A stretch of 64,000 bases of DNA from Actinocorallia herbida (GTDB taxonomy: Bacteria > Actinomycetota > Actinomycetes > Streptosporangiales > Streptosporangiaceae). The stretch is taken from assembly GCF_003751225.1 (NCBI RefSeq), contig NZ_RJKE01000001.1:1364001-1428000 (forward strand), given 5' to 3'. Under the pieces are notes generated by a model. That model saw only the letters and a program-made list of their open reading frames with translations. It made no database searches and was not told where the DNA came from. Below, in pieces: positions 1-64,000 of this stretch (its first letter is position 1; each line of letters begins with the position of its first letter). The position numbers were made by a program, and so were the translations under genes.

Positions 1-227
1 CCGGCGGCTGCTCCGGCCTGATCTACCAGCTCTTCTTCGACGAGCGGTCCCTCGACGGCGACGTCGCCACCGACTTCAACGGCGTCAGCGTCGTCACCGA
101 CCGGATGAGCGCCCCCTACCTGGTGGGCGCCACCGTCGACTTCGTCGACACGATCGAGAAGCAGGGCTTCACCATCGACAACCCGAACGCCACCGGGTCG
201 TGCGCCTGCGGCGACAGCTTCTCCTAG
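1..227 (+). CDS. erpA: HesB/IscA-type iron-sulfur insertion protein (ErpA-like), 3' end only
   Basis: The reading frame enters from the left edge and gives about 74 residues ending at TAG. The fragment starts in GGCSGL and ends in SCACGDSFS. The Gly-Gly-Cys block and the C-terminal Cys-x-Cys are the conserved cysteines of A-type Fe-S carriers, which hold a cluster and pass it to apo-proteins in the cytoplasm. The N-terminal third lies outside the window. The next gene downstream on the same strand is an adenosine kinase, the same pairing seen around Rv2204c/Rv2202c in M. tuberculosis (recalled synteny). Family assignment is secure; ErpA versus another A-type carrier is inferred from this context. 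Confidence 0.88.
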   Translation, partial: GGCSGLIYQLFFDERSLDGDVATDFNGVSVVTDRMSAPYLVGATVDFVDTIEKQGFTIDNPNATGSCACGDSFS

Positions 228-332
228 CGCGTCCATCACGAGGGTGTTCAGCCCTCGCAGGGCCTGGCACAGTAACCTGTGCAGGCCCTTTTTCTTTTGC
301 CCGACGTCCCGCCGACGAGGAGAACTACCGCC

Positions 333-1295
333 GTGCGCATCGCCGTGACAGGCTCCATCGCGACCGACCATCTGATGACCTTCCCCGGCAGGTTCTCCGA
401 CCAGCTGCTGCCCGACCAGCTCGCCCAGGTCTCGCTGTCCTTCCTGGTGGACGAGCTGGAGATCCGCCGCGGCGGCATCGCGGCCAACATCTCCTTCGGC
501 CTCGGCTCGCTCGGCCTGCGCCCGCTGCTCGTCGGCTCGGTCGGCGCCGACTTCGCCGAGTACCGGGCCTGGCTGGAGCGCCACGGCGTCGACTGCTCCG
601 GCGTGCACGTGTCCGAGCTGCGGCACACTGCCCGGTTCATGTGCACCACCGACACCGACCACAACCAGATCGCCTCCTTCTACGCCGGGGCGATGGCCGA
701 GGCCCGCAACATCGAGCTGTCCCCGCTCGGTGACCTCGACCTCGTGGTGATCAGCCCGAACGACCCCGAGGCGATGGTCCGGCACACCGACGAGTGCCGC
801 GACCGCGGTGTTCCGTTCGCCGCCGACCCGTCCCAGCAGCTCGCCCGGATGGAGGGCGAGGAGGTCCGCCGGCTCATCGGCGGCGCCCGCTACCTGTTCA
901 CCAACGAGTACGAGAAGGCGCTCTGCGAGCAGAAGTCCGGCTGGTCCGACGCCGAGGTGCTCGACCAGGTGGACATCCGGGTGACGACCCTGGGCGCCAA
1001 GGGCGTCGTCATCGACCGCAAGGGCGAGCCCGGCCTGCACGTCCCGGCCGCGCCCGACGTCCGCAAGGTCGAGCCGACCGGTGTCGGCGACGGCTTCCGC
1101 GCGGGCTTCCTCGCCGCGGTGGCCTGGGGCCTGGGCCTGGAGCGGGGCGCCCAGCTCGGCAACCTCGTCGCCGCGCACGCGCTGGAGACCGCCGGCGGCC
1201 AGGAGTACTCCCTGGACAAGGCGGTGCTGATCGAGCGCATGGCCGCGGCCTACGGTCCCGACGCCTCGGCGGACATCGCCGCCCACCTGAGCTGA
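333..1295 (+). CDS. adoK: PfkB-family adenosine kinase
   Basis: A 320-residue PfkB/ribokinase-family sugar kinase. It resembles, as I recall it, the mycobacterial adenosine kinase (MRIAVTGSIATDHLM at the N terminus, then TARFMCTTD and GANDPEAM-like segments), which phosphorylates adenosine to AMP for purine salvage. The catalytic signature GVGDGFRAGF near residue 250 supplies the base aspartate. The GTG start is chosen because GAGGAGAA lies a few bases upstream and the protein then begins exactly at the conserved RIAVTGS; an in-frame GTG at 279 would add 18 non-conserved residues. A perfect hairpin follows the stop. The general kinase fold is certain, the adenosine substrate likely. Confidence 0.88.
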   Translation: MRIAVTGSIATDHLMTFPGRFSDQLLPDQLAQVSLSFLVDELEIRRGGIAANISFGLGSLGLRPLLVGSVGADFAEYRAWLERHGVDCSGVHVSELRHTARFMCTTDTDHNQIASFYAGAMAEARNIELSPLGDLDLVVISPNDPEAMVRHTDECRDRGVPFAADPSQQLARMEGEEVRRLIGGARYLFTNEYEKALCEQKSGWSDAEVLDQVDIRVTTLGAKGVVIDRKGEPGLHVPAAPDVRKVEPTGVGDGFRAGFLAAVAWGLGLERGAQLGNLVAAHALETAGGQEYSLDKAVLIERMAAAYGPDASADIAAHLS

Positions 1296-1300
1296 GATCG

Positions 1301-1328
1301 GAAGAGCCGCCCCCGGGGGCGGCTCTTC
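1301..1328. terminator. Bidirectional terminator between adoK and the tusA-like gene
   Basis: A perfect 14-bp inverted repeat (GAAGAGCCGCCCCC and its complement, no loop bases left over) sits in the 34-bp gap between two converging genes. There is no strong T run, as is common in actinobacterial terminators. Confidence 0.7.
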
Positions 1329-1329
1329 G

Positions 1330-1632
1330 TCAGTAGTCCCGCTTGATGTGGAAGGCCCAGCCGCCCTGCGGCAGGGCCTCCTCGCGCACGAAGGTCTGCG
1401 ACTTCATCCGGCACCAGGCCGGGATGTCGGTTCGCGCGGCGACGTCGTCGGCCTTGACGGCGACGATCTCGCCGAGCGGGACCTCGCGGATGCGCTCGGC
1501 CAGCATGATGATCGGGATCGGGCACTTGCGGCCCAGCGCGTCGAGCATCAGGTAGGCGGGCGGGCCCGCGGGGACCGGGACGGGGGCGGGCGGTGCCTGC
1601 TGGGCCTGGGGGGCGCGGCGGCGGAAGCGCAT
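1330..1632 (-). CDS. TusA/SirA-like sulfur carrier protein
   Basis: A 100-residue protein with a 26-residue Pro/Ala-rich N-terminal extension followed by the TusA fold. The signature LDALGRKCPIPI places the sulfur-accepting cysteine at residue 37 in the CPxP motif. TusA proteins take persulfide sulfur from a cysteine desulfurase and hand it on for tRNA thiolation, molybdopterin or other sulfur uses. The gene lies 44 bp downstream of a cysteine desulfurase on the same strand, so the two probably form a donor-carrier pair. GAAGGGAAG precedes the ATG. The extension and lack of tusBCDE nearby leave the final acceptor unknown. Confidence 0.82.
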   Translation of the reverse strand: MRFRRRAPQAQQAPPAPVPVPAGPPAYLMLDALGRKCPIPIIMLAERIREVPLGEIVAVKADDVAARTDIPAWCRMKSQTFVREEALPQGGWAFHIKRDY

Positions 1633-1676
1633 GGTCTGCTTCCCTTCTCGTCTGGCGGTGCGGTGTCGCGTGCGGG

Positions 1677-2810
1677 TCAGCTGGTCACGCCGGCGCTGCG
1701 GCGCAACCGGGCCGCCGTCTCGGGCAGGACGGCGAGGAACCGGTCGACCTCCGCGGCGGAAGCTCCCCGGGGCAGCGATACCCGGACGTTTCCATGGGTA
1801 ATCACACCCATTGCCTCCAAGACGTGGCTAGGACGAAGGCTATCCGCCGTGCATGAGCTGCCCGACGAAACCGCAAAACCCAAACGGTCGAGTTCAGTGA
1901 CGATCGCCTCGCCTTCTACATAAAGCACCGAGAACGTGACGAGATGGGGCAATCGTCGCTCCGGGTCGCCGACGACCTCGACGTCCTCGACCAGCCGGGG
2001 CACCTCCCGGCGGATCCGCGCCACCAACTCAGACAGCCGCGCGTTCTCCGCGGGCGCCTCCTCGGCGACGGCGTCCAGCGCGGCGGCGGCGGCGACCGCC
2101 CCCGGCACGTTCTCGAACCCCGGGACGCGGCGGCCCTCGCGCTCGTCCTCGGGCAGCGGGGAGCGCCAGCGCGTGCCCTTGCGCACCGCGAGCAGCCCGA
2201 CGCCGGGCGGCCCGCCGAACTTGTGCGCGCTCCCGGTCAGCAGCGACCAGCCCTCCGGCACCGGCATCCGGCCGAGCGACTGCGCGGCGTCCACCAGCAG
2301 CGGCACCCCCGCCTCCCGGCAGGCCGCCGCGACCTCCGCGACGGGCTGGACGGTGCCGACCTCGTGGTTGGCCGACTGGAGGCAGGCCAGCGCGGTGTCC
2401 GGCCGCAGCGCCGCCGCGAACGCCGCCGGGTCGACCCTGCCGAACAGGTCGACGGGCACCTCGGTGACCTCGCCGCCGTCGCGCTCGTGCGCCTCCGCCG
2501 CGTGCAGCACGCTGGAGTGCTCCACCGCGCTCACCACCAGGTGCCTCCCGACGCGCCGACGGCCCGCGAGCGCGCCGAGGACCCCCAGGTGGACGGCCTG
2601 GGTTCCGGAAGTGGTGAATCCGAGTTCGTCAGGGCGCACCGACAGCCGCGCCGCGATCCGCGCGCGTGCCTGATCCAGTAGCATTCTGGCCCGTCGTCCC
2701 GATCCGTACAGGCGTGCCGGATCGGCCCAGCCGGTCTCGAACGCGTCCAGCAGCGCGCTGCGTGCGGCGGGATGCAGGGGTTCGGTCGAGGCGGCGTCGA
2801 AATAAGGCAC
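1677..2810 (-). CDS. NifS/IscS-type cysteine desulfurase
   Basis: A 377-residue class V PLP aminotransferase. SAHKFGGPPG carries the Schiff-base lysine (K197), EHSS the conserved His98, VDAAQS the PLP-binding Asp174/Gln177, and SSGSSCTAD the catalytic Cys320 on a short loop typical of the IscS/NifS group. The enzyme should remove sulfur from L-cysteine and carry it as a persulfide. It leads a two-gene unit with the TusA-like carrier. Length is slightly short for IscS (about 400) but all active-site residues are present. It is divergent from ctaC, so the 130-bp gap holds two promoters. Confidence 0.87.
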   Translation of the reverse strand: MPYFDAASTEPLHPAARSALLDAFETGWADPARLYGSGRRARMLLDQARARIAARLSVRPDELGFTTSGTQAVHLGVLGALAGRRRVGRHLVVSAVEHSSVLHAAEAHERDGGEVTEVPVDLFGRVDPAAFAAALRPDTALACLQSANHEVGTVQPVAEVAAACREAGVPLLVDAAQSLGRMPVPEGWSLLTGSAHKFGGPPGVGLLAVRKGTRWRSPLPEDEREGRRVPGFENVPGAVAAAAALDAVAEEAPAENARLSELVARIRREVPRLVEDVEVVGDPERRLPHLVTFSVLYVEGEAIVTELDRLGFAVSSGSSCTADSLRPSHVLEAMGVITHGNVRVSLPRGASAAEVDRFLAVLPETAARLRRSAGVTS

Positions 2811-2900
2811 ACCACGACACTAACGGGGGTCCCGGAGGGGACTCTCCGGACACCCGCGCTAATGTGTCCACCACAACGAGGGATCTAGTGAATTGCAGCC

Positions 2901-2920
2901 GCCCGGGGAAGCTCCCGGGC
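2901..2920 (+). promoter_or_regulatory. Small GC hairpin in the ctaC leader
   Basis: GCCCGGG and CCCGGGC pair around a 6-base loop, 24 bp before the ctaC start. It lies in the divergent promoter region shared with the cysteine desulfurase. Its role is unknown; it could be a leader-RNA stem or an operator. Confidence 0.3.
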
Positions 2921-2943
2921 TTCATCTGTGGGGAAGGCAATCC

Positions 2944-3789
2944 GTGAGTCCGACCCGCTCTAGGGAGCGGCGTGAGCCAGTGAGTGGCCGCCGCCGAGCG
3001 CTGAGCAGCGCGTCCGCGCTGGCTCTGCTGGCGATGGCGGCCACCGCCTGCGACGCCGAACAATGGAAGCGCGTAGGCTTCCCCGAGCCTTCCAGCGAGC
3101 AGGCGCATCGCATGCTCCAGCTCTGGCAGGGCACGTGGATCGCCGCGCTGGCCGTCGGCGTCGTCGTCTGGGGCCTGATCATCTGGGCCGTGTTGTTCCA
3201 CCGCAAGCGGAAGGGCCAGGAGGGCCTTCCCAAGCAGGTGCGCTACAACCTTCCGGTCGAGATGCTGTACACCGCCGTACCGTTCGTCATCATCGGCGTC
3301 CTCTTCTTCTACACGGCGCGAGACCAGTCCTACGTCGAGAAGATCGAGAAGAACCCCGACGTGACGGTCGACGTGATCGGCTACCAGTGGAGCTGGCAGT
3401 TCGACTACATCGGCGCCGGCTTCCAGAAGGCGGACGGCACTCCGGTCAGCATCTCCGGAACTCCGACCTCTCCTGACGCCCCCGGCGGCACCGGCAACGG
3501 CGAGAAGCCCGTGCTGGTCCTTCCGGTGAACAAGACGGTCCACTTCAACCTCAAGTCGGACAACGTCATTCACTCCTTCTGGGTTCCCGCGTTCCTTTAC
3601 AAGAAGGACGTCATGCCCGGCTACGTGAACCAGTTCCAGCTCACGCCGAGCAAGACCGGCACCTACGAAGGCCGTTGCGCCGAGCTGTGCGGAGTCGACC
3701 ACTCCCGGATGCTGTTCCAGGTGAAGGTCGTGACGCAGGCCGAGTTCGACGCCTACATCGCCGAGCAGAAGGGCGGAGGCGCGCAGTGA
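2944..3789 (+). CDS. ctaC: Cytochrome c oxidase subunit II
   Basis: A 281-residue subunit of the aa3 oxidase that accepts electrons from the bcc complex through its CuA centre outside the membrane. It begins with a basic stretch and a hydrophobic signal ending MAATAC, a plausible lipobox with Cys36. Two membrane spans follow (about 62-84 and 105-124). The CuA ligands are visible: His210, then [12 protein letters not shown] giving Cys245, Glu247, Cys249, His253 and Met256. The GTG start is preferred because GGGGAAGG lies just upstream; a start at 2893 would run through the leader hairpin. Its TGA overlaps the ctaD GTG by 4 bp, so translation is probably coupled. Confidence 0.95.
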
Positions 3790-5495
3790 CCGCGATCTCA
3801 GAGCAGCCCGCCGCGATCACCGCAGCGCCGCGCACCAGCAAGGGCCGGCTGATCGTCAGCTGGATGACCTCGACCGACCACAAGGTCATCGGCTACCTCT
3901 ACATCATCACGTCGTTCACGTTCTTCCTCATCGGCGGCGTCATGGCGCTGGTGATGCGGGTCGAGCTCTTCGAGCCCGGCCAGGACATCGTGAGCAACGA
4001 GCAGTTCAACCAGCTGTTCACCATGCACGGCACGATCATGCTGCTGATGTTCGCGACGCCGCTGTTCGCGGGCTTCGCCAACGTCATCATGCCGCTCCAG
4101 ATCGGCTCGCCCGACGTGGCGTTCCCGCGCATGAACATGCTGGCGTACTGGTTCTACCTGTTCGGCAGCCTCATCGTCGTCGCCGCGTTCTTCACGCCGG
4201 ACGGCGCCGCGAGCTTCGGCTGGTTCGCCTACGCCCCGCTGTCGGACTCCGTCCGGTCCCCGGGCATCGGCGGCGACATGTGGGTGGTCGGCCTGACCCT
4301 GTCGGGTCTGGGCACCATCCTCGGTGGCGTCAACTTCATCACGACGATCATCGGCATGCGCGCGCCCGGCATGACCATGTTCCGCATGCCGATCTTCGTG
4401 TGGAACGTGCTGCTGACCTCGCTGCTGGTCCTGCTGGCCTTCCCGGTCCTGGCCGCGGCGCTGCTGGCGCTGTACGCCGACCGCCAGTTCGGCGCGCACG
4501 TGTTCGACGCCGACCACGGCGGCGCGCTGCTGTGGCAGCACCTGTTCTGGTTCTTCGGCCATCCGGAGGTCTACATCCTCGCGTTGCCCTTCTTCGGCAT
4601 CGTGACGGAGATCCTCCCGGTGTTCAGCCGCAAGCCCATCTTCGGCTACATCGGCCTCGTCGGCGCGACCATCGCGATCGCCGGACTGTCGATCACGGTC
4701 TGGGCGCACCACATGTACGTGACCGGCCAGGTCCTCCTGCCGTTCTTCTCGTTCATGACGTTCCTCATCGCGGTCCCGACCGGTGTGAAGTACTTCAACT
4801 GGATCGGCACGATCTGGCGCGGCCACCTGACGTTCGAGACGCCGATGCTGTTCGCGCTCGGCTTCCTCGTGACGTTCCTCTTCGGCGGTCTGACCGGTGT
4901 CATCCTCGCCTCGCCGCCGCTGGACTTCCAGCTGTCGGACTCCTACTTCGTCGTGGCGCACTTCCACTACGTCGTCTTCGGCACCGTGGTGTTCGCGATG
5001 TTCGCGGGCTTCTACTTCTGGTGGCCGAAGTGGACCGGCAAGATGCTCAACGAGCGCTGGGGCAAGATCCACTTCTGGACCCTGTTCGTCGGCTTCCACC
5101 TGACCTTCCTCGTCCAGCACTGGCTGGGCGCCGAGGGCATGCCGCGCCGCTACGCGGACTACGCGCAGGAGTTCACCGGCCTCAACCAGCTGTCCACGGT
5201 GGGCTCGTTCCTGCTGGGCGCCTCGATGCTGCCGTTCTTCTACAACGTCTACATCACCTGGCGCAAGGGCAAGAAGGTCGAAGTCGACGACCCGTGGGGC
5301 TACGGCGCCTCGCTCGAGTGGGCGACCTCCTGCCCGCCGCCGCGGCACAACTTCAACTCCATCCCGAAGATCCGCTCGGAGCGTCCGGCCTTCGACCTGC
5401 ACCACGCCGCCGAGGCGGTCGAGGCGGCAGAGCTCGCGGGCGTCGACGTCGCCGCGATCGAAGCGGACTCCGACGTGAAGAAGCGGAGGTCCTGA
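3786..5495 (+). CDS. ctaD: Cytochrome c oxidase subunit I
   Basis: A 569-residue haem-copper oxidase catalytic subunit with about twelve membrane spans. Visible ligands: FTMHGT (His near 80, low-spin haem a), FGHPEVY (CuB His near 259 with the cross-linked Tyr), WAHHMYV (two CuB His near 308) and HFHYVV (haem a3 and haem a His near 392-394). It reduces oxygen to water and pumps protons. The GTG start overlaps the ctaC stop as GTGA, and ctaF begins 4 bp after its stop, giving a ctaC-ctaD-ctaF operon. The charged C-terminal tail (DVKKRRS) is ordinary for actinobacteria. Confidence 0.97.
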
Positions 5496-5499
5496 TCCC

Positions 5500-5910
5500 A
5501 TGCGCGTTCAGGCGTTCATGTTCTACGGGTGCGGGCTCTTCTTCCTGATCACCGACATCGTGTACTGGATCTTCTCGGGCGACTGGACGGGTACCACCGC
5601 CATGGCGCTGGCCGTCGGCCTCGCGTTCATGATCGGTATCTACATCCACTTCACGGTCAACCGGATCGAGAAGCTGCGCGGCGGCGAGCTGCCCGAGGAC
5701 GACAAGCTCGGCGACATCGCCGACTCGGCCGGCGACCAGGGCTTCTACAGCCCGCACAGCTGGTGGCCGCTGTTCGTGGCCGCGGCGTGCGCGACGCTCT
5801 GCCTCGGCATGATCTTCGGCACCTGGCTGATGCTGCTCGGCGGCGCGATGGTCGTCCTGACGGTGATCGGCTTCGTGTTCGAGTACTACCGCGGGCAGTA
5901 CGTGGCCTAG
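5500..5910 (+). CDS. ctaF: Cytochrome c oxidase subunit IV (actinobacterial)
   Basis: A 136-residue membrane protein with four hydrophobic spans (about 4-22, 30-50, 84-104 and 108-128). It is the small accessory subunit of the actinobacterial aa3 oxidase. The N terminus (MRVQAFMFYG) and the FEYYRGQY end fit the family as I recall it. It follows ctaD with a 4-bp gap and is followed by a strong hairpin, so it closes the operon. Confidence 0.92.
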   Translation: MRVQAFMFYGCGLFFLITDIVYWIFSGDWTGTTAMALAVGLAFMIGIYIHFTVNRIEKLRGGELPEDDKLGDIADSAGDQGFYSPHSWWPLFVAAACATLCLGMIFGTWLMLLGGAMVVLTVIGFVFEYYRGQYVA

Positions 5911-5940
5911 CCCTTCCCGGGTAGGCAAAACCTCGCGCCG

Positions 5941-5975
5941 AAGGCCGGTGTCCCCCCTGCGGGGGCACCGGCCTT
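5941..5975 (+). terminator. Terminator of the ctaC-ctaD-ctaF operon
   Basis: AAGGCCGGTG then CCCCC pairs with GGGGG then CACCGGCCTT around a CTGC loop, with one bulged T. It lies 30 bp after ctaF. Confidence 0.8.
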
Positions 5976-6127
5976 CGGCATACTTGCGTTCCGTCACCGG
6001 GCGTTCACCCGCCGATGTTTCCGGGCGAGCGCCGCACGGGTATCAAGATCGCAGGAGGCGGAGATCCCGCACCCTCCGCAGCGGTCTTCGGGGGCCCAGG
6101 ACGGGACGACACACAGGAGGTTGAACG

Positions 6128-7429
6128 GTGCAGGTCAACCGCGCCGCCGCTAGGGCGGGAGCCGCAGGACTGCTCCTGGTCCCGCTGCTCGCAAGCTGCT
6201 CAGGCGAGGGGTCGGCGCCACCGGTGGCCGCCGTGGCGATCACGCCGGCCAACGCGGGGGCCGTCCAGCCGGACACCTCGGTGACGGTCCAGGCGACCAA
6301 GGGCAAGCTCCAGAACGTCACGGTCACCGACGCGGCGGGGCGGTCCGTCCCGGGCGTCCTGGCCGCCGACGGGGCCTCGTGGAAGTCCAGGTACCCGCTC
6401 GACCCCGGCGCCAGGTACGCGGTCGCCGCGACGGCCCTGGGCGCCGACGGCCAGGTGCAGACCGCGGAGTCGGCGTTCACCACGAACAAGCCGTCTCAGA
6501 CAGCCGCCGGAACCGTCGAGTTCCCGGAGGCGGGGGAGACGGTGGGCGTCGGGATGCCGATCAAGATCAACTTTGATCGGGAGATCACCGACAAGGCCGC
6601 CGTCGAGCGGGCCCTGGAGGTGCGCGCGTCCCAGCCCGTCGAGGGCGCCTGGCGCTGGTTCGACGACAAGAGCGTCATCTTCCGGACCAAGGACTACTGG
6701 CCCGCCCACACCAGGATCCGGCTCATCGGGCACCTCGCCGGCGTGCAGCTCGCCAAGGGCGTCTACGGCGCGCAGAACCTCGACCGGAGCTTCCGGGTGG
6801 GGGAGCGGATCGAGACGGTCGGCAGCGCCAAGACACACAAGGTCGAGGTCAAGGTCGCGGGCAAGAAGGCCAGGACGATGCCCGCCAGCATGGGCATGGG
6901 CGGCGCCGTCAAGTACATGACGACCTCCGGGAACCATCTGACGATGGAGAAGGAGTACATGACCGTCATGACCTCGCCCGACGCGGGGCCGGGCCAGCCG
7001 GGCTATTACCAGCAGAACGTGTACTACACGGTCCGGATCTCCAACAGCGGCGAGTACCTGCACAGCGCCCCGTGGTCGGTCGGCTCGCAGGGCTATGCCA
7101 ACGTCAGCCACGGCTGCATCAACCTGTCGCCGGACAACGCCAAGTGGTTCCACAAGATCAGCCACCGCGGCGACCCGGTGAAGATCGTCGGCACCGAGCG
7201 CGACCTCGAGCCGGAGAACGGCTGGGGCTACTGGCAGCTCGACTGGAAGGGCTGGCTGAAGACCAGCAAGGCCCAGGGCATCACCACCGCGGCGATGGAC
7301 GGCTCGGAGCACGCCCCGGCCAAGGCCGAGGCCGCGGTCCAGAACAAGACCCCGCACAAGACCCAGAACAAGGCGCCGGGGGTGCCCGCGGCGCCCGCCG
7401 TCAAGCAGCACGGCGCCGGGCAGCCCTGA
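6128..7429 (+). CDS. L,D-transpeptidase lipoprotein (Ig-like domains plus YkuD)
   Basis: A 433-residue secreted enzyme that forms 3-3 cross-links in peptidoglycan. The N terminus has a hydrophobic signal ending in the lipobox LLASC. Two Ig-like beta domains follow (about 40-130 and 130-235), then the YkuD catalytic domain. The active site SHGCINL supplies His328 and Cys330. The C-terminal 60 residues are Ala/Lys/Pro-rich and probably lie in the wall. AGGAGG lies 8 bp before the GTG start. The architecture matches Ldt(Mt2)-type enzymes. It stands between the two halves of the respiratory gene block and has its own terminator. Confidence 0.93.
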   Translation: MQVNRAAARAGAAGLLLVPLLASCSGEGSAPPVAAVAITPANAGAVQPDTSVTVQATKGKLQNVTVTDAAGRSVPGVLAADGASWKSRYPLDPGARYAVAATALGADGQVQTAESAFTTNKPSQTAAGTVEFPEAGETVGVGMPIKINFDREITDKAAVERALEVRASQPVEGAWRWFDDKSVIFRTKDYWPAHTRIRLIGHLAGVQLAKGVYGAQNLDRSFRVGERIETVGSAKTHKVEVKVAGKKARTMPASMGMGGAVKYMTTSGNHLTMEKEYMTVMTSPDAGPGQPGYYQQNVYYTVRISNSGEYLHSAPWSVGSQGYANVSHGCINLSPDNAKWFHKISHRGDPVKIVGTERDLEPENGWGYWQLDWKGWLKTSKAQGITTAAMDGSEHAPAKAEAAVQNKTPHKTQNKAPGVPAAPAVKQHGAGQP

Positions 7430-7450
7430 CCGGGTGAAGGGCGAGCATGG

Positions 7451-7476
7451 AAAAGGGGGCCCTCGGGCCCCCTTTT
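7451..7476. terminator. Bidirectional terminator between the L,D-transpeptidase and trpD
   Basis: AAAAGGGGGCCC, a TCG loop and GGGCCCCCTTTT form a perfect hairpin with T runs readable in both directions, between two converging genes. Confidence 0.9.
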
Positions 7477-7501
7477 CACGTCTTCGGCGGACCCGGAGGC
7501 C

Positions 7502-8554
7502 TTAAGAGGGCCTGTGCCGCTGTGAGATGCCCACCCAGCGCTCCAGAAGGTTCCTGGCTGCTCCTGAGTCGATGGCCTCTCCCGCGCGCTCGTAGGCGTC
7601 TTTCAGGGCCGGGACGAGGCCGTCGGGGTCCGGGGCGCCCGCGGCGGCGACGAGGGCCGCCGCGGCGTTCAGCCGGACCATGTCCCGGATCGGGCCCGGC
7701 TCGCCCGCCAGCACCTTGTGCACGACGCCCGCGTTGAAGGTCGCGTCCGCGCCCCGGAAGTCCGCGATGGTCGCCCGCGGGACGCCCAGCTCGGCCGGGT
7801 CGAAGACGGTCTCGCCGACCTCGCCGTCGCGGACCGTCCAGACCTTCGACGGACCGGTCGTGGACAGCTCGTCCATGCCGTCCTCGCCGCGGAAGACCAG
7901 GCCGGTCGAGCCGCGTGCGGCGAACACCCCGGCCAGGACCGGGGCCATCCGCTCGTGGAAGACGCCGACCGCGAACGACCGCGGATGGGCCGGGTTGGTG
8001 AGCGGGCCGAGGAAGTTGAACACGGTCGGCGTGCCCAGCTCGCGCCGGGGTCCCGCGGTGTAGCGGAACGCGGGGTGGTACACGGGGGCGAACAGGAACG
8101 CGATCCCGGCCTCGGCGGCGACCTTCTCGGTGGCCGCCGGAGGCAGGTCGATCACCACGCCGAGCGCCTCCAGCACGTCGGCGGTGCCGCAGGACGACGA
8201 CGCGGCGCGGTTGCCGTGCTTGACGACCTTCGCGCCCGCCCCCGCCGCGACGATCGCGGCCATCGTGGAGAAGTTCACCGTGTGGTGCTGGTCGCCGCCG
8301 GTGCCGACCAGGTCGACCAGGTCGCCCTCGATCGCCAGCGGAGTGGCGTTGGCCAGCATCCCGGCCGCGATGCCCCCCACCTCCGCGACGGTCTCGCCCT
8401 TGGCCCGCAGCGCGACCGCGAACCCGGCGATCTGCGCGTCCGTCGCGGCCCCCGCCATGATCTGGCTCATCGCCCAGCCCGTCTCCTCCGCGGTCAGGGA
8501 TTCCCCGGACAGCAGGGCGTTGAGCAGGGCGGGCCAAGTGGTTCGGGCGCTCAC
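7502..8554 (-). CDS. trpD: Anthranilate phosphoribosyltransferase
   Basis: A 350-residue enzyme that joins anthranilate and PRPP in tryptophan synthesis. Family motifs are clear: DLVGTGGD (PRPP loop), HTVNFST, KHGNRAASSSCG (anthranilate and phosphate binding), and NFLGPLTNPA. The start is the GTG before SARTTWPALL; the open frame runs about 380 bp further upstream but without conservation and into the next gene. No other trp gene is adjacent, as in M. tuberculosis where trpD also sits beside ctaE. Confidence 0.95.
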   Translation of the reverse strand: MSARTTWPALLNALLSGESLTAEETGWAMSQIMAGAATDAQIAGFAVALRAKGETVAEVGGIAAGMLANATPLAIEGDLVDLVGTGGDQHHTVNFSTMAAIVAAGAGAKVVKHGNRAASSSCGTADVLEALGVVIDLPPAATEKVAAEAGIAFLFAPVYHPAFRYTAGPRRELGTPTVFNFLGPLTNPAHPRSFAVGVFHERMAPVLAGVFAARGSTGLVFRGEDGMDELSTTGPSKVWTVRDGEVGETVFDPAELGVPRATIADFRGADATFNAGVVHKVLAGEPGPIRDMVRLNAAAALVAAAGAPDPDGLVPALKDAYERAGEAIDSGAARNLLERWVGISQRHRPS

Positions 8555-8640
8555 GGCGGATTCTCTTTCGGGCTCGACGGAAGGGGACGGGCGCGGTCCG
8601 GCTGGCTGGGCCGGGCCGCGCCTCGGGGTCGGGAACCGCG

Positions 8641-9069
8641 TTACAGGACCGGCAGGCGGTCGGCGGCGCGGCGGCGCAGGAGCAGGGCCGCGGACTTGGC
8701 CACCTCGAACGGGTCGAGCGGCTGGGTCACCACGGCGTCGGCGCGCGACCAGGTGGCCAGCCAGCCGTCGTCCCTGCGGGCGATCACCGCGAGGACCGGC
8801 GGGCAGTCGTAGACCTCGTCCTTGGCCTGGCGGCAGACCCCGAGGCCGCCCGCGGGCTGCGCCTCGCCGTCGAGGACCGCGAGATCGATCCCGCCCGCGT
8901 CCAGCAGGCGGACGACCGCGGGCTGGGTCGCGCACTCGACGTACTCCACGGGCGGGAGGTCGGTGGCGGGGCGGCGGCCGATGGCCAGCCGGATCTGCTC
9001 ACGGGTCGCTGCGTCGTCGCTGTAGACGAGGACCTTGACCGGGGAGGCGGTGGCGTCCGTGGTGCTCAT
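8641..9069 (-). CDS. Degenerate receiver-domain protein
   Basis: A 142-residue single-domain protein with a CheY-like pattern: VKVLVYSDDAAT gives the acidic pair near residues 16-17, and DLAVLDGEAQP the phospho-acceptor-like Asp. The usual Lys-Pro after beta-5 is replaced by Gln-Pro (VVTQPLDPFEV), so normal phospho-switching is doubtful. There is no output domain and no kinase beside it. It is divergent from ctaE and follows trpD's strand 87 bp upstream of it. A role in controlling the cytochrome operon is only a guess from position. Confidence 0.7.
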   Translation of the reverse strand: MSTTDATASPVKVLVYSDDAATREQIRLAIGRRPATDLPPVEYVECATQPAVVRLLDAGGIDLAVLDGEAQPAGGLGVCRQAKDEVYDCPPVLAVIARRDDGWLATWSRADAVVTQPLDPFEVAKSAALLLRRRAADRLPVL

Positions 9070-9252
9070 GGCGCAAACATACTCCTTCAGCACGTTCCCA
9101 CAAGGGCGGACGCGGCCTCTGGAGCGGGTACTGAGACGATCTCGGCGGGGCCGTCCCTAACGTGACGGCGCGCGGCGAAGTTCCAAGTTGTGACCGAAGC
9201 TTCGGCCGCAAACGGGGGGTCCTGCACGGGGTGGCCGCGAGGTGCCGTAATA

Positions 9253-9888
9253 ATGCTGCCCGTGGCAACTGCATCCGCGATAAAGACAACAACGCATGGC
9301 GGCCGGGCGAATCGTCCGAACCTCGTCAATGTGGGGACGATCGTTTGGCTGTCGTCCGAGCTCATGTTCTTCGCGGCGTTGTTCGCGATGTACTTCACCA
9401 TCCGGTCGGTGACCAAGGGTTCCGGCGGAGAGTGGCCCCAGGCCGAGCTGAACCTGCCGTTCGCGGCGGTCAACACGCTGGTCCTCGTGCTCTCCTCCGT
9501 GACCTGCCAGATGGGTGTCTTCGCCGTTGAGAAGAAGGGCGGCTCCGACGCCGACCGTCTCCGGAAGATGCGCTTCTGGTACCTGATCTCCTTCCTCATG
9601 GGCCTCTACTTCGTCCTCGGACAGCTCTGGGAGTACCGGGAGCTGGTCCACGAGGGCGTCACCCTGTCTGCGAGCGCCTACGGCTCGGTCTTCTACTTGA
9701 CCACCGGGTTCCACGGCCTCCACGTGACCGGAGGTCTGATCGCGTTCCTGCTCGTCCTGGGACGCACGTACGCCGCGAAGCGCTGGACCCATGAGCAGGC
9801 GACGAGCGCGATCGTCGTTTCGTACTACTGGCACTTCGTGGACGTGGTCTGGATCGGCCTGTTCGCGACCATCTACCTGATCCGATAA
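9253..9888 (+). CDS. ctaE: Cytochrome c oxidase subunit III
   Basis: A 211-residue subunit with five membrane spans. The block [20 protein letters not shown]-like near the N terminus and [13 protein letters not shown] at the C terminus are hallmarks of actinobacterial CtaE. Start choice: ATG at 9253 has GAGGTG at a good distance; GTG at 9262 is an alternative, and an upstream start at 9190 adds unconserved residues. It heads the ctaE-qcrC-qcrA-qcrB run, 12 bp before qcrC, as in other actinobacteria where the oxidase and bcc complex form one supercomplex. Confidence 0.95.
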
Positions 9889-9900
9889 CGAGGACCATCC

Positions 9901-10728
9901 GTGACTAGGTTCACCGCATGGCGCCGGCGCTCCTGGGCGGGCTACGCCGTCGTGCTGGCCGCCCTGGTGGCCATCGGCGCCATTTACGCCGGTGTGTCGC
10001 CCGCCACCGATCAGGCTCAGGCGACCGGCACCCAGGCCCAGGCCGCCGACCTCGCCAAGGGCAAGGAGCTGTTCAACCAGAACTGCGCCAGCTGCCACGG
10101 CCTCAACGCCGAGGGCACCAAGGACGCCGCCGACAACACCATCGCACCGAGCCTGATCGGCGTCGGGGCGGCGGCGGTCCACTTCCAGATCACCACCGGC
10201 CGCATGCCGGCGATGACGACGGCCGCGCAGGTGCCGAGCAAGAAGGTCGTCGCGCCGTTCGACGACGAGGCCAACGTGACCGCGGTCGCCGAGTACATCC
10301 AGTCGCTGGGTGGCGGCCCGGGTGTCCCGGCGGTGCCGGAGGGCGGCGACGTCGCGCTGGGCGGGAAGCTCTTCCGCACCAACTGCGCGCAGTGCCACAA
10401 CTTCACCGGCCAGGGCGGCGCCCTGACCGAGGGCAAGTTCGCGCCCGACCTGATGGACACCACGCCCGTCCAGCTGTACGAGGCGATGCTCACCGGCCCT
10501 CAGGCCATGCCCGTCTTCAACGACACCACCCTCACGCCGGAGGACAAGGCCGCGATCATCGCGTTCATCGAGACCACGCGTGAGGAGCCCAACCCGGGCG
10601 GCGCCGGCCTCGGCCGCATGGGCCCGGTCTCCGAGGGCCTCGTCGGCTGGGTGGTCGGCATCGGCCTGCTCGTCTTCGCGTCCATCTGGATCACCGCCAA
10701 GAAGCCGAAGAAGCTGAAGAAGTCATGA
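9901..10728 (+). CDS. qcrC: Dihaem cytochrome c subunit of the bcc complex
   Basis: A 275-residue membrane-anchored cytochrome cc that passes electrons from the bc1 core to CtaC. One N-terminal span (about 13-32), two haem sites CASCH (Cys62, Cys65, His66) and CAQCH (Cys162, Cys165, His166), and a C-terminal span (about 247-266) followed by a lysine-rich end. It starts with GTG after ACGAGGA. Its stop overlaps the qcrA start as ATGA. Confidence 0.96.
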   Translation: MTRFTAWRRRSWAGYAVVLAALVAIGAIYAGVSPATDQAQATGTQAQAADLAKGKELFNQNCASCHGLNAEGTKDAADNTIAPSLIGVGAAAVHFQITTGRMPAMTTAAQVPSKKVVAPFDDEANVTAVAEYIQSLGGGPGVPAVPEGGDVALGGKLFRTNCAQCHNFTGQGGALTEGKFAPDLMDTTPVQLYEAMLTGPQAMPVFNDTTLTPEDKAAIIAFIETTREEPNPGGAGLGRMGPVSEGLVGWVVGIGLLVFASIWITAKKPKKLKKS

Positions 10729-11807
10729 GCGACGAAACCAACGAGAACTCAGCGCCCGAGCGCGTGATCGGCACGCCGGCCACCGCTCCGGCCGGCAAGG
10801 TGCTGGTCGCGGACGACGAGGCCGGACCCGCCGCGGTCAGCTTCGAACTCGACGAGCGCAAGGCCAAGAAGGCCGAGCGCATCGTCGCCACGCTGTTCCT
10901 GCTCGCCTTCGCCGCGAGCGTCGGCTTCATGGTCTACTTCATCGGCTGGAGCGGCCGCGACGGCGGCATGCACGGCATCGACCGGGCCCAGGAGTCGAAC
11001 CTGTGGCTCGGCGGCCTGATGACGCTGGCGTTCCTGGCCCTGGCCGCGGGCGTCACCGTCTGGTTCCGCCGGCTCATGACCAGCGTGCCGATCGAGCAGG
11101 AGCGGCACGACCTCGCGACCGACGAGGCGACCCGCGCGTCCTTCGCGCGCGACTTCCAGCAGGGCGCGCTCGACAGCGGGTTCACCAAGCGCCCGCTGCT
11201 GCGCCGCACGCTGCTGCTGGCCGCCGCGCCGCTCGGCCTCGCGCCGCTGTTCCTGCTGCGCGACCTCGGTCCGCTGCCGGAGAAGCGCCTGCGCAGCACC
11301 TGGTGGGGCGACGCGGTGGAGAAGGCCAAGGCCGAGGGCAAGAAGGGCGTCCGGATCGTCGTCGACGGCACCAACGCCCCGCTCAAGGCCTCGGACTTCA
11401 ACTCGCCGGGCGGCATGATCACCGTGCTGCCGGAGGGCATCCACGAGGAGGGCGAGGAGGCGCTGACACTCATCGCGAAGGCGTCGACCATCCTGGTCAA
11501 CATCGAGCCGGACCTCATCAAGCCGGTCAAGGGCCGTGAGAACTGGACCGTCAACGGGATCATCGCGTACTCCAAGATCTGCACGCACGTCGGCTGCCCC
11601 GCGGCCCTGTACGAGCAGACCACGCACCGCATCCTGTGCCCGTGCCACCAGTCGACCTTCGACGCGACCGACGGCGCCAAGGTCGTCTTCGGCCCCGCGG
11701 CCCGCGCGCTGCCGCAGCTTCCGCTCGGCGTCGACGACGAGGGCTACCTGATCGCGACCGGTGACTACCCCGAGCCCATCGGGCCCAGCTTCTGGGAGCG
11801 TGGCTGA
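10725..11807 (+). CDS. qcrA: Rieske iron-sulfur subunit of the bcc complex
   Basis: A 360-residue Rieske protein of the long actinobacterial type, with three predicted spans (about 45-65, 85-105 and 165-185) before the globular domain. The 2Fe-2S ligands are in CTHVGC (Cys286, His288) and CPCHQS (Cys305, His308), with Cys291 and Cys307 placed for the usual disulfide. It takes electrons from menaquinol at the Qo site. It overlaps qcrC by 4 bp and precedes qcrB by 2 bp. Confidence 0.96.
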   Translation: MSDETNENSAPERVIGTPATAPAGKVLVADDEAGPAAVSFELDERKAKKAERIVATLFLLAFAASVGFMVYFIGWSGRDGGMHGIDRAQESNLWLGGLMTLAFLALAAGVTVWFRRLMTSVPIEQERHDLATDEATRASFARDFQQGALDSGFTKRPLLRRTLLLAAAPLGLAPLFLLRDLGPLPEKRLRSTWWGDAVEKAKAEGKKGVRIVVDGTNAPLKASDFNSPGGMITVLPEGIHEEGEEALTLIAKASTILVNIEPDLIKPVKGRENWTVNGIIAYSKICTHVGCPAALYEQTTHRILCPCHQSTFDATDGAKVVFGPAARALPQLPLGVDDEGYLIATGDYPEPIGPSFWERG

Positions 11808-11809
11808 CC

Positions 11810-13447
11810 ATGGCAGAAGAGAGCCTGCCCAAGGCGGTCGCAGGACCGCTGAACTTCGTGGACGACCGTCTCGGCACGGTCGGCTTCATGAAGCGGAACG
11901 TCAAGAAGGTCTTTCCCGACCACTGGTCGTTCCTGCTGGGCGAGATCGCCCTGTACTCGTTCATCATCCTGCTGCTGAGCGGTGTGTTCCTCACGCTCTG
12001 GTTCAAGCCGAGCATGATGGAAGTGCACTACGACGGCTCCTACGGGCCGCTGCAGGGCGTGCTGATGTCCGAGGCGTACGCCTCGACCCTGCACATCACG
12101 TTCGACATCCGCGGTGGTCTGCTCATGCGGCAGATCCACCACTGGGCGGCCATCCTGTTCATGGCCTCGCTCATGGTGCACATGCTCCGCGTGTTCTTCA
12201 CCGGCGCGTACCGCAAGCCGCGTGAGATCAACTGGCTGATCGGCCTGGGCCTGTTCACGCTCGGCATGCTCGAGGGCCTGTTCGGCTACTCACTGCCGGA
12301 CGACCTGCTCTCCGGCACCGGTCTGCGGATCACCCAGGGCGTGCTCGAGGCCATCCCGGTCGTCGGCACGTACGGGTACATGTTCCTGTTCGGCGGCGAG
12401 TTCCCCGGCACGGACATCATCCCGCGCATGTTCACCCTGCACATCCTGCTGATCCCGGGCATCATCCTGGCGCTGGTGACGGCGCACATGATGATCATGT
12501 GGCACCAGAAGCACACCCAGATGCCGGGCACCGGCGGCACCGAGACCAAGGTGACGGGCTACCCGTTCTACCCGGTCTTCATGGCCAAGGCCGGCGCGTA
12601 CTTCCTGTACACCTTCGGTGTCATCGCGCTGCTCGGCACGTTCGCCCAGATCAACCCGATCTGGCTGTTCGGCCCGTACGACCCGTCGGCCATCTCGGCC
12701 GGATCCCAGCCCGACTTCTACATGGGCGTGCTGGAAGGGTCGCTGCGGCTCATGCCGAACTGGGAGATCACCGCCTGGGGCCACACGCTGAGCCTCAACG
12801 TGCTGATCCCGGCGCTGGTGCCGCTCGGCATCATCTTCACCGGGGCGGGCGTCTGGCCGTGGCTGGAGCGCTGGATCACCGGCGACCACCGGGTGCACCA
12901 CGTCAACGACCGGCCGCGCAACGCGCCCACCCGTACCGGCCTCGGTATCGCGATGGTGACGTTCTACGGCCTGATGTGGCTCGCCGGCGCCAACGACGTG
13001 CTGGCCGACAAGTTCCACCTGTCGCTGTACTCGACGACCTGGTTCTTCCGGTTCGCCATCTTCATCGGCCCGGTCATCGCGTTCATCGTCACCAAGCGGA
13101 TCTGCCTGGGCCTCCAGCGCAGTGACGCCGCGACGATGGCGCACGGCTACGAGTCCGGCACCATCGTGATGAGCCCGGACGGCGAGTTCTCCGAGCTGCA
13201 CAAGGAGCCGGCCGCGTCGGAGAAGGCGAGGATGCTGTCCAAGGAGGAGCCGAAGGCTCCGCTGCCCGCGGTCGACGCCAACGGCGTCCCGGCCAAGGGC
13301 ACCAAGGGCCCGCTCGGGCACCTGCGGACGCGTCTTGCCATGTGGTACAACGCCGACTCGATCCCGGTCGAGGGCGACGGCGACCCGCACCACCACGGGC
13401 ACGGCGAACTCGGTCACGAAGAGCAGCAGAAAGAGCTGACGCACTGA
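11810..13447 (+). CDS. qcrB: Cytochrome b subunit of the bcc complex
   Basis: A 545-residue menaquinol-oxidising cytochrome b. Haem b histidines lie in HHWAAILFMASLMVHM-type helix B and the matching helix D; PDFYMGVLEGSLR and LVPLGIIFTGAGVWPW mark the second half. The hydrophilic C-terminal extension (about 110 residues, ending in a His-rich stretch HHHGHGELGHEE) is longer than in mitochondrial cytochrome b and usual for actinobacteria. A very strong hairpin follows and ends the operon. Confidence 0.96.
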   Translation: MAEESLPKAVAGPLNFVDDRLGTVGFMKRNVKKVFPDHWSFLLGEIALYSFIILLLSGVFLTLWFKPSMMEVHYDGSYGPLQGVLMSEAYASTLHITFDIRGGLLMRQIHHWAAILFMASLMVHMLRVFFTGAYRKPREINWLIGLGLFTLGMLEGLFGYSLPDDLLSGTGLRITQGVLEAIPVVGTYGYMFLFGGEFPGTDIIPRMFTLHILLIPGIILALVTAHMMIMWHQKHTQMPGTGGTETKVTGYPFYPVFMAKAGAYFLYTFGVIALLGTFAQINPIWLFGPYDPSAISAGSQPDFYMGVLEGSLRLMPNWEITAWGHTLSLNVLIPALVPLGIIFTGAGVWPWLERWITGDHRVHHVNDRPRNAPTRTGLGIAMVTFYGLMWLAGANDVLADKFHLSLYSTTWFFRFAIFIGPVIAFIVTKRICLGLQRSDAATMAHGYESGTIVMSPDGEFSELHKEPAASEKARMLSKEEPKAPLPAVDANGVPAKGTKGPLGHLRTRLAMWYNADSIPVEGDGDPHHHGHGELGHEEQQKELTH

Positions 13448-13469
13448 CCCACCGGTTGCCACACAGCCG

Positions 13470-13505
13470 ATGAGGGCCCGCCACCAGCAGGTGGCGGGCC
13501 CTCAT
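13470..13505 (+). terminator. Terminator of the ctaE-qcrCAB operon
   Basis: A perfect 16-bp stem (ATGAGGGCCCGCCACC) with an AGCA loop starts 22 bp after qcrB. Confidence 0.9.
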
Positions 13506-13526
13506 GCGTGGTCACCTCTGACCGCC

Positions 13527-13602
13527 GGATCGGGCGCCCCGGAGGCGCCCCGCAGGCCCTCAAGGCCGGAGGGCCGGCTCCGGGGTCGCGAGCGCCCGAT
13601 CC
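13527..13602. repeat. Intergenic palindromic element, copy A
   Basis: GGATCGGGCGC and GCGCCCGATCC form an 11-bp inverted repeat around nested arms CCCCGGAG/CTCCGGGG and GGCCCTC/GAGGGCC. It fills the gap between qcrB's terminator and the convergent Lrp-like gene. Related elements with the same GATCGGGCGC core occur near 48159 and 61739. Confidence 0.6.
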
Positions 13603-13624
13603 CGGAGCGCCTCCGGCGCGACCA

Positions 13625-13906
13625 TCAGTCCGGCATGCCCAGGGAGAAGACCGACTCCAGGTCGTGCCGGGAGTAGGTCCGGAAAGCGATGTGGGTGTCG
13701 GTGTGCACGACGCCGGGGACCTTGTTGAGCCGGCCGGGGATGACCTCGGCGAGTTCGTCGTGGTGGCGTACCCGGACCATGGCCAGCAGATCGTGGTCGC
13801 CGGTGATCGAGTACACCTCGCTGACCCCGTCCAGTTTCACGATGGCCTCGGCGACCTCGTTGATCTGGTCCACTTCCGTCTGGATGAGCACGATGGCGGT
13901 AATCAA
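13625..13906 (-). CDS. Stand-alone Lrp/AsnC effector-binding (RAM) domain protein
   Basis: A 93-residue protein that is only the ligand-binding half of Lrp/AsnC regulators: ITAIVLIQTEVDQ at the start, VSEVYSITGDHDLLAMVRV in the middle and VVHTDTHIAF near the end. There is no helix-turn-helix, so it probably senses an amino acid as an oligomer or modulates a partner rather than binding DNA itself. The start is TTG, supported by AAAGGAGGAGG just upstream. It is followed by a palindromic element. Confidence 0.85.
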   Translation of the reverse strand: MITAIVLIQTEVDQINEVAEAIVKLDGVSEVYSITGDHDLLAMVRVRHHDELAEVIPGRLNKVPGVVHTDTHIAFRTYSRHDLESVFSLGMPD

Positions 13907-13973
13907 GGGGCCTCCTCCTTTGTGTCCGGTTCCTCCTAGGTTACGAGGGGAACGGGGGAGAGGAGATCACGAC

Positions 13974-14723
13974 CTACCGGCGGGACGCCAGGGCGGCGGC
14001 TCTGGCGATGGCGCCGGGCCTGCGGGCCAGGAGCCCGAACAGGGCTCCGGCCGCGAAACCGTAGATGTGCGCGACGTAGGCCACATCGTCGGCGGCGCCG
14101 AGGCTCAGCCACTGGAGCACGAAGAACTGGCCGAGCAGCACCCAGGCCGGGAGCCGGAACGGCAGGAACCCGCTGACCAGGGCGATCGTGCGGGAGCGCG
14201 GGTGGATCGCCAGGTGGGAGCCGAGAACGCCCGCGACGGCCCCGGACGCCCCGATGAGGGGGGTCTCCGCGCCCGGCTGGGTGATCGCGAACCCGTAGAC
14301 GGCGGCGAGCCCGCAGACCAGGTAGAACAGCAGGAAGCGGAGCCTGCCGAGGCGGTCCTCGGTGGCCTGGCCGAAGACGAACAGGTAGATCATGTTCCCC
14401 AGCAGGTGCAGCCAGCCGCTGTGCAGGAACATCGAGCTGAACGCCGACAGCAGGGGCACCTTGGTATAGGTCCGCGGCCCGCACTCGGCGATCACCTCGG
14501 GCGGCAGCGGGACCGTCTCGTCGGAGGTGAGCTCCCGGGGGATGGCGCCGAACTCGTGGACGAAGACCGACTGCGCGCAGGCCAGCGACCTCGCGTCTTC
14601 GTGGTCGTTGCCGAAGACCGCCATCGGGGTGAGCAGGAAGACCACGAAATTCGCGGCGATCAGGGCATAGGTGACGAGCGGGACCCGCCTGGTGGGCTGG
14701 TTGTCATACAGGGGAATCGCCAC
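13974..14723 (-). CDS. Rhomboid-family intramembrane serine protease
   Basis: A 249-residue membrane protease. The catalytic pair is visible as GASGA (Ser160) and AHIYG (His219), with the supporting HLLGN motif (106-110) in TM2. Six or seven spans are predicted; residues 36-90 form a large exported loop with two cysteines (49, 81). I start at GTG before AIPLYDNQPTRR, which matches the usual N terminus and overlaps the upstream gene by 20 bp; an ATG at 14759 would add 12 residues. Substrates are unknown. Confidence 0.87.
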   Translation of the reverse strand: MAIPLYDNQPTRRVPLVTYALIAANFVVFLLTPMAVFGNDHEDARSLACAQSVFVHEFGAIPRELTSDETVPLPPEVIAECGPRTYTKVPLLSAFSSMFLHSGWLHLLGNMIYLFVFGQATEDRLGRLRFLLFYLVCGLAAVYGFAITQPGAETPLIGASGAVAGVLGSHLAIHPRSRTIALVSGFLPFRLPAWVLLGQFFVLQWLSLGAADDVAYVAHIYGFAAGALFGLLARRPGAIARAAALASRR

Positions 14724-16440
14724 GTCGGCCAGCGTAGGGCTTCGGGTCCCCGTAGGCACCGTCGATCCACGCCCGCATGCCTTCCGCGCCGCCGACCGGG
14801 CAGCTCCACACCCCCGTCACCTCCACCAGGCGGACGCCCGGGGACTCCAGCCACCGCAGGACGCAGTCCATCTCCTCCGGGCCCGCAGCGAAGCGCTGAG
14901 GGCCGTCCAGCACGGTCTCGGCCGTCGCCACGCAGGCGTCGACGTAGGGCCGGTAGCGGGGCGCGCCGGGCGGGATGACGCCGGTGGCGGCCAGCCGCCC
15001 CCGCCGGATCACGGCGAGCTCCCAGCCGCCGGACGGCCCCGGGCGCGCCGCGACGAGTTCCGGGCAGGCGGCGAGGGCGGCGAACCGCTGGGCCCGCCAG
15101 GCGGCCCGCAGGAACGCCGCGAGCCTGTCGCGCCGCTGCGCGGCCTCCTCGTAGCGCAGTTCGCCCGCCAGCCGGTCGATCCTGCCGCGGGCCGCGCGCA
15201 CGACCGGCCCCGCGTCGCCCGTCATCGCCGCGCGGGCCAGCGCGACGTGGCCGGCGTACGCCTCGGGGGTCTCGCGGCCGTCGCAGGGCGAGCCGCAGCG
15301 GCCCAGCTCGGGGAGCGCGCAGGTGTGCGTCTTGCCCGCGGCGATCCGGCGCTCGGTCAGCGGCTGGTTGCACTGGCGCAGCGGCGTGGTCTCGTACAGG
15401 GCGGCCCGCGCCTCTTCCGCGGACCCGGCGGACGGGAAGGGCCCGAGGTAGGCCGCCTCGTCGGACCGGCACTCGCGCACGACGGACAGCCGGGGGAACG
15501 CTTCGTCGGTGAGCTTCAGCCAGATCGCCCGCTCGGGGAACTTCGAGCGGCGGTTGTAGCGGGGTTTGTGCGCGGCGATGAGGCGCAGCTCGCGGATCTC
15601 GGCCTCCAGCGCGGTCGGGCAGGGGATGGTCCGCACCCGCTCGGCGATCCCGACCATCTCCCGGACGCGGCCGCGGGTCTCGCTCGCGGTGAAGTACGAC
15701 CGCACCCGGGTGCGCAGGTCGCCGCTCTTGCCGATGTAGAGGATCTCCCCGGAGGCGTCCTCGAAGAGATAGACGCCGGGCCCGGACGGCACGGCGTCGG
15801 CCAGGTGCCGCTTGGCCTGCTGCTCCTTGGTGGGCGCCTTGGCGAAGGACTTGGCCTCCTCCAGGGAGGCGACGCCGAAGGCGCCGAGCCGCTCCAGCAG
15901 CCCGTGCAGCACGTCGACCGTGGCGCGGGCGTCGGCCAGGGCGCGGTGGTCGGGGACGGTGGAGGCCCGGAAGAAGCGGGCGAGGGTGCCGAGCTTGCGG
16001 TCGGGCACCTCCTCGCGGGTGAGGACGCGCCGGGCCAGATCGGCGGTGTCCAGGACGGGGAAGGCGGGCCAGGCGTATCCGTGCCGGGCGCAGGCCGCCT
16101 TGAGGAAGCCCACGTCGAAGGGCGCGTTGTGGGCCACGAGGACGGTGCCGCGCGCGAACTCGAGGAAGGAGGCGAGGACTTCCGGCACCCGGGGGGCGCC
16201 GACGACCATCTGCTGCGTGATCCCCGTGAGCACGGAGATGAACGGGGGAATGGGCAGCCCGCAGTCCACGAGGGTGCCGAGCTCACCGATGACCGCGCCG
16301 CCCCTGACCTTGACCGCGCCGATCTCGGTGATGCCGCACTCGTCGGCGGAGCCGCCGGTGGTCTCCAGGTCGACGACGGTGAAGGTGACCTCGGCCAGCG
16401 GGGTGCCGAGGTCGTCGAGGGTGCCTTGAACGCCTTGCAT
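14704..16440 (-). CDS. DEDDh 3'-5' exonuclease fused to a UvrC-like GIY-YIG nuclease
   Basis: A 578-residue two-nuclease fusion. Residues 15-185 are a DnaQ/PolC-type exonuclease: VVDLETTG (Asp24, Glu26), HNAPFD and HRALADA supply the DEDDh residues. Residues 210-300 are a GIY-YIG domain (GPGVYLFED, LYIGKSGDLRTRV), followed by a UvrC-like region of unclear function. It is likely involved in DNA repair. The same architecture is Rv2191 in M. tuberculosis, which also neighbours the trpD region (recalled). The ATG at 16440 is chosen because the upstream in-frame start at 16479 adds unconserved residues. Confidence 0.88.
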   Translation of the reverse strand: MQGVQGTLDDLGTPLAEVTFTVVDLETTGGSADECGITEIGAVKVRGGAVIGELGTLVDCGLPIPPFISVLTGITQQMVVGAPRVPEVLASFLEFARGTVLVAHNAPFDVGFLKAACARHGYAWPAFPVLDTADLARRVLTREEVPDRKLGTLARFFRASTVPDHRALADARATVDVLHGLLERLGAFGVASLEEAKSFAKAPTKEQQAKRHLADAVPSGPGVYLFEDASGEILYIGKSGDLRTRVRSYFTASETRGRVREMVGIAERVRTIPCPTALEAEIRELRLIAAHKPRYNRRSKFPERAIWLKLTDEAFPRLSVVRECRSDEAAYLGPFPSAGSAEEARAALYETTPLRQCNQPLTERRIAAGKTHTCALPELGRCGSPCDGRETPEAYAGHVALARAAMTGDAGPVVRAARGRIDRLAGELRYEEAAQRRDRLAAFLRAAWRAQRFAALAACPELVAARPGPSGGWELAVIRRGRLAATGVIPPGAPRYRPYVDACVATAETVLDGPQRFAAGPEEMDCVLRWLESPGVRLVEVTGVWSCPVGGAEGMRAWIDGAYGDPKPYAGRRGDSPV

Positions 16441-16463
16441 GGTCGGCACCGTATGGGCCGCGT

Positions 16464-17810
16464 GTGACAAAATCTGCACAGACCGAAAGGAGCGGGACCA
16501 TCACTTCGGACGAGAGCCTCAGTGGGCCGCTGCCCGAGGCGGTGCGCCGCCGCGTGGTCGACGCCGCCGCCGAAGTGCTGGCCGCCCTGCCCGCCGACGA
16601 CGTTCCCTTCCCGCTCAGGCGGATCGTGAAGTTCCGGCCGAAGGCACGCGCGCGCGAGGGCGGCTCGGTCATCGCCAAGCAGCTCGACGCCGACGCGGTC
16701 TTCCGCGCCAAGGTCGGCGACCGCCTGCGCGAGTCCGAGCCGGAGCTCGCCGAGGCGCTGGAGCGCGGGGAGCGCCCGGAGGGCGCCGACGCGGTGCAGG
16801 TCGCCGTGGCCGCCTATCTGCTGCGTCCCGGAGGGTGGCCCGCGCATGTGGAGGCGGCCAGGGCCGAGCTGGTCCGGGCCGCCGAGAACGCCCGCGAGTC
16901 CCAGGCCGTCCAGGAGGCCGCCGCGATGCGGGAGCGGCTGGAGGAGGCCCGGACGGCCCACGCGGCCGAGACGGGCAGGCTCAGGGCCGAGCTGAAGGAC
17001 GCCAAGGCCGAGGTGGCGGATCTTCGCCGCAAGATCGGCGAGGAGCGCAGGACGGCCCGCGACGCGGTCGAGCGCGCGGCGGACCTCGATGAGGGGCGGC
17101 GGGCCGACCGCGAGGAGTCCCTGAGCGCGTTCGGCGCGCTGGAGCGGGAGCTGAAGGCGGTGCGGGCGAAGCTCGGCTCGGCCGAGGCGGCGCTGGAGTC
17201 CCACCGCAAGGCCGCCCGCGAGGGGCGCAGCATCGAGGACGTCAGGCTGCGGCTGCTGCTGGACACCCTCGTCGACGCCGCGCAGGGGGTGCGGCGCGAG
17301 CTGAACCTCCCCTCGGTCATCTCCCGGCCCGCCGACCATGTCGCGGGCGCGGTGGAGGCCGGGACCGCGGCGCACGGCAGGTCGCTGGCGGAGCCGGACG
17401 CCCAGCTCTTCCAGGAGCTGCTCATGGCGCCCCGCGCGCATCTGATCGTCGACGGCTACAACGTCACCAAGACCGGCTACGGCGAGCTGCCGCTGGCCGA
17501 CCAGCGGGCCCGGCTGATCAGCGGGCTCGGCGGGCTGTACTCCCAGACGCACGCGGAGATCACCGCGGTCTTCGACGGCGCCCAGGTGGAGGGGCATGTC
17601 GCGGTGCAGGCGCCGCGCGGGGTCCGGGTGCTGTTCAGCAGGCCGGGGCAGATCGCCGACGAGCTGATCGCCGAACTCGTCCAGGCCGAGCCGCCGGGCA
17701 GGGTCTTCGTCGTCGTCTCCTCCGACCAGGAGGTCGCGGCGTCGGCGCGCCGCGCGGGCGGCAGGACCGCCACGGCGGGCCTTCTCCTCAAGCGCCTCGG
17801 CCGCTTCTGA
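16464..17810 (+). CDS. NYN-domain (PIN-like) RNase with a long coiled coil
   Basis: A protein of about 436-448 residues. Residues 130-260 are Ala/Glu/Arg-rich and strongly predicted coiled coil. The C-terminal 130 residues are an NYN/YacP-like domain: HLIVDGYNVTKTGY (first Asp and Asn), ITAVFDGAQ, and VFVVVSSDQEV (later acidic residues), typical of metal-dependent RNases. The GTG at 16464 has no ribosome site. AAAGGAG sits 7 bp before an in-frame ATC at 16500, where family conservation begins, so the real start may be that non-standard codon. It is divergent from the exonuclease gene with a 23-bp gap. Confidence 0.82.
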   Translation: MTKSAQTERSGTITSDESLSGPLPEAVRRRVVDAAAEVLAALPADDVPFPLRRIVKFRPKARAREGGSVIAKQLDADAVFRAKVGDRLRESEPELAEALERGERPEGADAVQVAVAAYLLRPGGWPAHVEAARAELVRAAENARESQAVQEAAAMRERLEEARTAHAAETGRLRAELKDAKAEVADLRRKIGEERRTARDAVERAADLDEGRRADREESLSAFGALERELKAVRAKLGSAEAALESHRKAAREGRSIEDVRLRLLLDTLVDAAQGVRRELNLPSVISRPADHVAGAVEAGTAAHGRSLAEPDAQLFQELLMAPRAHLIVDGYNVTKTGYGELPLADQRARLISGLGGLYSQTHAEITAVFDGAQVEGHVAVQAPRGVRVLFSRPGQIADELIAELVQAEPPGRVFVVVSSDQEVAASARRAGGRTATAGLLLKRLGRF

Positions 17811-17824
17811 CCGTTCCTGAGCAC

Positions 17825-17837
17825 TGTCCAGGAGTGT
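17825..17837 (+). repeat. Possible left end repeat of the TnpB-like element
   Basis: TGTCCAGGAGTGT here and ACACTCCTGAACA at 19631-19643 are inverted copies (12 of 13 match) that bracket the TnpB-like gene. CTGTCCAG is also repeated inverted at 17871-17878, giving a subterminal stem. Significance is unproven. Confidence 0.35.
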
Positions 17838-17894
17838 CCTCCCAGGTGAGTGCGTCTGTCCCGAACGGTGCTGGACAGACTGGTCCCCCGGCTT

Positions 17895-19430
17895 TCACGC
17901 GCCCGGTGGAGCGGCGGATCGTGTCCGCCCTCCGGTCCGGGCGGGGCGGGGTTCCTCACGCCTGGGGTCGTGGTGCCGGGCCTGGACGGTCCGATGCCCC
18001 GCATCATCGCTCTGGTGGTGTGGGGGCGGTGCCGTCCGTCGCCGGGCGCCATGGCCTTGGGCGCGCCGTCCGATCACGAGACTCGCTGCCTCATGACGGC
18101 TGGTCTTGATCTTGCGCGTGCTGGTGGCCTGCTGCCAATACCGCGCTCCCCACCGGCTGGTGTAGGCCGCGTCCACCGCCACCAACGCGATCCCTTGTTC
18201 GGCGGCCATCGACACCAGCCGGGCCTTCAAGCGGCCCGTCGGGATGCCGTGGACGACCTGCCGCAGGCGCCGTCTGCCGTGCCTCTCGCGGGTTTTGACG
18301 TCGGTGAAGTCGAGGTCCTCGATGGCGATCGCCGCCACGCCAAGGTGCCGGGTCCAGTGCAGCAGTCGGGTGAGGGCGTGGCGGAGCTGCGCGTCCCGAT
18401 GCGGGGCGCTGCCCGACAGGTCGTAGGAGAACCGGCGGGGCCTTCCGATCGGGTTGCCGCGGGTGTTGAGGTGCCAGGCGGCGAGGTGGTCGGCGTTGGT
18501 GTCGACCCCGACCACACCAGCAGCCAGCGCGGCCTCCAGCGGGACCACTCGCGCGGGCGTCCGCTGCCAGGATGCGTCCACGTACCAGCGGTCTCGGGCG
18601 GGGTCGAGGTGGATGCGGTAGGCCACCGCCCGGTCCGCCTCGACCCGATCCGCCCACTCCCGGCCCCGATGGGCGAAGCAGGCGCGGGCGGCCAGCGTGT
18701 ACCGGCCGTGGGGGGCGTTGGCGAGACCGGCCGGCGGGGCGGGCAGCTTGATCGACACCTGCCCATCGGGAGTGACGCGCAGGGTCTCGTTGCCGTACCG
18801 CTTGCCGGTCTCGCCATCCGCGGACAGGAACCAGCGGGCCGCCTCCCACCGCTCCTCACTCATCCCGGCGGCCTCCAGTTGATGCCGGCCACGAGCGAGT
18901 GCCTTTCCGCCCCGCACCACCCGTACCCGGCCGTCGGCCCTGTCCGCTGCGACCTGCTGCCGGCGCTGCTTCAGCACCGTGAGGCGACGGGACTTGCCGA
19001 ACCACTCCGCTGCTGACCGGTACCCTCCCGGCACGCCCCGAGCGCCCTTCTGCCCGACCGGCAGAGCAAGCCGACCAGTGATCGTGGTGATGGCGGCGTC
19101 GAGGGTCGTGATGTGGGAGGTCTGGGAGCGGCGGGCCAGCGCCCACTGATCATGGGAGGCCTTCGTGATCGCGCCCGCCCACCTCGATGACGATCCCGCG
19201 GTCGGCTCCCGTTTGCGCTCGGCCCACCGCCGTGCGCTGTGGCCCAGCCCGTCACCGCAGCGGACCTTGAGGTCCCGGGACGCCAGCGATCCCAGATGCG
19301 CGCCGACCCGACGCAGCACCTCCTCGTCCCGGGCGGTGAGGCCTTTCAGACGGGTCCGCACCGACACACCACAAGCCTCCGCAACCAGAAACGGCGCGGC
19401 CATCGACCGCAGCGGCATCGACACACCCAC
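17895..19430 (-). CDS. Stand-alone TnpB-like protein (IS200/IS605 OrfB family)
   Basis: A 511-residue RuvC-type nuclease-family protein with no tnpA beside it. RuvC-I is GVDTNADH (Asp near 310) and RuvC-II is IAIEDLDF (Glu near 371). The third site reads SRHEAASLVIGRR, with Glu near 447 where many TnpB proteins have Asp, so catalysis is uncertain. The usual four-cysteine zinc finger is absent. The start may be GTG 19430 or ATG 19418. It belongs to the actinobacterial family often annotated as TnpB-related accessory protein. It interrupts an otherwise conserved gene order, so it is probably mobile or once was. Confidence 0.75.
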   Translation of the reverse strand: MGVSMPLRSMAAPFLVAEACGVSVRTRLKGLTARDEEVLRRVGAHLGSLASRDLKVRCGDGLGHSARRWAERKREPTAGSSSRWAGAITKASHDQWALARRSQTSHITTLDAAITTITGRLALPVGQKGARGVPGGYRSAAEWFGKSRRLTVLKQRRQQVAADRADGRVRVVRGGKALARGRHQLEAAGMSEERWEAARWFLSADGETGKRYGNETLRVTPDGQVSIKLPAPPAGLANAPHGRYTLAARACFAHRGREWADRVEADRAVAYRIHLDPARDRWYVDASWQRTPARVVPLEAALAAGVVGVDTNADHLAAWHLNTRGNPIGRPRRFSYDLSGSAPHRDAQLRHALTRLLHWTRHLGVAAIAIEDLDFTDVKTRERHGRRRLRQVVHGIPTGRLKARLVSMAAEQGIALVAVDAAYTSRWGARYWQQATSTRKIKTSRHEAASLVIGRRAQGHGARRRTAPPPHHQSDDAGHRTVQARHHDPRREEPRPARTGGRTRSAAPPGA

Positions 19431-19910
19431 AGCAGACGACCCCCTTCACCTGGCCGAAGTCACCGAACGTGACCGATCGAGAACCTAATCCCGATGCCAG
19501 GGCCATGTCCGGGGAATCGGACAACACACAATCCACGCCATGCCGCCGGAACCAGCGGCCGCACCCCGACCCGGGGACACGACGACCAGCACCACCGACA
19601 CCACGCACACGACCTTGTGGACGCTTCCGAACACTCCTGAACACTCAGCGGGCAACAGTTCACTACCCCCGTTTCCAGCGCTCTTCCCGCCCCGGGTCCG
19701 ACGGCCCGGTCCGACGGCTGCGTGGCGGCTGCGTGCCGATCGTGTGACGGGCGTGTGGCGGGCGCTGAGCTGCCCTGACGCGGCGGGATCCCGGCTAAAC
19801 CCGCGAGGCGTGAGAAAACCGTGAAATAGCGGCGTTCCGGTTGTGAGAGGCCGCCTTCCGCACTAGGGTCAACCGCTGACAAACCAGTGCAAGAAGGGGC
19901 GTTTTCCGCT
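19431..19910. other. Intergenic region upstream of the NlpC/P60 gene
   Basis: About 480 bp with no convincing gene. It holds the possible right end repeat of the TnpB-like element at 19631-19643 and an AT-richer patch near 19800-19870 (GTGAAATAGC and CACTAGGGTC) that may contain the promoter of the wall hydrolase. I see no riboswitch here, unlike the two related genes downstream. Confidence 0.5.
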
Positions 19911-20894
19911 GTGGCCGTAGACACTCCGAAGTACCGCAGCCTGGCCGTCGCCTGCCTGGCCGCCGCCCTCGTCTGGAGTGTCCCCGGGGCCGCCCTCGCC
20001 GAGCCGACCCAGGCCGAGGCGCAGAAGAAACTGGACAAGCTCACCGAGCAGGTCGAGCAGCTCGTCGACAAGTTCAACGCCCTGAACGGCGACCTCAAGG
20101 TCGCCAAGCGCAAGCTCTCCTCCGCGAAGAAGGCGGCGACCCGCGAGCAGAAGGCCTACGACGACGCGCGCGAGGGCGTCGTCCAGATGGCCGCCGACGC
20201 CTACAAGACCGGCGACATCAGCGACATCACCACGCTGCTGTCCTCCGGCGACCCGCAGGACGTCCTCGACCAGGTGTCGATCTTCTCCCACGTGACGAAC
20301 CAGCGCGGCGACAAGATCAAGGACTTCCTCGCCTCCACCCAGCGGATGGAGCGCGAGAAGGGCAACGCCCAGGACGCCTTCGACAAGGTCAACGCCAAGG
20401 TCAAGGACATCAAGGACCAGAAGGCGGTGATCGACAAGGCCATCGACAAGCAGAAGGACCTCGTCGAGAGCCTCGGCGGCGACACCGCGACGACGAACGG
20501 CCCTGTCGGCGGCACCTACACCGGTCCGGCCAGCGGCCCCGCCCGCACCGCCCTGGACTACGCCTACAAGCAGCTCGGCAAGCCGTACATCTACGGTGGG
20601 ACGGGCCCCACGGGCTACGACTGCTCCGGCCTGACCTCGAAGTCCTGGGCCGCGGCGGGCGTCGCGATCCCGCGCACCGCCGCCTCGCAGTACAACTACA
20701 CCGCCAGCAAGCGCGTCTCCTACGAGAACCTCCAGCCCGGCGACCTGATCTTCTTCAGCGGGCTCGGCCACGTCGGCATGTACGTCGGCGGCGGCGAGAT
20801 GATCCACGCCCCCCGTACGGGCAAGAACGTGGAGATCGTCACCATTACCTCCGGCTACTACCGCGACCGCTTCGTCGGCGGCGGCCGGCCGTAG
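19911..20894 (+). CDS. Secreted NlpC/P60 peptidoglycan hydrolase with coiled-coil region (RipA-like)
   Basis: A 327-residue exported cysteine peptidase that cuts stem peptides of peptidoglycan. A signal peptide ends near AALAEPT (about residue 30). Residues 32-190 form a Lys/Glu/Asp-rich helical coiled coil, and residues 210-327 the NlpC/P60 domain with YDCSGLT (Cys238), GLGHVGMY (His287) and MIHAPRTG (third polar residue). The GTG start is chosen over GTG 19887 because it gives a normal signal peptide. Position and architecture match Rv2190c. No c-di-AMP riboswitch precedes it, in contrast to the next two genes. Confidence 0.92.
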   Translation: MAVDTPKYRSLAVACLAAALVWSVPGAALAEPTQAEAQKKLDKLTEQVEQLVDKFNALNGDLKVAKRKLSSAKKAATREQKAYDDAREGVVQMAADAYKTGDISDITTLLSSGDPQDVLDQVSIFSHVTNQRGDKIKDFLASTQRMEREKGNAQDAFDKVNAKVKDIKDQKAVIDKAIDKQKDLVESLGGDTATTNGPVGGTYTGPASGPARTALDYAYKQLGKPYIYGGTGPTGYDCSGLTSKSWAAAGVAIPRTAASQYNYTASKRVSYENLQPGDLIFFSGLGHVGMYVGGGEMIHAPRTGKNVEIVTITSGYYRDRFVGGGRP

Positions 20895-21344
20895 CCGCGG
20901 GCCGCGACCGCGGTCCCGCGTAACACCCCTGAAACGCCTGATTTACGGCGGTTTCGAGGTCCCGGAGGGCTCCCCGGCAGGGTGAGACCTGTGTCACCCT
21001 CCGGCAAAAGCCCGCTTCACCAGGGCTTACCTGGGCGTGGTCATCTTTGCGGGGCATTTGCCTTTCGCTGTTTCTTTGGTACCTTCGAGTTGAAGGCAGC
21101 GTTATCCGAACGTTGCCGACCGGTGGCTCCACCCAGGAGCCCCCCGTGGTACCCAGCCGACCAGCCTGATCCGAGAGCCGGTGTCTAGGACGACACCCGA
21201 GCCGCGCAGTGAAGCGTAGGACAGTGCGATCTGAGCCCTTTTGAGGGCGTCGGCGTCACCGACAAATCAACCCGCAGTCGTGCGGTCGAGCGGCGGACTC
21301 ATGTCTCCGCCCTCCTCGGGCCCCATCACGCCCTCCGCCACGGC
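20895..21344. other. Long 5' region before the first c-di-AMP riboswitch
   Basis: About 450 bp with no gene. It should hold the promoter for the riboswitch-controlled hydrolase. A T-rich stretch at 21055-21090 (GGGGCATTTGCC, TTTCTTTGGTACC) is the least GC-rich part and a reasonable promoter candidate, but I cannot place -10 and -35 boxes with confidence. Confidence 0.4.
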
Positions 21345-21526
21345 CAACGCCGAGTCCGCGCACGCGCGGAGCCGGGGACCCAACCCGCAGGCACCCCGAA
21401 CCACCCCCAAAGGGTTCGAGCCATGCCCGCGGAGGGGTTAATCGGCCGGTCGCTCCCCAAAGCGACAGGTCGTAGGGCACTTCTCCACTTCCGCCCGCAC
21501 CCGACAGCTAACCCGGTAGGCGTATG
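21345..21526 (+). ncRNA. c-di-AMP riboswitch (ydaO/yuaA class), copy 1
   Basis: The aptamer blocks are readable in order: CGCCGAGTCCGCG, GGAGCCGGGGACCCA, GGGGTTAATCGG, GTCGTAGGGC, and CAGCTAACCCGGTAGGC at the 3' end. This is the conserved core of the ydaO riboswitch, which binds cyclic di-AMP and usually switches its gene off. It ends about 16 bp before the start of an NlpC/P60 hydrolase. The 5' boundary is approximate. No separate terminator stem is obvious, so translation control is possible. Confidence 0.9.
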
Positions 21527-21542
21527 GAAGAAGGAGATTCCC

Positions 21543-22103
21543 CTGTCTCGCACCCTTGGCACTCGTCTGCCTTCCGCCCGACGTGTGCGGCTCGCCTCCG
21601 GCCTGCTCGCCACATCGGTACTCGCCCCAGGAGCCCTCATCGCGGTTCCGGCGCAGGCAGCCGCGGTCGAAGCCACGACCACGGAGCAGAAGGCCACCAA
21701 GAAGAAAAAGAAGACCTGGGCCCAGCGCAAGAAGATCGCGCAGAAGGCCCTGGCCTGGGCGAAGAAGAAGAAGGGCAAGCCGTACGTCTACGGCGCGGCG
21801 GGCCCGAACTCCTTCGACTGCTCCGGACTGGTCGGCTACGTCTACCGCAAGGCGGGCGTGAAGCTGCCGAGGACCACCACCTCGATCTACGCCCACTTCG
21901 GGCGAAAGATCAAGTGGAAGGACCTCTACCCCGGAGACCTCGTCTTCTTCTACGGAGGCCGAAGCCATGTCGGCATCGTCTCCAAGGTGTCCGGCAACAA
22001 GGTGTGGATGATCCACTCTCCCCGCACCGGTGACCACGTTCGTCAGGTACTGCTCGACAGCTACCGCAAGCAGAACTTCAACGGAGCCGTGCGCCCCTAC
22101 TAG
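21543..22103 (+). CDS. Secreted NlpC/P60 endopeptidase, riboswitch-controlled
   Basis: A 186-residue exported hydrolase: signal peptide to about residue 39 (VPAQA), a lysine-rich linker (KKKKK repeated, 53-78) and an NlpC/P60 domain with FDCSGLVGY (Cys93), SHVGIV (His142) and MIHSPRTGD (His158). The only start with a proper ribosome site is CTG at 21543, 6 bp after AAGGAG; no ATG or GTG in frame lies between the riboswitch and the signal peptide. The lysine-rich linker probably binds anionic wall polymers. The c-di-AMP riboswitch just upstream links it to turgor and wall stress signalling. Confidence 0.88.
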   Translation: MSRTLGTRLPSARRVRLASGLLATSVLAPGALIAVPAQAAAVEATTTEQKATKKKKKTWAQRKKIAQKALAWAKKKKGKPYVYGAAGPNSFDCSGLVGYVYRKAGVKLPRTTTSIYAHFGRKIKWKDLYPGDLVFFYGGRSHVGIVSKVSGNKVWMIHSPRTGDHVRQVLLDSYRKQNFNGAVRPY

Positions 22104-22202
22104 GCCACGGATCCGACCCACGGCCGATCCCTCCCGGGATCCGCCGCGAGCCTCATCAGTCAAATGCACGCGGGATCGGCCCTCGAACATGGGGGCCGTC
22201 CT

Positions 22203-22338
22203 CCCGCCGAGTCCGCGCCCAGCGCGGAGCCGGGGACCCACTCGCCGATCAGCGATCGGCACGGGGTGAATCGGTGGCTTGCCACCGTAGGGCTATTCCA
22301 GGCCCGAATCCGTCAGCTAACCCGGTAGGCGGCATGGA
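22203..22338 (+). ncRNA. c-di-AMP riboswitch (ydaO/yuaA class), copy 2
   Basis: CGCCGAGTCCGCGCCCAGCG, GGAGCCGGGGACCCA, GGGGTGAATCGGTGG, CCGTAGGGC and GTCAGCTAACCCGGTAGGC occur in order, a near-consensus ydaO aptamer. The 3' edge is about 20 bp before the start of a CHAP-domain protein. It shares its blocks with copy 1 located 860 bp upstream. Confidence 0.93.
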
Positions 22339-22358
22339 AACAGGAGTTGAAGCAAACT

Positions 22359-23159
22359 ATGTCCGGTCGTCACGCCAAGCAGACCGCCCTGACCCTCAAG
22401 CTCACCGGTGGCTTCCTCGCCGCCAGCCTCCTCGGCAGCACCTTCGGCGCCGCAGCGCACGCCAACACGGTCGAGGAGAATACGAAGACCTCCTCGGAGG
22501 TCACCGCCTCCGCGCTGAACCTCGCCGGCCTCAGCGGCGTCAGCAAGGGCGGCCTGTCGGCCATCCAGGTCAAGCTGGACGACAAGTCCAAGGCCTCGTC
22601 GAGCACCACCTCCGAGGACCGCGCCGGCGCCCAGAGCTCGCGTGACAGCGACGAGAAGCAGGCCATCGCGGGCGTCACCGCCAAGCAGTTCGTCGCCGAG
22701 GCCAAGACCCAGCTGGGCCAGTCCGAGGACGCCAGCGGCGAGACCAAGTTCGGCGAGTGGTACGCCGACACCGACCGGGCCGGCGAGACCGTGGCCCGCG
22801 ACGGAGGCAGCCGCTCCGCCTACCTCGACGCCGAGTGGTGCAACATGTTCGTCTCCTGGGTCGCCGAGCAGACCGGCATGAAGGACACCGTCGGCCAGGA
22901 CGCCTGGACCGTCGCGCACGCGAAGTGGTTCAAGGAAGAGGGCCGCTGGGGCACCACCCCGAAGCCCGGCGCCATCGTGTTCTTCAACTGGAACGGTGAG
23001 AAGGACCTCGACAGCATCGTGCACGTCGGCATCGTCGACCACGTCGACGACGACGGCACCATCCACACCGTCGAGGGCAACACCGGCAACAAGGTCCAGG
23101 AGAAGGTCCGGGACGCCAGCCAGATCGTCGGGTACGGCTACCCCGAGTACAAGAGCTGA
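22359..23159 (+). CDS. Secreted CHAP-domain amidase/endopeptidase, riboswitch-controlled
   Basis: A 266-residue exported protein. A signal peptide ends near AAHAN (about 36), a Ser/Thr/Lys-rich linker runs to about 105, and a CHAP domain follows: AEWCNMFVSWVAE gives the catalytic Cys161, SIVHVGIVD His222, and VEGN the third position. CHAP enzymes cut peptidoglycan cross-bridges or amide bonds. ATG at 22359 gives the better signal peptide; a TTG at 22347 touches the AGGAG directly. The upstream c-di-AMP riboswitch makes it the second hydrolase of the pair likely controlled together. Confidence 0.9.
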   Translation: MSGRHAKQTALTLKLTGGFLAASLLGSTFGAAAHANTVEENTKTSSEVTASALNLAGLSGVSKGGLSAIQVKLDDKSKASSSTTSEDRAGAQSSRDSDEKQAIAGVTAKQFVAEAKTQLGQSEDASGETKFGEWYADTDRAGETVARDGGSRSAYLDAEWCNMFVSWVAEQTGMKDTVGQDAWTVAHAKWFKEEGRWGTTPKPGAIVFFNWNGEKDLDSIVHVGIVDHVDDDGTIHTVEGNTGNKVQEKVRDASQIVGYGYPEYKS

Positions 23160-23236
23160 CGGCTCGCGTACTGAAGCCGATCAACCGAAAGGCCCCGGTG
23201 CCTCGGAATCCGGGCGCGGTCATAGGATCGCTGCCC

Positions 23237-24421
23237 ATGGAGTCCGACGCACCGGGGCCTTCGCGCGTCCGCACCCGCCGCGCGGTGCTGCGCGCCGGGG
23301 CGCTGACGGCGGCGGCCGGGCTGCTCGCGGGCTGCCGCGCCGACCCCGCGCCGACGGCGACGGATCCGGCCACCGGCGCGGTGAAAGCCCTGCTCGAAGC
23401 CCGGTCGGCGGCCGTGCTCGCGAAGGACAAGCCGGCCTTTCTGGCCGCGGTGGACCCTGCCGAGCCCGGGTTCCTCGCCCGCCAGGAGGAGCTGTTCGCG
23501 GTGCTCGCCGCGCTGCCCCTGGCGTCGTGGCGGGAGACCGTCGAGTCCTTCGACGGGACCCTCGCGCGGGTCAGGACCGCCCACTCCTACGCCGGTTTCG
23601 ACACCGCCGAGGTGGTGCGGACCGCTTATCTGCGGGTGGGCCCGTCCGGGCTCACCGGCGATGGTGGCGACGGGCACGCCGACGACCCGCAGATCTGGTC
23701 GCGCGGGCCGGTCACGGCCGTCCGGGGGGAGTCCTGCCTCGTGGTGGGGGCCGGGCCGCTGGACCAGGTGGCCGCGGGGCTCGACCGGGCCGCCCCGGCC
23801 GTCACCGCGGTCGTCGGCCGCGACTGGGCGCGCAAGGCCGTCGCGCTGGTCCCGGTGGACGGCGAGCATGCCAGGGCCCTCGCCGGGGACCGGGACCTCG
23901 CCGAGATCGCCGCGCTGGCCGCGGCCCCGCAGAACGCCGACGGGAGCCCGCCGCCCGCCCGGATCCTGGTCTCGCCCGAAGCCTGGCCCCGCCTCAGCGC
24001 GCTGGGCCGCCGGGTGGTCCTCACCCACGAGCTGACCCACATCGCCGTGGACGCGGCCTCCGACACCACGACGCCGCTCTGGCTCGTCGAGGGCTTCGCC
24101 GACTACGTCGGCTATCTGGACTCCGGCGCCGCGGACCGCGCCGCCGCCGCGGAGCTCGCCCGCGAGGTCAAAGCCGGAAAACTGCCTTCCGCGCTGCCCG
24201 GCCACGACGCCTTCGCGGGCTCCTCGCCCCGTCTCAGCCAGTCCTACCAAGAGGCCTGGCTGGCCTGCCGCATGATCGCCGAGACCCACGGCCGGGACAA
24301 GCTCGTCGCCCTCTACCGCGCCGCCCGCACCCGCCCCGAGCAGGACGCGCTACGCGACGTCCTCGGCACCGCCGACATCGTCCCCGCCTGGCGTTCCTAC
24401 CTGCGCGCCCACCTGAGCTGA
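23237..24421 (+). CDS. Lipoprotein zinc metallopeptidase-like protein (HELTH motif)
   Basis: A 394-residue exported protein. The N terminus (RTRRAVLRAG, then LLAGC) looks like a twin-arginine-type signal with a lipobox. VLTHELTHIAVD supplies the HExxH zinc motif (His264, Glu265, His268) and WLVEGFADYVGY a downstream Glu as the likely third ligand, as in gluzincin peptidases. Residues 45-230 form a domain I do not recognise. The neighbouring genes act on the cell wall or envelope, so a surface role is likely; the substrate is unknown. Confidence 0.78.
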   Translation: MESDAPGPSRVRTRRAVLRAGALTAAAGLLAGCRADPAPTATDPATGAVKALLEARSAAVLAKDKPAFLAAVDPAEPGFLARQEELFAVLAALPLASWRETVESFDGTLARVRTAHSYAGFDTAEVVRTAYLRVGPSGLTGDGGDGHADDPQIWSRGPVTAVRGESCLVVGAGPLDQVAAGLDRAAPAVTAVVGRDWARKAVALVPVDGEHARALAGDRDLAEIAALAAAPQNADGSPPPARILVSPEAWPRLSALGRRVVLTHELTHIAVDAASDTTTPLWLVEGFADYVGYLDSGAADRAAAAELAREVKAGKLPSALPGHDAFAGSSPRLSQSYQEAWLACRMIAETHGRDKLVALYRAARTRPEQDALRDVLGTADIVPAWRSYLRAHLS

Positions 24422-24578
24422 CCCGCACCCCCCACCGGCCTGTCCCCACGCGCCCGATGCCGGACCCTCGGAGGGCCCGGCTTCGCCGGAGGCTCGTCTC
24501 CGGGCCGGAGCGGGTGGGGCGCGGGGCGGTATGGGCGGGTCCGGGGCATCGCCGGGGTGCTGGCATTGTTGGGGTGCG

Positions 24579-25715
24579 ATGAAGAGCCTCATAGTGACCA
24601 ATGACTTTCCGCCGCGTGCGGGGGGGATCCAGCAGTTCGTCCACCAGCTCGCGCTGCGCAGGCCCGAGGACTCGGTGGTGGTGTACGCGCCGCGGTGGAA
24701 GGGCGATCGGGCGTTCGACGCGGCACAGCCGTTCCCGGTGGTGCGGCACCCGACGTCGCTGATGCTGCCGGAGCCGTCGGTGCTGCGCCGGGCGCGCGAG
24801 ATCGCGCGGGCGGAGGGGTGCGACACCGTGGTGTTCGGCGCGGCCGCGCCGCTCGGACTGCTCGCGCCCGCGTTGCGCCGCGCGGGCCTCGGGCGGGCCG
24901 TGGGGATCACCCACGGGCACGAGGCGGCCTGGGCGCAGCTGCCCGCCGCGCGCGGCCTGCTCCGCAGGATCGGCGACGGGCTCGACGTGCTCACCTACCT
25001 CGGCGACTACACCAGGTCCCGGATGGCCGCCGCGCTGTCCCCGCAGGCCGCGGCCCGGATGACGCGGCTCGCCCCGGGCGTCGACGAGTCGGTGTTCCGG
25101 GCCGGGGCGGGCGGCGCGGAGGTGCGCAAGCGCCACGGGCTCGACGGGCGGCCGGTGGCGGTGTGCGTGTCGCGGCTGGTGCCGCGCAAGGGCCAGGACA
25201 CCCTCATCCGGGTGTGGCCCGCGGTGCGCGCCCGGGTGCCGGACGCGATGCTCCTGCTCGTCGGCGGCGGCCCCCACCGGGCCGAGCTGGAACGGCTGGT
25301 CGACGAGGCGGGGGTGCGCGGCTCGGTGGTGTTCACCGGCGCGGTGCCGTGGCGCGAACTGCCCGCCCACTACGACGCGGGCGACGTGTTCGCGATGCCG
25401 TGCCGGACCCGGCGCGGCGGCCTCGATGTGGAAGGGCTCGGGATCGTCTACCTGGAGGCGTCGGCGACGGGCCTCCCGGTCGTCGCGGGCGATTCCGGCG
25501 GGGCGCCCGACGCCGTCCTGGAGGGCGAGACCGGGACCGTGGTGCCGGGCCGGTCGCCCGGCGCGGTGGCCGACGCGGTCGCGCGGCTGCTCGCCGATCC
25601 GGCGGCCGCCCACACGATGGGGGAGCGCGGCAGGGCCTGGGTCGAGCGCGAGTGGACCTGGTCGCGCCAGGCCGAGAGGTTCGCCGCGGTCCTGGAGGGC
25701 CGCCCGCCCGCTTGA
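24579..25715 (+). CDS. pimB: GT4 mannosyltransferase, PimB'-type (phosphatidylinositol mannoside synthesis)
   Basis: A 378-residue GT-B glycosyltransferase. VTNDFPPRAGGIQ at the N terminus, GAAAPLGLLAP, THGHEAAW, SRLVPRKGQDTLI, and the C-terminal EGLGIVYLEASATGLPV (nucleotide-sugar binding Glu) match what I recall of Rv2188c, which adds the second mannose to phosphatidylinositol mannoside on the cytoplasmic membrane face using GDP-mannose. The ATG at 24579 begins directly with KSLIVTNDFPP; longer starts are not conserved. A clear hairpin follows. Confidence 0.9.
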   Translation: MKSLIVTNDFPPRAGGIQQFVHQLALRRPEDSVVVYAPRWKGDRAFDAAQPFPVVRHPTSLMLPEPSVLRRAREIARAEGCDTVVFGAAAPLGLLAPALRRAGLGRAVGITHGHEAAWAQLPAARGLLRRIGDGLDVLTYLGDYTRSRMAAALSPQAAARMTRLAPGVDESVFRAGAGGAEVRKRHGLDGRPVAVCVSRLVPRKGQDTLIRVWPAVRARVPDAMLLLVGGGPHRAELERLVDEAGVRGSVVFTGAVPWRELPAHYDAGDVFAMPCRTRRGGLDVEGLGIVYLEASATGLPVVAGDSGGAPDAVLEGETGTVVPGRSPGAVADAVARLLADPAAAHTMGERGRAWVEREWTWSRQAERFAAVLEGRPPA

Positions 25716-25751
25716 CGCACGGGCTCCGACGCTCGGGCCTGACGGCACGAG

Positions 25752-25782
25752 GACGCCGGCGCTCACGGGGAGCGCCGGCGTC
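25752..25782 (+). terminator. Terminator after pimB
   Basis: GACGCCGGCGCTC and GAGCGCCGGCGTC pair over 13 bp around ACGGG. It lies between pimB and the converging small basic gene and could serve both. Confidence 0.75.
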
Positions 25783-25829
25783 GTGGTCGTGCGGCCGGGA
25801 GGCGGTGCGCCTCCCGGGTGGCCAGAGGG

Positions 25830-25988
25830 TCAGCGGCCCTGGCCTCGGCGCAGCGGGAGGGACTTCTTGGCCGCCGCGTGCCTTCCCGTCTTGGCCTGCG
25901 TCGTCGTCTGGCGCTGCTTGTTGCGCGCCGAGCGCCGCCGGTCGTTCTGGGTGCCCTCTTCGATCTCGTTGCGTGATAGCCGGGCCAT
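25830..25988 (-). CDS. Small highly basic protein, 52 residues
   Basis: A short gene with a good ribosome site (AAGGGGG about 10 bp before ATG). The product starts MARLSRNEIEEG and is rich in Arg, Lys, Gln and Thr (RRRSARNKQRQ, KKSLPLRRGQGR). Calculated charge is strongly positive, suggesting RNA or DNA binding. It follows the acyl-CoA ligase gene's strand but lies downstream of it. I do not recognise the family. The start, ribosome site and position between a terminator and the next gene support it being real. Confidence 0.6.
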   Translation of the reverse strand: MARLSRNEIEEGTQNDRRRSARNKQRQTTTQAKTGRHAAAKKSLPLRRGQGR

Positions 25989-26110
25989 CGCTGGTCAACC
26001 CCCTTCACGGACGGTCACGGAAACCATCCATCGGTTGACACTCAGTATTGATGGGGATGAACCAGGGCGGAACCGGCGAAAGGTAGATCCTGGGTACGTC
26101 CTGTCCGGGA

Positions 26111-27892
26111 CTACCGGTAGATCTCCTCGATCACCGGCGCGAAGCCGGTGACGACCAGGTGCCGCTTCACCTTGAGAGACGGGGTCAGGTAGTCGTTCTC
26201 GACGGTGAAGTCGTCGGGCAGGATCTTGAACTTCTTGATCTGCTCGGCGTGCGACACCGACAGGTTCGCCGACTCGACCGCCTTGGCGATCTCCGCGATG
26301 ACCTTGGGCTCCTCGGCCAGCTCCGCGATCGACTTGCCCGCCAGGCCGTGGGAGGCCTGCCACGGCTCGATCGCCTCGGGGTCGAGGGTCACCAGGGCGG
26401 CGACGAACCGCTGCCCCTCGCCGACCACCAGGCACTGGCTGACCAGCGGGTGCGCCCGGACGCGGTCCTCCAGCGGGGCGGGCGCGACGTTCTTGCCGCC
26501 CGCGGTCACCAGGATCTCCTTCTTGCGCCCGGTGATCGACAGGAAGCCCTCGTCGTCCAGGGCGCCGAGGTCGCCGGTGTGGAACCAGCCGTCCTCGATC
26601 GCGTCCTTGGTGGCCTGCTCGTTGTTCCAGTAGCCGGGGAGCACGCCGATGCCCTTGGCGAGCACCTCACCGTCCTCGCCGATCCGGATGGACGTGCCGG
26701 GCAGGGGTCGGCCGACCGAGCCGATCTTGATGTGCCGCGGGGTGTTCACCGACAGGGGCGCGGTGGTCTCGGTGAGGCCGTAGCCCTCCAGGATGGTGAT
26801 CCCGACGCCGCGGAAGAAGTGGCCGAGCCGATCGCCGAGCGCGGCGCCGCCGGACACCGCGTGGGTGACGTTCCCGCCGACCGCCTCGCGCAGCTTGCCG
26901 TAGACGAGCCGGTCGAACACCGCGTGCTTGACCTTGAGGCCGAGGCCGGGTCCGCCCTGGGCGTCCAGGGCGCGGCTGTAGGCGATCGAGGTCTCCGCGG
27001 CCTTGGCGAAGATCTTGCCCTTGCCGCCGGTGATCGCCTTCTGCTCGGCGCCGTTGTAGACCTTCTCGAACACGCGCGGCACGGCGAGCAGGAAGCTCGG
27101 CTTGAAGGACCCGAGGTCGTCCAGGAGGTGCTTGATGTCGGGGCTGTGCCCGAGGACCACGCCGGACTCGATCACCAGCACCTGGATCATCCGGGCGAAG
27201 ACATGCGCCAGCGGGATGAACAGGAGGGTCGAGCCCTGGGCGTGGCCGAGGATCTCGTCGAGCTCGCCGGCCCGCGCGTTGCGGCACAGTTCCACGAAGT
27301 TGCCGTGGGTCAGCTCGCAGCCCTTGGGGCGGCCGGTCGTGCCCGAGGTGTAGATGAGGGTGGCGAGATCGGCCAGCGAGCGGGAGGTGCGGCGCTCCTC
27401 CAGCAGCTCGTCGGAGACCTCGGCGCCGGCCTCGGCCAGCTCCGTCAGCCCGCCGTCGTCGATCACCCAGACGCGCTCGCCGCCGGCCTCCTTGATGGAC
27501 GCCTTGTGCACGGCGGACTCGGCGAACACGCCGAACGCGCCGGAGTCCGAGAGGATCCAGGTGATCTGCTCGACCGAGGAGGTCTCGTAGATCGGCACGG
27601 TCACCGCGCCGGCGGTCCAGATGGCGTAGTCGACGACCGTCCACTCGTACCGGTTGCGCGACAGCAGCCCGATCCGGTCGCCCGGCTGGACGCCGAGGGC
27701 CACCAGGCCCTTGGCGACCGCGACGACCTGGTCGCGGAACTCGCCGATGGAGACGGGCTGCCAGTGGCCCTTGCCGTCCGGCCGCTTGAACGCGATCTTG
27801 CGCGGCTCGCGGGCGGCACGCTCGAACACGGTGTCCGTCGTCGTCGCCGAGGCGGGCACCTCCACCAAAGCGGGGGCGGTGTATTCACGCAC
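26111..27892 (-). CDS. fadD15: Long-chain fatty-acid-CoA ligase (FadD15-like)
   Basis: A 593-residue AMP-forming acyl ligase. The P-loop IYTSGTTGRPKG (about 180-191), EGYGLTETTAP, GWFHTGDLG and the catalytic-lysine region TPSLKVKR near the C terminus are all present. It activates long fatty acids with ATP and CoA at the membrane. Start is GTG. It sits beside pimB as Rv2187 sits beside Rv2188c. It is divergent from the metallophosphoesterase gene across 136 bp, which must hold two promoters. Confidence 0.93.
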   Translation of the reverse strand: MREYTAPALVEVPASATTTDTVFERAAREPRKIAFKRPDGKGHWQPVSIGEFRDQVVAVAKGLVALGVQPGDRIGLLSRNRYEWTVVDYAIWTAGAVTVPIYETSSVEQITWILSDSGAFGVFAESAVHKASIKEAGGERVWVIDDGGLTELAEAGAEVSDELLEERRTSRSLADLATLIYTSGTTGRPKGCELTHGNFVELCRNARAGELDEILGHAQGSTLLFIPLAHVFARMIQVLVIESGVVLGHSPDIKHLLDDLGSFKPSFLLAVPRVFEKVYNGAEQKAITGGKGKIFAKAAETSIAYSRALDAQGGPGLGLKVKHAVFDRLVYGKLREAVGGNVTHAVSGGAALGDRLGHFFRGVGITILEGYGLTETTAPLSVNTPRHIKIGSVGRPLPGTSIRIGEDGEVLAKGIGVLPGYWNNEQATKDAIEDGWFHTGDLGALDDEGFLSITGRKKEILVTAGGKNVAPAPLEDRVRAHPLVSQCLVVGEGQRFVAALVTLDPEAIEPWQASHGLAGKSIAELAEEPKVIAEIAKAVESANLSVSHAEQIKKFKILPDDFTVENDYLTPSLKVKRHLVVTGFAPVIEEIYR

Positions 27893-28028
27893 TGAACTGG
27901 TCCTTCGCGTCTTCGCGGGTGGGGCTTCCAGGAACGTACCGTGAATTCGCTACCGACCGGTAGCCCCGGCTTCGAGGATATCGCGGCGTGCTCGTTCCTT
28001 GACCTGACCGCGACGTTATGTTGGAGGC

Positions 28029-28802
28029 ATGCGGATCCACGTGGTGAGCGACGTCCACGGCAGGGCAGACGCGCTGGCCCGTGCGGGAGACGGCGCCGAC
28101 GCGCTGATCTGCCTCGGCGACCTGATCCTCTTCGTCGACTACGCCGATCCGGCCCGCGGCATGTTCGGCGAGCTGTTCGGCGAGGCCGCCGCCAAGGAGT
28201 ACCTGGAGCTGCGCGCCGCCGGGGAGTACGCGGAGTCCCGGGCCCTGGCCGACCGGTTGTGGGCCTCGCTCGACGGCGACCCGGGCGAGTACATCGAGAA
28301 GGCCGTCCGGCGGCAGTACGGCGAGCTGTTCGCGGCGATGCCCGTCCCGTCCTACCTGACCTACGGCAACGTGGACGTTCCCGAGCTGTGGCCGGAGTTC
28401 GTCCGGGAGGGCCAGACCGTCCTGGACGGGCAGACCGCGGAGATCGGCGGGCTGACCTTCGGGTTCGTCGGAGGGGGCCTGCGCACCCGCTACCGGACCC
28501 CGAACGAGATCACCGACGAGGAGTACGCGGCCAAGGTCGCCGCGGTCGGCGCGGTCGACGTGCTGTGCTGCCACATCCCGCCCGCGGTCCCCGAACTGCT
28601 CTACGACACCGTCGCCCGGCGGTTCGAGCGCGGCAGCGACGCGCTGCTGGAGGCGGTCCGCGCGACCCAGCCCCGCTACGTGCTGTTCGGCCATGTGCAC
28701 CAGCCGCTGGCCGCGCGCACCCGGATCGGCAGGACCGAGTGCGTCAACGTCGGGCACTTCCGCGCGAGCGGAGAGCCTTACGTGCTGTCGCTGGAGGAGT
28801 AA
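28029..28802 (+). CDS. Calcineurin-like metallophosphoesterase
   Basis: A 257-residue cytoplasmic phosphoesterase. Two-metal motifs: SDVHG (Asp8, His10), LGDLI, YGNVD, CCHIPP and FGHVH near residue 228. The substrate cannot be told from sequence. It is the first gene of a same-strand run with the SRPBCC protein, 33 bp apart. Confidence 0.85.
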   Translation: MRIHVVSDVHGRADALARAGDGADALICLGDLILFVDYADPARGMFGELFGEAAAKEYLELRAAGEYAESRALADRLWASLDGDPGEYIEKAVRRQYGELFAAMPVPSYLTYGNVDVPELWPEFVREGQTVLDGQTAEIGGLTFGFVGGGLRTRYRTPNEITDEEYAAKVAAVGAVDVLCCHIPPAVPELLYDTVARRFERGSDALLEAVRATQPRYVLFGHVHQPLAARTRIGRTECVNVGHFRASGEPYVLSLEE

Positions 28803-28835
28803 TCTCCGGCATAGGACCATGACGAAGGGGACGCG

Positions 28836-29282
28836 ATGGCCGACCGGACGAGCTCCAGCATCACGATCAACGCCGCCAAGTCGAAGATCATGGGGGTGAT
28901 CGCCGATTACGCCGCGTACCCGCAGTGGGCCGACGGCATCTCCGCGGCCGAGGTGGTCAGCTCCGACGCGCAGGGCAGGCCGGAGGTCGTGCGGATGACG
29001 CTGGCGTCCGGGCCGATCAAGGACACCTACAGCGTCCGCTGTCATTGGTCGGGCGAGGACGAGCTGCGCTGGGACCTCGCCGAGCCGGGCACGGTCGTGT
29101 CGGGCCTGAGCGGCAGGTACGCGCTGGGCGAGGGCGTGAACGGCACCGAGGTCCGCTACGAGCTGGCGGTGGACGTGAAGATCCCGATGATCGGGATGAT
29201 CCGGCGCAAGGCCGAGAAGGTCATCATCGACTCCGCGCTCAAGGGGTTGAAGCGCCGGGTCGAGGTGGCCGCCGCGGGCTGA
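28836..29282 (+). CDS. SRPBCC (START-like) lipid-binding protein
   Basis: A 148-residue single-domain protein with the polyketide cyclase/START fold: SSITINAAKSKIMGVIADY, YPQWADGI, and a C-terminal amphipathic helix (IIDSALKGLKRRVE). These proteins bind hydrophobic ligands. It matches Rv2185c (TB16.3) in position next to fadD15/pimB, as recalled. Neighbours act in lipid and envelope metabolism, so a lipid-related role is likely. AAGGGGA precedes the ATG. Confidence 0.85.
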   Translation: MADRTSSSITINAAKSKIMGVIADYAAYPQWADGISAAEVVSSDAQGRPEVVRMTLASGPIKDTYSVRCHWSGEDELRWDLAEPGTVVSGLSGRYALGEGVNGTEVRYELAVDVKIPMIGMIRRKAEKVIIDSALKGLKRRVEVAAAG

Positions 29283-29459
29283 GCCGGGTCGTCCGCGGGG
29301 GCGGGCACGGCAGGCGCGGGCCGAGGGATTCGGAGGGGCTGGCGCGGTGGACCGGTCGAAACGGACAATGGGGGCTGTGTGCCGAACACATCGGTACGCG
29401 CGGGTAACCGGTCGGGCACGGTACGGTTACCGGCCGACCATGAGGCGAATGGGAAGCGC

Positions 29460-29849
29460 ATGACCGATCAGCCGGGAAACGTCCTCGAAGAGGCCTTCAA
29501 GCTGTTCGAGGCGGTGCGCCGCCGGGTGGGCGATGACCGTGCGGGCGGCGGCGGAGGCGGTGACGTGTGGAGTGAGGCGGTCCGCGAGGAGCGGACGGAG
29601 TCGACGTGCCCGCACAACTGCCCGGCCTGCCGGGCCATGGAGGCCGCCAAGGCCCACGGGCCCGAGGTGCTCGGCCATGTGGTCGACGCCGGCCAGGCGC
29701 TCTTCGCCGCCTTCCAGGAGGCCGTGGCCGGATATGAACGCACGCGCTCGTCCCGCCCCGAAGACGCGGCAGGGACGTGGCGGGCGGAACGCGCACCCCG
29801 GGAAGGGGAGCGCCCGTCCGGCGGGGACGACCCGCAGGACATCGGCTGA
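29460..29849 (+). CDS. Uncharacterised protein with a CPxxCPxC motif, upstream of glkA
   Basis: A 129-residue acidic protein. It has an N-terminal helix (EEAFKLFEAVRRRVG), a poly-Gly hinge (30-35), then STCPHNCPACRAM with three closely spaced cysteines (50, 54, 57) that could bind a metal, and a helix (EVLGHVVDAGQALFAAFQEA). The last 35 residues are disordered. In Streptomyces a small gene (SCO2127, DUF5304) sits in this place before glkA and the helical part is loosely similar; I treat that as a tentative link. ATG follows GGGAAGC. Confidence 0.7.
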   Translation: MTDQPGNVLEEAFKLFEAVRRRVGDDRAGGGGGGDVWSEAVREERTESTCPHNCPACRAMEAAKAHGPEVLGHVVDAGQALFAAFQEAVAGYERTRSSRPEDAAGTWRAERAPREGERPSGGDDPQDIG

Positions 29850-29902
29850 GGTGGCACACCCGGACGACGGGAACAGTCCGGGGGAAAGAGGAGGATCCAG
29901 GG

Positions 29903-30847
29903 ATGTCGCTGACCATCGGTGTGGATGTGGGTGGCACCAAGGTCGCCGCGGGAGTGGTCGATGATCAGGGGCGAATCCTCGAGAAGCTGCGCAGGCCGAC
30001 GCCGTCGACGAACCCGGAGCTGACCGCCGGGGTCATCGCCGAGGTGACGAACCTGCTGAAGGCCAAGTACGCCGACGTCAGCGCGGTCGGGCTGGGCGCG
30101 GCGGGCTTCGTGGACGAGACGCGCTCGGTCGTGCTGTTCGCGGCGAACCTCGCGTGGCGGGACGAGCCGCTGAAGCAGAAGGTCGAGAAGCTCACCGGCC
30201 TGCCCGTGGTGGTGGAGAACGACGCCAACGCCATGGCGTGGGGCGAGTACCGGTTCGGCGCGGGCCGCGGCGAGGAGCACGTGGTCTGCGTGACCCTGGG
30301 CACCGGCATCGGCGGCGGCATCATCGTCGACGGCAGGCTCTACCGCGGCAGGCACGGGATCGGCGCCGAACTGGGCCATGTCCGGGTCGTCCCGGACGGG
30401 CGGCGCTGCGGGTGCGGCAACCGGGGCTGCTGGGAGCAGTACGCCTCGGGAAACGCCCTGTCGCACGAGGCCCGCGACCTGGCCCGGGTGGAGCCGGGAC
30501 GGGCCGCCCGGATGATGGAGCTGAGCGGCGGCACCGTCGAGATCACCGGCCTCGCGGTGTCCCAGGCCGCCCACGAGGGCGACCCGGCGGCGCTGGAGTG
30601 CTTCGACACCGTCGCGGACTGGGCGGGGCAGGGCCTCGCCGACCTCACCGCGACCCTCGACCCCGCCCTGTTCATCATCGGCGGCGGGTTGTCCGCGGTC
30701 GCGGACCTGTTCCTCGACCGGATGACCAAGGTCTACACCGAGTCCGTCACCGGGCGCGGCCACCGCGGGATCGCCGAGATCCGGATCGCCGAACTCGGCG
30801 CGGACGCGGGGATCGTCGGCGCGGCCGACCTGGCCAGGCAGCAGTAG
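29903..30847 (+). CDS. glkA: ROK-family glucokinase
   Basis: A 314-residue cytoplasmic kinase that phosphorylates glucose with ATP. GVDVGGTKVAAGV (phosphate loop), VENDANAMAWGE (catalytic Asp), LGTGIGGGII, the ROK zinc motif CGCGNRGCWE, and IGAELGHVRV are all present. GAGGAGGATC lies just before the ATG. In Streptomyces glkA also takes part in carbon catabolite repression; whether that holds here is unknown. It is followed 17 bp later by an EEP-family gene. Confidence 0.95.
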   Translation: MSLTIGVDVGGTKVAAGVVDDQGRILEKLRRPTPSTNPELTAGVIAEVTNLLKAKYADVSAVGLGAAGFVDETRSVVLFAANLAWRDEPLKQKVEKLTGLPVVVENDANAMAWGEYRFGAGRGEEHVVCVTLGTGIGGGIIVDGRLYRGRHGIGAELGHVRVVPDGRRCGCGNRGCWEQYASGNALSHEARDLARVEPGRAARMMELSGGTVEITGLAVSQAAHEGDPAALECFDTVADWAGQGLADLTATLDPALFIIGGGLSAVADLFLDRMTKVYTESVTGRGHRGIAEIRIAELGADAGIVGAADLARQQ

Positions 30848-30864
30848 CGGCGGGAGGCGGCCGG

Positions 30865-31536
30865 GTGGCCCGGGTCCTCACCTACAACCTGAGGTCGCTG
30901 CGCGACGACCCGGCCGCCCTCGCACGGGTCGTCCGCGCCTGCGCGCCCGACCTCTTGTGCCTCCAGGAGGTGCCGCGCTACGGCCGCTGGCGCGCGGCGC
31001 GGGAAGGGCTGGCCCGGTCCGTCGGGATGCGGGTGCTGGCCGGACGGCGCGCCGCGGGCCTCGCCGTGCTCGGCGGTCCCGGGGTGCGGCTCGTGCGGGC
31101 CGGGTTCCACCGGCTGAGCTGGGCGCCGCCGCGGCACCGCAGAGCGCTGGCCGTCGCGGTGGTGGAGGTGGCCGGCCGGGAGCTCGCGGTCGCCTCGGTG
31201 CATTTGGGCCTCGATCCGGTGGAGCGGCTCGGGCACGTCAGGGAACTGCTCGGCCTGCTGCCCGCCTACCGGGCCCCGGTGGTGCTCGGCGGCGACTTCA
31301 ACGAGGGCCCGGACGGCAGGGCCTGGACGGTGCTGTCCGGGGTGCTGCGCGACGCGCACGCGGCGGCGCCCGAGGGCGGCGCCGCGACCTTCCCCGCGCG
31401 TCGTCCCGGCCGGCGGATCGACGGGTTCTTCACCGATCCGGAGCTTCCGGTGCTCGGCTGCGGCGTCCCGGCAGGTCCGGTCGGGGATCTCACCCGCGCG
31501 ACCGACCACCTTCCGGTGCTGCTGCGGCTCGGCTGA
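30865..31536 (+). CDS. Endonuclease/exonuclease/phosphatase (EEP) family protein
   Basis: A 223-residue metal-dependent phosphoesterase. Motifs: LTYNLRSL (Asn), CLQEVP (metal-binding Glu), GGDFNEGP (catalytic Asp/Asn) and ATDHLPV (Asp-His pair at the end). There is no signal peptide. The GTG start follows GGGAGGCGG. Substrate could be DNA, sugar phosphate or lipid. It is probably co-transcribed with glkA and ends at a hairpin. Confidence 0.85.
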   Translation: MARVLTYNLRSLRDDPAALARVVRACAPDLLCLQEVPRYGRWRAAREGLARSVGMRVLAGRRAAGLAVLGGPGVRLVRAGFHRLSWAPPRHRRALAVAVVEVAGRELAVASVHLGLDPVERLGHVRELLGLLPAYRAPVVLGGDFNEGPDGRAWTVLSGVLRDAHAAAPEGGAATFPARRPGRRIDGFFTDPELPVLGCGVPAGPVGDLTRATDHLPVLLRLG

Positions 31537-31538
31537 TC

Positions 31539-31577
31539 CTGACCGGAGGATGACCGCGGGGCCCGCGGCCCGGTCAG
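31539..31577 (+). terminator. Terminator after the glkA-EEP unit
   Basis: CTGACCGG pairs with CCGGTCAG, enclosing CCGCGGG/CGCGG. It starts right after the stop codon. Confidence 0.65.
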
Positions 31578-31666
31578 GTCAGACGGGCCCGCGCGCAACC
31601 CCGGCGCGCCAGGCCCGCTGCCGCTAAAGTCCCGCTTCGGGTCATCTTGCAGCGTGGAGGCGGGTC

Positions 31667-32083
31667 ATGGAGATTCTCATCAACCTCGGCATCGGCAAGG
31701 CGGTGACCGTCGCCCCGGGCACGCGGCTGCCGATCGCCTTCGACGTGGAGTGGAACGATCCCGACGGCGTGCACGCCAAGGGGGCGGTGGCCCCGTGGCT
31801 GCCCAAGGAGTCCGGCCTGCACGTGACCACGCTCACCGTGACCGTCAGCGGCCAGACCGCGGGCGAGAAGGTCAAGCTCACGGTGGCCGAGTACGCCAGG
31901 GACGGGTCCGCGCGCGTCAAGGACGTCGTCGGCGAGGACAAGGTCGGCAACGGGACCAAGGTCGACTACACGCTGACGGGCCTGGTGTCGCTGTTCAAGG
32001 ACAAGTCCTACCGGGCCGAGGTGGAGAACTTCGGCACGACGACCGTCACCGTCGAGAAGGCCTTCCTCAAGGTCGCCAGGTAG
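31667..32083 (+). CDS. Unrecognised small beta-rich protein
   Basis: A 138-residue protein with no signal peptide or membrane span. The composition (many Val, Thr, Gly, Lys; alternating hydrophobic residues such as LTVTVSG, KVKLTVAEYA, YTLTGLVSL, TTTVTVEKAFLKV) suggests a single beta-sandwich. GGAGG lies 8 bp before the ATG. I do not recognise the family. It stands alone between a terminator and a converging gene. Confidence 0.7.
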   Translation: MEILINLGIGKAVTVAPGTRLPIAFDVEWNDPDGVHAKGAVAPWLPKESGLHVTTLTVTVSGQTAGEKVKLTVAEYARDGSARVKDVVGEDKVGNGTKVDYTLTGLVSLFKDKSYRAEVENFGTTTVTVEKAFLKVAR

Positions 32084-32117
32084 GCGGGCCTTCCGTCGGG
32101 CGGGGACGCGCGCCCCG

Positions 32118-32861
32118 TCAGATGACGGCGCCGTCGTCGCCGTCGCGGGGCTCGTCGCCCATCCGCAGCACGAGGGTGACGAAACCGCCGATGAACGCCG
32201 CGACCGCCAGGAACGCCGCCCACCCGGGAGACGACCAGCGCAGCACCACGGTGGTCAGTATGTAGGCCGGGCCGCCGACCAGGCAGACCCAGGCGAGCCG
32301 GGTCGTCGGGTCGCCGGTGGGCAGCGGGGGAGGGGGCGGGGGCTCGTAGTGGCCCTCGGTGTCCTCCTCCAACGACCCGTCGGCCTTGACGGGGGGCTCG
32401 TCGTCGTCCTCGGCGTCCTCGTCGGCCGCGGGCGGGCCGGAGAAGACGATCCGGGCCGTCGGCAGGCGCCCGGTGCGGTCCTCGCCCGGGTCCAGATGCT
32501 CCGAATCCGGCCACGACTGCTCGGCGGGCACCTCGTCGAACCCGGCGATGATCGCGGCGAAGGCCGCGTCATCGGCGCTCTGGTCGCGTTCCGCGGGGTT
32601 CTTCTCGGCGGCGGGCGGCGCGGGGGAGGCGGCCAGCCTGTCCCGCAGGAGGGGGTGCAGCAGTTTCTCGGCCTCGCCCTTGTGCGCCGCGTCCACGTGC
32701 ACCCGGTCCAGCACGTCCGGGCCCGCCGTGTCGCCCTCCAGCGCGTACGCGGCGATCCCCGCCGCGCCCAGCACGGCGAGCAGCTCGTCGGCGAGATCGG
32801 GGACGAGGTCGATCAAGGGTGTGTAGGTGTCCGCTGACAACCCGTTCTCGCGGCGGTTCAC
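32118..32861 (-). CDS. Uncharacterised protein with C-terminal membrane hairpin
   Basis: A 247-residue protein. Residues 8-55 (LSADTYTPLIDLVPDLADEL and onward, IAAYALEG) form a small alpha/beta domain; the middle is acidic and disordered with a proline run (PPPPPPLP); two membrane spans follow (about 188-206 and 213-232). It looks like an actinobacterial membrane protein of unknown role seen near glkA. Start is taken as GTG with GAGG upstream; an ATG at 32987 would add 42 residues of low conservation. Confidence 0.65.
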   Translation of the reverse strand: MNRRENGLSADTYTPLIDLVPDLADELLAVLGAAGIAAYALEGDTAGPDVLDRVHVDAAHKGEAEKLLHPLLRDRLAASPAPPAAEKNPAERDQSADDAAFAAIIAGFDEVPAEQSWPDSEHLDPGEDRTGRLPTARIVFSGPPAADEDAEDDDEPPVKADGSLEEDTEGHYEPPPPPPLPTGDPTTRLAWVCLVGGPAYILTTVVLRWSSPGWAAFLAVAAFIGGFVTLVLRMGDEPRDGDDGAVI

Positions 32862-33022
32862 TTCCCTCAGCTCCTCGGGTACCCGACGACCATCATGCGA
32901 TGAGCCTACGGTGCGAATCGTCCCATGGAGCGCGCGGGGACGCGATCGTTCCGGCGGCCGCGGTCCATGCGAAGATGTCTCGCGCACTGCGAACGGGTGA
33001 CAGGCGAGAGAGGCGGACGCGG

Positions 33023-33742
33023 ATGTTCTGGTGGGTCGTCAAATCCATCTTGGGTCCCATTCTCTGGGTCGTGTGGCGGCCGAAGAACAGCGGGCTCGGC
33101 AACGTGCCCGAGCAGGGCCCGGCGATCCTCGCCTGCAACCACCTTTCGTTCGCCGACCACTTCTTCGGTCCGCTGCCGCTGCGCCGCAGGATCGTCTTCC
33201 TCGGCAAGCGCGACTACTTCACCGGCAAGGGGATCAAGGGCTGGTTCAGCCGGTTCTTCTTCAGCGGCGTCGGGGTGATCCCGATCGACCGGACCGGCGG
33301 CAAGGCCAGCGAGGAGGCCCTGGTCACGGGGCTGCGCGTGCTGGGCGAGGGCAAGCTCCTCGGGATCTACCCCGAGGGCACCCGGGTCCCGGACAACCGG
33401 CTGTTCCGGGGCAAGACCGGCGTCGCCCGCCTCGCCCTCCAGGGCCGGGTCCCGGTCGTGCCGATGGCGATGATGCACACCTTCGAGCTGATGCCCGCCG
33501 GCGCGCGGCCGAAGGTCTTCGGGCTGCCCGGCCGGCCCGGCGTCCGGTTCGGCGTGCCGCTGGACTTCTCGGAGTACTACGGCCGGGAGGACGACCGGGA
33601 GGTGCTCCGCACGGTCACCGACCGGATCATGAAGGCGATCCAGGAGCTGTCCGGCCAGGAGTACGTCGACAGGTACGCCGCCGAGGTCAAGGCCGAGGCG
33701 CAGGGCCGCGAGGCGCGCCGGTCGGACGACGACGAGGAGTGA
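33023..33742 (+). CDS. 1-acyl-sn-glycerol-3-phosphate acyltransferase (PlsC-like)
   Basis: A 239-residue membrane-associated acyltransferase of phospholipid synthesis. NHLSFAD supplies the HX4D catalytic motif (His40, Asp45), and LGIYPEGTRVPD the glycerophosphate-binding EGTR. The C terminus is charged. It matches the Rv2182c position as recalled. Its stop overlaps the GTG of the histidine kinase as GTGA, so the two are probably translated together. Confidence 0.92.
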   Translation: MFWWVVKSILGPILWVVWRPKNSGLGNVPEQGPAILACNHLSFADHFFGPLPLRRRIVFLGKRDYFTGKGIKGWFSRFFFSGVGVIPIDRTGGKASEEALVTGLRVLGEGKLLGIYPEGTRVPDNRLFRGKTGVARLALQGRVPVVPMAMMHTFELMPAGARPKVFGLPGRPGVRFGVPLDFSEYYGREDDREVLRTVTDRIMKAIQELSGQEYVDRYAAEVKAEAQGREARRSDDDEE

Positions 33743-34878
33743 GCGCGGGCGTCGAGGCGGTCCTGTGGAGGTCGATCGCGGTCTTCCGCGCCGTCTCCTG
33801 CGCCTACGCCGGGGCCCTCATCGTCTCCGCGCACGGGGATTACCGGCGTCCGCTGGGCGGGTTCGCGGTCCTCGCGGTGATGGCGGCCTGGACCGTCCTC
33901 GCCGTGCGGGTGCGGGGCGGGGCCCGGTTCGGGGCCGCCGACGTGGCCGTCGCGGTCGGCTGCCTGCTCGCGACGGGCCTGGTGGAGACCCGGGCGGAAC
34001 TGGCCGCGGGGACGCCCAACCTCACCGTCAGCTGGGTGGCCGCGCCCGTCATGGCGTGGGCGCTGCGCGGCGGGATCCGGCACGGGGTCGGCGCGGCGGT
34101 CGCGGTGGCGGTGCCCGACGTGGCGCTGCGCGCGCTCTACGCGGGGGTCTTCACCCAGACGACGTTCAACGGGGTGGTCCTGCTGCTCATGGTCGGCGTG
34201 ATCGTCGGCTCCCTGGGCCGGCTGGCGCTCGGGGCGGAGCGGCGGATGGCCGAGGCCGTCGCGCTGGAGACCGCGACCCGCGAGCGCGAGCGGCTCGCCC
34301 GCGACATCCACGACTCGGTGCTCCAGGTCCTCGCGCTGGTGCAGCGGCGCGGCGGCGAACTCGGCGGCGAGGCCGCGGCGCTCGGCAGGCTCGCGGGCGA
34401 GCAGGAGGCGGCGCTGCGCGCGCTGATCTCCGGGCCCGCGGACCCGCGGCCCGTCCCCGGCCCCCGGGCCGCCTCGGGGGCCCCGGGCGGTGACCTGGTC
34501 GACCTGCGCGCCCTCCTCGCCCGGCGGGGCTCGGCGACCGTCCAGATCGCCACCCCGGCCACGCCGGTGCCGCTGCCCGCCGAGACCGCCCGGGAGGTGG
34601 CCGCGGCCGTCGGCGCGGCCCTGGACAACGTCGCGGCGCACTGCCCGCCCGGTACCCGCGCCTGGGTGCTGGTCGAGGACGACGGCGCCGCCGTGACGAT
34701 CGGGGTCCGCGACGAGGGGCCGGGCATCGCCGCGGGGCGGCTGGAGGAGGCCGCCGGGGACGGACGGCTCGGCGTCGCCCAGTCGGTGCGCGGGAGGATC
34801 CGCGATCTCGGCGGCACCGTGGAGATCGTTTCGGCGCCCGGCCAGGGCACCGAGATCGAATTGACCGTCCCGCGCTGA
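33739..34878 (+). CDS. macS: MacS-like sensor histidine kinase
   Basis: A 379-residue NarL-type sensor kinase. Residues 5-160 hold five or six membrane spans with very short loops, so the signal is sensed in or near the membrane. The HisKA_3 site is LARDIHDSVLQVLAL (His191). ATP-binding boxes are LDNVAAHC (N), VRDEGPGI (G1) and a G2 region GRLGVAQSVRGRI. In Streptomyces macS and macR are neighbours near glkA and pfkA and influence development and antibiotic production. Here the likely partner regulator lies 3.9 kb away. It overlaps plsC by 4 bp. Confidence 0.82.
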   Translation: MSAGVEAVLWRSIAVFRAVSCAYAGALIVSAHGDYRRPLGGFAVLAVMAAWTVLAVRVRGGARFGAADVAVAVGCLLATGLVETRAELAAGTPNLTVSWVAAPVMAWALRGGIRHGVGAAVAVAVPDVALRALYAGVFTQTTFNGVVLLLMVGVIVGSLGRLALGAERRMAEAVALETATRERERLARDIHDSVLQVLALVQRRGGELGGEAAALGRLAGEQEAALRALISGPADPRPVPGPRAASGAPGGDLVDLRALLARRGSATVQIATPATPVPLPAETAREVAAAVGAALDNVAAHCPPGTRAWVLVEDDGAAVTIGVRDEGPGIAAGRLEEAAGDGRLGVAQSVRGRIRDLGGTVEIVSAPGQGTEIELTVPR

Positions 34879-34968
34879 CGACGCGCTTACCCCGGGCACG
34901 GCAAACTGGGCCGAGGGCCGCCGCCGCACCTCCCTCGACCCCCGACCGCGCCGGCCCGGGAGAGCCTG

Positions 34969-35586
34969 ATGTCTGAGAGCCAGGACAAGCCGGTCGCGGG
35001 CGAGCGGGGCAAGCTTCCCCTGCCGGATGCCGACCCGCAGCCCGCGCCGATGCCCGAGGCGCCCCTCGCGTCCGAGCAGCCGCCGCCCGCCCCCATGCCG
35101 CCGCCCCCGCCCGGACCGCCCGCGCCCCCGGTGCCGCCGCAGCCGGGCCCGCCGCCGTTCCCGCCCGTCGGGCACCAGGCCCCGCCGCCGCCTCCGCCGT
35201 TCCGGCCGGAGGGTCCGGTCGCGGGCGGCCCCGGGCGTCCGCCGGTGGCGGCGCGGGTGCGCGCGATCCTCACCCCCGGCCTGCTGTCCCTGGTGGGCGC
35301 GGGCCTGCTCGGCGGCCTGGTCGGCGGCGGCGTCGTGGCCCTGGCGGCCGGGGGCGACGACGACCACGAGGTCATCCGCGTCCAGTTCGACCCGCGCTGG
35401 GACCGGGGCGGCTTCTCGGGCAGGGGCGAGTGGGGAGACCGGGGAGACCGGGGCGACCGGGGCAGCGACTGGTACGTGCCGGATCAGGTGCCGTTCCCGG
35501 TGCTGCCGCAGATGCCCGACGAAGGCCCGGTGCAGCCCTCGCCGGCCACTCCGGCCCCGCCGATCACCCCGTCCCCGTCGTCCTGA
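34969..35586 (+). CDS. Proline-rich single-span membrane protein
   Basis: A 205-residue protein. Residues 20-95 are largely Pro and Ala (PPPPPGPPAPP), residues about 105-130 form one membrane span (LLSLVGAGLLGGLVGGGVVALA), and the outside part has GDRGDRGDRG followed by a Pro-rich tail. No enzyme motif is visible. It overlaps the 3' end of the convergent FtsH-like gene by 23 bp. It lies between the MacS and MacR genes but any link with them is only positional. Confidence 0.65.
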   Translation: MSESQDKPVAGERGKLPLPDADPQPAPMPEAPLASEQPPPAPMPPPPPGPPAPPVPPQPGPPPFPPVGHQAPPPPPPFRPEGPVAGGPGRPPVAARVRAILTPGLLSLVGAGLLGGLVGGGVVALAAGGDDDHEVIRVQFDPRWDRGGFSGRGEWGDRGDRGDRGSDWYVPDQVPFPVLPQMPDEGPVQPSPATPAPPITPSPSS

Positions 35587-37975
35587 GGCCGGGCACCGGC
35601 AGCGTCAGCGTCACGCCGGTGTGTCCCTCATGGGCGGTCACCGCGGCCTGGTGGTAGTGCTCCAGGCTGCGCTGGAACTCCGGCCTCGTGTAGACGGTCC
35701 CGTCCACGAGCGGCCCCTGCCTGCCGTCGATGACGGCGATGACGTCGTCTCCGGTCAGGGTCTTGTGCGCCTCCAGGGCGTGCGCCACGGCGAGGACCTC
35801 CAGGCGGCTCTCGGCGAGGATCTCCTCGGCCTTGGCCAGGAGGTCGGCGAGCATCTTCTCGATCCGCTCGCCGAGCCGTCCGGACGGCGCGTCGCCGCCG
35901 CCCTGCTTCGGCACGGCGACGGCGACCCCGACCGGGCCGCCCTTGGCGTCGGGCGTGCCCGGGCCGATGCCGAGCGCCTGGAGCGCGGTGAGCGAGGAGA
36001 CCCCCGCGCCCATGCCCCAGTACGCCTCCATCAGCGCCGCGACGGTCGTCGCGGACTCCAGGTCGCCCGACACGCCCGAGGAGTTGTCCTCGCCGAAGAA
36101 CATGCGCTCGCCCGCGAGCGAGGCCAGCGAGACGAGGATGTCGGCCTCGTACTCGCTGCGCCAGCGGGTGAACTGGTCCTCGGGCTTGATGCTGGCGACC
36201 ATGCCCAGGTAGTCGCTGCCCTTCTCGATGGTCGCGACGTCGATCTCCAGATGGCGCCGGGTCCGGTAGGCCATGACGGCGTGGCACGCCTCGTGCACGG
36301 CGACCGCGTGCCGCTCCCGCTCGATGTACTCCACGTCCTCGGGCGGGCCGAGCTGCTTGAGCCGCTTGGCCCGCATGACGTCGGCCCAGGTGATGACCTC
36401 GCGGCCCTCGCGGATCGCGGCGATGAGCGACTCGTTGACCAGGTCCTTGATGGTCGCGCCCGTCGCGTACGGGGTGACGACGGCGAGCTTGTCGAGCTGC
36501 TCGTCGGTCAGCTCGTGGGCGACCTTGGCGAAGTAGCCCTTGTAGGTGCGCAGGCGGCCCGCCTTGGACGGGTAGCCGACCTTGTAGATCCGGTCGATGC
36601 GGCCGGGACGCAGGAGCGCCTCGTCCAGGGCGGTCGGCAGGTTCGTCGCCATCATGATGAGGATGCGGTACTTGGGCGGCGGCTTCGGGCGCATGCCCAG
36701 CGCGCGGCGCACATGCCGGTTGACGAAGCCGCGCGGTTTCTTCAGGCCGGACATCTCGGTCAGAAGGGCCTGGAGGGTGCCCATGTCGCCGCCTCCGCCT
36801 CCGCCCATGCCCATTCCGGCGACGACCTTGTCCTCGATGCCGCCCCGGGCCGCCGCCCCGCCCGTCACCAGGACCTGGCGGGTGTGCTCGGACAGGTAGT
36901 GGCCGCCGTGGCAGCCGCTCGCGGCGCCGAACCCGGGCTGGCCGAGGGGGCCGCCGCCGCTCGGCAGGGAGCGGCGGCCGAGCGAGTCGGCCTCGTCGAA
37001 GAAGACGATGACGCCGCCGTAGCGCAGCGCGAGCTTGCGCAGCTTGCGGAACAGGCCCTTGACCTTGAGCACGCCGATGCCGAAGAACATGTTGATGAAC
37101 GCGCCGGGGTCGACGAACACGTACGGCCGGCCCGTCTCGCCCGCGACCGCCTCGGCCATGAGGGTCTTGCCGGTGCCGGGCGGGCCCCACAGCAGGATGC
37201 CGCCGGGCACGTAGCCGCCGCGCTCCTCGATCCGGTCGGGGTCCTCCAGGTAGAGGATGTTCTCGCGGACCCGCTCCAGCACATGGTCCTGGCCCCATAC
37301 GTCGGTGAAGCGGGTCTTGATGTCGTCGGGGTAGTAGACCTCGACGCCGCCGCGCGACAGGAACCAGAAGATCGCGACGAACTGGCCGACCGCGATGAGC
37401 ATGATGAAGACGATCTGGAGCACCATCGGCATGGCGTTCCACAGCAGCGCGGGCACCTCGAACAGGGCGAGGACCGGCGAGGTGTCGCGGGCCGCGCCGA
37501 TGACGACGGCGATGATCGCGATCCAGCACAGCCAGGTGAGGATCCGGCCGACGCGAAAGCGCGTCCAGGGGCTCAGCCGGCGCTGCGACTGGCGCTCGAA
37601 CCCGCCGAAGAAGCGCTCGGTCCAGAACCGGTGGTAGCCCGACCACCGCTCGCTGACGAGGTAGTGCGTCTGCCGGACGAGTTCGACCACCGCGATCGCG
37701 TACAGCCAGGCCGACGCGGCGTGCCGTTCGCGGGCGGCGTCGCCGAACGGCAGCAGCGGATTGTCCGCCATCGCCGCCCAGACCAGGACGAACCACAGCA
37801 CGGTGAGCATCAGCAGGTATTTCACCCTGTCGAACAGGGCCATCCGCTTGCGGACGGGCCCCTTCGGCCGCGTCCCGGTCTCCCGCTCCGGTTCGGACTC
37901 CGCCGCGACCACCGCGTCGGGGGCGTCCTCGGTGACGGGGGCGGGCCGGCCGCCCCCTCCGCGCCGAAAGATCAT
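35564..37975 (-). CDS. FtsH-like membrane AAA ATPase and zinc metalloprotease
   Basis: An 803-residue protein with four membrane spans in the first 210 residues (two are usual in FtsH). The AAA module has GPPGTGKT (about 263-270), VIVFFDEAD (Walker B) and ATNLPTALDEALLRPGRIDR (second region of homology). About 120 residues separate Walker B from that region, including a Gly-rich loop (GMGMGGGGGG), an insertion absent in standard FtsH. The protease part has AVHEACHAVMAY, an HExxH zinc site near 560, and GDLESATTVAALM with the third ligand Asp. It should unfold and degrade membrane proteins. It begins 1 bp after the lipoprotein stop. Confidence 0.82.
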   Translation of the reverse strand: MIFRRGGGGRPAPVTEDAPDAVVAAESEPERETGTRPKGPVRKRMALFDRVKYLLMLTVLWFVLVWAAMADNPLLPFGDAARERHAASAWLYAIAVVELVRQTHYLVSERWSGYHRFWTERFFGGFERQSQRRLSPWTRFRVGRILTWLCWIAIIAVVIGAARDTSPVLALFEVPALLWNAMPMVLQIVFIMLIAVGQFVAIFWFLSRGGVEVYYPDDIKTRFTDVWGQDHVLERVRENILYLEDPDRIEERGGYVPGGILLWGPPGTGKTLMAEAVAGETGRPYVFVDPGAFINMFFGIGVLKVKGLFRKLRKLALRYGGVIVFFDEADSLGRRSLPSGGGPLGQPGFGAASGCHGGHYLSEHTRQVLVTGGAAARGGIEDKVVAGMGMGGGGGGDMGTLQALLTEMSGLKKPRGFVNRHVRRALGMRPKPPPKYRILIMMATNLPTALDEALLRPGRIDRIYKVGYPSKAGRLRTYKGYFAKVAHELTDEQLDKLAVVTPYATGATIKDLVNESLIAAIREGREVITWADVMRAKRLKQLGPPEDVEYIERERHAVAVHEACHAVMAYRTRRHLEIDVATIEKGSDYLGMVASIKPEDQFTRWRSEYEADILVSLASLAGERMFFGEDNSSGVSGDLESATTVAALMEAYWGMGAGVSSLTALQALGIGPGTPDAKGGPVGVAVAVPKQGGGDAPSGRLGERIEKMLADLLAKAEEILAESRLEVLAVAHALEAHKTLTGDDVIAVIDGRQGPLVDGTVYTRPEFQRSLEHYHQAAVTAHEGHTGVTLTLPVPGLRTTGTG

Positions 37976-37976
37976 G

Positions 37977-38642
37977 TCAGTTCCTCACCGTGAAGGAGGT
38001 GGCGATGGCGTCGAGTTCGTCCCCGCGCTCGGCGAAGCACCGGGCGGAACACCGGATGACGAGCCAGTACAGGCGTCCGTCGTCGCTGGTGTAGGCGGTC
38101 TGGTCGAAGGTCTGGCGCAGGCCGAGCGTGAAGTCGTAGCTGTAGACGACGCGGACCCCGCGCAGGCCCTCGCCGGGCGTCAGGGTCTCGTCGCGCAGCA
38201 GCTCGAAACCGGGCAGCCCGTTGCCGCCCTGCTCGGCGGTGCTGCGGGAGGTCTCGGTGACGGGCAGGAAGAGGTCGCGCAGCATGTTGAGCGAGACGAC
38301 GCCGCGCTGCTCCTCCGACAGGGGCCTGACGTTGGCGTAGACGAAGGGCTCGTCGCTGCCGGAGTCGACGAGGTGGCCCGCGCTGGGCGTCCCGGCCGCG
38401 TCGAACCCGACCGACCAGGTCGTCTCGTTGATGCGCGTGGCGGCGGCCGAGTCCGCGTCGGCGCTGCCGACGACGAGGTTGAGCGGCTGCTCGTCGATGC
38501 GGTGCCAGGTGGCGGGCACCTTGAAATAGGTCTTATCTTCGGAATTCTTTACATAGTGATACGAAGGGGCTCCGCACGCGGCGAGCAGCGGAGCCAGGCA
38601 CGACAACAGGACGACGGGAAACACGAAGCGCGCGCGAAGCAC
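37977..38642 (-). CDS. Exported lipoprotein coupled to the FtsH-like protease
   Basis: A 221-residue lipoprotein with signal LLSCLAPLLAAC (lipobox Cys23). The mature part begins with a motif like TYFKVPATWHRID and is mostly beta strands; two cysteines near the C terminus (IRCSARCF) may form a disulfide. GTG start is chosen because GGAGG lies 8 bp upstream. Its TGA and the next ATG are separated by one base, so synthesis of the two is coupled. It may be an outer sensor or adaptor for the protease (inference). Confidence 0.75.
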   Translation of the reverse strand: MLRARFVFPVVLLSCLAPLLAACGAPSYHYVKNSEDKTYFKVPATWHRIDEQPLNLVVGSADADSAAATRINETTWSVGFDAAGTPSAGHLVDSGSDEPFVYANVRPLSEEQRGVVSLNMLRDLFLPVTETSRSTAEQGGNGLPGFELLRDETLTPGEGLRGVRVVYSYDFTLGLRQTFDQTAYTSDDGRLYWLVIRCSARCFAERGDELDAIATSFTVRN

Positions 38643-38749
38643 CGGGGGGACCTCCGCGGATGGGGGTTTGCCTCGCCTTCTCATACCCGGATTCGCCGTC
38701 GGGTCACGCTGTTACCTCAGATTTACAACGATTTAAGAAATGGGGCGAT

Positions 38750-39400
38750 ATGAACGGCATCAGGGTGATGGTGGTGGACGATCACCCCATGTGGCGGGAC
38801 GGCGTGGCGCGTGACCTGGCCGAGGCCGGATACGACGTCGTCGCCGCGTGCGGGGAGGGCCGCCAGGCGGTGCGCGTCGCGGCGGCGGTGCGGCCGGAGG
38901 TGGCCGTCGTGGACCTGCGGCTGCCCGACATCTCCGGGGTGGAGGTGACCCGCGCGCTCACCGCGCTGGACGCGCCCGCGCGGGTCCTCGTGCTGTCGGC
39001 GAGCGGCGAGCAGGAGGACGTCCTGGAGGCCGTCAAGGCGGGCGCGACCGGCTACCTGGTGAAGTCGGCGGCCCGCGCCGAGTTCCTCGACGCCGTCGCG
39101 CGCACCGCGGAAGGCGACGCGGTGTTCACGCCGGGCCTGGCCGGGCTCATCCTCGGCGAATACCGCCGCCTCACCGCGGCGCCCGCCCCCGCGCCCGACA
39201 CCCCGCGCCTCACCGACCGCGAGACCGAGATCCTGCGCCTCGTCGCCAAGGGCCTCACCTACCGGCAGATCGCCGAACGCCTCGTGCTGTCCCACCGGAC
39301 CGTGCAGAACCACGTCCAGAACACCCTCGGCAAGCTGCATCTGCACAACCGGGTGGAACTGGTCCGCTACGCCATCGAGAAGGGCCTCGACACGCCCTGA
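38750..39400 (+). CDS. macR: NarL/LuxR-family response regulator (MacR-like)
   Basis: A 216-residue regulator. The receiver (1-120) has VVDDHPMWRDGV, phospho-acceptor Asp55 in VVDLRLPD, and the lysine in YLVKSAARAEF. The C-terminal LuxR helix-turn-helix (about 150-212) reads LTDRETEILRLVAKGLTYRQ. It is the best partner for the MacS-like kinase at 33.7 kb. The divergent promoter region upstream (TTTACAACGATTTAAGAAA) is AT-rich for this genome. The Cys-tail/MNIO cluster starts 158 bp downstream on the same strand and might be part of its regulon. Confidence 0.85.
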   Translation: MNGIRVMVVDDHPMWRDGVARDLAEAGYDVVAACGEGRQAVRVAAAVRPEVAVVDLRLPDISGVEVTRALTALDAPARVLVLSASGEQEDVLEAVKAGATGYLVKSAARAEFLDAVARTAEGDAVFTPGLAGLILGEYRRLTAAPAPAPDTPRLTDRETEILRLVAKGLTYRQIAERLVLSHRTVQNHVQNTLGKLHLHNRVELVRYAIEKGLDTP

Positions 39401-39558
39401 CCGGCCGCCGCGACGGGGGCCGGCGGTCCCGCCCGCCTCCGCGTGCGGCCGGGGGAGCGGACCGGGAACCCGGGGCCGACATTCCGCATCCAAGTCAGCA
39501 GAAAAGACGTGACGCGCGATGGCTCCCCTATCGGGCGCGCGGTGAAGGGAGGCATCCC

Positions 39559-40500
39559 ATGCTCCTTGCCGACACGGACTCCGGCGCCACCTGGGGGATC
39601 GAAGGCCCGACCTTCCTCGCCCTCTACGCGGGATGCGCCCTGATCATCCTCGTGATCGTGCTCCTGCTGCGCAGGTCGAGCACGGCGGGAACCGAGGTGA
39701 CGGGCAGCCTCCCGCACGCCGAGCTCGCCTACCTCGTCGGCGGTGAGGCCCGCGCGGTGGCCGCGAGCCTCGCCGCGCTGCGGCTCGCCAGGTCGGTCGA
39801 GGCGGCCCCGGGCGGGCGGGTCATCGCGACGGGCCCCGCGCCCGCCGGATCACCGGCCCTGGACCTCGCGGTCCTCGCCGCCGCCGTCCCCGGGGCGCGG
39901 GTCGCCGACCTCCGGCGCCGCGCGGAGGTGGCACACGAGCTGAACCGGGTGCGGGCCTCGCTCGAGGCGCACGGCCAGCTCCTCAGCCGCGCGGACCGGC
40001 GGCTGGTCCGGATCACCGCGCTGCCCCTGGCACTGCTGTGGGCGTTCGGCGTCGCGCGGCTGATCGCCGGTTCGGCCAACGGGCGGCCCATCGGCCTCCT
40101 GCTCTTCGCGCTCGCCGTGCTCGGCGTCGTCACCGCCGTCCTCTTCCTCCGGGCCCCGAGGCGGACCAGGGCGGGCACGCGGTCCGTCACGAACTCCGCG
40201 AGCCGGTACCGGGCGCTGCACCCGACGCTGTCCCCGTCCTACGCCGACTACGGCCCCGAGGCCGCGGCGCTGGCCGTCGCGGTGTTCGGCGCGTCCGCGC
40301 TGATGAGCTTCGACCCGGTGTTCGCCGCAGAGGCCGAGATGCACCGCTACCTGGGCCGGGACGCGGCGGCGTCGGGGTCGTCCTCCTCCTCGTCATCGTC
40401 GTCCTCGTGTTCCTCGTCGTCCTCTTGCTCCTCCTCGTCGTCCTCGTGCTCCAGTTCGTCGTCGTCCTCGTGCGGGGGCGGCGGCGGATGCGGCGGCTGA
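39559..40500 (+). CDS. TIGR04222-type membrane protein with Ser/Cys tail (candidate MNIO substrate 1)
   Basis: A 313-residue protein. The N terminus (ATWGIEGPTFLALY) and overall plan fit the TIGR04222 membrane proteins. Spans lie near 17-37, 152-172 and 177-197. Residues 225-262 (SPSYADYG, AAALAVAVFG, FDPVFAAEAE) are shared with the next two genes. The tail from 272 is almost only Ser and Gly with five cysteines (284, 290, 297, 305, 311) at spacings of 6-8, ending CGG. Serine codons in the tail are mixed, arguing against simple repeat slippage. GAAGGGAGG precedes the ATG. The tail is a likely site of cysteine modification by the nearby MNIO enzyme. Confidence 0.82.
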   Translation: MLLADTDSGATWGIEGPTFLALYAGCALIILVIVLLLRRSSTAGTEVTGSLPHAELAYLVGGEARAVAASLAALRLARSVEAAPGGRVIATGPAPAGSPALDLAVLAAAVPGARVADLRRRAEVAHELNRVRASLEAHGQLLSRADRRLVRITALPLALLWAFGVARLIAGSANGRPIGLLLFALAVLGVVTAVLFLRAPRRTRAGTRSVTNSASRYRALHPTLSPSYADYGPEAAALAVAVFGASALMSFDPVFAAEAEMHRYLGRDAAASGSSSSSSSSSSCSSSSSCSSSSSSCSSSSSSSCGGGGGCGG

Positions 40501-40660
40501 CCGGGAACCCGCCGGGGACACCGCGCATCAAAGACGGCAAGACCCGACGAGCCTGACGGGAACCGGCCTTCCGGACCTTCGCGAAAGCCGGGCCGTCCGG
40601 ACGAGGCGGTCATGACGGACGATGATGCCGCCCGCCGGCATCGAGACGGGAGAGTGCCCG

Positions 40661-41584
40661 ATGGTCCTCGCCGAGACGGGCTCCGAAGCCACCTGGGGGA
40701 TCGAAGGCCCGGCCTTCCTCGCCCTCTACGTGCTCCTCGCCGCTCTGGCCGTCGCCCTGGTGGTCGCGCTGCGCCGCGGGCCGGCCGCGGGCGTCTCCAT
40801 GCCGGGTGACCTCACGCCCCCCGAACTCGCCCTCCTCGCCGGAGGCGACCACCGCGCCGTCGCGGCGAGCCTCGCCGGGCTGCGCCTCGCCGGCGCGGTG
40901 GCCTCCGCCCCCGGCGGCAAGGTCCTCACGACGGGTCCGGCCCCGGCCGGGGCGGCGCCGCTCGACCACGCCGTGCTCTACGCGGCGGGCGCCGGGATCC
41001 GCTCCGGCGACCTGGTCCGGCAGCCCGCGGTCGCGCACGAGCTCGCCGCGGTGCGGGCGGCGCTGATCGCGCGCGGCCAGCTCCTCGGCCCCGCCGCGCG
41101 GAACTCGATCCGGCTGCGCGCGCTGCTGCTCGTGCCGGTGCTGCTGCTCGGCGCCGCCCGGGTGGCCGCGGGCATCGGCGCCGAACGGCCGGTCGGGCTC
41201 ATCGCCGCGGTCCTGGTGGTCCTGGCCGTCGTCACCGCGGTGATGCTGGCGCGGGCGCCCGAACGCGCGCGGGCCGCCGACCACACCGTCGCGATCGCCC
41301 GGCAGCGCCTCGAAGGACTGCATCCCACCAACGCGCCCTCCTACGCCGACCATGGGTCCTCCGCGGCGGCCCTGGCCGTCGCGGTGTTCGGCGGCGCGGC
41401 CCTCATCGGCATGGACCCGGCGTTCGCGGCCGAAGCCGACCTCAGGACGCAGCTCCACCAGTACTCGGCGACCTCGGCCTCGAGCGGTGGATCCTCGGAC
41501 TCCTCCGGCTCCTCCTGCTCGGGCGGGTCCTCCTGCGGCGGAAGCGGCGGCTGCGGAGGCGGCTGCGGAGGGTGCGGCGGGTGA
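40661..41584 (+). CDS. TIGR04222-type membrane protein with Gly/Ser/Cys tail (candidate MNIO substrate 2)
   Basis: A 307-residue paralogue of the previous gene, similar over its whole length (EATWGIEGPAFLALY, GGDHRAVAASLAGLRLA, TGPAPAGAAPLDHAVL). Spans lie near 17-37, 152-172 and 177-197. The shared block is at 225-262 (APSYADHG, AAALAVAVFG, MDPAFAAEAD). The tail from 270 holds five cysteines (286, 292, 298, 302, 305) in Ser/Gly and again ends CGG. I start at ATG 40661 because GGGAGAG precedes it and it aligns with the paralogue; an earlier ATG at 40622 adds 13 residues. It overlaps the next gene by 4 bp. Confidence 0.83.
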   Translation: MVLAETGSEATWGIEGPAFLALYVLLAALAVALVVALRRGPAAGVSMPGDLTPPELALLAGGDHRAVAASLAGLRLAGAVASAPGGKVLTTGPAPAGAAPLDHAVLYAAGAGIRSGDLVRQPAVAHELAAVRAALIARGQLLGPAARNSIRLRALLLVPVLLLGAARVAAGIGAERPVGLIAAVLVVLAVVTAVMLARAPERARAADHTVAIARQRLEGLHPTNAPSYADHGSSAAALAVAVFGGAALIGMDPAFAAEADLRTQLHQYSATSASSGGSSDSSGSSCSGGSSCGGSGGCGGGCGGCGG

Positions 41585-41928
41585 CCGTCGTCGGGCTGAT
41601 CTTCACGCTCATCGTGCCGGCCTGCGTGCTCGGATACCTCCTCCCGTACGTACCGCGCGCGGCGCGGCGGGCAGGCCGGGCCGTCCAGGAGCGCGCGCAC
41701 GAGCGCCGGGCGCTGGACCCCGCGTCGTCGCCCGCGTACGCCGGCCACCCGCCCGCCGAGGTCGGGCTCGCGGTCGCCCTGTTCGGCGGACCCGCGCTGT
41801 TCGCGCTGGACCGGGACTTCGCCGCCCGCGCCGGGGTGGCGCGGCGGCTCGGCCAGTACCCTTCCCAAGGCTCCTCCTCGTCGGGTTCGGGCTGCGGGTC
41901 TTTCGGATGCGGGGGGTGCGGCCTGTGA
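41581..41928 (+). CDS. Short membrane protein with Cys tail (candidate MNIO substrate 3)
   Basis: A 115-residue protein with one N-terminal span (2-22), then residues 51-85 that repeat the block seen in the two larger proteins (SPAYAGHP, VGLAVALFGG, LDRDFAARAG), then a tail with three cysteines (105, 110, 113) in GSGCGSFGCGGCGL. It lacks the central domain of the larger paralogues, so the block plus tail are what selection keeps. GTG at 41581 overlaps the preceding stop as GTGA; GTG 41572 is an alternative. Its stop overlaps the MNIO GTG, again as GTGA. Confidence 0.78.
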   Translation: MTVVGLIFTLIVPACVLGYLLPYVPRAARRAGRAVQERAHERRALDPASSPAYAGHPPAEVGLAVALFGGPALFALDRDFAARAGVARRLGQYPSQGSSSSGSGCGSFGCGGCGL

Positions 41929-42740
41929 GCGGACCGGGCGTGGGGATCGGATGGCGGCCGGAGATCGCGGAGTTCGTCGGGGGGCTGCCCGGACTCACCT
42001 TCACCGAGGTCATCGCCGAGTCGCTGCACCACCCCGACCCCCGGCTGCTCGCGCTGCGGGACCGCGGGGTGCGGGTCGTGCCGCACGGGGTGCGGCTGTC
42101 GCTCGGCGGCGCGGAACCCGTCGATCCCGGGCGGATCGCCCATCTCGCGCACTGTGCGGAGCTCGTCCGGGCCCCGCTCGTCAGCGAGCACGTCGCGTTC
42201 GTGCGGGCGGGCGGGCTGGAGGCCGGGCACCTGCTGCCGGTGCCGCGCAGCCGCGACTCCCTGGACGCGCTGGTCCGCAACGTCAAGGCGACCACCGCCG
42301 AGCTCGGTGTGCCGCTCGCGCTGGAACCGATCGCGGCGCTCTTCGACTGGCCCGACGACGAGTTCGGCGAGGGCGAGTTCCTCACCGAGCTGGTCGACCG
42401 GACGGGCGCGCTGCTGCTCCTGGACGTCGCCAACGTGTACGCGAACGCCCGCAACCGCGGCCACGACCCCGTCCGGGTGCTGGAGTCCTTCCCGCTGGAC
42501 CGCGTCGCCTACTGCCATGTCGCGGGGGGCCGCGAAAGCGAAGGGCTCTACCACGACACGCACACCGACCCCGTCCCGGCCGAGGTGCTGGCCCTCGTCG
42601 CGGAGGCCGAGCGGCGCTGCCCGCCCGAGGGACGGCTCGGCCACCTCCTGGAGCGCGACGGGCGCTACCCGCCGCCGTCCGTCCTCGCCGCCGAACTCGA
42701 CGCCATCGCCGACGCCGCCGGCCTGTCCCGGATCACCTGA
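41925..42740 (+). CDS. DUF692 multinuclear non-haem iron enzyme (MNIO)
   Basis: A 271-residue TIM-barrel enzyme of the MbnB/DUF692 family, which modifies cysteines in ribosomal peptides. Conserved stretches: GVGIGWRPEI at the N terminus, PHGVRLSLGG (54-62), VSEHVAF (86-92), LALEPIAALF (Glu134), LLDVANVYANARN (167-177), YCHVAGG (His198), HDTHTDPV (211-216) and LERDGRYP (Glu243). The usual EN and AGH signatures read EP and AGG here. It overlaps the Cys-tail gene upstream by 4 bp and is followed 9 bp later by a partner gene, as in known MNIO pairs. Confidence 0.88.
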   Translation: MSGPGVGIGWRPEIAEFVGGLPGLTFTEVIAESLHHPDPRLLALRDRGVRVVPHGVRLSLGGAEPVDPGRIAHLAHCAELVRAPLVSEHVAFVRAGGLEAGHLLPVPRSRDSLDALVRNVKATTAELGVPLALEPIAALFDWPDDEFGEGEFLTELVDRTGALLLLDVANVYANARNRGHDPVRVLESFPLDRVAYCHVAGGRESEGLYHDTHTDPVPAEVLALVAEAERRCPPEGRLGHLLERDGRYPPPSVLAAELDAIADAAGLSRIT

Positions 42741-42749
42741 GGAGGCCGG

Positions 42750-43184
42750 ATGGACGAGTCCTTCGCGGACCTCGCCGCCCGCCAGGAGGCCCTCGTGCGC
42801 GCGCTCGTCGCGGGCGCCGACCTGCCCGCCGGCTTCATCGCGCCGCACGTCGACGCCGCGGCCCGCGCCCTCCTGCGCAAGAGGTTCGGCGAGGTCCTGC
42901 ACCCCTGGCCGGCCCTCGTCCTGCACCGCGAGGAGTACCTGTGCTGGGCCGCGGGCCGGCCCACCCGCGGCTCCTGGCTCGACGGCTGGGACTTCGCCCG
43001 CGCCCACCGGGCGGCCCTCGCCCCCGAAGCCCGCGCGGCCCTCGCCGTCCGCGAAGCCCTGTGGCACTACCCTCCCGCGGGCGCCTCCGACGCCCGCCCC
43101 CGCCGCGCCCCGGCGCTGCGCTTCTTCCCGGGCGGCCTTGTCCTCGCGGCCTTCACGAAGGCGCGGGTCTTCGGCCGGGCCTAA
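42750..43184 (+). CDS. Small partner protein of the MNIO enzyme
   Basis: A 144-residue protein beginning MDESFADLAARQEALVRALV, with RALLRKRFGEVLHPWPALV in the middle and a C-terminal LRFFPGGLVLAAFTKARV. It resembles the small domain (DUF2063 or SCO6045-like) that accompanies actinobacterial DUF692 enzymes and is thought to bind the precursor and present it to the enzyme. GGAGG lies 5 bp before the ATG. It is the last gene of the cluster. The exact family is inferred mainly from position and rough similarity. Confidence 0.72.
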   Translation: MDESFADLAARQEALVRALVAGADLPAGFIAPHVDAAARALLRKRFGEVLHPWPALVLHREEYLCWAAGRPTRGSWLDGWDFARAHRAALAPEARAALAVREALWHYPPAGASDARPRRAPALRFFPGGLVLAAFTKARVFGRA

Positions 43185-43313
43185 GAATTGCCGCTTTCGT
43201 CCCAAAGGTTGCTCTGCTTCGTTTCCGTTCCGCGGCTTCGTCGCTTCCCCGTGAACCGTCCGGGGCATGCCCCCGGTGGGTGGATCACCGTCGCGGGGAA
43301 GGGGCCGGCGCTC

Positions 43314-44336
43314 ATGCGCATCGGGATGCTGACCGGCGGCGGCGACTGCCCCGGGCTCAACGCGGTGATCCGCGCGGTGGTGCGCAAGGGCGTCCAGGAG
43401 TACGGGCACACGTTCACCGGGTTCAAGGACGGGTGGCGGGGGCCGCTGGAAGGCGACGCGGTGGAACTGCCCGTGTCGGCCGTGCGGGGGATCCTCGCGC
43501 AGGGCGGGACGATCCTCGGCTCGTCGCGGACGAACCCGCTGAACGAGCCCGACGGGGCGCGGAAGATCACCGGACACCTCGCCGCCCTCGGCGTCGACGC
43601 GCTGATCGTGATGGGCGGCGAGGACACCCTGGGCGTCGCCGAGGCGCTGCACGGCCAGGGCGTCCCGCTCGTCGGGGTGCCGAAGACGATCGACAACGAC
43701 CTCGCGGCGACCGACTACACGTTCGGCTTCGACACCGCGGTCTCGATCGCCACCGACGCCCTCGACCGGCTCCGGACGACCGCCGAGAGCCACCACAGGG
43801 CCGTCGTCTGCGAGGTGATGGGCAGGCACGCCGGATGGATCGCGCTGCACGCGGGACTCGCCGGGGGCGCCGATGTGATCCTCATCCCCGAACGGCCCTT
43901 CGACCCGGCCAAGGTGATCGGCCGGGTCGAGGCGCGATTCCGGCGAGGGCACGCCGCGGTCGTCTGCGTCTCCGAGGGCGCCCGCCCGATCGAGGGCGCC
44001 CTGACCCTCCAGGAAGGCGGCGAGGACGCCTTCGGCCACGTCCGCCTCGGCGGGGTCGGCGCCTGGCTCGCCGACCGGCTCGAGAAGGCCACCGGGCGCG
44101 AGGCCCGCGCCGTCGTCCTCGGCCACCTCCAGCGCGGAGGCACCCCGACGGCCTACGACCGCGTCCTCGCCACCCGCTTCGGCCTGCACGCCATCGACGC
44201 GGTTCAGGCGGGCGCCTTCGGCGTCATGACCGCTCTCCGCGGCACCGAGATCCTCCGCGTCCCCCTCCGCGAAGCCATCACCACCCTGAAAACCGTCCCC
44301 CCGGACCGCTACGCCGAGGCGGAAGCTCTGTTCTGA
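43314..44336 (+). CDS. pfkA: 6-phosphofructokinase with PPi-type residues
   Basis: A 340-residue glycolytic phosphofructokinase. GGGDCPGLNAVIR, GTILGSSRTNP, PKTIDNDLAATDYTFGFDTA-type substrate loop, EVMGRHAGWIA and LGHLQRGGTPTAYDR are all present. At the donor site the sequence is GGEDTLG, giving Asp at position 104, and PKTIDND gives Lys at 124; in E. coli ATP-PFK both are Gly. Asp104 with Lys124 is the pattern linked to pyrophosphate use, so this may be a PPi-dependent enzyme. ATG at 43314 starts the conserved RIGMLTGGGDC. Confidence 0.93.
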   Translation: MRIGMLTGGGDCPGLNAVIRAVVRKGVQEYGHTFTGFKDGWRGPLEGDAVELPVSAVRGILAQGGTILGSSRTNPLNEPDGARKITGHLAALGVDALIVMGGEDTLGVAEALHGQGVPLVGVPKTIDNDLAATDYTFGFDTAVSIATDALDRLRTTAESHHRAVVCEVMGRHAGWIALHAGLAGGADVILIPERPFDPAKVIGRVEARFRRGHAAVVCVSEGARPIEGALTLQEGGEDAFGHVRLGGVGAWLADRLEKATGREARAVVLGHLQRGGTPTAYDRVLATRFGLHAIDAVQAGAFGVMTALRGTEILRVPLREAITTLKTVPPDRYAEAEALF

Positions 44337-44439
44337 GCGGGCCGGGCCCGGAGACGAGGCGGGAAAATCGTTCGAAGTGCTGCTCCGGATGGGCGACACT
44401 GAAAGGTGTTCCCAGTCAGCCCCTCCTGGAGGTTTGGTC

Positions 44440-45651
44440 ATGCCCGCGGCGTCCGTCATCGGTGAGCCCTGCGTTCTGCTGAAGCTCGGCGAGATCGTGC
44501 TCAAGGGCAAGAACCGGCACCAGTTCGAGCAGCGCCTGCAGAACAACATCCGCAACGCGCTGGCGTCGACCGGCGTGGAGACCGTGCTGTGGCAGCGGTC
44601 CGGCGTGATCGTCATCCGGGCCAAGAGCGCCGCGGTCGACGACGTCGAGAGGGTCGCGAAGCGGCTCGAGGACGTCATGGGCATCGTGATCGTGCACCGC
44701 TGCTGGCGGGTGGACAAGACCGTCGAGGCGATGACGCAGGCCGCCCTCGACATGGTCGGCGAGCACCCGGCGTCGGCCCTCGGCGGCAGCTTCGCGGTCC
44801 GGCCGCGGCGCCGCGACAAGCGGTTCCCGATCACCTCCGCCGAGATCGGCGTGTCGGTCGGCTCGGCGATCAACGTCAAGTTCGGCCTGCCGGTCAACCT
44901 CAAGCGCCCCGACCTGACCGTCTCCATCGAGGTCGACCGCGACGAGGTGTTCGTCTACACCGACGGCACCCCCGGCCAGGGCGGCCTGCCCGTCGGCTCC
45001 AGCGGGCGCGGCCTCGTGCTGATGTCCGGCGGCATCGACTCGCCCGTCGCGGCCTACCGGATGATGCGCCGCGGCCTGCGGGTGGACTACCTGCACTTCT
45101 CCGGCATGCCCTTCACCGGCCCCGAGTCGATCTACAAGGCGTACGCGCTGGTCCGCGAGCTCGACAAGTTCCAGGGCGGCTCGCGCCTGTTCGTCGTGCC
45201 GTTCGGCAAGGCCCAGCAGCAGATCAAGGCCGCGGGGGAAGACCGCCTCGCGATCGTCGCGCAGCGCCGCCTCATGCTGAAGACCGCCGAGGTGCTCGCC
45301 GAACGCCGCAAGGACGGCGCCCTCATCACCGGCGACTCCCTCGGCCAGGTCGCCAGCCAGACTTTGATCAACATGACGGCCCTCGACGACGCCGTCGACC
45401 TGCCGATCCTGCGCCCCCTCGTCGGCATGGACAAGTCCGAGATCATGGACTCCGCCCGCCGCATCGGCACCCTGTCGATCTCCGAGCTCCCCGACGAGGA
45501 CTGCTGCTCCATCCTCGCCCCCCGCCGCCCGGAGACCGCCGCCAAGATCGCCGACCTCCGCCAGATCGAGAAGCGCCTCGACGCCGAAGAGCTCGCCGAG
45601 CAACTCGCCGACTCCGTCCAGGAACACCACCCCGTCTACGGCGCCGAATAA
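44440..45651 (+). CDS. thiI: tRNA 4-thiouridine synthase ThiI
   Basis: A 403-residue enzyme that makes s4U8 in tRNA and can help in thiazole sulfur transfer. Ferredoxin-like and THUMP domains (1-170) come first, with LGEIVLKGKNR; the PP-loop LMSGGIDSPVA lies near 195. There is no C-terminal rhodanese domain, so sulfur must be delivered by another protein; EDCCSILAP holds a Cys pair. The TusA-like carrier at 1.3 kb is one candidate donor. GGAGG lies 9 bp before the ATG. Confidence 0.92.
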   Translation: MPAASVIGEPCVLLKLGEIVLKGKNRHQFEQRLQNNIRNALASTGVETVLWQRSGVIVIRAKSAAVDDVERVAKRLEDVMGIVIVHRCWRVDKTVEAMTQAALDMVGEHPASALGGSFAVRPRRRDKRFPITSAEIGVSVGSAINVKFGLPVNLKRPDLTVSIEVDRDEVFVYTDGTPGQGGLPVGSSGRGLVLMSGGIDSPVAAYRMMRRGLRVDYLHFSGMPFTGPESIYKAYALVRELDKFQGGSRLFVVPFGKAQQQIKAAGEDRLAIVAQRRLMLKTAEVLAERRKDGALITGDSLGQVASQTLINMTALDDAVDLPILRPLVGMDKSEIMDSARRIGTLSISELPDEDCCSILAPRRPETAAKIADLRQIEKRLDAEELAEQLADSVQEHHPVYGAE

Positions 45652-46004
45652 CCCAGGCCGAATAACCCAGGACGAGGAACGGCCCCGGCCGGGTTCCGGC
45701 CCGCCACGGGCCTTTACGAGGAATGGCCCTGATGGGTCTCCCGCCCGGCGCGCAGCGTGGCCCGGCACGAGGAGCGGCCCCGGCCGGGTTCCGGCCGGGC
45801 CACGCGCCTTCCACGAGGAATCGCACCGGTGTGGTCGGGCGCGCCTTCGTCTGGACCGAAGGTCTGTGCGCCGCCGGGTGAGCAGGCCGGAGGGAAGACG
45901 GAGGTCCACCAGCGCGCGGTCACCGCGCGTGCCGGAGGCGCGGGCAGAGCAGACGCGGGTCGATCACCGCTGTGCCGGAGGCGCGGCGATCGAGCGCGGT
46001 GCGG
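45652..46004. repeat. Gene-free stretch with short GC-rich direct repeats
   Basis: About 350 bp without a gene. GAATAACCCAGG occurs twice 13 bp apart (45647 and 45660). GGCCCCGGCCGGGTTCCGGC is at 45681 and again at 45776, each within a longer similar unit that includes ACGAGGA. TGCCGGAGGCGCGG occurs near 45930 and 45973. No promoter or RNA is evident. Confidence 0.5.
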
Positions 46005-46961
46005 CTATTCGATGATGCCGTCGGCGCGGAGGCGCATGGCCATGATCTCTATGGGGGGATCGGGGTCGAAGTCGGAGGGTCTGGGCATTTCCGGGCCGTC
46101 TTCGCCGAAGCGGGCGATCTTTTCGAGGCGGACGACGCGGAAGCGGCGGCCGGCCACGGCGATCTCGTCCAGCCGCGCGGTGGTGAGGAGGGTCGCGGCC
46201 TCCTCGTAGGCGCGGCGGGTGGCGGGGGCGGGGCGCTCCACGGCGGGGATCACCTGCTGGAGGTACTCGGCGAGGGCCTCGCGGGCCAGGTGCGGGGTGG
46301 TGCAGGCGGCGGTCGCCGAGCGCCAGCCGTCATGCAGGAACTCCGCGACGGAGAAGGCGGCCGCCATCGGGACGGGCACGGGATGGGTGTCGAGGGCGCG
46401 CTGGGCGTCGATGAGCGCGTCGCCCTCGAACAGGCCGGGGCGGGCCGCGAGATCGGCGAACTCCGCGGCGAGGGAGAGCCGGTCGGGGGTGTGCGGCCCG
46501 TCGGGTGTCAGCAGTTCGGGCGGCCGGGGGCGCGGACGGCGGAACCGCGGGTCGGGGTCGGTGGGGCGCGGGCCTTCGGGCGCGGTGGCGTTCATCCGCA
46601 GGAGCTGCTCGACCCGGATCACCCGGAACGGGCGGCCCGCGACCGTCAGCTGGTCGTGCCGCTGCCAGTCGAGCCGCCGCGCGGCCGCCTGGTAGGGCTC
46701 CGCGTCGGGCACGCGCTGCGCCTCCTGCCGGAGCTGGGTGGCCAGGTCGTCGCGGGCGCACTGCGGGGTGGCCTCGCCCATGCTGCGCACTCGCCAGCCG
46801 CCCGCGATCCGCTCGGCCACCCCGAACATGGGGCCGGCCGGCACGAGCACCGGGTAGACGGTCCGGGCGCGCGCCGCGTCGGCGGCGGCCAGCGCCCGTA
46901 CCGGATCGCCCGACATCAGCTCGCGCAGCCCTTGCTCGGCCGCCTCGTCCTCAAAGGCCAT
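46005..46961 (-). CDS. DUF5954-family protein
   Basis: A 318-residue cytoplasmic protein made of two similar halves: FGVAERIAGGWRVRSMGEATP with RPFRVIRVEQLLRM in the first and FSVAEFLHDGWRSATAACTTP with RRFRVVRLEKIARF in the second. This internal duplication fits the DUF5954 family of actinobacteria, as I recall it. No catalytic motif is visible. ATG at 46961 begins MAFEDEAAEQG; the open frame continues upstream into the transporter region without support. Confidence 0.75.
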   Translation of the reverse strand: MAFEDEAAEQGLRELMSGDPVRALAAADAARARTVYPVLVPAGPMFGVAERIAGGWRVRSMGEATPQCARDDLATQLRQEAQRVPDAEPYQAAARRLDWQRHDQLTVAGRPFRVIRVEQLLRMNATAPEGPRPTDPDPRFRRPRPRPPELLTPDGPHTPDRLSLAAEFADLAARPGLFEGDALIDAQRALDTHPVPVPMAAAFSVAEFLHDGWRSATAACTTPHLAREALAEYLQQVIPAVERPAPATRRAYEEAATLLTTARLDEIAVAGRRFRVVRLEKIARFGEDGPEMPRPSDFDPDPPIEIMAMRLRADGIIE

Positions 46962-47026
46962 GGGCCCCATCGTTCCGTTCGCACGTGGCCTTTCGCAGCA
47001 TCTTGCCGCAATGTCCGGAGATTCCC

Positions 47027-47908
47027 TTACGTCCGCAGCAGCAGAACCAGCCCGGACGCCACAAGGACCAGCCCCGCACCTCCGGCTCCGGACAGGTGCT
47101 CGCCCAGCAGCGCGAGCCCGAGCCCCGCGGCGATCACCGGTTCGACGAGGGTCAGCGTGGTCGCCGTCGTCGTGTCGGTGGTGCGCAGCCCCCGGAAGTA
47201 CAGCAGGTAGGCGACCGCGGTCGTCACCGCGCCGAGATAGCCCGTGACCGCGGCGCCCCGCCCGGTCGCCAGCCAGGCGACGTCGCCCGCGGCCAGCGCG
47301 GGCAGCAGCGCGAGCGCCGCGAGGCCGAACACCGCGGCCGCGGCGGCCAGCGGGTCGAGCCCGTCGCGTACCAGCCGCTCCGCGGCGGCCGACTGGACCG
47401 CGTAGGCGCAGCCGGAGACCAGCGCGAGCGCGATCCCCGCCGGGTCGGCCGCGCCGCCGCCGACGAGCAGCGCGCTGCCCGCGACCGCGAGGCAGGTCGC
47501 CGCCTGCCACCGGCGGCCGAGGCGCGTGCCGGACAGCAGGGCCAGCAGCCCGGCGAACGCGGGCGCACTGCCGATCGTGACGATCGTCGCGACCGCGACA
47601 CCGGTCCGGGAGACCGCGACGAAGTAGGTCGTCTGGGAGACGGCGACACCGGCCGCCCCGAGTACCGCGAGGCCCCACACCGTGCGCGGCCCGGCGAGCA
47701 GCCCCGCGAGGGCCCGGCCCGCGACCAGGACCAGGAGAAGGCCGCCCAGCACGATCCGGGCCGCACCGGCCGAGAACGCGGAGACGCCGTAGGGCGCCAG
47801 CACCAGCACCGCACCCGTGGTGCCCCACAGCGCCGCGGCCGTCACGACGAGGACGGCCCCGGCACCCGCACCGGAGAAGGAAGAAGAGAAGGAAGAGGAG
47901 GACAGCAC
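47027..47908 (-). CDS. EamA/RhaT-family (DMT) transporter
   Basis: A 293-residue inner-membrane protein with ten hydrophobic spans in two five-span halves (LWGTTGAVLVLAPYG at the start of half one; ALALVSGCAYAVQSAAAERL at the start of half two; TTATTLTLVEPVIAAGLGL near the end). This is the drug/metabolite exporter plan; the substrate is unknown, often amino acids or metabolites. It starts with GTG after an unusual Ser/Phe-rich N terminus. Confidence 0.88.
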   Translation of the reverse strand: MLSSSSFSSSFSGAGAGAVLVVTAAALWGTTGAVLVLAPYGVSAFSAGAARIVLGGLLLVLVAGRALAGLLAGPRTVWGLAVLGAAGVAVSQTTYFVAVSRTGVAVATIVTIGSAPAFAGLLALLSGTRLGRRWQAATCLAVAGSALLVGGGAADPAGIALALVSGCAYAVQSAAAERLVRDGLDPLAAAAAVFGLAALALLPALAAGDVAWLATGRGAAVTGYLGAVTTAVAYLLYFRGLRTTDTTTATTLTLVEPVIAAGLGLALLGEHLSGAGGAGLVLVASGLVLLLRT

Positions 47909-48158
47909 GTCGAGCGCTCCTGAAGCGGAAGTCGAAGGAAACCGATTCCGTCTCCGGGGCGCGCCTCACCCGCGTCCGTCACCGTGTGACGAACGCGAAC
48001 GGCACCCGCGTGTCGAGCGCGAGCGCGACACCTCGCACGGCCCCTCGGCGGGACCGCGCTTCAGCGGATGGTCGCCCCGGTCAGGGGGCGGTGGGCGGGC
48101 ACGTGATGCGCGTCATGCCCCGATCCTAATCCCGTCTTCGTCGCCCGTCCTCGGCGCG

Positions 48159-48248
48159 GGCGGTGATCGGGCGCCCCGGCGTCCGCCCGGAGTCCCGCGG
48201 GCGGGCGGCAAGGGCGGGCGCCGGGATTCCCAGCGCCCGATCACCGCC
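48159..48248. repeat. Intergenic palindromic element, copy B
   Basis: GGCGGTGATCGGGCGC and its exact complement (16 bp) flank a 58-bp GC-rich interior that itself pairs (GGCGTCCGCCC region with GGGCGGGCGCC). It lies in a 377-bp gene-free stretch between the transporter and aroF, both on the minus strand, and shares the GATCGGGCGC core with copies at 13527 and 61739. The rest of that stretch (47909-48158) shows nothing else. Confidence 0.65.
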
Positions 48249-48285
48249 CCGCGAGGCGCGGCGGTGATCGGTGAGGCGCGGGTGA

Positions 48286-49329
48286 TCAGCCCGCGACGAC
48301 CTTCTCCGGCGCCGGGGTCAGCCGGCGGCCGACGACGGGCGGGAGGGCCTGCACCAGTTCGGCGAGTTCGGCCATGTCGGCGTGGACGAGGGCCTGGGGG
48401 CCGTCGCAGAGGGCGGTCTCCGGGTGCGGGTGGACGTCGATGATGACGCCGTCGGCGCCCACGGCGATGGCGGCGCGGGTGAGCGGGAGCACCAGGTCGC
48501 GGCGGCCGCCCGAGTGGGACGGGTCCACGATGACCGGCAGGTGGGACAGGCGCTGCGCGACGGGCACGGCGGAGATGTCCAGAGTGTTCCGGGTGGCCTT
48601 CTCGTAGGTCCGGATGCCGCGCTCGCAGAGCACCACGTCGAGGTTGCCGCGCTGCGCGACGTACTCGGCCGACATCAGCCACTCCTCGATGGTGCCGCTC
48701 ATGCCGCGCTTGATCATGACGGGCTTGCCCGCGTCGCCGACGGCCTGGAGCAGCGCGAAGTTCTGGGTGTTGCGGGTGCCGATCTGGAGCATGTCCGCGT
48801 ACTCGGCGACGAGTTCCACGTCCCGGGCGTCCACCACCTCGGTGACGATCGGCATGCCGGTCTCGGCGCGCACGTCGGCGAGGATCTTCAGACCCGCTTC
48901 GCCGAGGCCCTGGAAGGCGTACGGCGACGTGCGGGGCTTGAACGCGCCGCCGCGCAGCAGGGAGGCGCCCGCGGCCTTGGCCATCAGCGCGCCCTGGAGG
49001 GTCTGGTCGGGGGTCTCCGCCGCGCAGGGGCCCGCGATCAGGGTCATGGTGCCGGGGCCGATCGGCACGCCGCCGACCCGCACGACGGAGCGCTCGGCGT
49101 GGTTCTCGCGGCTGACCAGCTTGTAGGGGGCGGAGATCCGCACGACGTCGCTGACGCCCCGCTGGCCGCGCAGGTTGAGGGTGCCGAAGCGCTCGATGTC
49201 GCCGACGAGGCCGACGATGGTCCGGTTGACGCCGCGGCTGACGAAGGCCTCGCCGCCCGCCGCGCCCACCAGCGCGACGATGTTGTCGATGTCGGACTCG
49301 GTGGCCTCGGGGGCCATCACGACGACCAT
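48286..49329 (-). CDS. aroF: 3-deoxy-7-phosphoheptulonate synthase, type I-beta
   Basis: A 347-residue first enzyme of the shikimate pathway (PEP plus erythrose 4-phosphate). An N-terminal ferredoxin-like regulatory domain (1-70, VVVMAPEATESDIDNIV) precedes the barrel with IAGPCAAETPDQ, KPRTSPYAFQG, IVDPSHSGGRRDLV. This is the type I-beta class; at the equivalent place in M. tuberculosis the gene is a type II enzyme, as recalled. AAGGAG precedes the ATG. Expression is probably controlled by the leader peptide and attenuator directly upstream. Confidence 0.93.
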   Translation of the reverse strand: MVVVMAPEATESDIDNIVALVGAAGGEAFVSRGVNRTIVGLVGDIERFGTLNLRGQRGVSDVVRISAPYKLVSRENHAERSVVRVGGVPIGPGTMTLIAGPCAAETPDQTLQGALMAKAAGASLLRGGAFKPRTSPYAFQGLGEAGLKILADVRAETGMPIVTEVVDARDVELVAEYADMLQIGTRNTQNFALLQAVGDAGKPVMIKRGMSGTIEEWLMSAEYVAQRGNLDVVLCERGIRTYEKATRNTLDISAVPVAQRLSHLPVIVDPSHSGGRRDLVLPLTRAAIAVGADGVIIDVHPHPETALCDGPQALVHADMAELAELVQALPPVVGRRLTPAPEKVVAG

Positions 49330-49373
49330 GGGATTTCTCCTTGCAGAGGTCTGGAAAACGATGAGCGGGCATG

Positions 49374-49411
49374 AAAAAAGCCCCGCGGCCTGTGATGGCC
49401 CGGGGCTTCGG
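49374..49411 (-). terminator. Attenuator terminator in the aroF leader
   Basis: Read on the minus strand: GAAGCCCCGGGCC, loop ATCACA, GGCCGCGGGGC, then six T. It lies 13 bp after the leader-peptide stop and 45 bp before aroF, the normal place for a ribosome-controlled terminator. Confidence 0.85.
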
Positions 49412-49424
49412 AGGTCAGTTCGCG

Positions 49425-49502
49425 TCAGCGCAGCAGTCGGCTGACGAGTGACCCGGCGAATCCGGGCTCGTCATACCAAAAGTAAAAGCTGCTGGTGCGC
49501 AT
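49425..49502 (-). CDS. Aromatic leader peptide of aroF
   Basis: A 25-codon reading frame upstream of the DAHP synthase. It begins MRTSSFYFWYDEPGF and ends SRLLR; residues 6-10 are Phe-Tyr-Phe-Trp-Tyr in a row, so stalling at shortage of any charged aromatic tRNA would change folding of the downstream terminator. It has no ribosome site, and a -10-like box lies just 7 bp upstream, so the message is probably leaderless. This resembles the aroR FYF leader of Corynebacterium glutamicum aroF in principle, but also covers Trp. Confidence 0.85.
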   Translation of the reverse strand: MRTSSFYFWYDEPGFAGSLVSRLLR

Positions 49503-49508
49503 GGCAGA

Positions 49509-49538
49509 ACTGTAGACCATGATCGCGGGTGCTCCGAA
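49509..49538 (-). promoter_or_regulatory. Promoter for the aroF leader transcript
   Basis: Minus-strand TTCGGA (49538-49533), an 18-bp spacer and TACAGT (49514-49509) fit a housekeeping promoter. The expected start point falls at or next to the leader ATG at 49502. Confidence 0.5.
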
Positions 49539-49591
49539 CACCGGGGCTGGGGGACGTCCGTCACCCGGGGGGTGGCAGACTGGGCCGGAAG

Positions 49592-50176
49592 ATGACCTCC
49601 CCAGAGAAATCGTTGCCGCCGGGGCAGTACGTGCCCCGGGGATTCCCGGTGCTGCACTACGGTCCGGTGCCGCGGTTCCGTCCTGAACGCTGGGACTTCC
49701 GCGTCTACGGGCCCACCGCAGACGGCTCGGAGGGCCGGTGGGACTGGACGGAGTTCCAGAAGCTGCCGCGCACGGCCGTCGTCGCCGACTTCCACTGCGT
49801 CACCAAGTTCACGATCCCCGACAACCTGTGGGAGGGCGTGACGGGCCGGACGCTCACCGAGCTCGTCCCCCCGCACCCGGACGTGACCCACGTGATGCTC
49901 TGGGCCGAGTACGGGTACAGCGCGAACATCCGCATCGAGGACCTGACCGCCGAGGGCACGGTGTTCGCCACACACCACAACGGCGAGGAGATCACGCCCG
50001 ACCACGGGTTCCCCGTCCGGGCGGTGGTGCCGAACCTGTACGCGTGGAAGAGCGTCAAGTGGTCCCGCGGCTTCGAGTACCTCATCGGGAACCAGCGCGG
50101 TTTCTGGGAGGAGCGCGGCTACCACACGACCGCCGACCCCTGGCGGGAGCAGCGGTACTCCTACCAGGAGGACTGA
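49592..50176 (+). CDS. Sulfite-oxidase-like molybdopterin protein
   Basis: A 194-residue protein with the sulfite oxidase/MsrP molybdopterin fold. DWTEFQKLPRTAVVADFHCVTKF contains the molybdenum-ligand Cys69, followed by DNLWEGVTG and VMLWAEYGYSANI. The PNLYAWKSVKW and GFEYLIGNQRGFWEERGYH blocks near the end are typical. It lacks a signal peptide and a dimerisation domain, so it is a short cytoplasmic relative; the substrate is unknown. ATG at 49592 aligns with the conserved LPPGQYVPRGFPVLHYG. Confidence 0.87.
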   Translation: MTSPEKSLPPGQYVPRGFPVLHYGPVPRFRPERWDFRVYGPTADGSEGRWDWTEFQKLPRTAVVADFHCVTKFTIPDNLWEGVTGRTLTELVPPHPDVTHVMLWAEYGYSANIRIEDLTAEGTVFATHHNGEEITPDHGFPVRAVVPNLYAWKSVKWSRGFEYLIGNQRGFWEERGYHTTADPWREQRYSYQED

Positions 50177-50293
50177 CGCCCCGGCCCGGTCGCGCGGTGA
50201 TCGTCATGATCTGCGCGGTGTGCCGGGACCCGGTCCGATAGTCACCTGGCGGAAGTGATTGCGCGCGCTCCGTGAGGGCGGGAGGGTCCTGCC

Positions 50294-51100
50294 ATGTCCT
50301 CTGCGCCCTCGTCCTCCTTCTCGTCCCCGGCCGACCTCCCGGCCGAGCCCGCCCCCCTGCGCGTCCTGGCCGTCGACGACGAGCTGCCCGCCCTGGAAGA
50401 GCTGGTCCACCTGCTGCGCGCCGATCCCCGGGTGGAGCGGGTCACCGGCGCGGGCGACCCGGCCGAGGCGCTGCGCGGGCTCGGCCGGATGATGGCCGCG
50501 GGGGAGCGGCTGGACGCGGTGTTCCTCGACGTGCGGATGCCCGGCCTCGACGGCCTCGACTTCACCAGGCTGCTCGCCGGCTTCGCCGAGCCGCCGGCCG
50601 TGGTCTTCGTGACCGCGCACGACGACTGCGCCGTCGCCGCGTTCGAGCTGGGCGCGCTGGACTACCTGCTCAAGCCGGTCCGCCAGCGGCGCCTGGCCGA
50701 GGCGGTCGGCCGGGTGCAGCGGGTCGCGCGCCGGGAGCGGGCCGTACCGGACGACGAGCTGATCCCGGTCGAGCTGGGCGGGCGGACCCGGCTGGTGAGC
50801 CGGTCGGCGGTGACCCATGTGGAAGCGCACGGTGACTACGTCAGGCTGCACACCGAGGGCGCCGAGCACCTCGTGCGGATCCCCCTGGCCGTCCTGGCGC
50901 GGCGCTGGGCGGACGCGGGATTCGTGCGGATCCACCGGAGCACGCTCGTCGCCGCCTCGCACATCACCGAGCTGTGCTTCGACGGGGGCAGGGCCGCGGT
51001 CCGGGTCGGCGCGACGACGCTGCCGGTGAGCCGCAGGCATACCCGTGAGGTGCGTGATCTGCTCGTCCGGGGGTTCCGCGGGGAAGCCGACGCCCGGTGA
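50294..51100 (+). CDS. LytTR-family response regulator
   Basis: A 268-residue regulator. The receiver (22-140) has LAVDDELPALE, Asp79 in FLDVRMPGLDG and Lys in LLKPVRQRR. The LytTR DNA-binding domain (about 160-262) reads VTHVEAHGDYVRLHT, VRIHRSTLVAASHI and LPVSRRHTREV. No sensor kinase is adjacent. Members often control wall, transport or virulence genes. The gene is followed by the long region with the 6C RNA. Confidence 0.9.
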   Translation: MSSAPSSSFSSPADLPAEPAPLRVLAVDDELPALEELVHLLRADPRVERVTGAGDPAEALRGLGRMMAAGERLDAVFLDVRMPGLDGLDFTRLLAGFAEPPAVVFVTAHDDCAVAAFELGALDYLLKPVRQRRLAEAVGRVQRVARRERAVPDDELIPVELGGRTRLVSRSAVTHVEAHGDYVRLHTEGAEHLVRIPLAVLARRWADAGFVRIHRSTLVAASHITELCFDGGRAAVRVGATTLPVSRRHTREVRDLLVRGFRGEADAR

Positions 51101-51880
51101 GGGGCCGCCGACCGGGCGACGACGAGGGGAAACGGCGGCTCTCGACCTTTCGTCCCGCAGAATCGACCGCTCGTCCGACAACTACGCTACGTACATCGCT
51201 GACTACATGCCGTTGGTCGCGCGGGGGCGCGCAGTGCCCTCGGGAGGGCGCGCGGCCCCGTAATGTTCTCTTCAGCAAGACGATTCTGGAGGTCCTTCCC
51301 GGGGCCGGTCTGACCCCGGGTGAGGACCATCAGCCGCCGCCTCCCGTACCGGGGGGGTGGGAGACGGCGGTGCAGGCTCAGGCGCTGAGCGGACAGTCGG
51401 GGGGTTGTCCGTCTCAGCGCCTGAGCGTTTTCAACTACTTTCCGTGATCGAGCATCTGCTCTCCGGAAGGCAGGACCCCCGCGGATCGCCGCCCGCCCCG
51501 GCCGCGACCGACCGCTCGCCGAGCGACGACGGGCCCGTGGCCGCTGGGACGGCGATGGTCCCGCCCGGATCCCGACCGCGCCCCGCGAGATCCGACGCCA
51601 GGCCGAGCAGCCGCGTGAGATCCCGAGGCGGGCCCACCGCCTGGGACGGCGGGCCCGCCCGGATCTCTCCGATGGACTCCGCGCGGATCCCTGAGGCGGG
51701 CGCGTGATCGTCCAGGACGGCTGCGGGTCCTCGGGAAACGTGGGGAAGGCGCACCGGATCCGGCGACGGGTCCGTCAGCCGTCGAGAACGGCGGCGGGTC
51801 CGGTCGGCGGTGAGATCCCGAGGCGCGTCCGTGGTCGGGGACGGCAGTGGGGCCGCCTGGGAACTGCCGGGGGCATCGGG
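51101..51880. other. Long gene-free region containing the 6C RNA
   Basis: About 780 bp without a supported protein gene. Its centre (51290-51430) carries three consecutive strong hairpins assigned to a 6C RNA on the minus strand. The part from 51450 to 51880 is rich in CCGGATC- and CGGGC-type motifs and lacks codon structure typical of neighbours; I see nothing definite there apart from a likely promoter zone for the RNA near 51435-51480 (minus-strand GTAGTTGAAAAC). Confidence 0.5.
51333..51430 (-). ncRNA. 6C RNA (two hairpins with C-run loops)
   Basis: On the minus strand the first hairpin pairs CTCAGGCGCTGAG and GGACA with their complements (51425-51377) and has a loop with six C (ACCCCCCGA). 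The second (51370-51334) pairs CCGCCGTCTCCC with GGGAGGCGGCGG and has a loop with seven C. Two stem-loops each showing at least six C in the loop is the definition of the 6C RNA of actinobacteria, whose mycobacterial member slows growth. A third stem (51328-51291, GGTCCT/AGGACC with CCCGGGG) may end the transcript. Ends are approximate. Confidence 0.8.
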
Positions 51881-52738
51881 TCAGGACGGGTCGGCGGTGC
51901 GGAGGCGCTTGAGGGTGTCGATGTCGGTTCTGTGGGGTTCGGGGGAACGGCCCGGGGTTTCGATGATGAAGGGGACGCCGGCCACGGCCGGGTGGCGGAA
52001 GAGGGCGGCGAAGGGGGCTTCGCCGATGTGGCCACGGCCGATGTTCTCGTGGCGGTCCTTCTTGGCGCCGCAGAGGTCCTTGGAGTCGTTGGCGTGGATC
52101 AGTTTGAGGCGGTCCGCGCCGACCGTCGCGACGAGTTCGTCCAGCGTCTTGGTGACGCCGTTCTCGGCGGCCAGGTCGTGTCCCGCGGCGAAGGCGTGGC
52201 AGGTGTCCAGGCAGACGCCCAGTTTGGGGTGCCGGTCCAGGGCGTCGAAGTAGGGGCCGAGTTCGTCGACCGTCGCGCAGAGCATGCCGCCCTGCCCGGC
52301 CATCGGCTCGAGGAGCAGGTCGGGGGCGTCCTCGGGCAGCGCGTCCAGCAGCGGCAGCACATGCTCGCGCACCTGCCGCAGCGCCTCCTCGCGGGTCTGG
52401 GTGACCGCGGAACCGGTGTGCACCACCACGCCGCGCGCCCCGATCTGGGCGCCGCGGGCGAGCGCGTGCGCCACCGACTGGACCGACTTCTCCAGGGTCT
52501 CCTCGGTGGGCGAGCCGAAGTTCACCAGGTAGGGCGCGTGGACGTACACCGGCAGCGGGCTCTCGCGCAGCTTGGTGTCCTCGGCGGGCTTGCCCGCGGC
52601 CTGCGCCCAGCCCCGTGGATTGCTCACGAAGACCTGGACGGCCTCCGCGCCGATCTCGGCGGCGTACTTCAGTCCTCCGGTGCCGAGGCCACCGGCCACC
52701 GGTACATGCGCCCCGATGGGGCTCGTCAGCTCGCTCAT
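51881..52738 (-). CDS. nfo: Endonuclease IV (apurinic/apyrimidinic endonuclease)
   Basis: A 285-residue TIM-barrel DNA repair enzyme that cuts 5' of abasic sites using three metal ions. PIGAHVPVAGGL, VYVHAPYLVNFGSP, VVVHTGSAV, LLEPMAGQGGMLC, CLDTCHAFAAGHD and HANDSKDLCGAKKDRHENIG carry the metal ligands. Length and motifs are normal. It is 57 bp downstream of the PASTA kinase on the same strand, with a gap containing no clear terminator. Confidence 0.93.
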   Translation of the reverse strand: MSELTSPIGAHVPVAGGLGTGGLKYAAEIGAEAVQVFVSNPRGWAQAAGKPAEDTKLRESPLPVYVHAPYLVNFGSPTEETLEKSVQSVAHALARGAQIGARGVVVHTGSAVTQTREEALRQVREHVLPLLDALPEDAPDLLLEPMAGQGGMLCATVDELGPYFDALDRHPKLGVCLDTCHAFAAGHDLAAENGVTKTLDELVATVGADRLKLIHANDSKDLCGAKKDRHENIGRGHIGEAPFAALFRHPAVAGVPFIIETPGRSPEPHRTDIDTLKRLRTADPS

Positions 52739-52795
52739 GGTCGTCCCAGGGTAGGGGACCGGTCTGACAGGACCGGCCCCGCGCGCGGGACGGCG

Positions 52796-54847
52796 CTAGT
52801 GCATGATCGTGATCGTGGTGCCCTTGGGCACCCGGTTGCCGCCGCCCGGGTTCATGTTGAGCACCCGGCCGCTGTTCACCGTCGCGTTGACGACGACGAC
52901 GAAGCCGCGCCGCTCCAGCTCCGCCTTGGCCTCGTCGACGGTCTTGCCGAGCAGGTGCGGGATCAGCACGTTGCCGTTGGCGTCGGGCTGGTCGTCGTTG
53001 CAGAACGGGTTGACCTGCTCGAGGAAGCAGTTGTCGCGCTTGTTGACCCCGATGGTCACGGTCGAGCCGGGGGCGAGGACGGTGCCCGCCTTCGGGTCCT
53101 GCCAGAGGATCGTGCCGTCCGGCTTGCCCGGGTCGTTCTGCTCGACCTCGTTGACGTTGAAGTTGCCGTCCAGTTTGGCCTTGATCGCGTCGAGCTGGCC
53201 GTAGGCGTCGTCCTTGGCCTTGCCGACGATGTCGGGCATCGCCAGGCCGCTGGAGACGTACAGCGTGATCGGCTCGTCCGGGGAGTGCTTCGTGCCCGCC
53301 TTGGGGTCGGTGCCCGCGGCCATGCCCTCCGGCTCGCTGGACGCCCGCTCCTCCTCGTTGACCTTGAACGCCTTCAGCTCTTCGCGCGCGTCGTCCATGG
53401 ACTTGCCCGCGACGTCCGGGATCTCGATCGGGGTGAGGCCCTTGGAGAGGGTCAGGACGACCTTGACGCCCGGCTGGATCTTGGCGCCTTCGCCCGGTGT
53501 GACGGCCGCGACGGTGCCCTTGGGCGCCTCGTCGGAGAAGACCCGCTGGTCGGCGATCTCGTACTGGATGCCGTCGGAGCTGAGCGTGCGGGTGGCGTCC
53601 TCCTGGGACACCCCGATGATCTCCGGGACATGGTCGTACTTGCCGGACACCTGGTACCAGACCGCCCAGCCGAGCACCATCGAGGCGATGAGGCCGAGCG
53701 TCAGCAGCACGAACCTGCCGGTGACGAAGTGCATGATCCGGTCGAGCAGCAGCACGTCCTCCCCGCGCGGCGGCTCCTCGCCGCGGGGCAGGACCGCGGT
53801 GTGGTTGGGCGCGCCGCCGGGCAGGACCGAGGTCCGGTTGTCCGTGCCCGTCTGCTGGAAGACCGAGGTGGCGCCGTCGGGACCGCCGCCGCCCTGCGGG
53901 CCGGTGTGCGGGCCGCTGTGGTACGGGCCCTGCGCCGGCGGCCGGGGCTGCTCGCCGGAGTTGCGCATCGCCAGGCCCGGCACGCCCGCGGAGCCCGGCG
54001 CGGGCAGCGGGAGGTTCGGGTCGGCGAGCAGCGCGTAGAAGTGGCCGGCGTCCATGGGCCGCCCGGCCGGGTCCTTGGCGGTGGCCGACATGACCAGCGC
54101 GTCGATGCGCGGAGGGATGTCGGGCACGAGCTGGGACGGCAGCGGGATGGGGTCGTTGACGTGCGCGTAGGCCACCGAGAGCGGGGTGTCGCCCTGGTGC
54201 GGCTGGCGTCCGGTGAGCAGCTCGAACAGCAGGATGCCCGCGGCGTAGACGTCCGAGCGGGCGTCGGCGCGGCCGTCGATCACCTGCTCGGGCGCCATGT
54301 AGGCGACCGTGCCGATGATCATGCCGGTCTTGGTCTGCTTGCTGTCGGTCTCGGCGCGGGCCAGCCCGAAGTCGGCGACCTTCACCTGGCCGTCGCGGGT
54401 CAGCAGGACGTTCTCCGGCTTGACGTCGCGGTGGATCAGCCCGGCCCGGTGGGCCGCGCCGAGCGCGGACAGGACCGGCGCCATGATGCCCAGGGCGTCG
54501 CGGGCCGGGAGGCGGCCGCGCTCGTCGAGGAGGTCGCGCAGGGTCCTGCCGGGCAGGTACTCCATGGTGAGGTACGTGTACGCGCCGTCGGTGCCCTGGT
54601 CGTAGACGGCGACCACGTTGGGATGGGAGAGCGCGGCCGCTGCCTTCGCCTCGCCCATGAACCGCCGGACGAACTGGTCGTCTTGCGCCAGGTGCGCGTG
54701 CATCACCTTGACGGCGACGATCCGGTCGAGCTTCGAGTCACGGCCGACGTAGACCGTGGCCATTCCGCCCTTGGCCACCTTCGACTCGATGCGGTAACGC
54801 TCGTCGAGCACTCGCCCGACGAGAGGATCCACAGCTGTCGCGTCCAT
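52796..54847 (-). CDS. PASTA-domain Ser/Thr protein kinase (PknL position)
   Basis: A 683-residue membrane kinase. The catalytic domain (about 16-275) has GGMATVYVG, VAVKVM, HRDVKPEN and DFGLA. A Pro/Gly-rich linker leads to one span near 395-415. Four PASTA repeats follow outside (VPEIIGVSQEDA, IEIPDVAGKSMDDA, AMPDIVGKAKDDA, IPHLLGKTVDEA); a Cys pair (CFLEQVNPFC) sits between repeats 3 and 4. PASTA repeats sense muropeptides or lipid II. Place and neighbours match pknL, but as I recall M. tuberculosis PknL has no PASTA repeats, so I leave the symbol blank. Confidence 0.93.
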   Translation of the reverse strand: MDATAVDPLVGRVLDERYRIESKVAKGGMATVYVGRDSKLDRIVAVKVMHAHLAQDDQFVRRFMGEAKAAAALSHPNVVAVYDQGTDGAYTYLTMEYLPGRTLRDLLDERGRLPARDALGIMAPVLSALGAAHRAGLIHRDVKPENVLLTRDGQVKVADFGLARAETDSKQTKTGMIIGTVAYMAPEQVIDGRADARSDVYAAGILLFELLTGRQPHQGDTPLSVAYAHVNDPIPLPSQLVPDIPPRIDALVMSATAKDPAGRPMDAGHFYALLADPNLPLPAPGSAGVPGLAMRNSGEQPRPPAQGPYHSGPHTGPQGGGGPDGATSVFQQTGTDNRTSVLPGGAPNHTAVLPRGEEPPRGEDVLLLDRIMHFVTGRFVLLTLGLIASMVLGWAVWYQVSGKYDHVPEIIGVSQEDATRTLSSDGIQYEIADQRVFSDEAPKGTVAAVTPGEGAKIQPGVKVVLTLSKGLTPIEIPDVAGKSMDDAREELKAFKVNEEERASSEPEGMAAGTDPKAGTKHSPDEPITLYVSSGLAMPDIVGKAKDDAYGQLDAIKAKLDGNFNVNEVEQNDPGKPDGTILWQDPKAGTVLAPGSTVTIGVNKRDNCFLEQVNPFCNDDQPDANGNVLIPHLLGKTVDEAKAELERRGFVVVVNATVNSGRVLNMNPGGGNRVPKGTTITIMH

Positions 54848-54924
54848 CCGGGCAGTCTAAGGGCGAATCGGACCCGGTCTCATCGGTCTGCGGGACTACG
54901 TTTTCACCCGTTCTGGAACTGTGA

Positions 54925-55728
<804 letters not shown>

Positions 55729-55944
55729 TCAGCCTCCCTGGACCGCGGTGATGATCTCCACCCGGTCGCCCTCGTTCACCGGCGTCGCGGGCCATGCCGC
55801 GCGCCGCACCACTTCGTCGTTCAGCGCCACCGCGATCCCGCGGCCCTCCGCGGCCGCGCTCCGCCCCGCCGTGCCCGCGACGACGTCGGCGACGGTCGTG
55901 CCGGCGGCGAGGTCGCGGAGGTCTCCGTTGACGTGCACTCTCAT
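55729..55944 (-). CDS. thiS: Sulfur carrier protein ThiS
   Basis: A 71-residue ubiquitin-like carrier. It starts MRVHVNGDLRDLAAGTTVAD and ends in VQGG; the C-terminal Gly-Gly is the thiocarboxylate site. The ATG overlaps the thiO stop as ATGA. No thiF-like adenylating gene is in the window. Confidence 0.95.
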   Translation of the reverse strand: MRVHVNGDLRDLAAGTTVADVVAGTAGRSAAAEGRGIAVALNDEVVRRAAWPATPVNEGDRVEIITAVQGG

Positions 55945-57041
55945 CGGGTCTCCACGGGGGCGAAACGGGCTGCGGTGAAGGGGCGGGCCACCTCGGGCAG
56001 GTCCCCGCCCGCCAGCACCCCGGCGACGGCGTCGGCGGTGAGCGGGGCGAGCAGGATGCCGTTGCGGTAGTGGCCCGTGGCGTACACCAGGCCCTCGGTC
56101 CCCGAACGGCCGAGGATCGGGGCGTTGTCGGGGGAGCCGGGGCGGAAGGACGCCTTGACCTCGGCGAACTCCAGCTCGGTGACGCCCGGGAAGAGCGCGC
56201 GGGCGTCGCGCAGCAGCTCCCAGAGGCCGCCCGCGGTGACCCGGCCGTCGAACCCCAGCTCCTCCTGGGTGGCGCCGACGACCAGCTCCCCGTCGGGGCG
56301 GGGCACGAGGTACATCGAGAAGCCCTGGACGAGGCCGCGGGTGGCGCGGGTGAGGAACGGCCGCGGCGAGCGCAGCCGGATGATCTGGCCCTTGACGGGC
56401 CGGACGGGCAGGTCGTCGAGTCCGCCCGACCAGCTCCCGGCGGCCAGGACGACCTGGTCGGCGGCCAGCACCGTGCCGTCCTCCAGCCGGACGCCCTTGG
56501 CGCGGCCGCCTTCGACGACGATCTCCCGCGCGCGCTGCCGGACGATGGGCACGTCGGCGCAGGCCTGGAGAAGGGCGGCGAGGACCTTGCGCGGGTCCAC
56601 GCTGCCGTCGTCGGGCGCGAGGATTCCGCCGCGCACGGACGGGGCGAGCATCGGCTCGAGCCCGCGGCACTCGCGTCCGGTGAGGAGCTCGGTGCGCAGG
56701 CCCAGGGACGCCTGGAACTCGTGCTGGTCGCGGAGGAAGGCGAGGTCGTCGCCGTCGTAGGCGACCGAGAGGTTGCCCTCGCGCTGGTAGCCGACGTCGA
56801 TCCCGGTCAGCTCGCGCAGCTCGGCGGCGAACGCCGGGTAGCGGTCGCGCGAGTCGATGCCGAGCATCAGATGGTCTTCCTCGCCGTACTGCAGCTCGCC
56901 GACGGGGGTCAGCATCCCGGCCGCGACGTGGCTCGCGCCCGACCCGGGCGCGGGGTCCACGAGGGTGACGGACAGGCCCCGCTGGGCCGCCCGCCAGGCG
57001 ATGCCGAGGCCGACGACCCCGGCTCCGATGATCACGATCAA
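55941..57041 (-). CDS. thiO: Glycine oxidase ThiO
   Basis: A 366-residue FAD enzyme that oxidises glycine to dehydroglycine for thiazole formation. IVIIGAGVVGLGIAWRAA is the FAD-binding start; HVAAGMLTPV, ILAPDDGSVDPR, RPVKGQIIRL and TGHYRNGILLAPLTA are typical. The start is TTG (GGGAG about 9 bp upstream, which is inside the riboswitch 3' end); GTG two codons later is an alternative. Confidence 0.93.
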   Translation of the reverse strand: MIVIIGAGVVGLGIAWRAAQRGLSVTLVDPAPGSGASHVAAGMLTPVGELQYGEEDHLMLGIDSRDRYPAFAAELRELTGIDVGYQREGNLSVAYDGDDLAFLRDQHEFQASLGLRTELLTGRECRGLEPMLAPSVRGGILAPDDGSVDPRKVLAALLQACADVPIVRQRAREIVVEGGRAKGVRLEDGTVLAADQVVLAAGSWSGGLDDLPVRPVKGQIIRLRSPRPFLTRATRGLVQGFSMYLVPRPDGELVVGATQEELGFDGRVTAGGLWELLRDARALFPGVTELEFAEVKASFRPGSPDNAPILGRSGTEGLVYATGHYRNGILLAPLTADAVAGVLAGGDLPEVARPFTAARFAPVETR

Positions 57042-57049
57042 GCGCGTTC

Positions 57050-57138
57050 GCTCCCTTCGCCGGCATGACCCGGATCAGGTTCCTACGGTCGGGAGCCGCG
57101 CGCTCCCCTCTCAGCCCCCGCGGGGGCTCCCGTGCCTT
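57050..57138 (-). ncRNA. TPP riboswitch (THI element)
   Basis: On the minus strand: CACGGGAGCCCCCG, GGGGGCTGAGAGGG, GACCGTAGGAACCTGATCCGG and GTCATGCCGGCGAAGGGAG. These are the conserved P2/P3 and P4/P5 arms of the thiamine pyrophosphate aptamer. The 3' arm includes the GGGAG used by thiO, so ligand binding probably hides the ribosome site. Confidence 0.96.
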
Positions 57139-57314
57139 CGCCACCAGCGTATGCCCTGAGCAGCAATCATGAGATATCCGGCATCCCTGTGCAGAACGCC
57201 GTTCTTCGCGACGGCTATGGTGGCGGCACCTTGCCGGTCCGGCTATGACTGGATCCGGCGAACGGCCGTCATCCGGTCCCGAGGCCGGTCTGTGGGTGTC
57301 GTGGAGGGTTTTGC

Positions 57315-58508
57315 ATGGAACGGGTCATCGTCGTCGGCGGCGGTCTCGCCGGAGTGCGCGCCGTGGAGGCGCTGCGGGCCAGGGAGTACACGGGCGCGCT
57401 CACCCTCGTCTGTGCGGAGGAGGTGCTCCCGTACGACAGGCCGCCGCTGTCCAAGGCGGTCCTCACCGGAGACAGCGACGACACCACGGTCGACGCCGCC
57501 TGGGACGCGCTGGACTGCGACGTCAGGTTCGGCGTCACCGCCACGGGGCTGCGGGCCGACGAACGCGTCTTGGAGACGACGGCCGGCGACCTGACTTACG
57601 ACGGTCTGGTGATCGCCACGGGCGCGGATCCCATCAGGCTGCCTGGGCCGGGTCCCCAGCACGTCATCCGGACCATGAAGGACGCGCTGGAGCTGCGTCC
57701 CCTGCTCGTCTCCGGGGCGCGCGTGGTCGTCGTCGGGGCCGGATGGATCGGCGCCGAGGTCGCGACCAGCGCGGCCAAGCTCGGCTGCCGGGTGACCGTC
57801 CTGGAGGCCGCCGAGACCCCCGTGGCCGTCGCGCTCGGGACCGAGCTGGGCGCGCTGACCGTGCCCTGGTACGCCGAGGCGGGCGTCGAGCTGCGCTGCG
57901 GCGTCAAGGTCGCCTCGATCGAGGACGGCGGGGTCGCGCTCGTCGGCGGGGAGTTCCTGGACGCCGACGCGGTCGTCGTCGGCGTCGGGGTGCGGCCCGC
58001 GCTCGGCTGGCTCGGCGACGCGCTGGAGCTGGATCCGCGAGTGGGCGGGATCGTCGTGGACGGGTCCCTGCGCACCTCCCGACCGGAGATCGTCGCGGTC
58101 GGCGACTGCGCGGCCTGGTGGTCGGGCCGGTACGAGCGGCGGATGCGGGTCGAGCACTGGGACGTCGCGCTGAACGCCCCCGAGGTCGCGGTCGCCGCCC
58201 TGCTGGGCGACGCCGAGGCCGTCTACGACGAGGCGCCCTACTTCTGGTCCGAACAGTTCGGGCGGATGGTCCAGTTCGCCGGGCACCAGGCGGGCGCCGA
58301 GAAGATGATCTTCCGGGGCGACCCTTCCGAGCGGAAATGGGCGGTCTGCTGGGTCCTCGGCGACAGGCTCGAGGCGATCCTCACCGTGGACAAGCCGCGC
58401 GACCTCGTCCAGGCCCGGCGGATCATCGGCCAGGGGACGCCGATCGATGTGACGAAGCTCGCGGATCCGGCCGTAGCCATCCGAAACGCCGTGCTGACGG
58501 TTTCGTAG
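57315..58508 (+). CDS. FAD-dependent NAD(P)H oxidoreductase (ferredoxin reductase type)
   Basis: A 397-residue flavoprotein. The FAD site is VVGGGLAGVRAVEALR, the NAD(P)H site VVVGAGWIGAEVATSAA (about 137-153), and the second FAD motif IVAVGDCAAWW. LPYDRPPLSK is the family signature for reductases that feed electrons to ferredoxins or Rieske oxygenases. No ferredoxin or oxygenase is adjacent, so the partner is unknown. Start is ATG. Confidence 0.9.
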   Translation: MERVIVVGGGLAGVRAVEALRAREYTGALTLVCAEEVLPYDRPPLSKAVLTGDSDDTTVDAAWDALDCDVRFGVTATGLRADERVLETTAGDLTYDGLVIATGADPIRLPGPGPQHVIRTMKDALELRPLLVSGARVVVVGAGWIGAEVATSAAKLGCRVTVLEAAETPVAVALGTELGALTVPWYAEAGVELRCGVKVASIEDGGVALVGGEFLDADAVVVGVGVRPALGWLGDALELDPRVGGIVVDGSLRTSRPEIVAVGDCAAWWSGRYERRMRVEHWDVALNAPEVAVAALLGDAEAVYDEAPYFWSEQFGRMVQFAGHQAGAEKMIFRGDPSERKWAVCWVLGDRLEAILTVDKPRDLVQARRIIGQGTPIDVTKLADPAVAIRNAVLTVS

Positions 58509-58535
58509 CCTCCGCCGGATGGTAGACACGGAACC

Positions 58536-58913
58536 GTGACGAAGACGCACGTTGACATCGATCCGGAACTCGACTCCCTTGTGGGGGAATGGCACACCTT
58601 GACCGGTGCCGCGAAACTGTTCGGCCTCCCGGCCGGACGGGTGAAGCAGTGGGTCAAGGAGGGCAAGCTCATCGCCGCCTACCGGTCCGTCGGAGGCGGA
58701 CCGCAGGTCCCCGCGGACTTCTTCGAGGGCGCGGAGATCATCAAGGGACTTCCCGGCACCCTGACCCTGCTCGGCGACGCGGGCTTCGACGACGTCGAGG
58801 CCCTGCGCTGGCTGTTCACCCCGGACGACACCCTGCCCGGCAGCCCCGTGCAGGCGCTCCGGGAGAACCGCGGCACCGAGGTGCGGCGCCGCGCCCAGGC
58901 CCTGGCGCTCTGA
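58536..58913 (+). CDS. Rv2175c-family DNA-binding protein
   Basis: A 125-residue protein with a winged helix-turn-helix (about 15-60; [22 protein letters not shown]) followed by an RHH-like helical half with [32 protein letters not shown]. In M. tuberculosis Rv2175c is phosphorylated by PknL on a Thr near the N terminus, which blocks DNA binding (recalled); Thr residues are present near the N terminus here (MTKT). GTG start. It precedes thiE by 1 bp. Confidence 0.9.
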
Positions 58914-58914
58914 G

Positions 58915-59583
58915 GTGGTTCCGAGCGACAAGGCGGTGGCCCTGCGCGCACGGCTGGCCACCGCCCGGCTCTACCTGTGCGTCGACTCCCGGCCGGAGCA
59001 GGGCGACCTGCCGGAGTTCCTCGACGCGGTGCTCTCCGGCGGCGTGGACATCGTCCAGCTCCGCGAGAAGGGCATCGAGGCCAAGCAGGAGCTCGCCGCC
59101 CTGGAGGTCTTCCGCGCGGCCTGCGACCGGCACGGGGCGCTGCTGGCCGTGAACGACAGGGCGGATGTGGCGTTCACCGCGGGCGCCGACATCCTGCACC
59201 TCGGCCAGGACGACCTGCCGGTGCCCGCGGCCCGCCGGATCATCGGCCAGGACATGCTCATCGGGCGCTCCACCCACGGGGTGGACCAGGTCGAGGCGGC
59301 CGAGACCGAGGCGGAGGTCGACTACTTCGCGGTCGGGCCCGTCTGGCCGACGGCCACCAAGCCGGGCCGTCCGGCGGCGGGGTTCGCGCCGGTGCGGGCC
59401 GCGGCGGAGACGGCGCGGCGGCCGTGGTTCGCCATCGGCGGCATCGACGGGGGGAACCTGCCGGAGCTCCTGGAGCTGGGGGCGACCCGGATCGTCGTGG
59501 TCCGGGCCCTCACCGAGGCGCCCGACCCGCACAAGGCGGCGGTGGATCTCCGTGCCGCCCTGGGCGGCCGGGCCTCGGCCTGA
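58915..59583 (+). CDS. thiE: Thiamine-phosphate synthase
   Basis: A 222-residue enzyme that joins the pyrimidine and thiazole parts of thiamine. [61 protein letters not shown] and [10 protein letters not shown] are standard. GTG start 1 bp after the Rv2175c-like gene. It lies near, but on the opposite strand to, the thiOSG operon and has no riboswitch of its own. Confidence 0.95.
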
Positions 59584-59602
59584 GCCGGGCGATAATGAGG
59601 AC

Positions 59603-59734
59603 ATGAACCCCGAAGACACGGCGCCGCTCCTGCCCGACCTCACCAGCGACGAGCGGGCGGAAGGCTGGGGAGACTGGCGCGAGGACGAGGGCAACGACGC
59701 GCGCCTGCGCGAAGACGTCCCGCCGCACTGGTAG
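59603..59734 (+). CDS. Small conserved acidic protein, 43 residues
   Basis: Starts MNPEDTAPLLPDLTSDE, contains GWGDWRED and ends LREDVPPHW. Very short acidic proteins ending in PPHW with a GWGD/E motif recur in actinobacteria as I recall, function unknown. ATGAGGAC precedes the ATG closely. A terminator hairpin follows, which supports it as the last gene of the thiE unit. Confidence 0.75.
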   Translation: MNPEDTAPLLPDLTSDERAEGWGDWREDEGNDARLREDVPPHW

Positions 59735-59740
59735 CGATGC

Positions 59741-59782
59741 GGGCCCGGGAGGGGATTTCCCCCTTCCGGGCCCTTTCCTTTT
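59741..59782 (+). terminator. Terminator of the thiE unit
   Basis: GGGCCCGG and CCGGGCCC, with AGGGG/CCCC inside, form a hairpin followed by TTTCCTTTT. Confidence 0.85.
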
Positions 59783-59828
59783 GGTATAACTCGGCTTCCG
59801 GCCCCCGTCCCCCGTAAGGTCGCCGCCT

Positions 59829-60755
59829 GTGCCGAGCCAGCATGACGCCCCGCTCCGTCCTGAGGACCCCCGCAAGATCGGCCCCTACGCGTTGACGGGG
59901 CGCCTGGGCGAGGGCGGCCAGGGCGTGGTCTACCTCGCCGAGGACCGGGAGGGGAGGGCCGTCGCCGTCAAGGTGCTCAAGGGCGGGCCCATCGCCTCGC
60001 CGAAGGCGCGCGGCAGGTTCATCAAGGAGGCGGGCGCGGCGAGCCGGGTGGAGGCCCCGCAGGTCGCCCGGGTGCTGGACGCCAAGGTCACCGCGGAGCG
60101 GCCCTACCTCGTCAGCGAGTACGTGCGCGGCAGGACGCTCCAGGAGGAGGTCGCCGAATCCGGGCCGCTCAAGGGGCCGGAACTGCACAAGATCGCGCTG
60201 CGCTGCGCCGTCGGGCTCGCCGCGATCCACCGGGCCCAGGTCGTGCACCGCGATCTCAAGCCCGGCAACGTGGTGCTCGGGCCGCGCGGCGCGAAGATCA
60301 TCGACTTCGGGGTCGCCCGGTTCCTCGACGGCCGCACCCCGCAGACCACCCATCCCTTGGGCACGCCCGCGTACATGTCCCCGGAGCAGGTCGAGGACCT
60401 CCACATCGGCCCGGAGTCCGACGTCTTCGCCTGGGGCGCCACGGTCGTCTACGCGGCCACCGGACGCCCCCCGTTCGGCGCCGGCCCCACCGCCGCCGTC
60501 ATGCGCCGCATCACCGACCGCGAACCCGAACTGGGGGCCCTGCGCGGCAACCTCCGCGGCCTCGTCGTGCGCTGCCTCGACAAGGAACCCGCGGCCCGCC
60601 CCACCGCGCCCGAGATCGTGCGCTTCCTCCGCGCCGAGGCCCGTCCCGCGGCCCCCGCGGCCCGTCCCAAGAGCGTCCCGCGCTACCGCAGCCGCATGAT
60701 CATCGCGCTCGTCGTCGTCTCCACCCTCGGGTTCGTCTGCGGCATGCTGTTCTAG
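59829..60755 (+). CDS. Membrane-anchored Ser/Thr protein kinase
   Basis: A 308-residue kinase. GEGGQGVVYLAED (P-loop), VAVKVLK, VVHRDLKPGNVV, IIDFGVARF and GTPAYMSPEQV are present. One span at the very C terminus (about 288-306) leaves almost no exported part, so the kinase is a membrane-tied cytoplasmic enzyme rather than a receptor. It may be fed by the PASTA kinase 5 kb away, but this is only position. GTG start. Confidence 0.9.
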   Translation: MPSQHDAPLRPEDPRKIGPYALTGRLGEGGQGVVYLAEDREGRAVAVKVLKGGPIASPKARGRFIKEAGAASRVEAPQVARVLDAKVTAERPYLVSEYVRGRTLQEEVAESGPLKGPELHKIALRCAVGLAAIHRAQVVHRDLKPGNVVLGPRGAKIIDFGVARFLDGRTPQTTHPLGTPAYMSPEQVEDLHIGPESDVFAWGATVVYAATGRPPFGAGPTAAVMRRITDREPELGALRGNLRGLVVRCLDKEPAARPTAPEIVRFLRAEARPAAPAARPKSVPRYRSRMIIALVVVSTLGFVCGMLF

Positions 60756-60762
60756 CGCCCGC

Positions 60763-61695
60763 TCACCAGCGGCCCACGGCGCGCAGGGCGGTGCGCAGCC
60801 GGGCCGCCCGGGTCTCGCGGTCGGCGGGGTCGAGCGAGGGCCATCCGGCGTCCTTGAGCGCCTTGAGCGGCCTGCGGAGATCCCCGCGCAGGCGTCTCGG
60901 GAGGCCGTCGGCGACGAGCGCGGCGGCGGTCACGAACGCCCAGTGGACGCCGGGGGAGGCGAGCTCGTCCCGCAGCAGCGCGAAGGCGCCGGGGTCGCCG
61001 GAGCGGATCAGCCGTTCCGCGGCGGCGGCGCGCAGCTCAGGGTCGGGGGAGCCGAGCAGGGGCGCCAGGGCGGCGTCGGCGCGCAGGCCGTCGAGGTCCC
61101 AGCGCACCAGCGTGCGGGCCGCGTGCCGCCGGACCGCGGGGTCCGGGGCCGCGAGGAGGCCGGTGACGGCCCCGGTGAGCCGCGGCACCGGCACGGTGAC
61201 GGGAGTGCCCTCCCAGTCCTGGAGGCCCCCGATCAGGGCGGCGGCCGCGAGCCGGACGTCGGCGTGGGTGTGCTCGATGAGCGGGAGCGCCGCGTCGAGG
61301 GTCGCCGCGGCCAGCGCGTTCGCGCCGACCGCCTCCAGGACGTCGAACGCGAGCTGGACGATCAGGGGCTCCGGATGACGGAAGAGCGCCAGGACGTCGG
61401 GCGCGCAGGCCGGGGTCGCGATGTCCTCGTAGACCTCGAGGACGGCCAGCAGCAGCCCGGGATGCAGCCGGTCCCGTGCGGTGATCATGCCGCGCAGCAC
61501 CGACTCCGCCCAGGTCTGCTCGTCCTCCCGCCACGGGTACACGTCCATCAGCGCCGCGAGCGCCCGCCGGGCCGCCAGCGGATCCCCGGTCCGCGCGACC
61601 TCCAGCAGCCACCCGGTGGGCGCCTCCGCGAACTCCCCGACGAACTTCTCCCACGGGTCGGTCCCCGCCACGGGCAACAGCGAAATGCCCTGCAC
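60763..61695 (-). CDS. HEAT-repeat protein
   Basis: A 310-residue helical repeat protein (VRLAAAALIGGLQDW, VRRHAARTLVRWDLDGL, LRAAAAERLIRSGDPGA). Such scaffolds bind proteins or nucleic acid. The 5' 40 residues (LLPVAGTDPWEKFVGEF) are not repeat-like. Start taken as GTG with GGGGG upstream; the frame is open far upstream but into a palindromic element. It converges on the kinase gene with 7 bp between stops. Confidence 0.8.
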   Translation of the reverse strand: MQGISLLPVAGTDPWEKFVGEFAEAPTGWLLEVARTGDPLAARRALAALMDVYPWREDEQTWAESVLRGMITARDRLHPGLLLAVLEVYEDIATPACAPDVLALFRHPEPLIVQLAFDVLEAVGANALAAATLDAALPLIEHTHADVRLAAAALIGGLQDWEGTPVTVPVPRLTGAVTGLLAAPDPAVRRHAARTLVRWDLDGLRADAALAPLLGSPDPELRAAAAERLIRSGDPGAFALLRDELASPGVHWAFVTAAALVADGLPRRLRGDLRRPLKALKDAGWPSLDPADRETRAARLRTALRAVGRW

Positions 61696-61738
61696 GCCCC
61701 CTGCCCCCTGTGCTCTTCGGCCCCGCCTCCGGCGGCGC

Positions 61739-61774
61739 GGTGATCGGGCGCTTTCGAGCCTTGAGCCCGATACC
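61739..61774. repeat. Intergenic palindromic element, copy C (degenerate)
   Basis: GGTGATCGGGCGCT and AGCCCGATACC form an imperfect inverted repeat with the GATCGGGCGC core found at 13527 and 48159. It lies in the 152-bp gap between the HEAT gene and the thiolase-like gene. Confidence 0.45.
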
Positions 61775-61847
61775 TCCCGGGTGATTCCTCCTCTTAGGAC
61801 GCGTCCCGGCCCGCGGGGGTTCGACGGACCGGGACGCGGGCGTCCGC

Positions 61848-63038
61848 CTAGCGCGCGGGGCGGTAGACGGCCACGGCGCAGGCGCTGCCGAGGCCGATGT
61901 TGTGCTGGAGGGCGACGCGGGCGCCGTCGACCTGGCGGGCGCCGGCCTGGCCGCGGAGCTGCCAGGTGAGCTCGGCGCACTGCGCGAGGCCGGTGGCGCC
62001 GAGGGGGTGGCCCTTGGAGATGAGGCCGCCGGACGGGTTGACGACCCACTTGCCGCCGTAGGTGGTGGCCTGGGCCTCGACGAGCTTGTGGCCTTCGCCG
62101 ACGGGGGCCATGCCGAGCGCCTCGTAGCTGATCAGCTCGTTGGCGCTGAAGCAGTCGTGCAGCTCGATCACGTCGACGTCCTCGATGGTGATCCCGGCCT
62201 CGGCCATGGCCTTGTCGGCCGCGCGCTTGGAGCAGCCGAAGCCGACGGCCTGGATCGAGGACTTCTCGGCGAAGCTGTCGACGGTGTCGGTGGCGATGTG
62301 CTGCCCGGCGATCTCGATCGCCTGGTCCCACAGGCCGTGCTCCTCGACGAACCGCTCACTGGCGACGATCGCGGCGGCGGCCCCGTCGGAGGTGGGGGAG
62401 CACTGCAGCTTGGTGAGCGGGTTGAAGATCATCGGCGCGTCCTTCACCTGGTCCAGGGTGTACTCGTCCTGGAACTGGGCGTAGGGGTTGTGCACCGAGT
62501 GCTTGTGGTTCTTCCAGCCGATCCACGCGAAGTGCTCGGGGGTGGAGCCGTACTTCTCCATGTGCTCGCGGCCCGCGTTGCCGAACATCTGCGGCATCGG
62601 CGCGGCGGCCTCCCAGCCGCCGCGGCCCTCGACCATCGCCCTGAGGTGGTGGTCGACGATGGTGACCTTGGACGCGGCCATGCCCGCGCCGAGGGAGCCC
62701 TTCTCCATCTTCTCCATGCCGAACGCCAGGACGCAGTCGGCGAGCCCGCCGCGGACGGCGTTGCGGGCCAGGAAGAGCGCGGACGAGCCCGTCGCGCAGG
62801 CGTTGGAGACGGTCATCACCGGAATCCCGGTCATGCCGACCTCGTAGAGGGCGCGCTGTCCCATGGAGCCGTAGGCGGAGCCCGCGTACGCCTGCTCGAC
62901 CTGCTCGTAAGACACCCCGGCGTCTTGCAGCGCCTTCTCGACTGCCTCCTTGGCCATGTCGGGGTACTCCCAGTCCTTGGACCCCGGCTTCTCGAACTTG
63001 GTCATCCCGACACCGACGACGAACACCCGACCTGCCAT
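61848..63038 (-). CDS. Thiolase-fold lipid-transfer-like acyltransferase (SCP2-thiolase type)
   Basis: A 396-residue thiolase-fold protein. The nucleophile Cys81 is in [11 protein letters not shown], and [30 protein letters not shown] and [11 protein letters not shown] match the SCP2/non-specific lipid-transfer thiolases used in sterol or fatty acid side-chain breakdown. No beta-oxidation genes are adjacent. GGAGG lies near the ATG. Confidence 0.88.
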
Positions 63039-63127
63039 GCGGCTCCTCCTCGCTTGCGTGATCCGGCCAGAGCATAACTTGTCGGCGAGCGCTTACTTGG
63101 TTTCGGGCGCGGTCTCCCGGAAACGCC

Positions 63128-63153
63128 GAAGGCCCCGCCGGAGCGGGGCCTTC
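63128..63153 (-). terminator. Terminator after the polyprenyl synthase
   Basis: GAAGGCCCCGC and GCGGGGCCTTC pair over 11 bp with a 4-base loop (CGGA), 20 bp beyond the stop of the synthase gene. Confidence 0.8.
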
Positions 63154-63173
63154 GCGATGCGTCGCGGGACGGG

Positions 63174-64000
63174 TCAGACGCGGCGCGCGGTGGCCGCGAC
63201 GGCGAGGTCGGTGAGGGCGGTGCGCGCCTCGGGGGTGAGCTCGATCTCGGCGAGGGCGCGGTGCGCGTCGGCCGCGAACCTGTCGATCATCTTCTCGCAG
63301 CCGTCGAGCGCGCCGGTCTCGGTGAGGATGCCGCGCAGCTCCTCGACGCCGGCGAGGTCGAGGTCCGGGTCGCCGAGGCGGTGGTTGAGGGTCTCGCGCT
63401 GGGCGGGGGTGCCGCTCTGCATCGCGAGGGCGATCAGGACCGTCCGCTTGCCTTCGCGCAGGTCGTCCCCGGCGGGCTTGCCCGTCTCGGTCGGGTCGCC
63501 GAAGACGCCGAGGACGTCGTCACGGAGCTGGAAGGCGGTGCCCAGCGGGAGGCCGTAAGCCGACAGGCTCTCCAGGTAGGCCGCGTCCGCGCCCGCCATC
63601 GCCGCGCCGAGGTGCAAGGGCCGCTCGATGGTGTACTTCGCGGCCTTGTAGCGCACGACCCTGAGCGCGCTCTCCACGTCGCCGGTGCCGCGGGCCTGCT
63701 CCAGCATGTCCAGGTACTGCCCGCACATGACCTCGGTGCGCATGATGTCGTAGATCGGCCGACCGGGCGCGAGCGCCGCCTCGGACAGGCCGGACGCCTC
63801 GTACATCTCGGTGGACCAGGCGAGGGTGACGTCGCCGAGGAGGATCGCCGCGCCCGTCCCGAAGGACTCGGCCGAGCCCGGCCAGCCCTCGCGGGCGTGC
63901 ATCGCCTCGAACCTGCGGTGCACCGACGGCTGGCCGCGGCGCGTGTCGCTGCCGTCCATGACGTCGTCGTGGATCAGCGCGCTGGCCTGGAGGAGCTCCA
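63174..64000 (-). CDS. Polyprenyl diphosphate synthase, 5' end outside window
   Basis: At least 275 residues of a trans-isoprenyl diphosphate synthase; the start lies beyond the right edge. The first aspartate-rich motif HDDVMDGSDTRRG and the second, LRDDVLGVFGD with GDDLREGKRT, are both intact, so it is active-looking. It probably makes geranylgeranyl or a related diphosphate for carotenoid, menaquinone or lipid carriers. The position fits idsA2 (Rv2173) in M. tuberculosis, recalled. Chain length cannot be assigned. Confidence 0.92.
   Translation of the reverse strand, partial: ELLQASALIHDDVMDGSDTRRGQPSVHRRFEAMHAREGWPGSAESFGTGAAILLGDVTLAWSTEMYEASGLSEAALAPGRPIYDIMRTEVMCGQYLDMLEQARGTGDVESALRVVRYKAAKYTIERPLHLGAAMAGADAAYLESLSAYGLPLGTAFQLRDDVLGVFGDPTETGKPAGDDLREGKRTVLIALAMQSGTPAQRETLNHRLGDPDLDLAGVEELRGILTETGALDGCEKMIDRFAADAHRALAEIELTPEARTALTDLAVAATARRV

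Follow-up and report, generated by a model that had tools for sequence, protein, structure and literature searches.

The closest described systems to the locus reported here are the TIGR04222-MNIO clusters of Actinomycetota, for which subsets of TIGR04222 proteins with Cys tails have been proposed as MNIO substrates and PME-type 2 proteins as their partners (Antoine et al., 2025; PMC12452194). The portions of that paper available to us put the Cys-rich C-terminal segment on the periplasmic side; they give at least 10% as the share of TIGR04222 clusters with a PME-type 2 partner, many clusters seemingly being partnerless. As far as that text describes them, they share with a five-gene cluster from Actinocorallia herbida the protein families, the idea of what the substrate is, and the class of short partner. 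The original prediction made from this DNA had called the product and purpose of the cluster undescribed; this holds for the product and role, which the same portions of the paper leave open for TIGR04222-MNIO clusters, but not for the tail-as-substrate idea or the partner class, both of which had already been published there.

The five genes lie at 39559..43184 of the window, by which we mean the whole 64,000-nucleotide stretch that was analysed (Table 1). Translations and profile searches confirmed three membrane proteins whose tails hold 5, 5, and 3 Cys, followed by a DUF692 enzyme and a small partner, all on one strand, as had been predicted, and the predicted figures of 4, 4, and 9 bp for the last three junctions were likewise correct, the B/C and C/D junctions being 4-bp GTGA overlaps and D/E a gap of 9 bp; A and B are spaced by 160 bp. 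The products of A and B are both members of TIGR04222, scoring 133 and 112 bits against a cut-off of 43. Gene C, with 31.3 bits, falls below that cut-off, aligns to profile positions 165-228 only, and is a truncated TIGR04222 relative, not a full member; its translation comprises one TM segment, which holds another Cys, a pre-tail segment, and the 3-Cys tail. The grouping goes beyond chance: the 9.8-Mb genome has a single MNIO match and three matches to TIGR04222, all of them at this locus, and the association recurs in related genomes (below).

Table 1. Features of the five-gene cluster in the Actinocorallia herbida window.
Feature	Position	Strand	Description
Gene A	39559-40500	+	313 aa, TIGR04222 membrane protein, 5 tail Cys; three TM-length helices (model), winged-helix/GPP34-like domain, poly-Ser/Gly tail
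Tail of A	40375..40497	+	Low-complexity; model pLDDT mostly <50; proposed modification target
Gene B	40661-41584	+	307 aa, second TIGR04222 membrane protein, Ser/Gly tail with 5 Cys
Cys tail of B	41468..41581	+	Low-complexity
Gene C	41581-41928	+	GTG start, 115 aa, truncated TIGR04222 relative
Cys tail of C	41866..41925	+	
Gene D	41925-42740	+	GTG start, 271 aa, MNIO (DUF692, PF05114) enzyme
Gene E	42750-43184	+	144 aa, small helical partner protein

The enzyme encoded by gene D matches PF05114 with 246 bits (cut-off 25). Taking H71, H107, E151, D184, N187, H216, D229, H231, and E258 of TglH as the reference iron ligands, the matching residues in D are H54, H89, E134, D167, N170, H198, D211, H213, and E243, of which seven align directly to TglH, while H54 and E243 were placed through a 3bww alignment and by spacing. 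Among the partnered MNIO rows, eight of these positions are invariant in 75/75 and N170 is kept in 74/75. The product of gene E, which has no Pfam or NCBIfam match at E values up to 1, probably belongs to the PME-type 2 proteins and lacks an RRE domain, as its gene follows that of the MNIO, it carries no Pfam signature, and its N-terminal domain is rich in helices.

The co-occurrence of TIGR04222 and MNIO genes in related genomes recurs, as anticipated, at 41 loci in a family sample of 120 genomes, and in all 41 (window included) the partner lies directly downstream of the MNIO gene, compared with 1 of 15 unlinked MNIOs. In a class sample of 197 genomes, all 39 partner matches adjoin an MNIO gene on the same strand; 5 of the 44 MNIOs there are partnerless, and none of these five lies within 6 kb of a TIGR04222 match. 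In the MNIO tree, 75 partnered enzymes fall on one side of a single branch (support 70, which is weak, with long branches) and 12 unpartnered enzymes on the other, four of the 91 MNIO segments having been dropped, each no longer than 200 residues. Set A1 holds 40 of 41 and the window's own.

We set a Cys tail as 3 or more Cys among the final 60 residues with G+S+C above 0.4, and for a named sample as at least 3 Cys in 45 residues with G+S+C of 0.55; TIGR04222 matches below 40 bits were dropped. The named sample, of which 80 of at least 93 loci were kept, was itself collected by searching with the partner profile and overlaps the family sample. Tails with at least 3 Cys occur in 52/53 MNIO-linked TIGR04222 proteins of the family sample versus 2/40 unlinked ones (93 of 97 proteins, the other four having frames that ran off the fetched stretch), a raw comparison that overstates the association because independent contrasts are few. 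As means over supported branches, in a tree without TIGR04222 matches shorter than 150 residues, the tail varies together with the presence of an MNIO in 0.7 of 3 pairs, and together with linkage to one in 3.0 of 6; these contrasts never run opposite to either, and they are not significant. Cys accounts for 259 of 3913 tail residues versus 23 of 12634 domain residues, and Gly directly follows 217 of 257 Cys. One locus, in G119, has its MNIO matched as two overlapping pieces in different frames, with intact tails adjoining. It is likely, to judge from co-occurrence, the confinement of Cys to the tails, the exchange of carriers, the separate grouping of the enzymes, and the constant partner, that the tails are the MNIO substrate; for this part of the original prediction the support is comparative.

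The domain that carries the tail has relatives elsewhere. Profile homology to the TIGR04222 alignment is 86% over 89 columns for GPP34 (reversed control 0.1%) and 83% over 162 columns for DUF2207_C (reversed control 2.2%), the DUF2207 and GPP34 profiles having no match to each other (2.2%), and the structural alignment of GOLPH3 spans residues 48-267. The likeness to GPP34 rests on these profile-profile and fold comparisons: gene A has no match to PF05719 at E values up to 1 and by the Pfam cut-off is not a GPP34 member, and PF05719 matches 5 of the 46 A2 proteins (44 of 49 listed relatives plus two window proteins) with a best E of 2.7e-6, two members scoring 18.5 and 18.2 bits against a cut-off of 29.1. 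Relative to GPP34/GOLPH3 and DUF2207_C, the TIGR04222 proteins here add TM1, a TM2-TM3 hairpin, and the Cys tail, although DUF2207 also has TMs. We know of no report of GPP34/GOLPH3 or DUF2207_C domains as MNIO substrates.

It is likely that the tail lies on the cytosolic face of the membrane, a placement for which we draw on charges, hydropathy, the AlphaFold2 model, and the homology to DUF2207_C and GPP34. Mean K/R is 0.61 before TM1, 4.09 after TM1, 0.35 between TM2 and TM3, and 7.24 after TM3, and median hydropathy is 2.51 for TM1, 2.28 for TM2 and for TM3, and 1.36 for the pre-tail segment, a pattern that favours three TMs with the N-terminus out and the C-terminus in. In the AlphaFold2 model (mean pLDDT 85.7), which is silent on orientation in the membrane, the pre-tail segment is split between an 11-residue and a 7-residue helix. 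Tails of the same kind also stand beside the enzyme on a carrier without any TM-like segment (L176), on one just at the TM threshold (L149), and on carriers in which a single TM is followed by Arg-rich sequence (L153, L161, L163, L240, and L263); L132, a short carrier grouped with the TM-less ones, yet has one segment at 1.91, and L172 reaches 1.79. In the published reading, which the available text of PMC12452194 bases on predicted topology and AlphaFold2 models, the tail is instead extracytoplasmic, being modified in the cytosol and then crossing the membrane to act outside as a bufferin-like metal sink. Consistent with this are the Sec signal peptides on bufferins, the hydropathy that the pre-tail segment reaches in A (1.71) and in B (1.84), and the presence of four TM-like segments in 9 of the 46 A2 proteins (three in 29, two in 8); single members may thus have a fourth TM. 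We nevertheless consider it improbable, given the charges and median hydropathy, the broken pre-tail segment, the Arg-rich stretch right behind the TM in single-TM carriers together with L176, and the GPP34 and DUF2207_C homology, which points to a single globular unit facing the cytosol.

The enzyme might also act on another protein or peptide, leaving the tails as unmodified Cys-rich metal-binding or protein-interaction tails, and in the large genus g85, 10 of 14 enzyme-partner loci have no adjoining Cys-tailed carrier, while 13 of 81 MNIO-linked TIGR04222 rows in the pooled set fall below the tail threshold. However, all 72 Cys-tailed rows of that set come from MNIO-bearing genomes and none of the 26 rows of MNIO-less genomes is Cys-tailed, and in G213, G223, and G155, where the MNIO-partner locus has no TIGR04222 match, a Cys-tailed TIGR04222 protein is encoded elsewhere in the genome, which makes a different target rather unlikely. 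The pooled rows also speak against an artefact of low-complexity, GC-rich DNA, in which triplet slippage would lengthen the tails and Cys be incidental: poly-Ser codon runs do occur in A, and by the genetic code Ser or Gly becomes Cys through one base change, but Cys tails were found only in MNIO genomes, and all four Gly-rich TIGR04222 tails from MNIO-less family genomes are free of Cys over their last 30 residues, so that this explanation, to which we give almost no credence, is largely refuted by comparison. There is, finally, a small chance that the locus makes a RiPP proper, the modified tail being cleaved off to give a free, metallophore-like peptide, with the membrane protein as leader and docking site; the substrates of MNIO enzymes elsewhere are RiPP precursors, and linked tails are of varied length, most with a Cys-Gly-Gly-like motif at the end. 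The neighbours identified as recurring around the 41 family loci comprise a response regulator and the housekeeping genes for PEPCK, UppS, PhoH, PFK, and ThiI, and lend no support to the suggestion that the tail is cut off. Because no protease or exporter is among these identified neighbours, several recurring ORFs lying outside that set, the modified tail probably stays attached to its carrier. An M41 protease gene does lie in the window, on the opposite strand some 1.6 kb upstream.

We return to modification of Cys tails on cytosol-facing carriers by the MNIO and its partner, the best overall explanation and one that we hold with some confidence. A dedicated MNIO with a short helical partner would oxidatively modify Cys, mostly in Cys-Gly, in disordered C-terminal tails, borne in the window by two three-TM TIGR04222 proteins (in the order TM1, winged-helix/GPP34-like domain, TM2-TM3 hairpin, C-terminal helices, tail) and by a one-TM truncated version. 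The tail would face the cytosol, in which MNIO enzymes are expected to act, and would be left on the carrier once modified. A thiooxazole- or thioamide-like product that binds a soft metal or senses redox state is possible but doubtful. Only tentatively do we suggest that this MNIO builds no natural product but an array of oxidised Cys that stays permanently tethered to the membrane, facing the cytosol, on a GPP34-like resident protein, the tail being a modular cassette moved among three-TM, one-TM, and TM-less carriers; such an array could be likened to a peptide-encoded prosthetic group. If the tail is cytosolic and remains attached, MNIO chemistry reaches resident cellular proteins, beyond exported metallophores and small peptides, and hunts for a secreted product would miss it. 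Placing the tail in the cytosol also alters what to test, and the varied carriers with their conserved partner offer a small, testable three-component system in non-pathogenic actinobacteria.

Among characterised MNIO systems, D is alike to TglH of TglHI (3-thiaglutamate) in residues matching all nine iron ligands, but has V56 at the position of Asn73 of TglH (by spacing; Val in 68/75 partnered rows), and the cluster differs from TglHI in substrate and partner. The best-scoring NCBIfam model for D is that of the bufferin maturase BufB (NF050167), although its 167 bits lie far under the 310-bit cut-off and D is not assigned to BufB. Like the bufferin clusters (BufA/BufB/BufC, DUF2282-MNIO-DUF2063), the five genes encode Cys-containing putative substrates, an MNIO, and a partner together, but Pfam shows neither DUF2282 in A to C nor DUF2063 in E. 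In comparison with the TIGR04222-MNIO-PME-type 2 clusters as the available text presents them, the partner accompanies every linked locus of our family sample instead of at least 10% of clusters, the tail is argued to be cytosolic instead of periplasmic, and single-TM and TM-less carriers, which the available portions of PMC12452194 do not include, stand beside the enzyme. The TIGR04222-MNIO association is known, and what is added here is the constant partner with its weakly supported one-branch group of MNIOs, the co-occurrence of tail and MNIO, the variety of carriers, and the cytosolic placement.

Translation of the cluster places genes A to E on one strand, with five, five and three cysteines in the tails of A, B and C, 4-bp overlaps at B/C and C/D and a 9-bp gap at D/E, just as the original prediction had described; A and B are spaced 160 bp apart. 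The two overlaps and the short gap fit a single transcript. Profile searches assign A (133 bits) and B (112 bits) to the TIGR04222 membrane proteins and D (246 bits) to the MNIO (DUF692) enzymes. C is a truncated relative (31 bits, profile positions 165–228) retaining the tail together with the pre-tail and last transmembrane (TM) segments. The small partner E has no match in Pfam or NCBIfam. The genome's single MNIO match and its three TIGR04222 matches all fall at this locus.

Positions of the gene cluster and of other features noted in the window
Feature	Position	Strand	Basis
Genes A to E	39559-43184	+	translation
FtsH-like AAA/M41 protease	35564-37975	-	
c-di-AMP riboswitch aptamer	21338-21538	+	
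c-di-AMP riboswitch aptamer	22195-22346	+	
TPP riboswitch aptamer	57035-57143	-	

The co-occurrence of MNIO and TIGR04222 genes for which the original prediction had proposed a search is found in both samples. MNIO is present in 49 of 120 family genomes (57 matches) and TIGR04222 in 73, and 42 of the MNIO matches have a TIGR04222 match (40 bits or more) no farther than 6 kb away; these represent 41 loci because the enzyme of one genome (G119) matches in two pieces and is counted twice. The partner stands directly downstream of MNIO in all 41 linked loci and beside one of 15 unlinked MNIOs (L086), where no Cys tail was seen next to enzyme and partner on the coding strand examined. In 197 genomes of the class, which include four family genomes, the window's among them, all 39 partner matches adjoin a same-strand MNIO. 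There the partner accompanies 39 of 44 MNIOs, and 31 of the 44, none of them among the five partnerless ones, have a TIGR04222 match within 6 kb. As for the eight with a partner and no TIGR04222 match nearby, three (L153, L161, L163) are accompanied by a short Cys-tailed protein with one TM segment, three genomes (G213, G223, G155) encode a Cys-tailed TIGR04222 protein elsewhere, and in the remaining two (G224, G136) no Cys-tailed carrier was found.

A partner-profile search of named genomes, overlapping the family sample, extends this picture; its best 80 of 93 loci include Micromonospora, Catellatospora, Pseudonocardia, Nocardia, Rhodococcus, Frankia, Gordonia, Phytohabitans, Streptomyces and others. 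Among these 80, MNIO occurs at 77, and two of the three loci without it begin too close to a contig end. TIGR04222 matches occur at 68, of which 61 pass the tail threshold set for this sample (at least three Cys in 45 residues, Gly+Ser+Cys 0.55); by eye, L266 falls under it yet has three tail Cys, L233, L234, L248, L253 and L274 have two each, and the tail region of L252 continues in another frame. Tails without a TIGR04222 match are present at L240, L261 and L263. Six MNIO loci have neither: five (L225, L241, L244, L246, L254) start less than 1 kb from the end of a contig, and the sixth, L279, is from Streptomyces.

In the family sample, Cys tails (by our own threshold, at least three Cys in the last 60 residues and Gly+Ser+Cys above 0.4) occur in 52 of 53 linked versus 2 of 40 unlinked TIGR04222 proteins (Fisher 1.7e-22). 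The linked exception (G064) has two Cys inside its last 60 residues, and both unlinked tailed proteins come from MNIO-bearing genomes. In a pooled set of 127 matches, all 72 Cys-tailed rows come from MNIO genomes, and Cys tails are absent from all 26 rows of MNIO-less genomes and from 13 of the 81 linked rows. None of these counts are independent: supported FastTree branches give only three MNIO-presence and six linkage contrasts, with the tail following in the same direction in 0.7 and 3.0 of them on average (neither significant) and never opposed. Linked tails carry 3–9 Cys, with Gly next at 217 of 257 (in A, Ser follows three of five), and Lys and Arg are scarce (10 in 2301 residues, last 45 positions). 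Gly-rich tails also occur in family genomes that lack MNIO; in the four seen, Cys is absent from the final 30 residues and the terminal residue is Asp or Glu.

One genus, g85 (perhaps Streptomyces), does not fit. There a Cys-tailed TIGR04222 protein adjoins the enzyme at 4 of 14 loci, the only TIGR04222 form lacks tail Cys at eight, and none is present at two; at these ten loci the substrate may be something other than a neighbouring Cys tail. Additional TIGR04222-like proteins, with one Cys in the final stretch, are encoded away from the locus in four of these ten genomes and in one genome whose locus does have a tail; a query with one such protein matched in 4 of the 14 genomes, its own counted. 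The N-terminal stretches of the untailed TIGR04222 proteins beside MNIO and partner at L131, L136, L143, L145–L148 and L151 hold two Cys in the first TM region, a possible alternative substrate site. At L140 (G239), an eight-Cys Ser/Gly tail is encoded in a separate 65-aa ORF behind the TIGR04222 match, spanning -236 to -38 relative to the start of the MNIO match; it reflects either a shift of frame or an independent small peptide.

TglH uses nine residues as iron ligands (PMC10880893). Seven of these ligands align directly with H89, E134, D167, N170, H198, D211 and H213 of D, and H54 and E243 were assigned as the others via a 3bww alignment and spacing; the TglH Asn73 position would be V56. 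In the 75 partnered rows of sufficient length for alignment, eight of the ligand positions never vary, and N170 is conserved in 74. D scores best against BufB, yet far under the BufB cut-off, and was not assigned to it. A quick tree of 87 MNIOs separates 75 partnered from 12 unpartnered by one change, a split made unsure by several long branches (support 70). Family MNIOs with neither partner nor nearby TIGR04222 include L034, L039, L040, L042, L062 and others; an ENITYY or ENIAYY motif is present in several of them. AlphaFold2 models E as five helices (mean pLDDT 85.5), with no winged domain. The PME-type 2 class of PMC12452194 takes in short proteins of its kind, making E a candidate PME-type 2 partner; a direct tie to DUF2063 is only a possibility.

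With neighbours named from one scanned representative per context, family loci show two recurring flanking contexts, so that the module looks like an old chromosomal resident: one with PEPCK upstream (27 of 41) and UppS (26) and PhoH (19) downstream, the other, the window type, with a response regulator (10) and PFK (9). Around the window's own cluster, a gene for a LuxR-type response regulator lies upstream, and genes for phosphofructokinase and ThiI follow downstream. Elsewhere in the window, the FtsH-like protease has a Gly/His-containing stretch between its AAA parts, and the c-di-AMP aptamers lie about 650 bases apart.

A cytosolic tail and single-TM or TM-less carriers were not found in the literature accessible to the search, which included part of PMC12452194. 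Genes A to E are a real, conserved module, and it belongs to the class for which Antoine et al. (PMC12452194) previously proposed that Cys-tailed TIGR04222 proteins are MNIO substrates. To that proposal we add a sharper and partly different proposed mechanism, with a distinct enzyme group, a constant partner, a modular tail and a cytosolic side.
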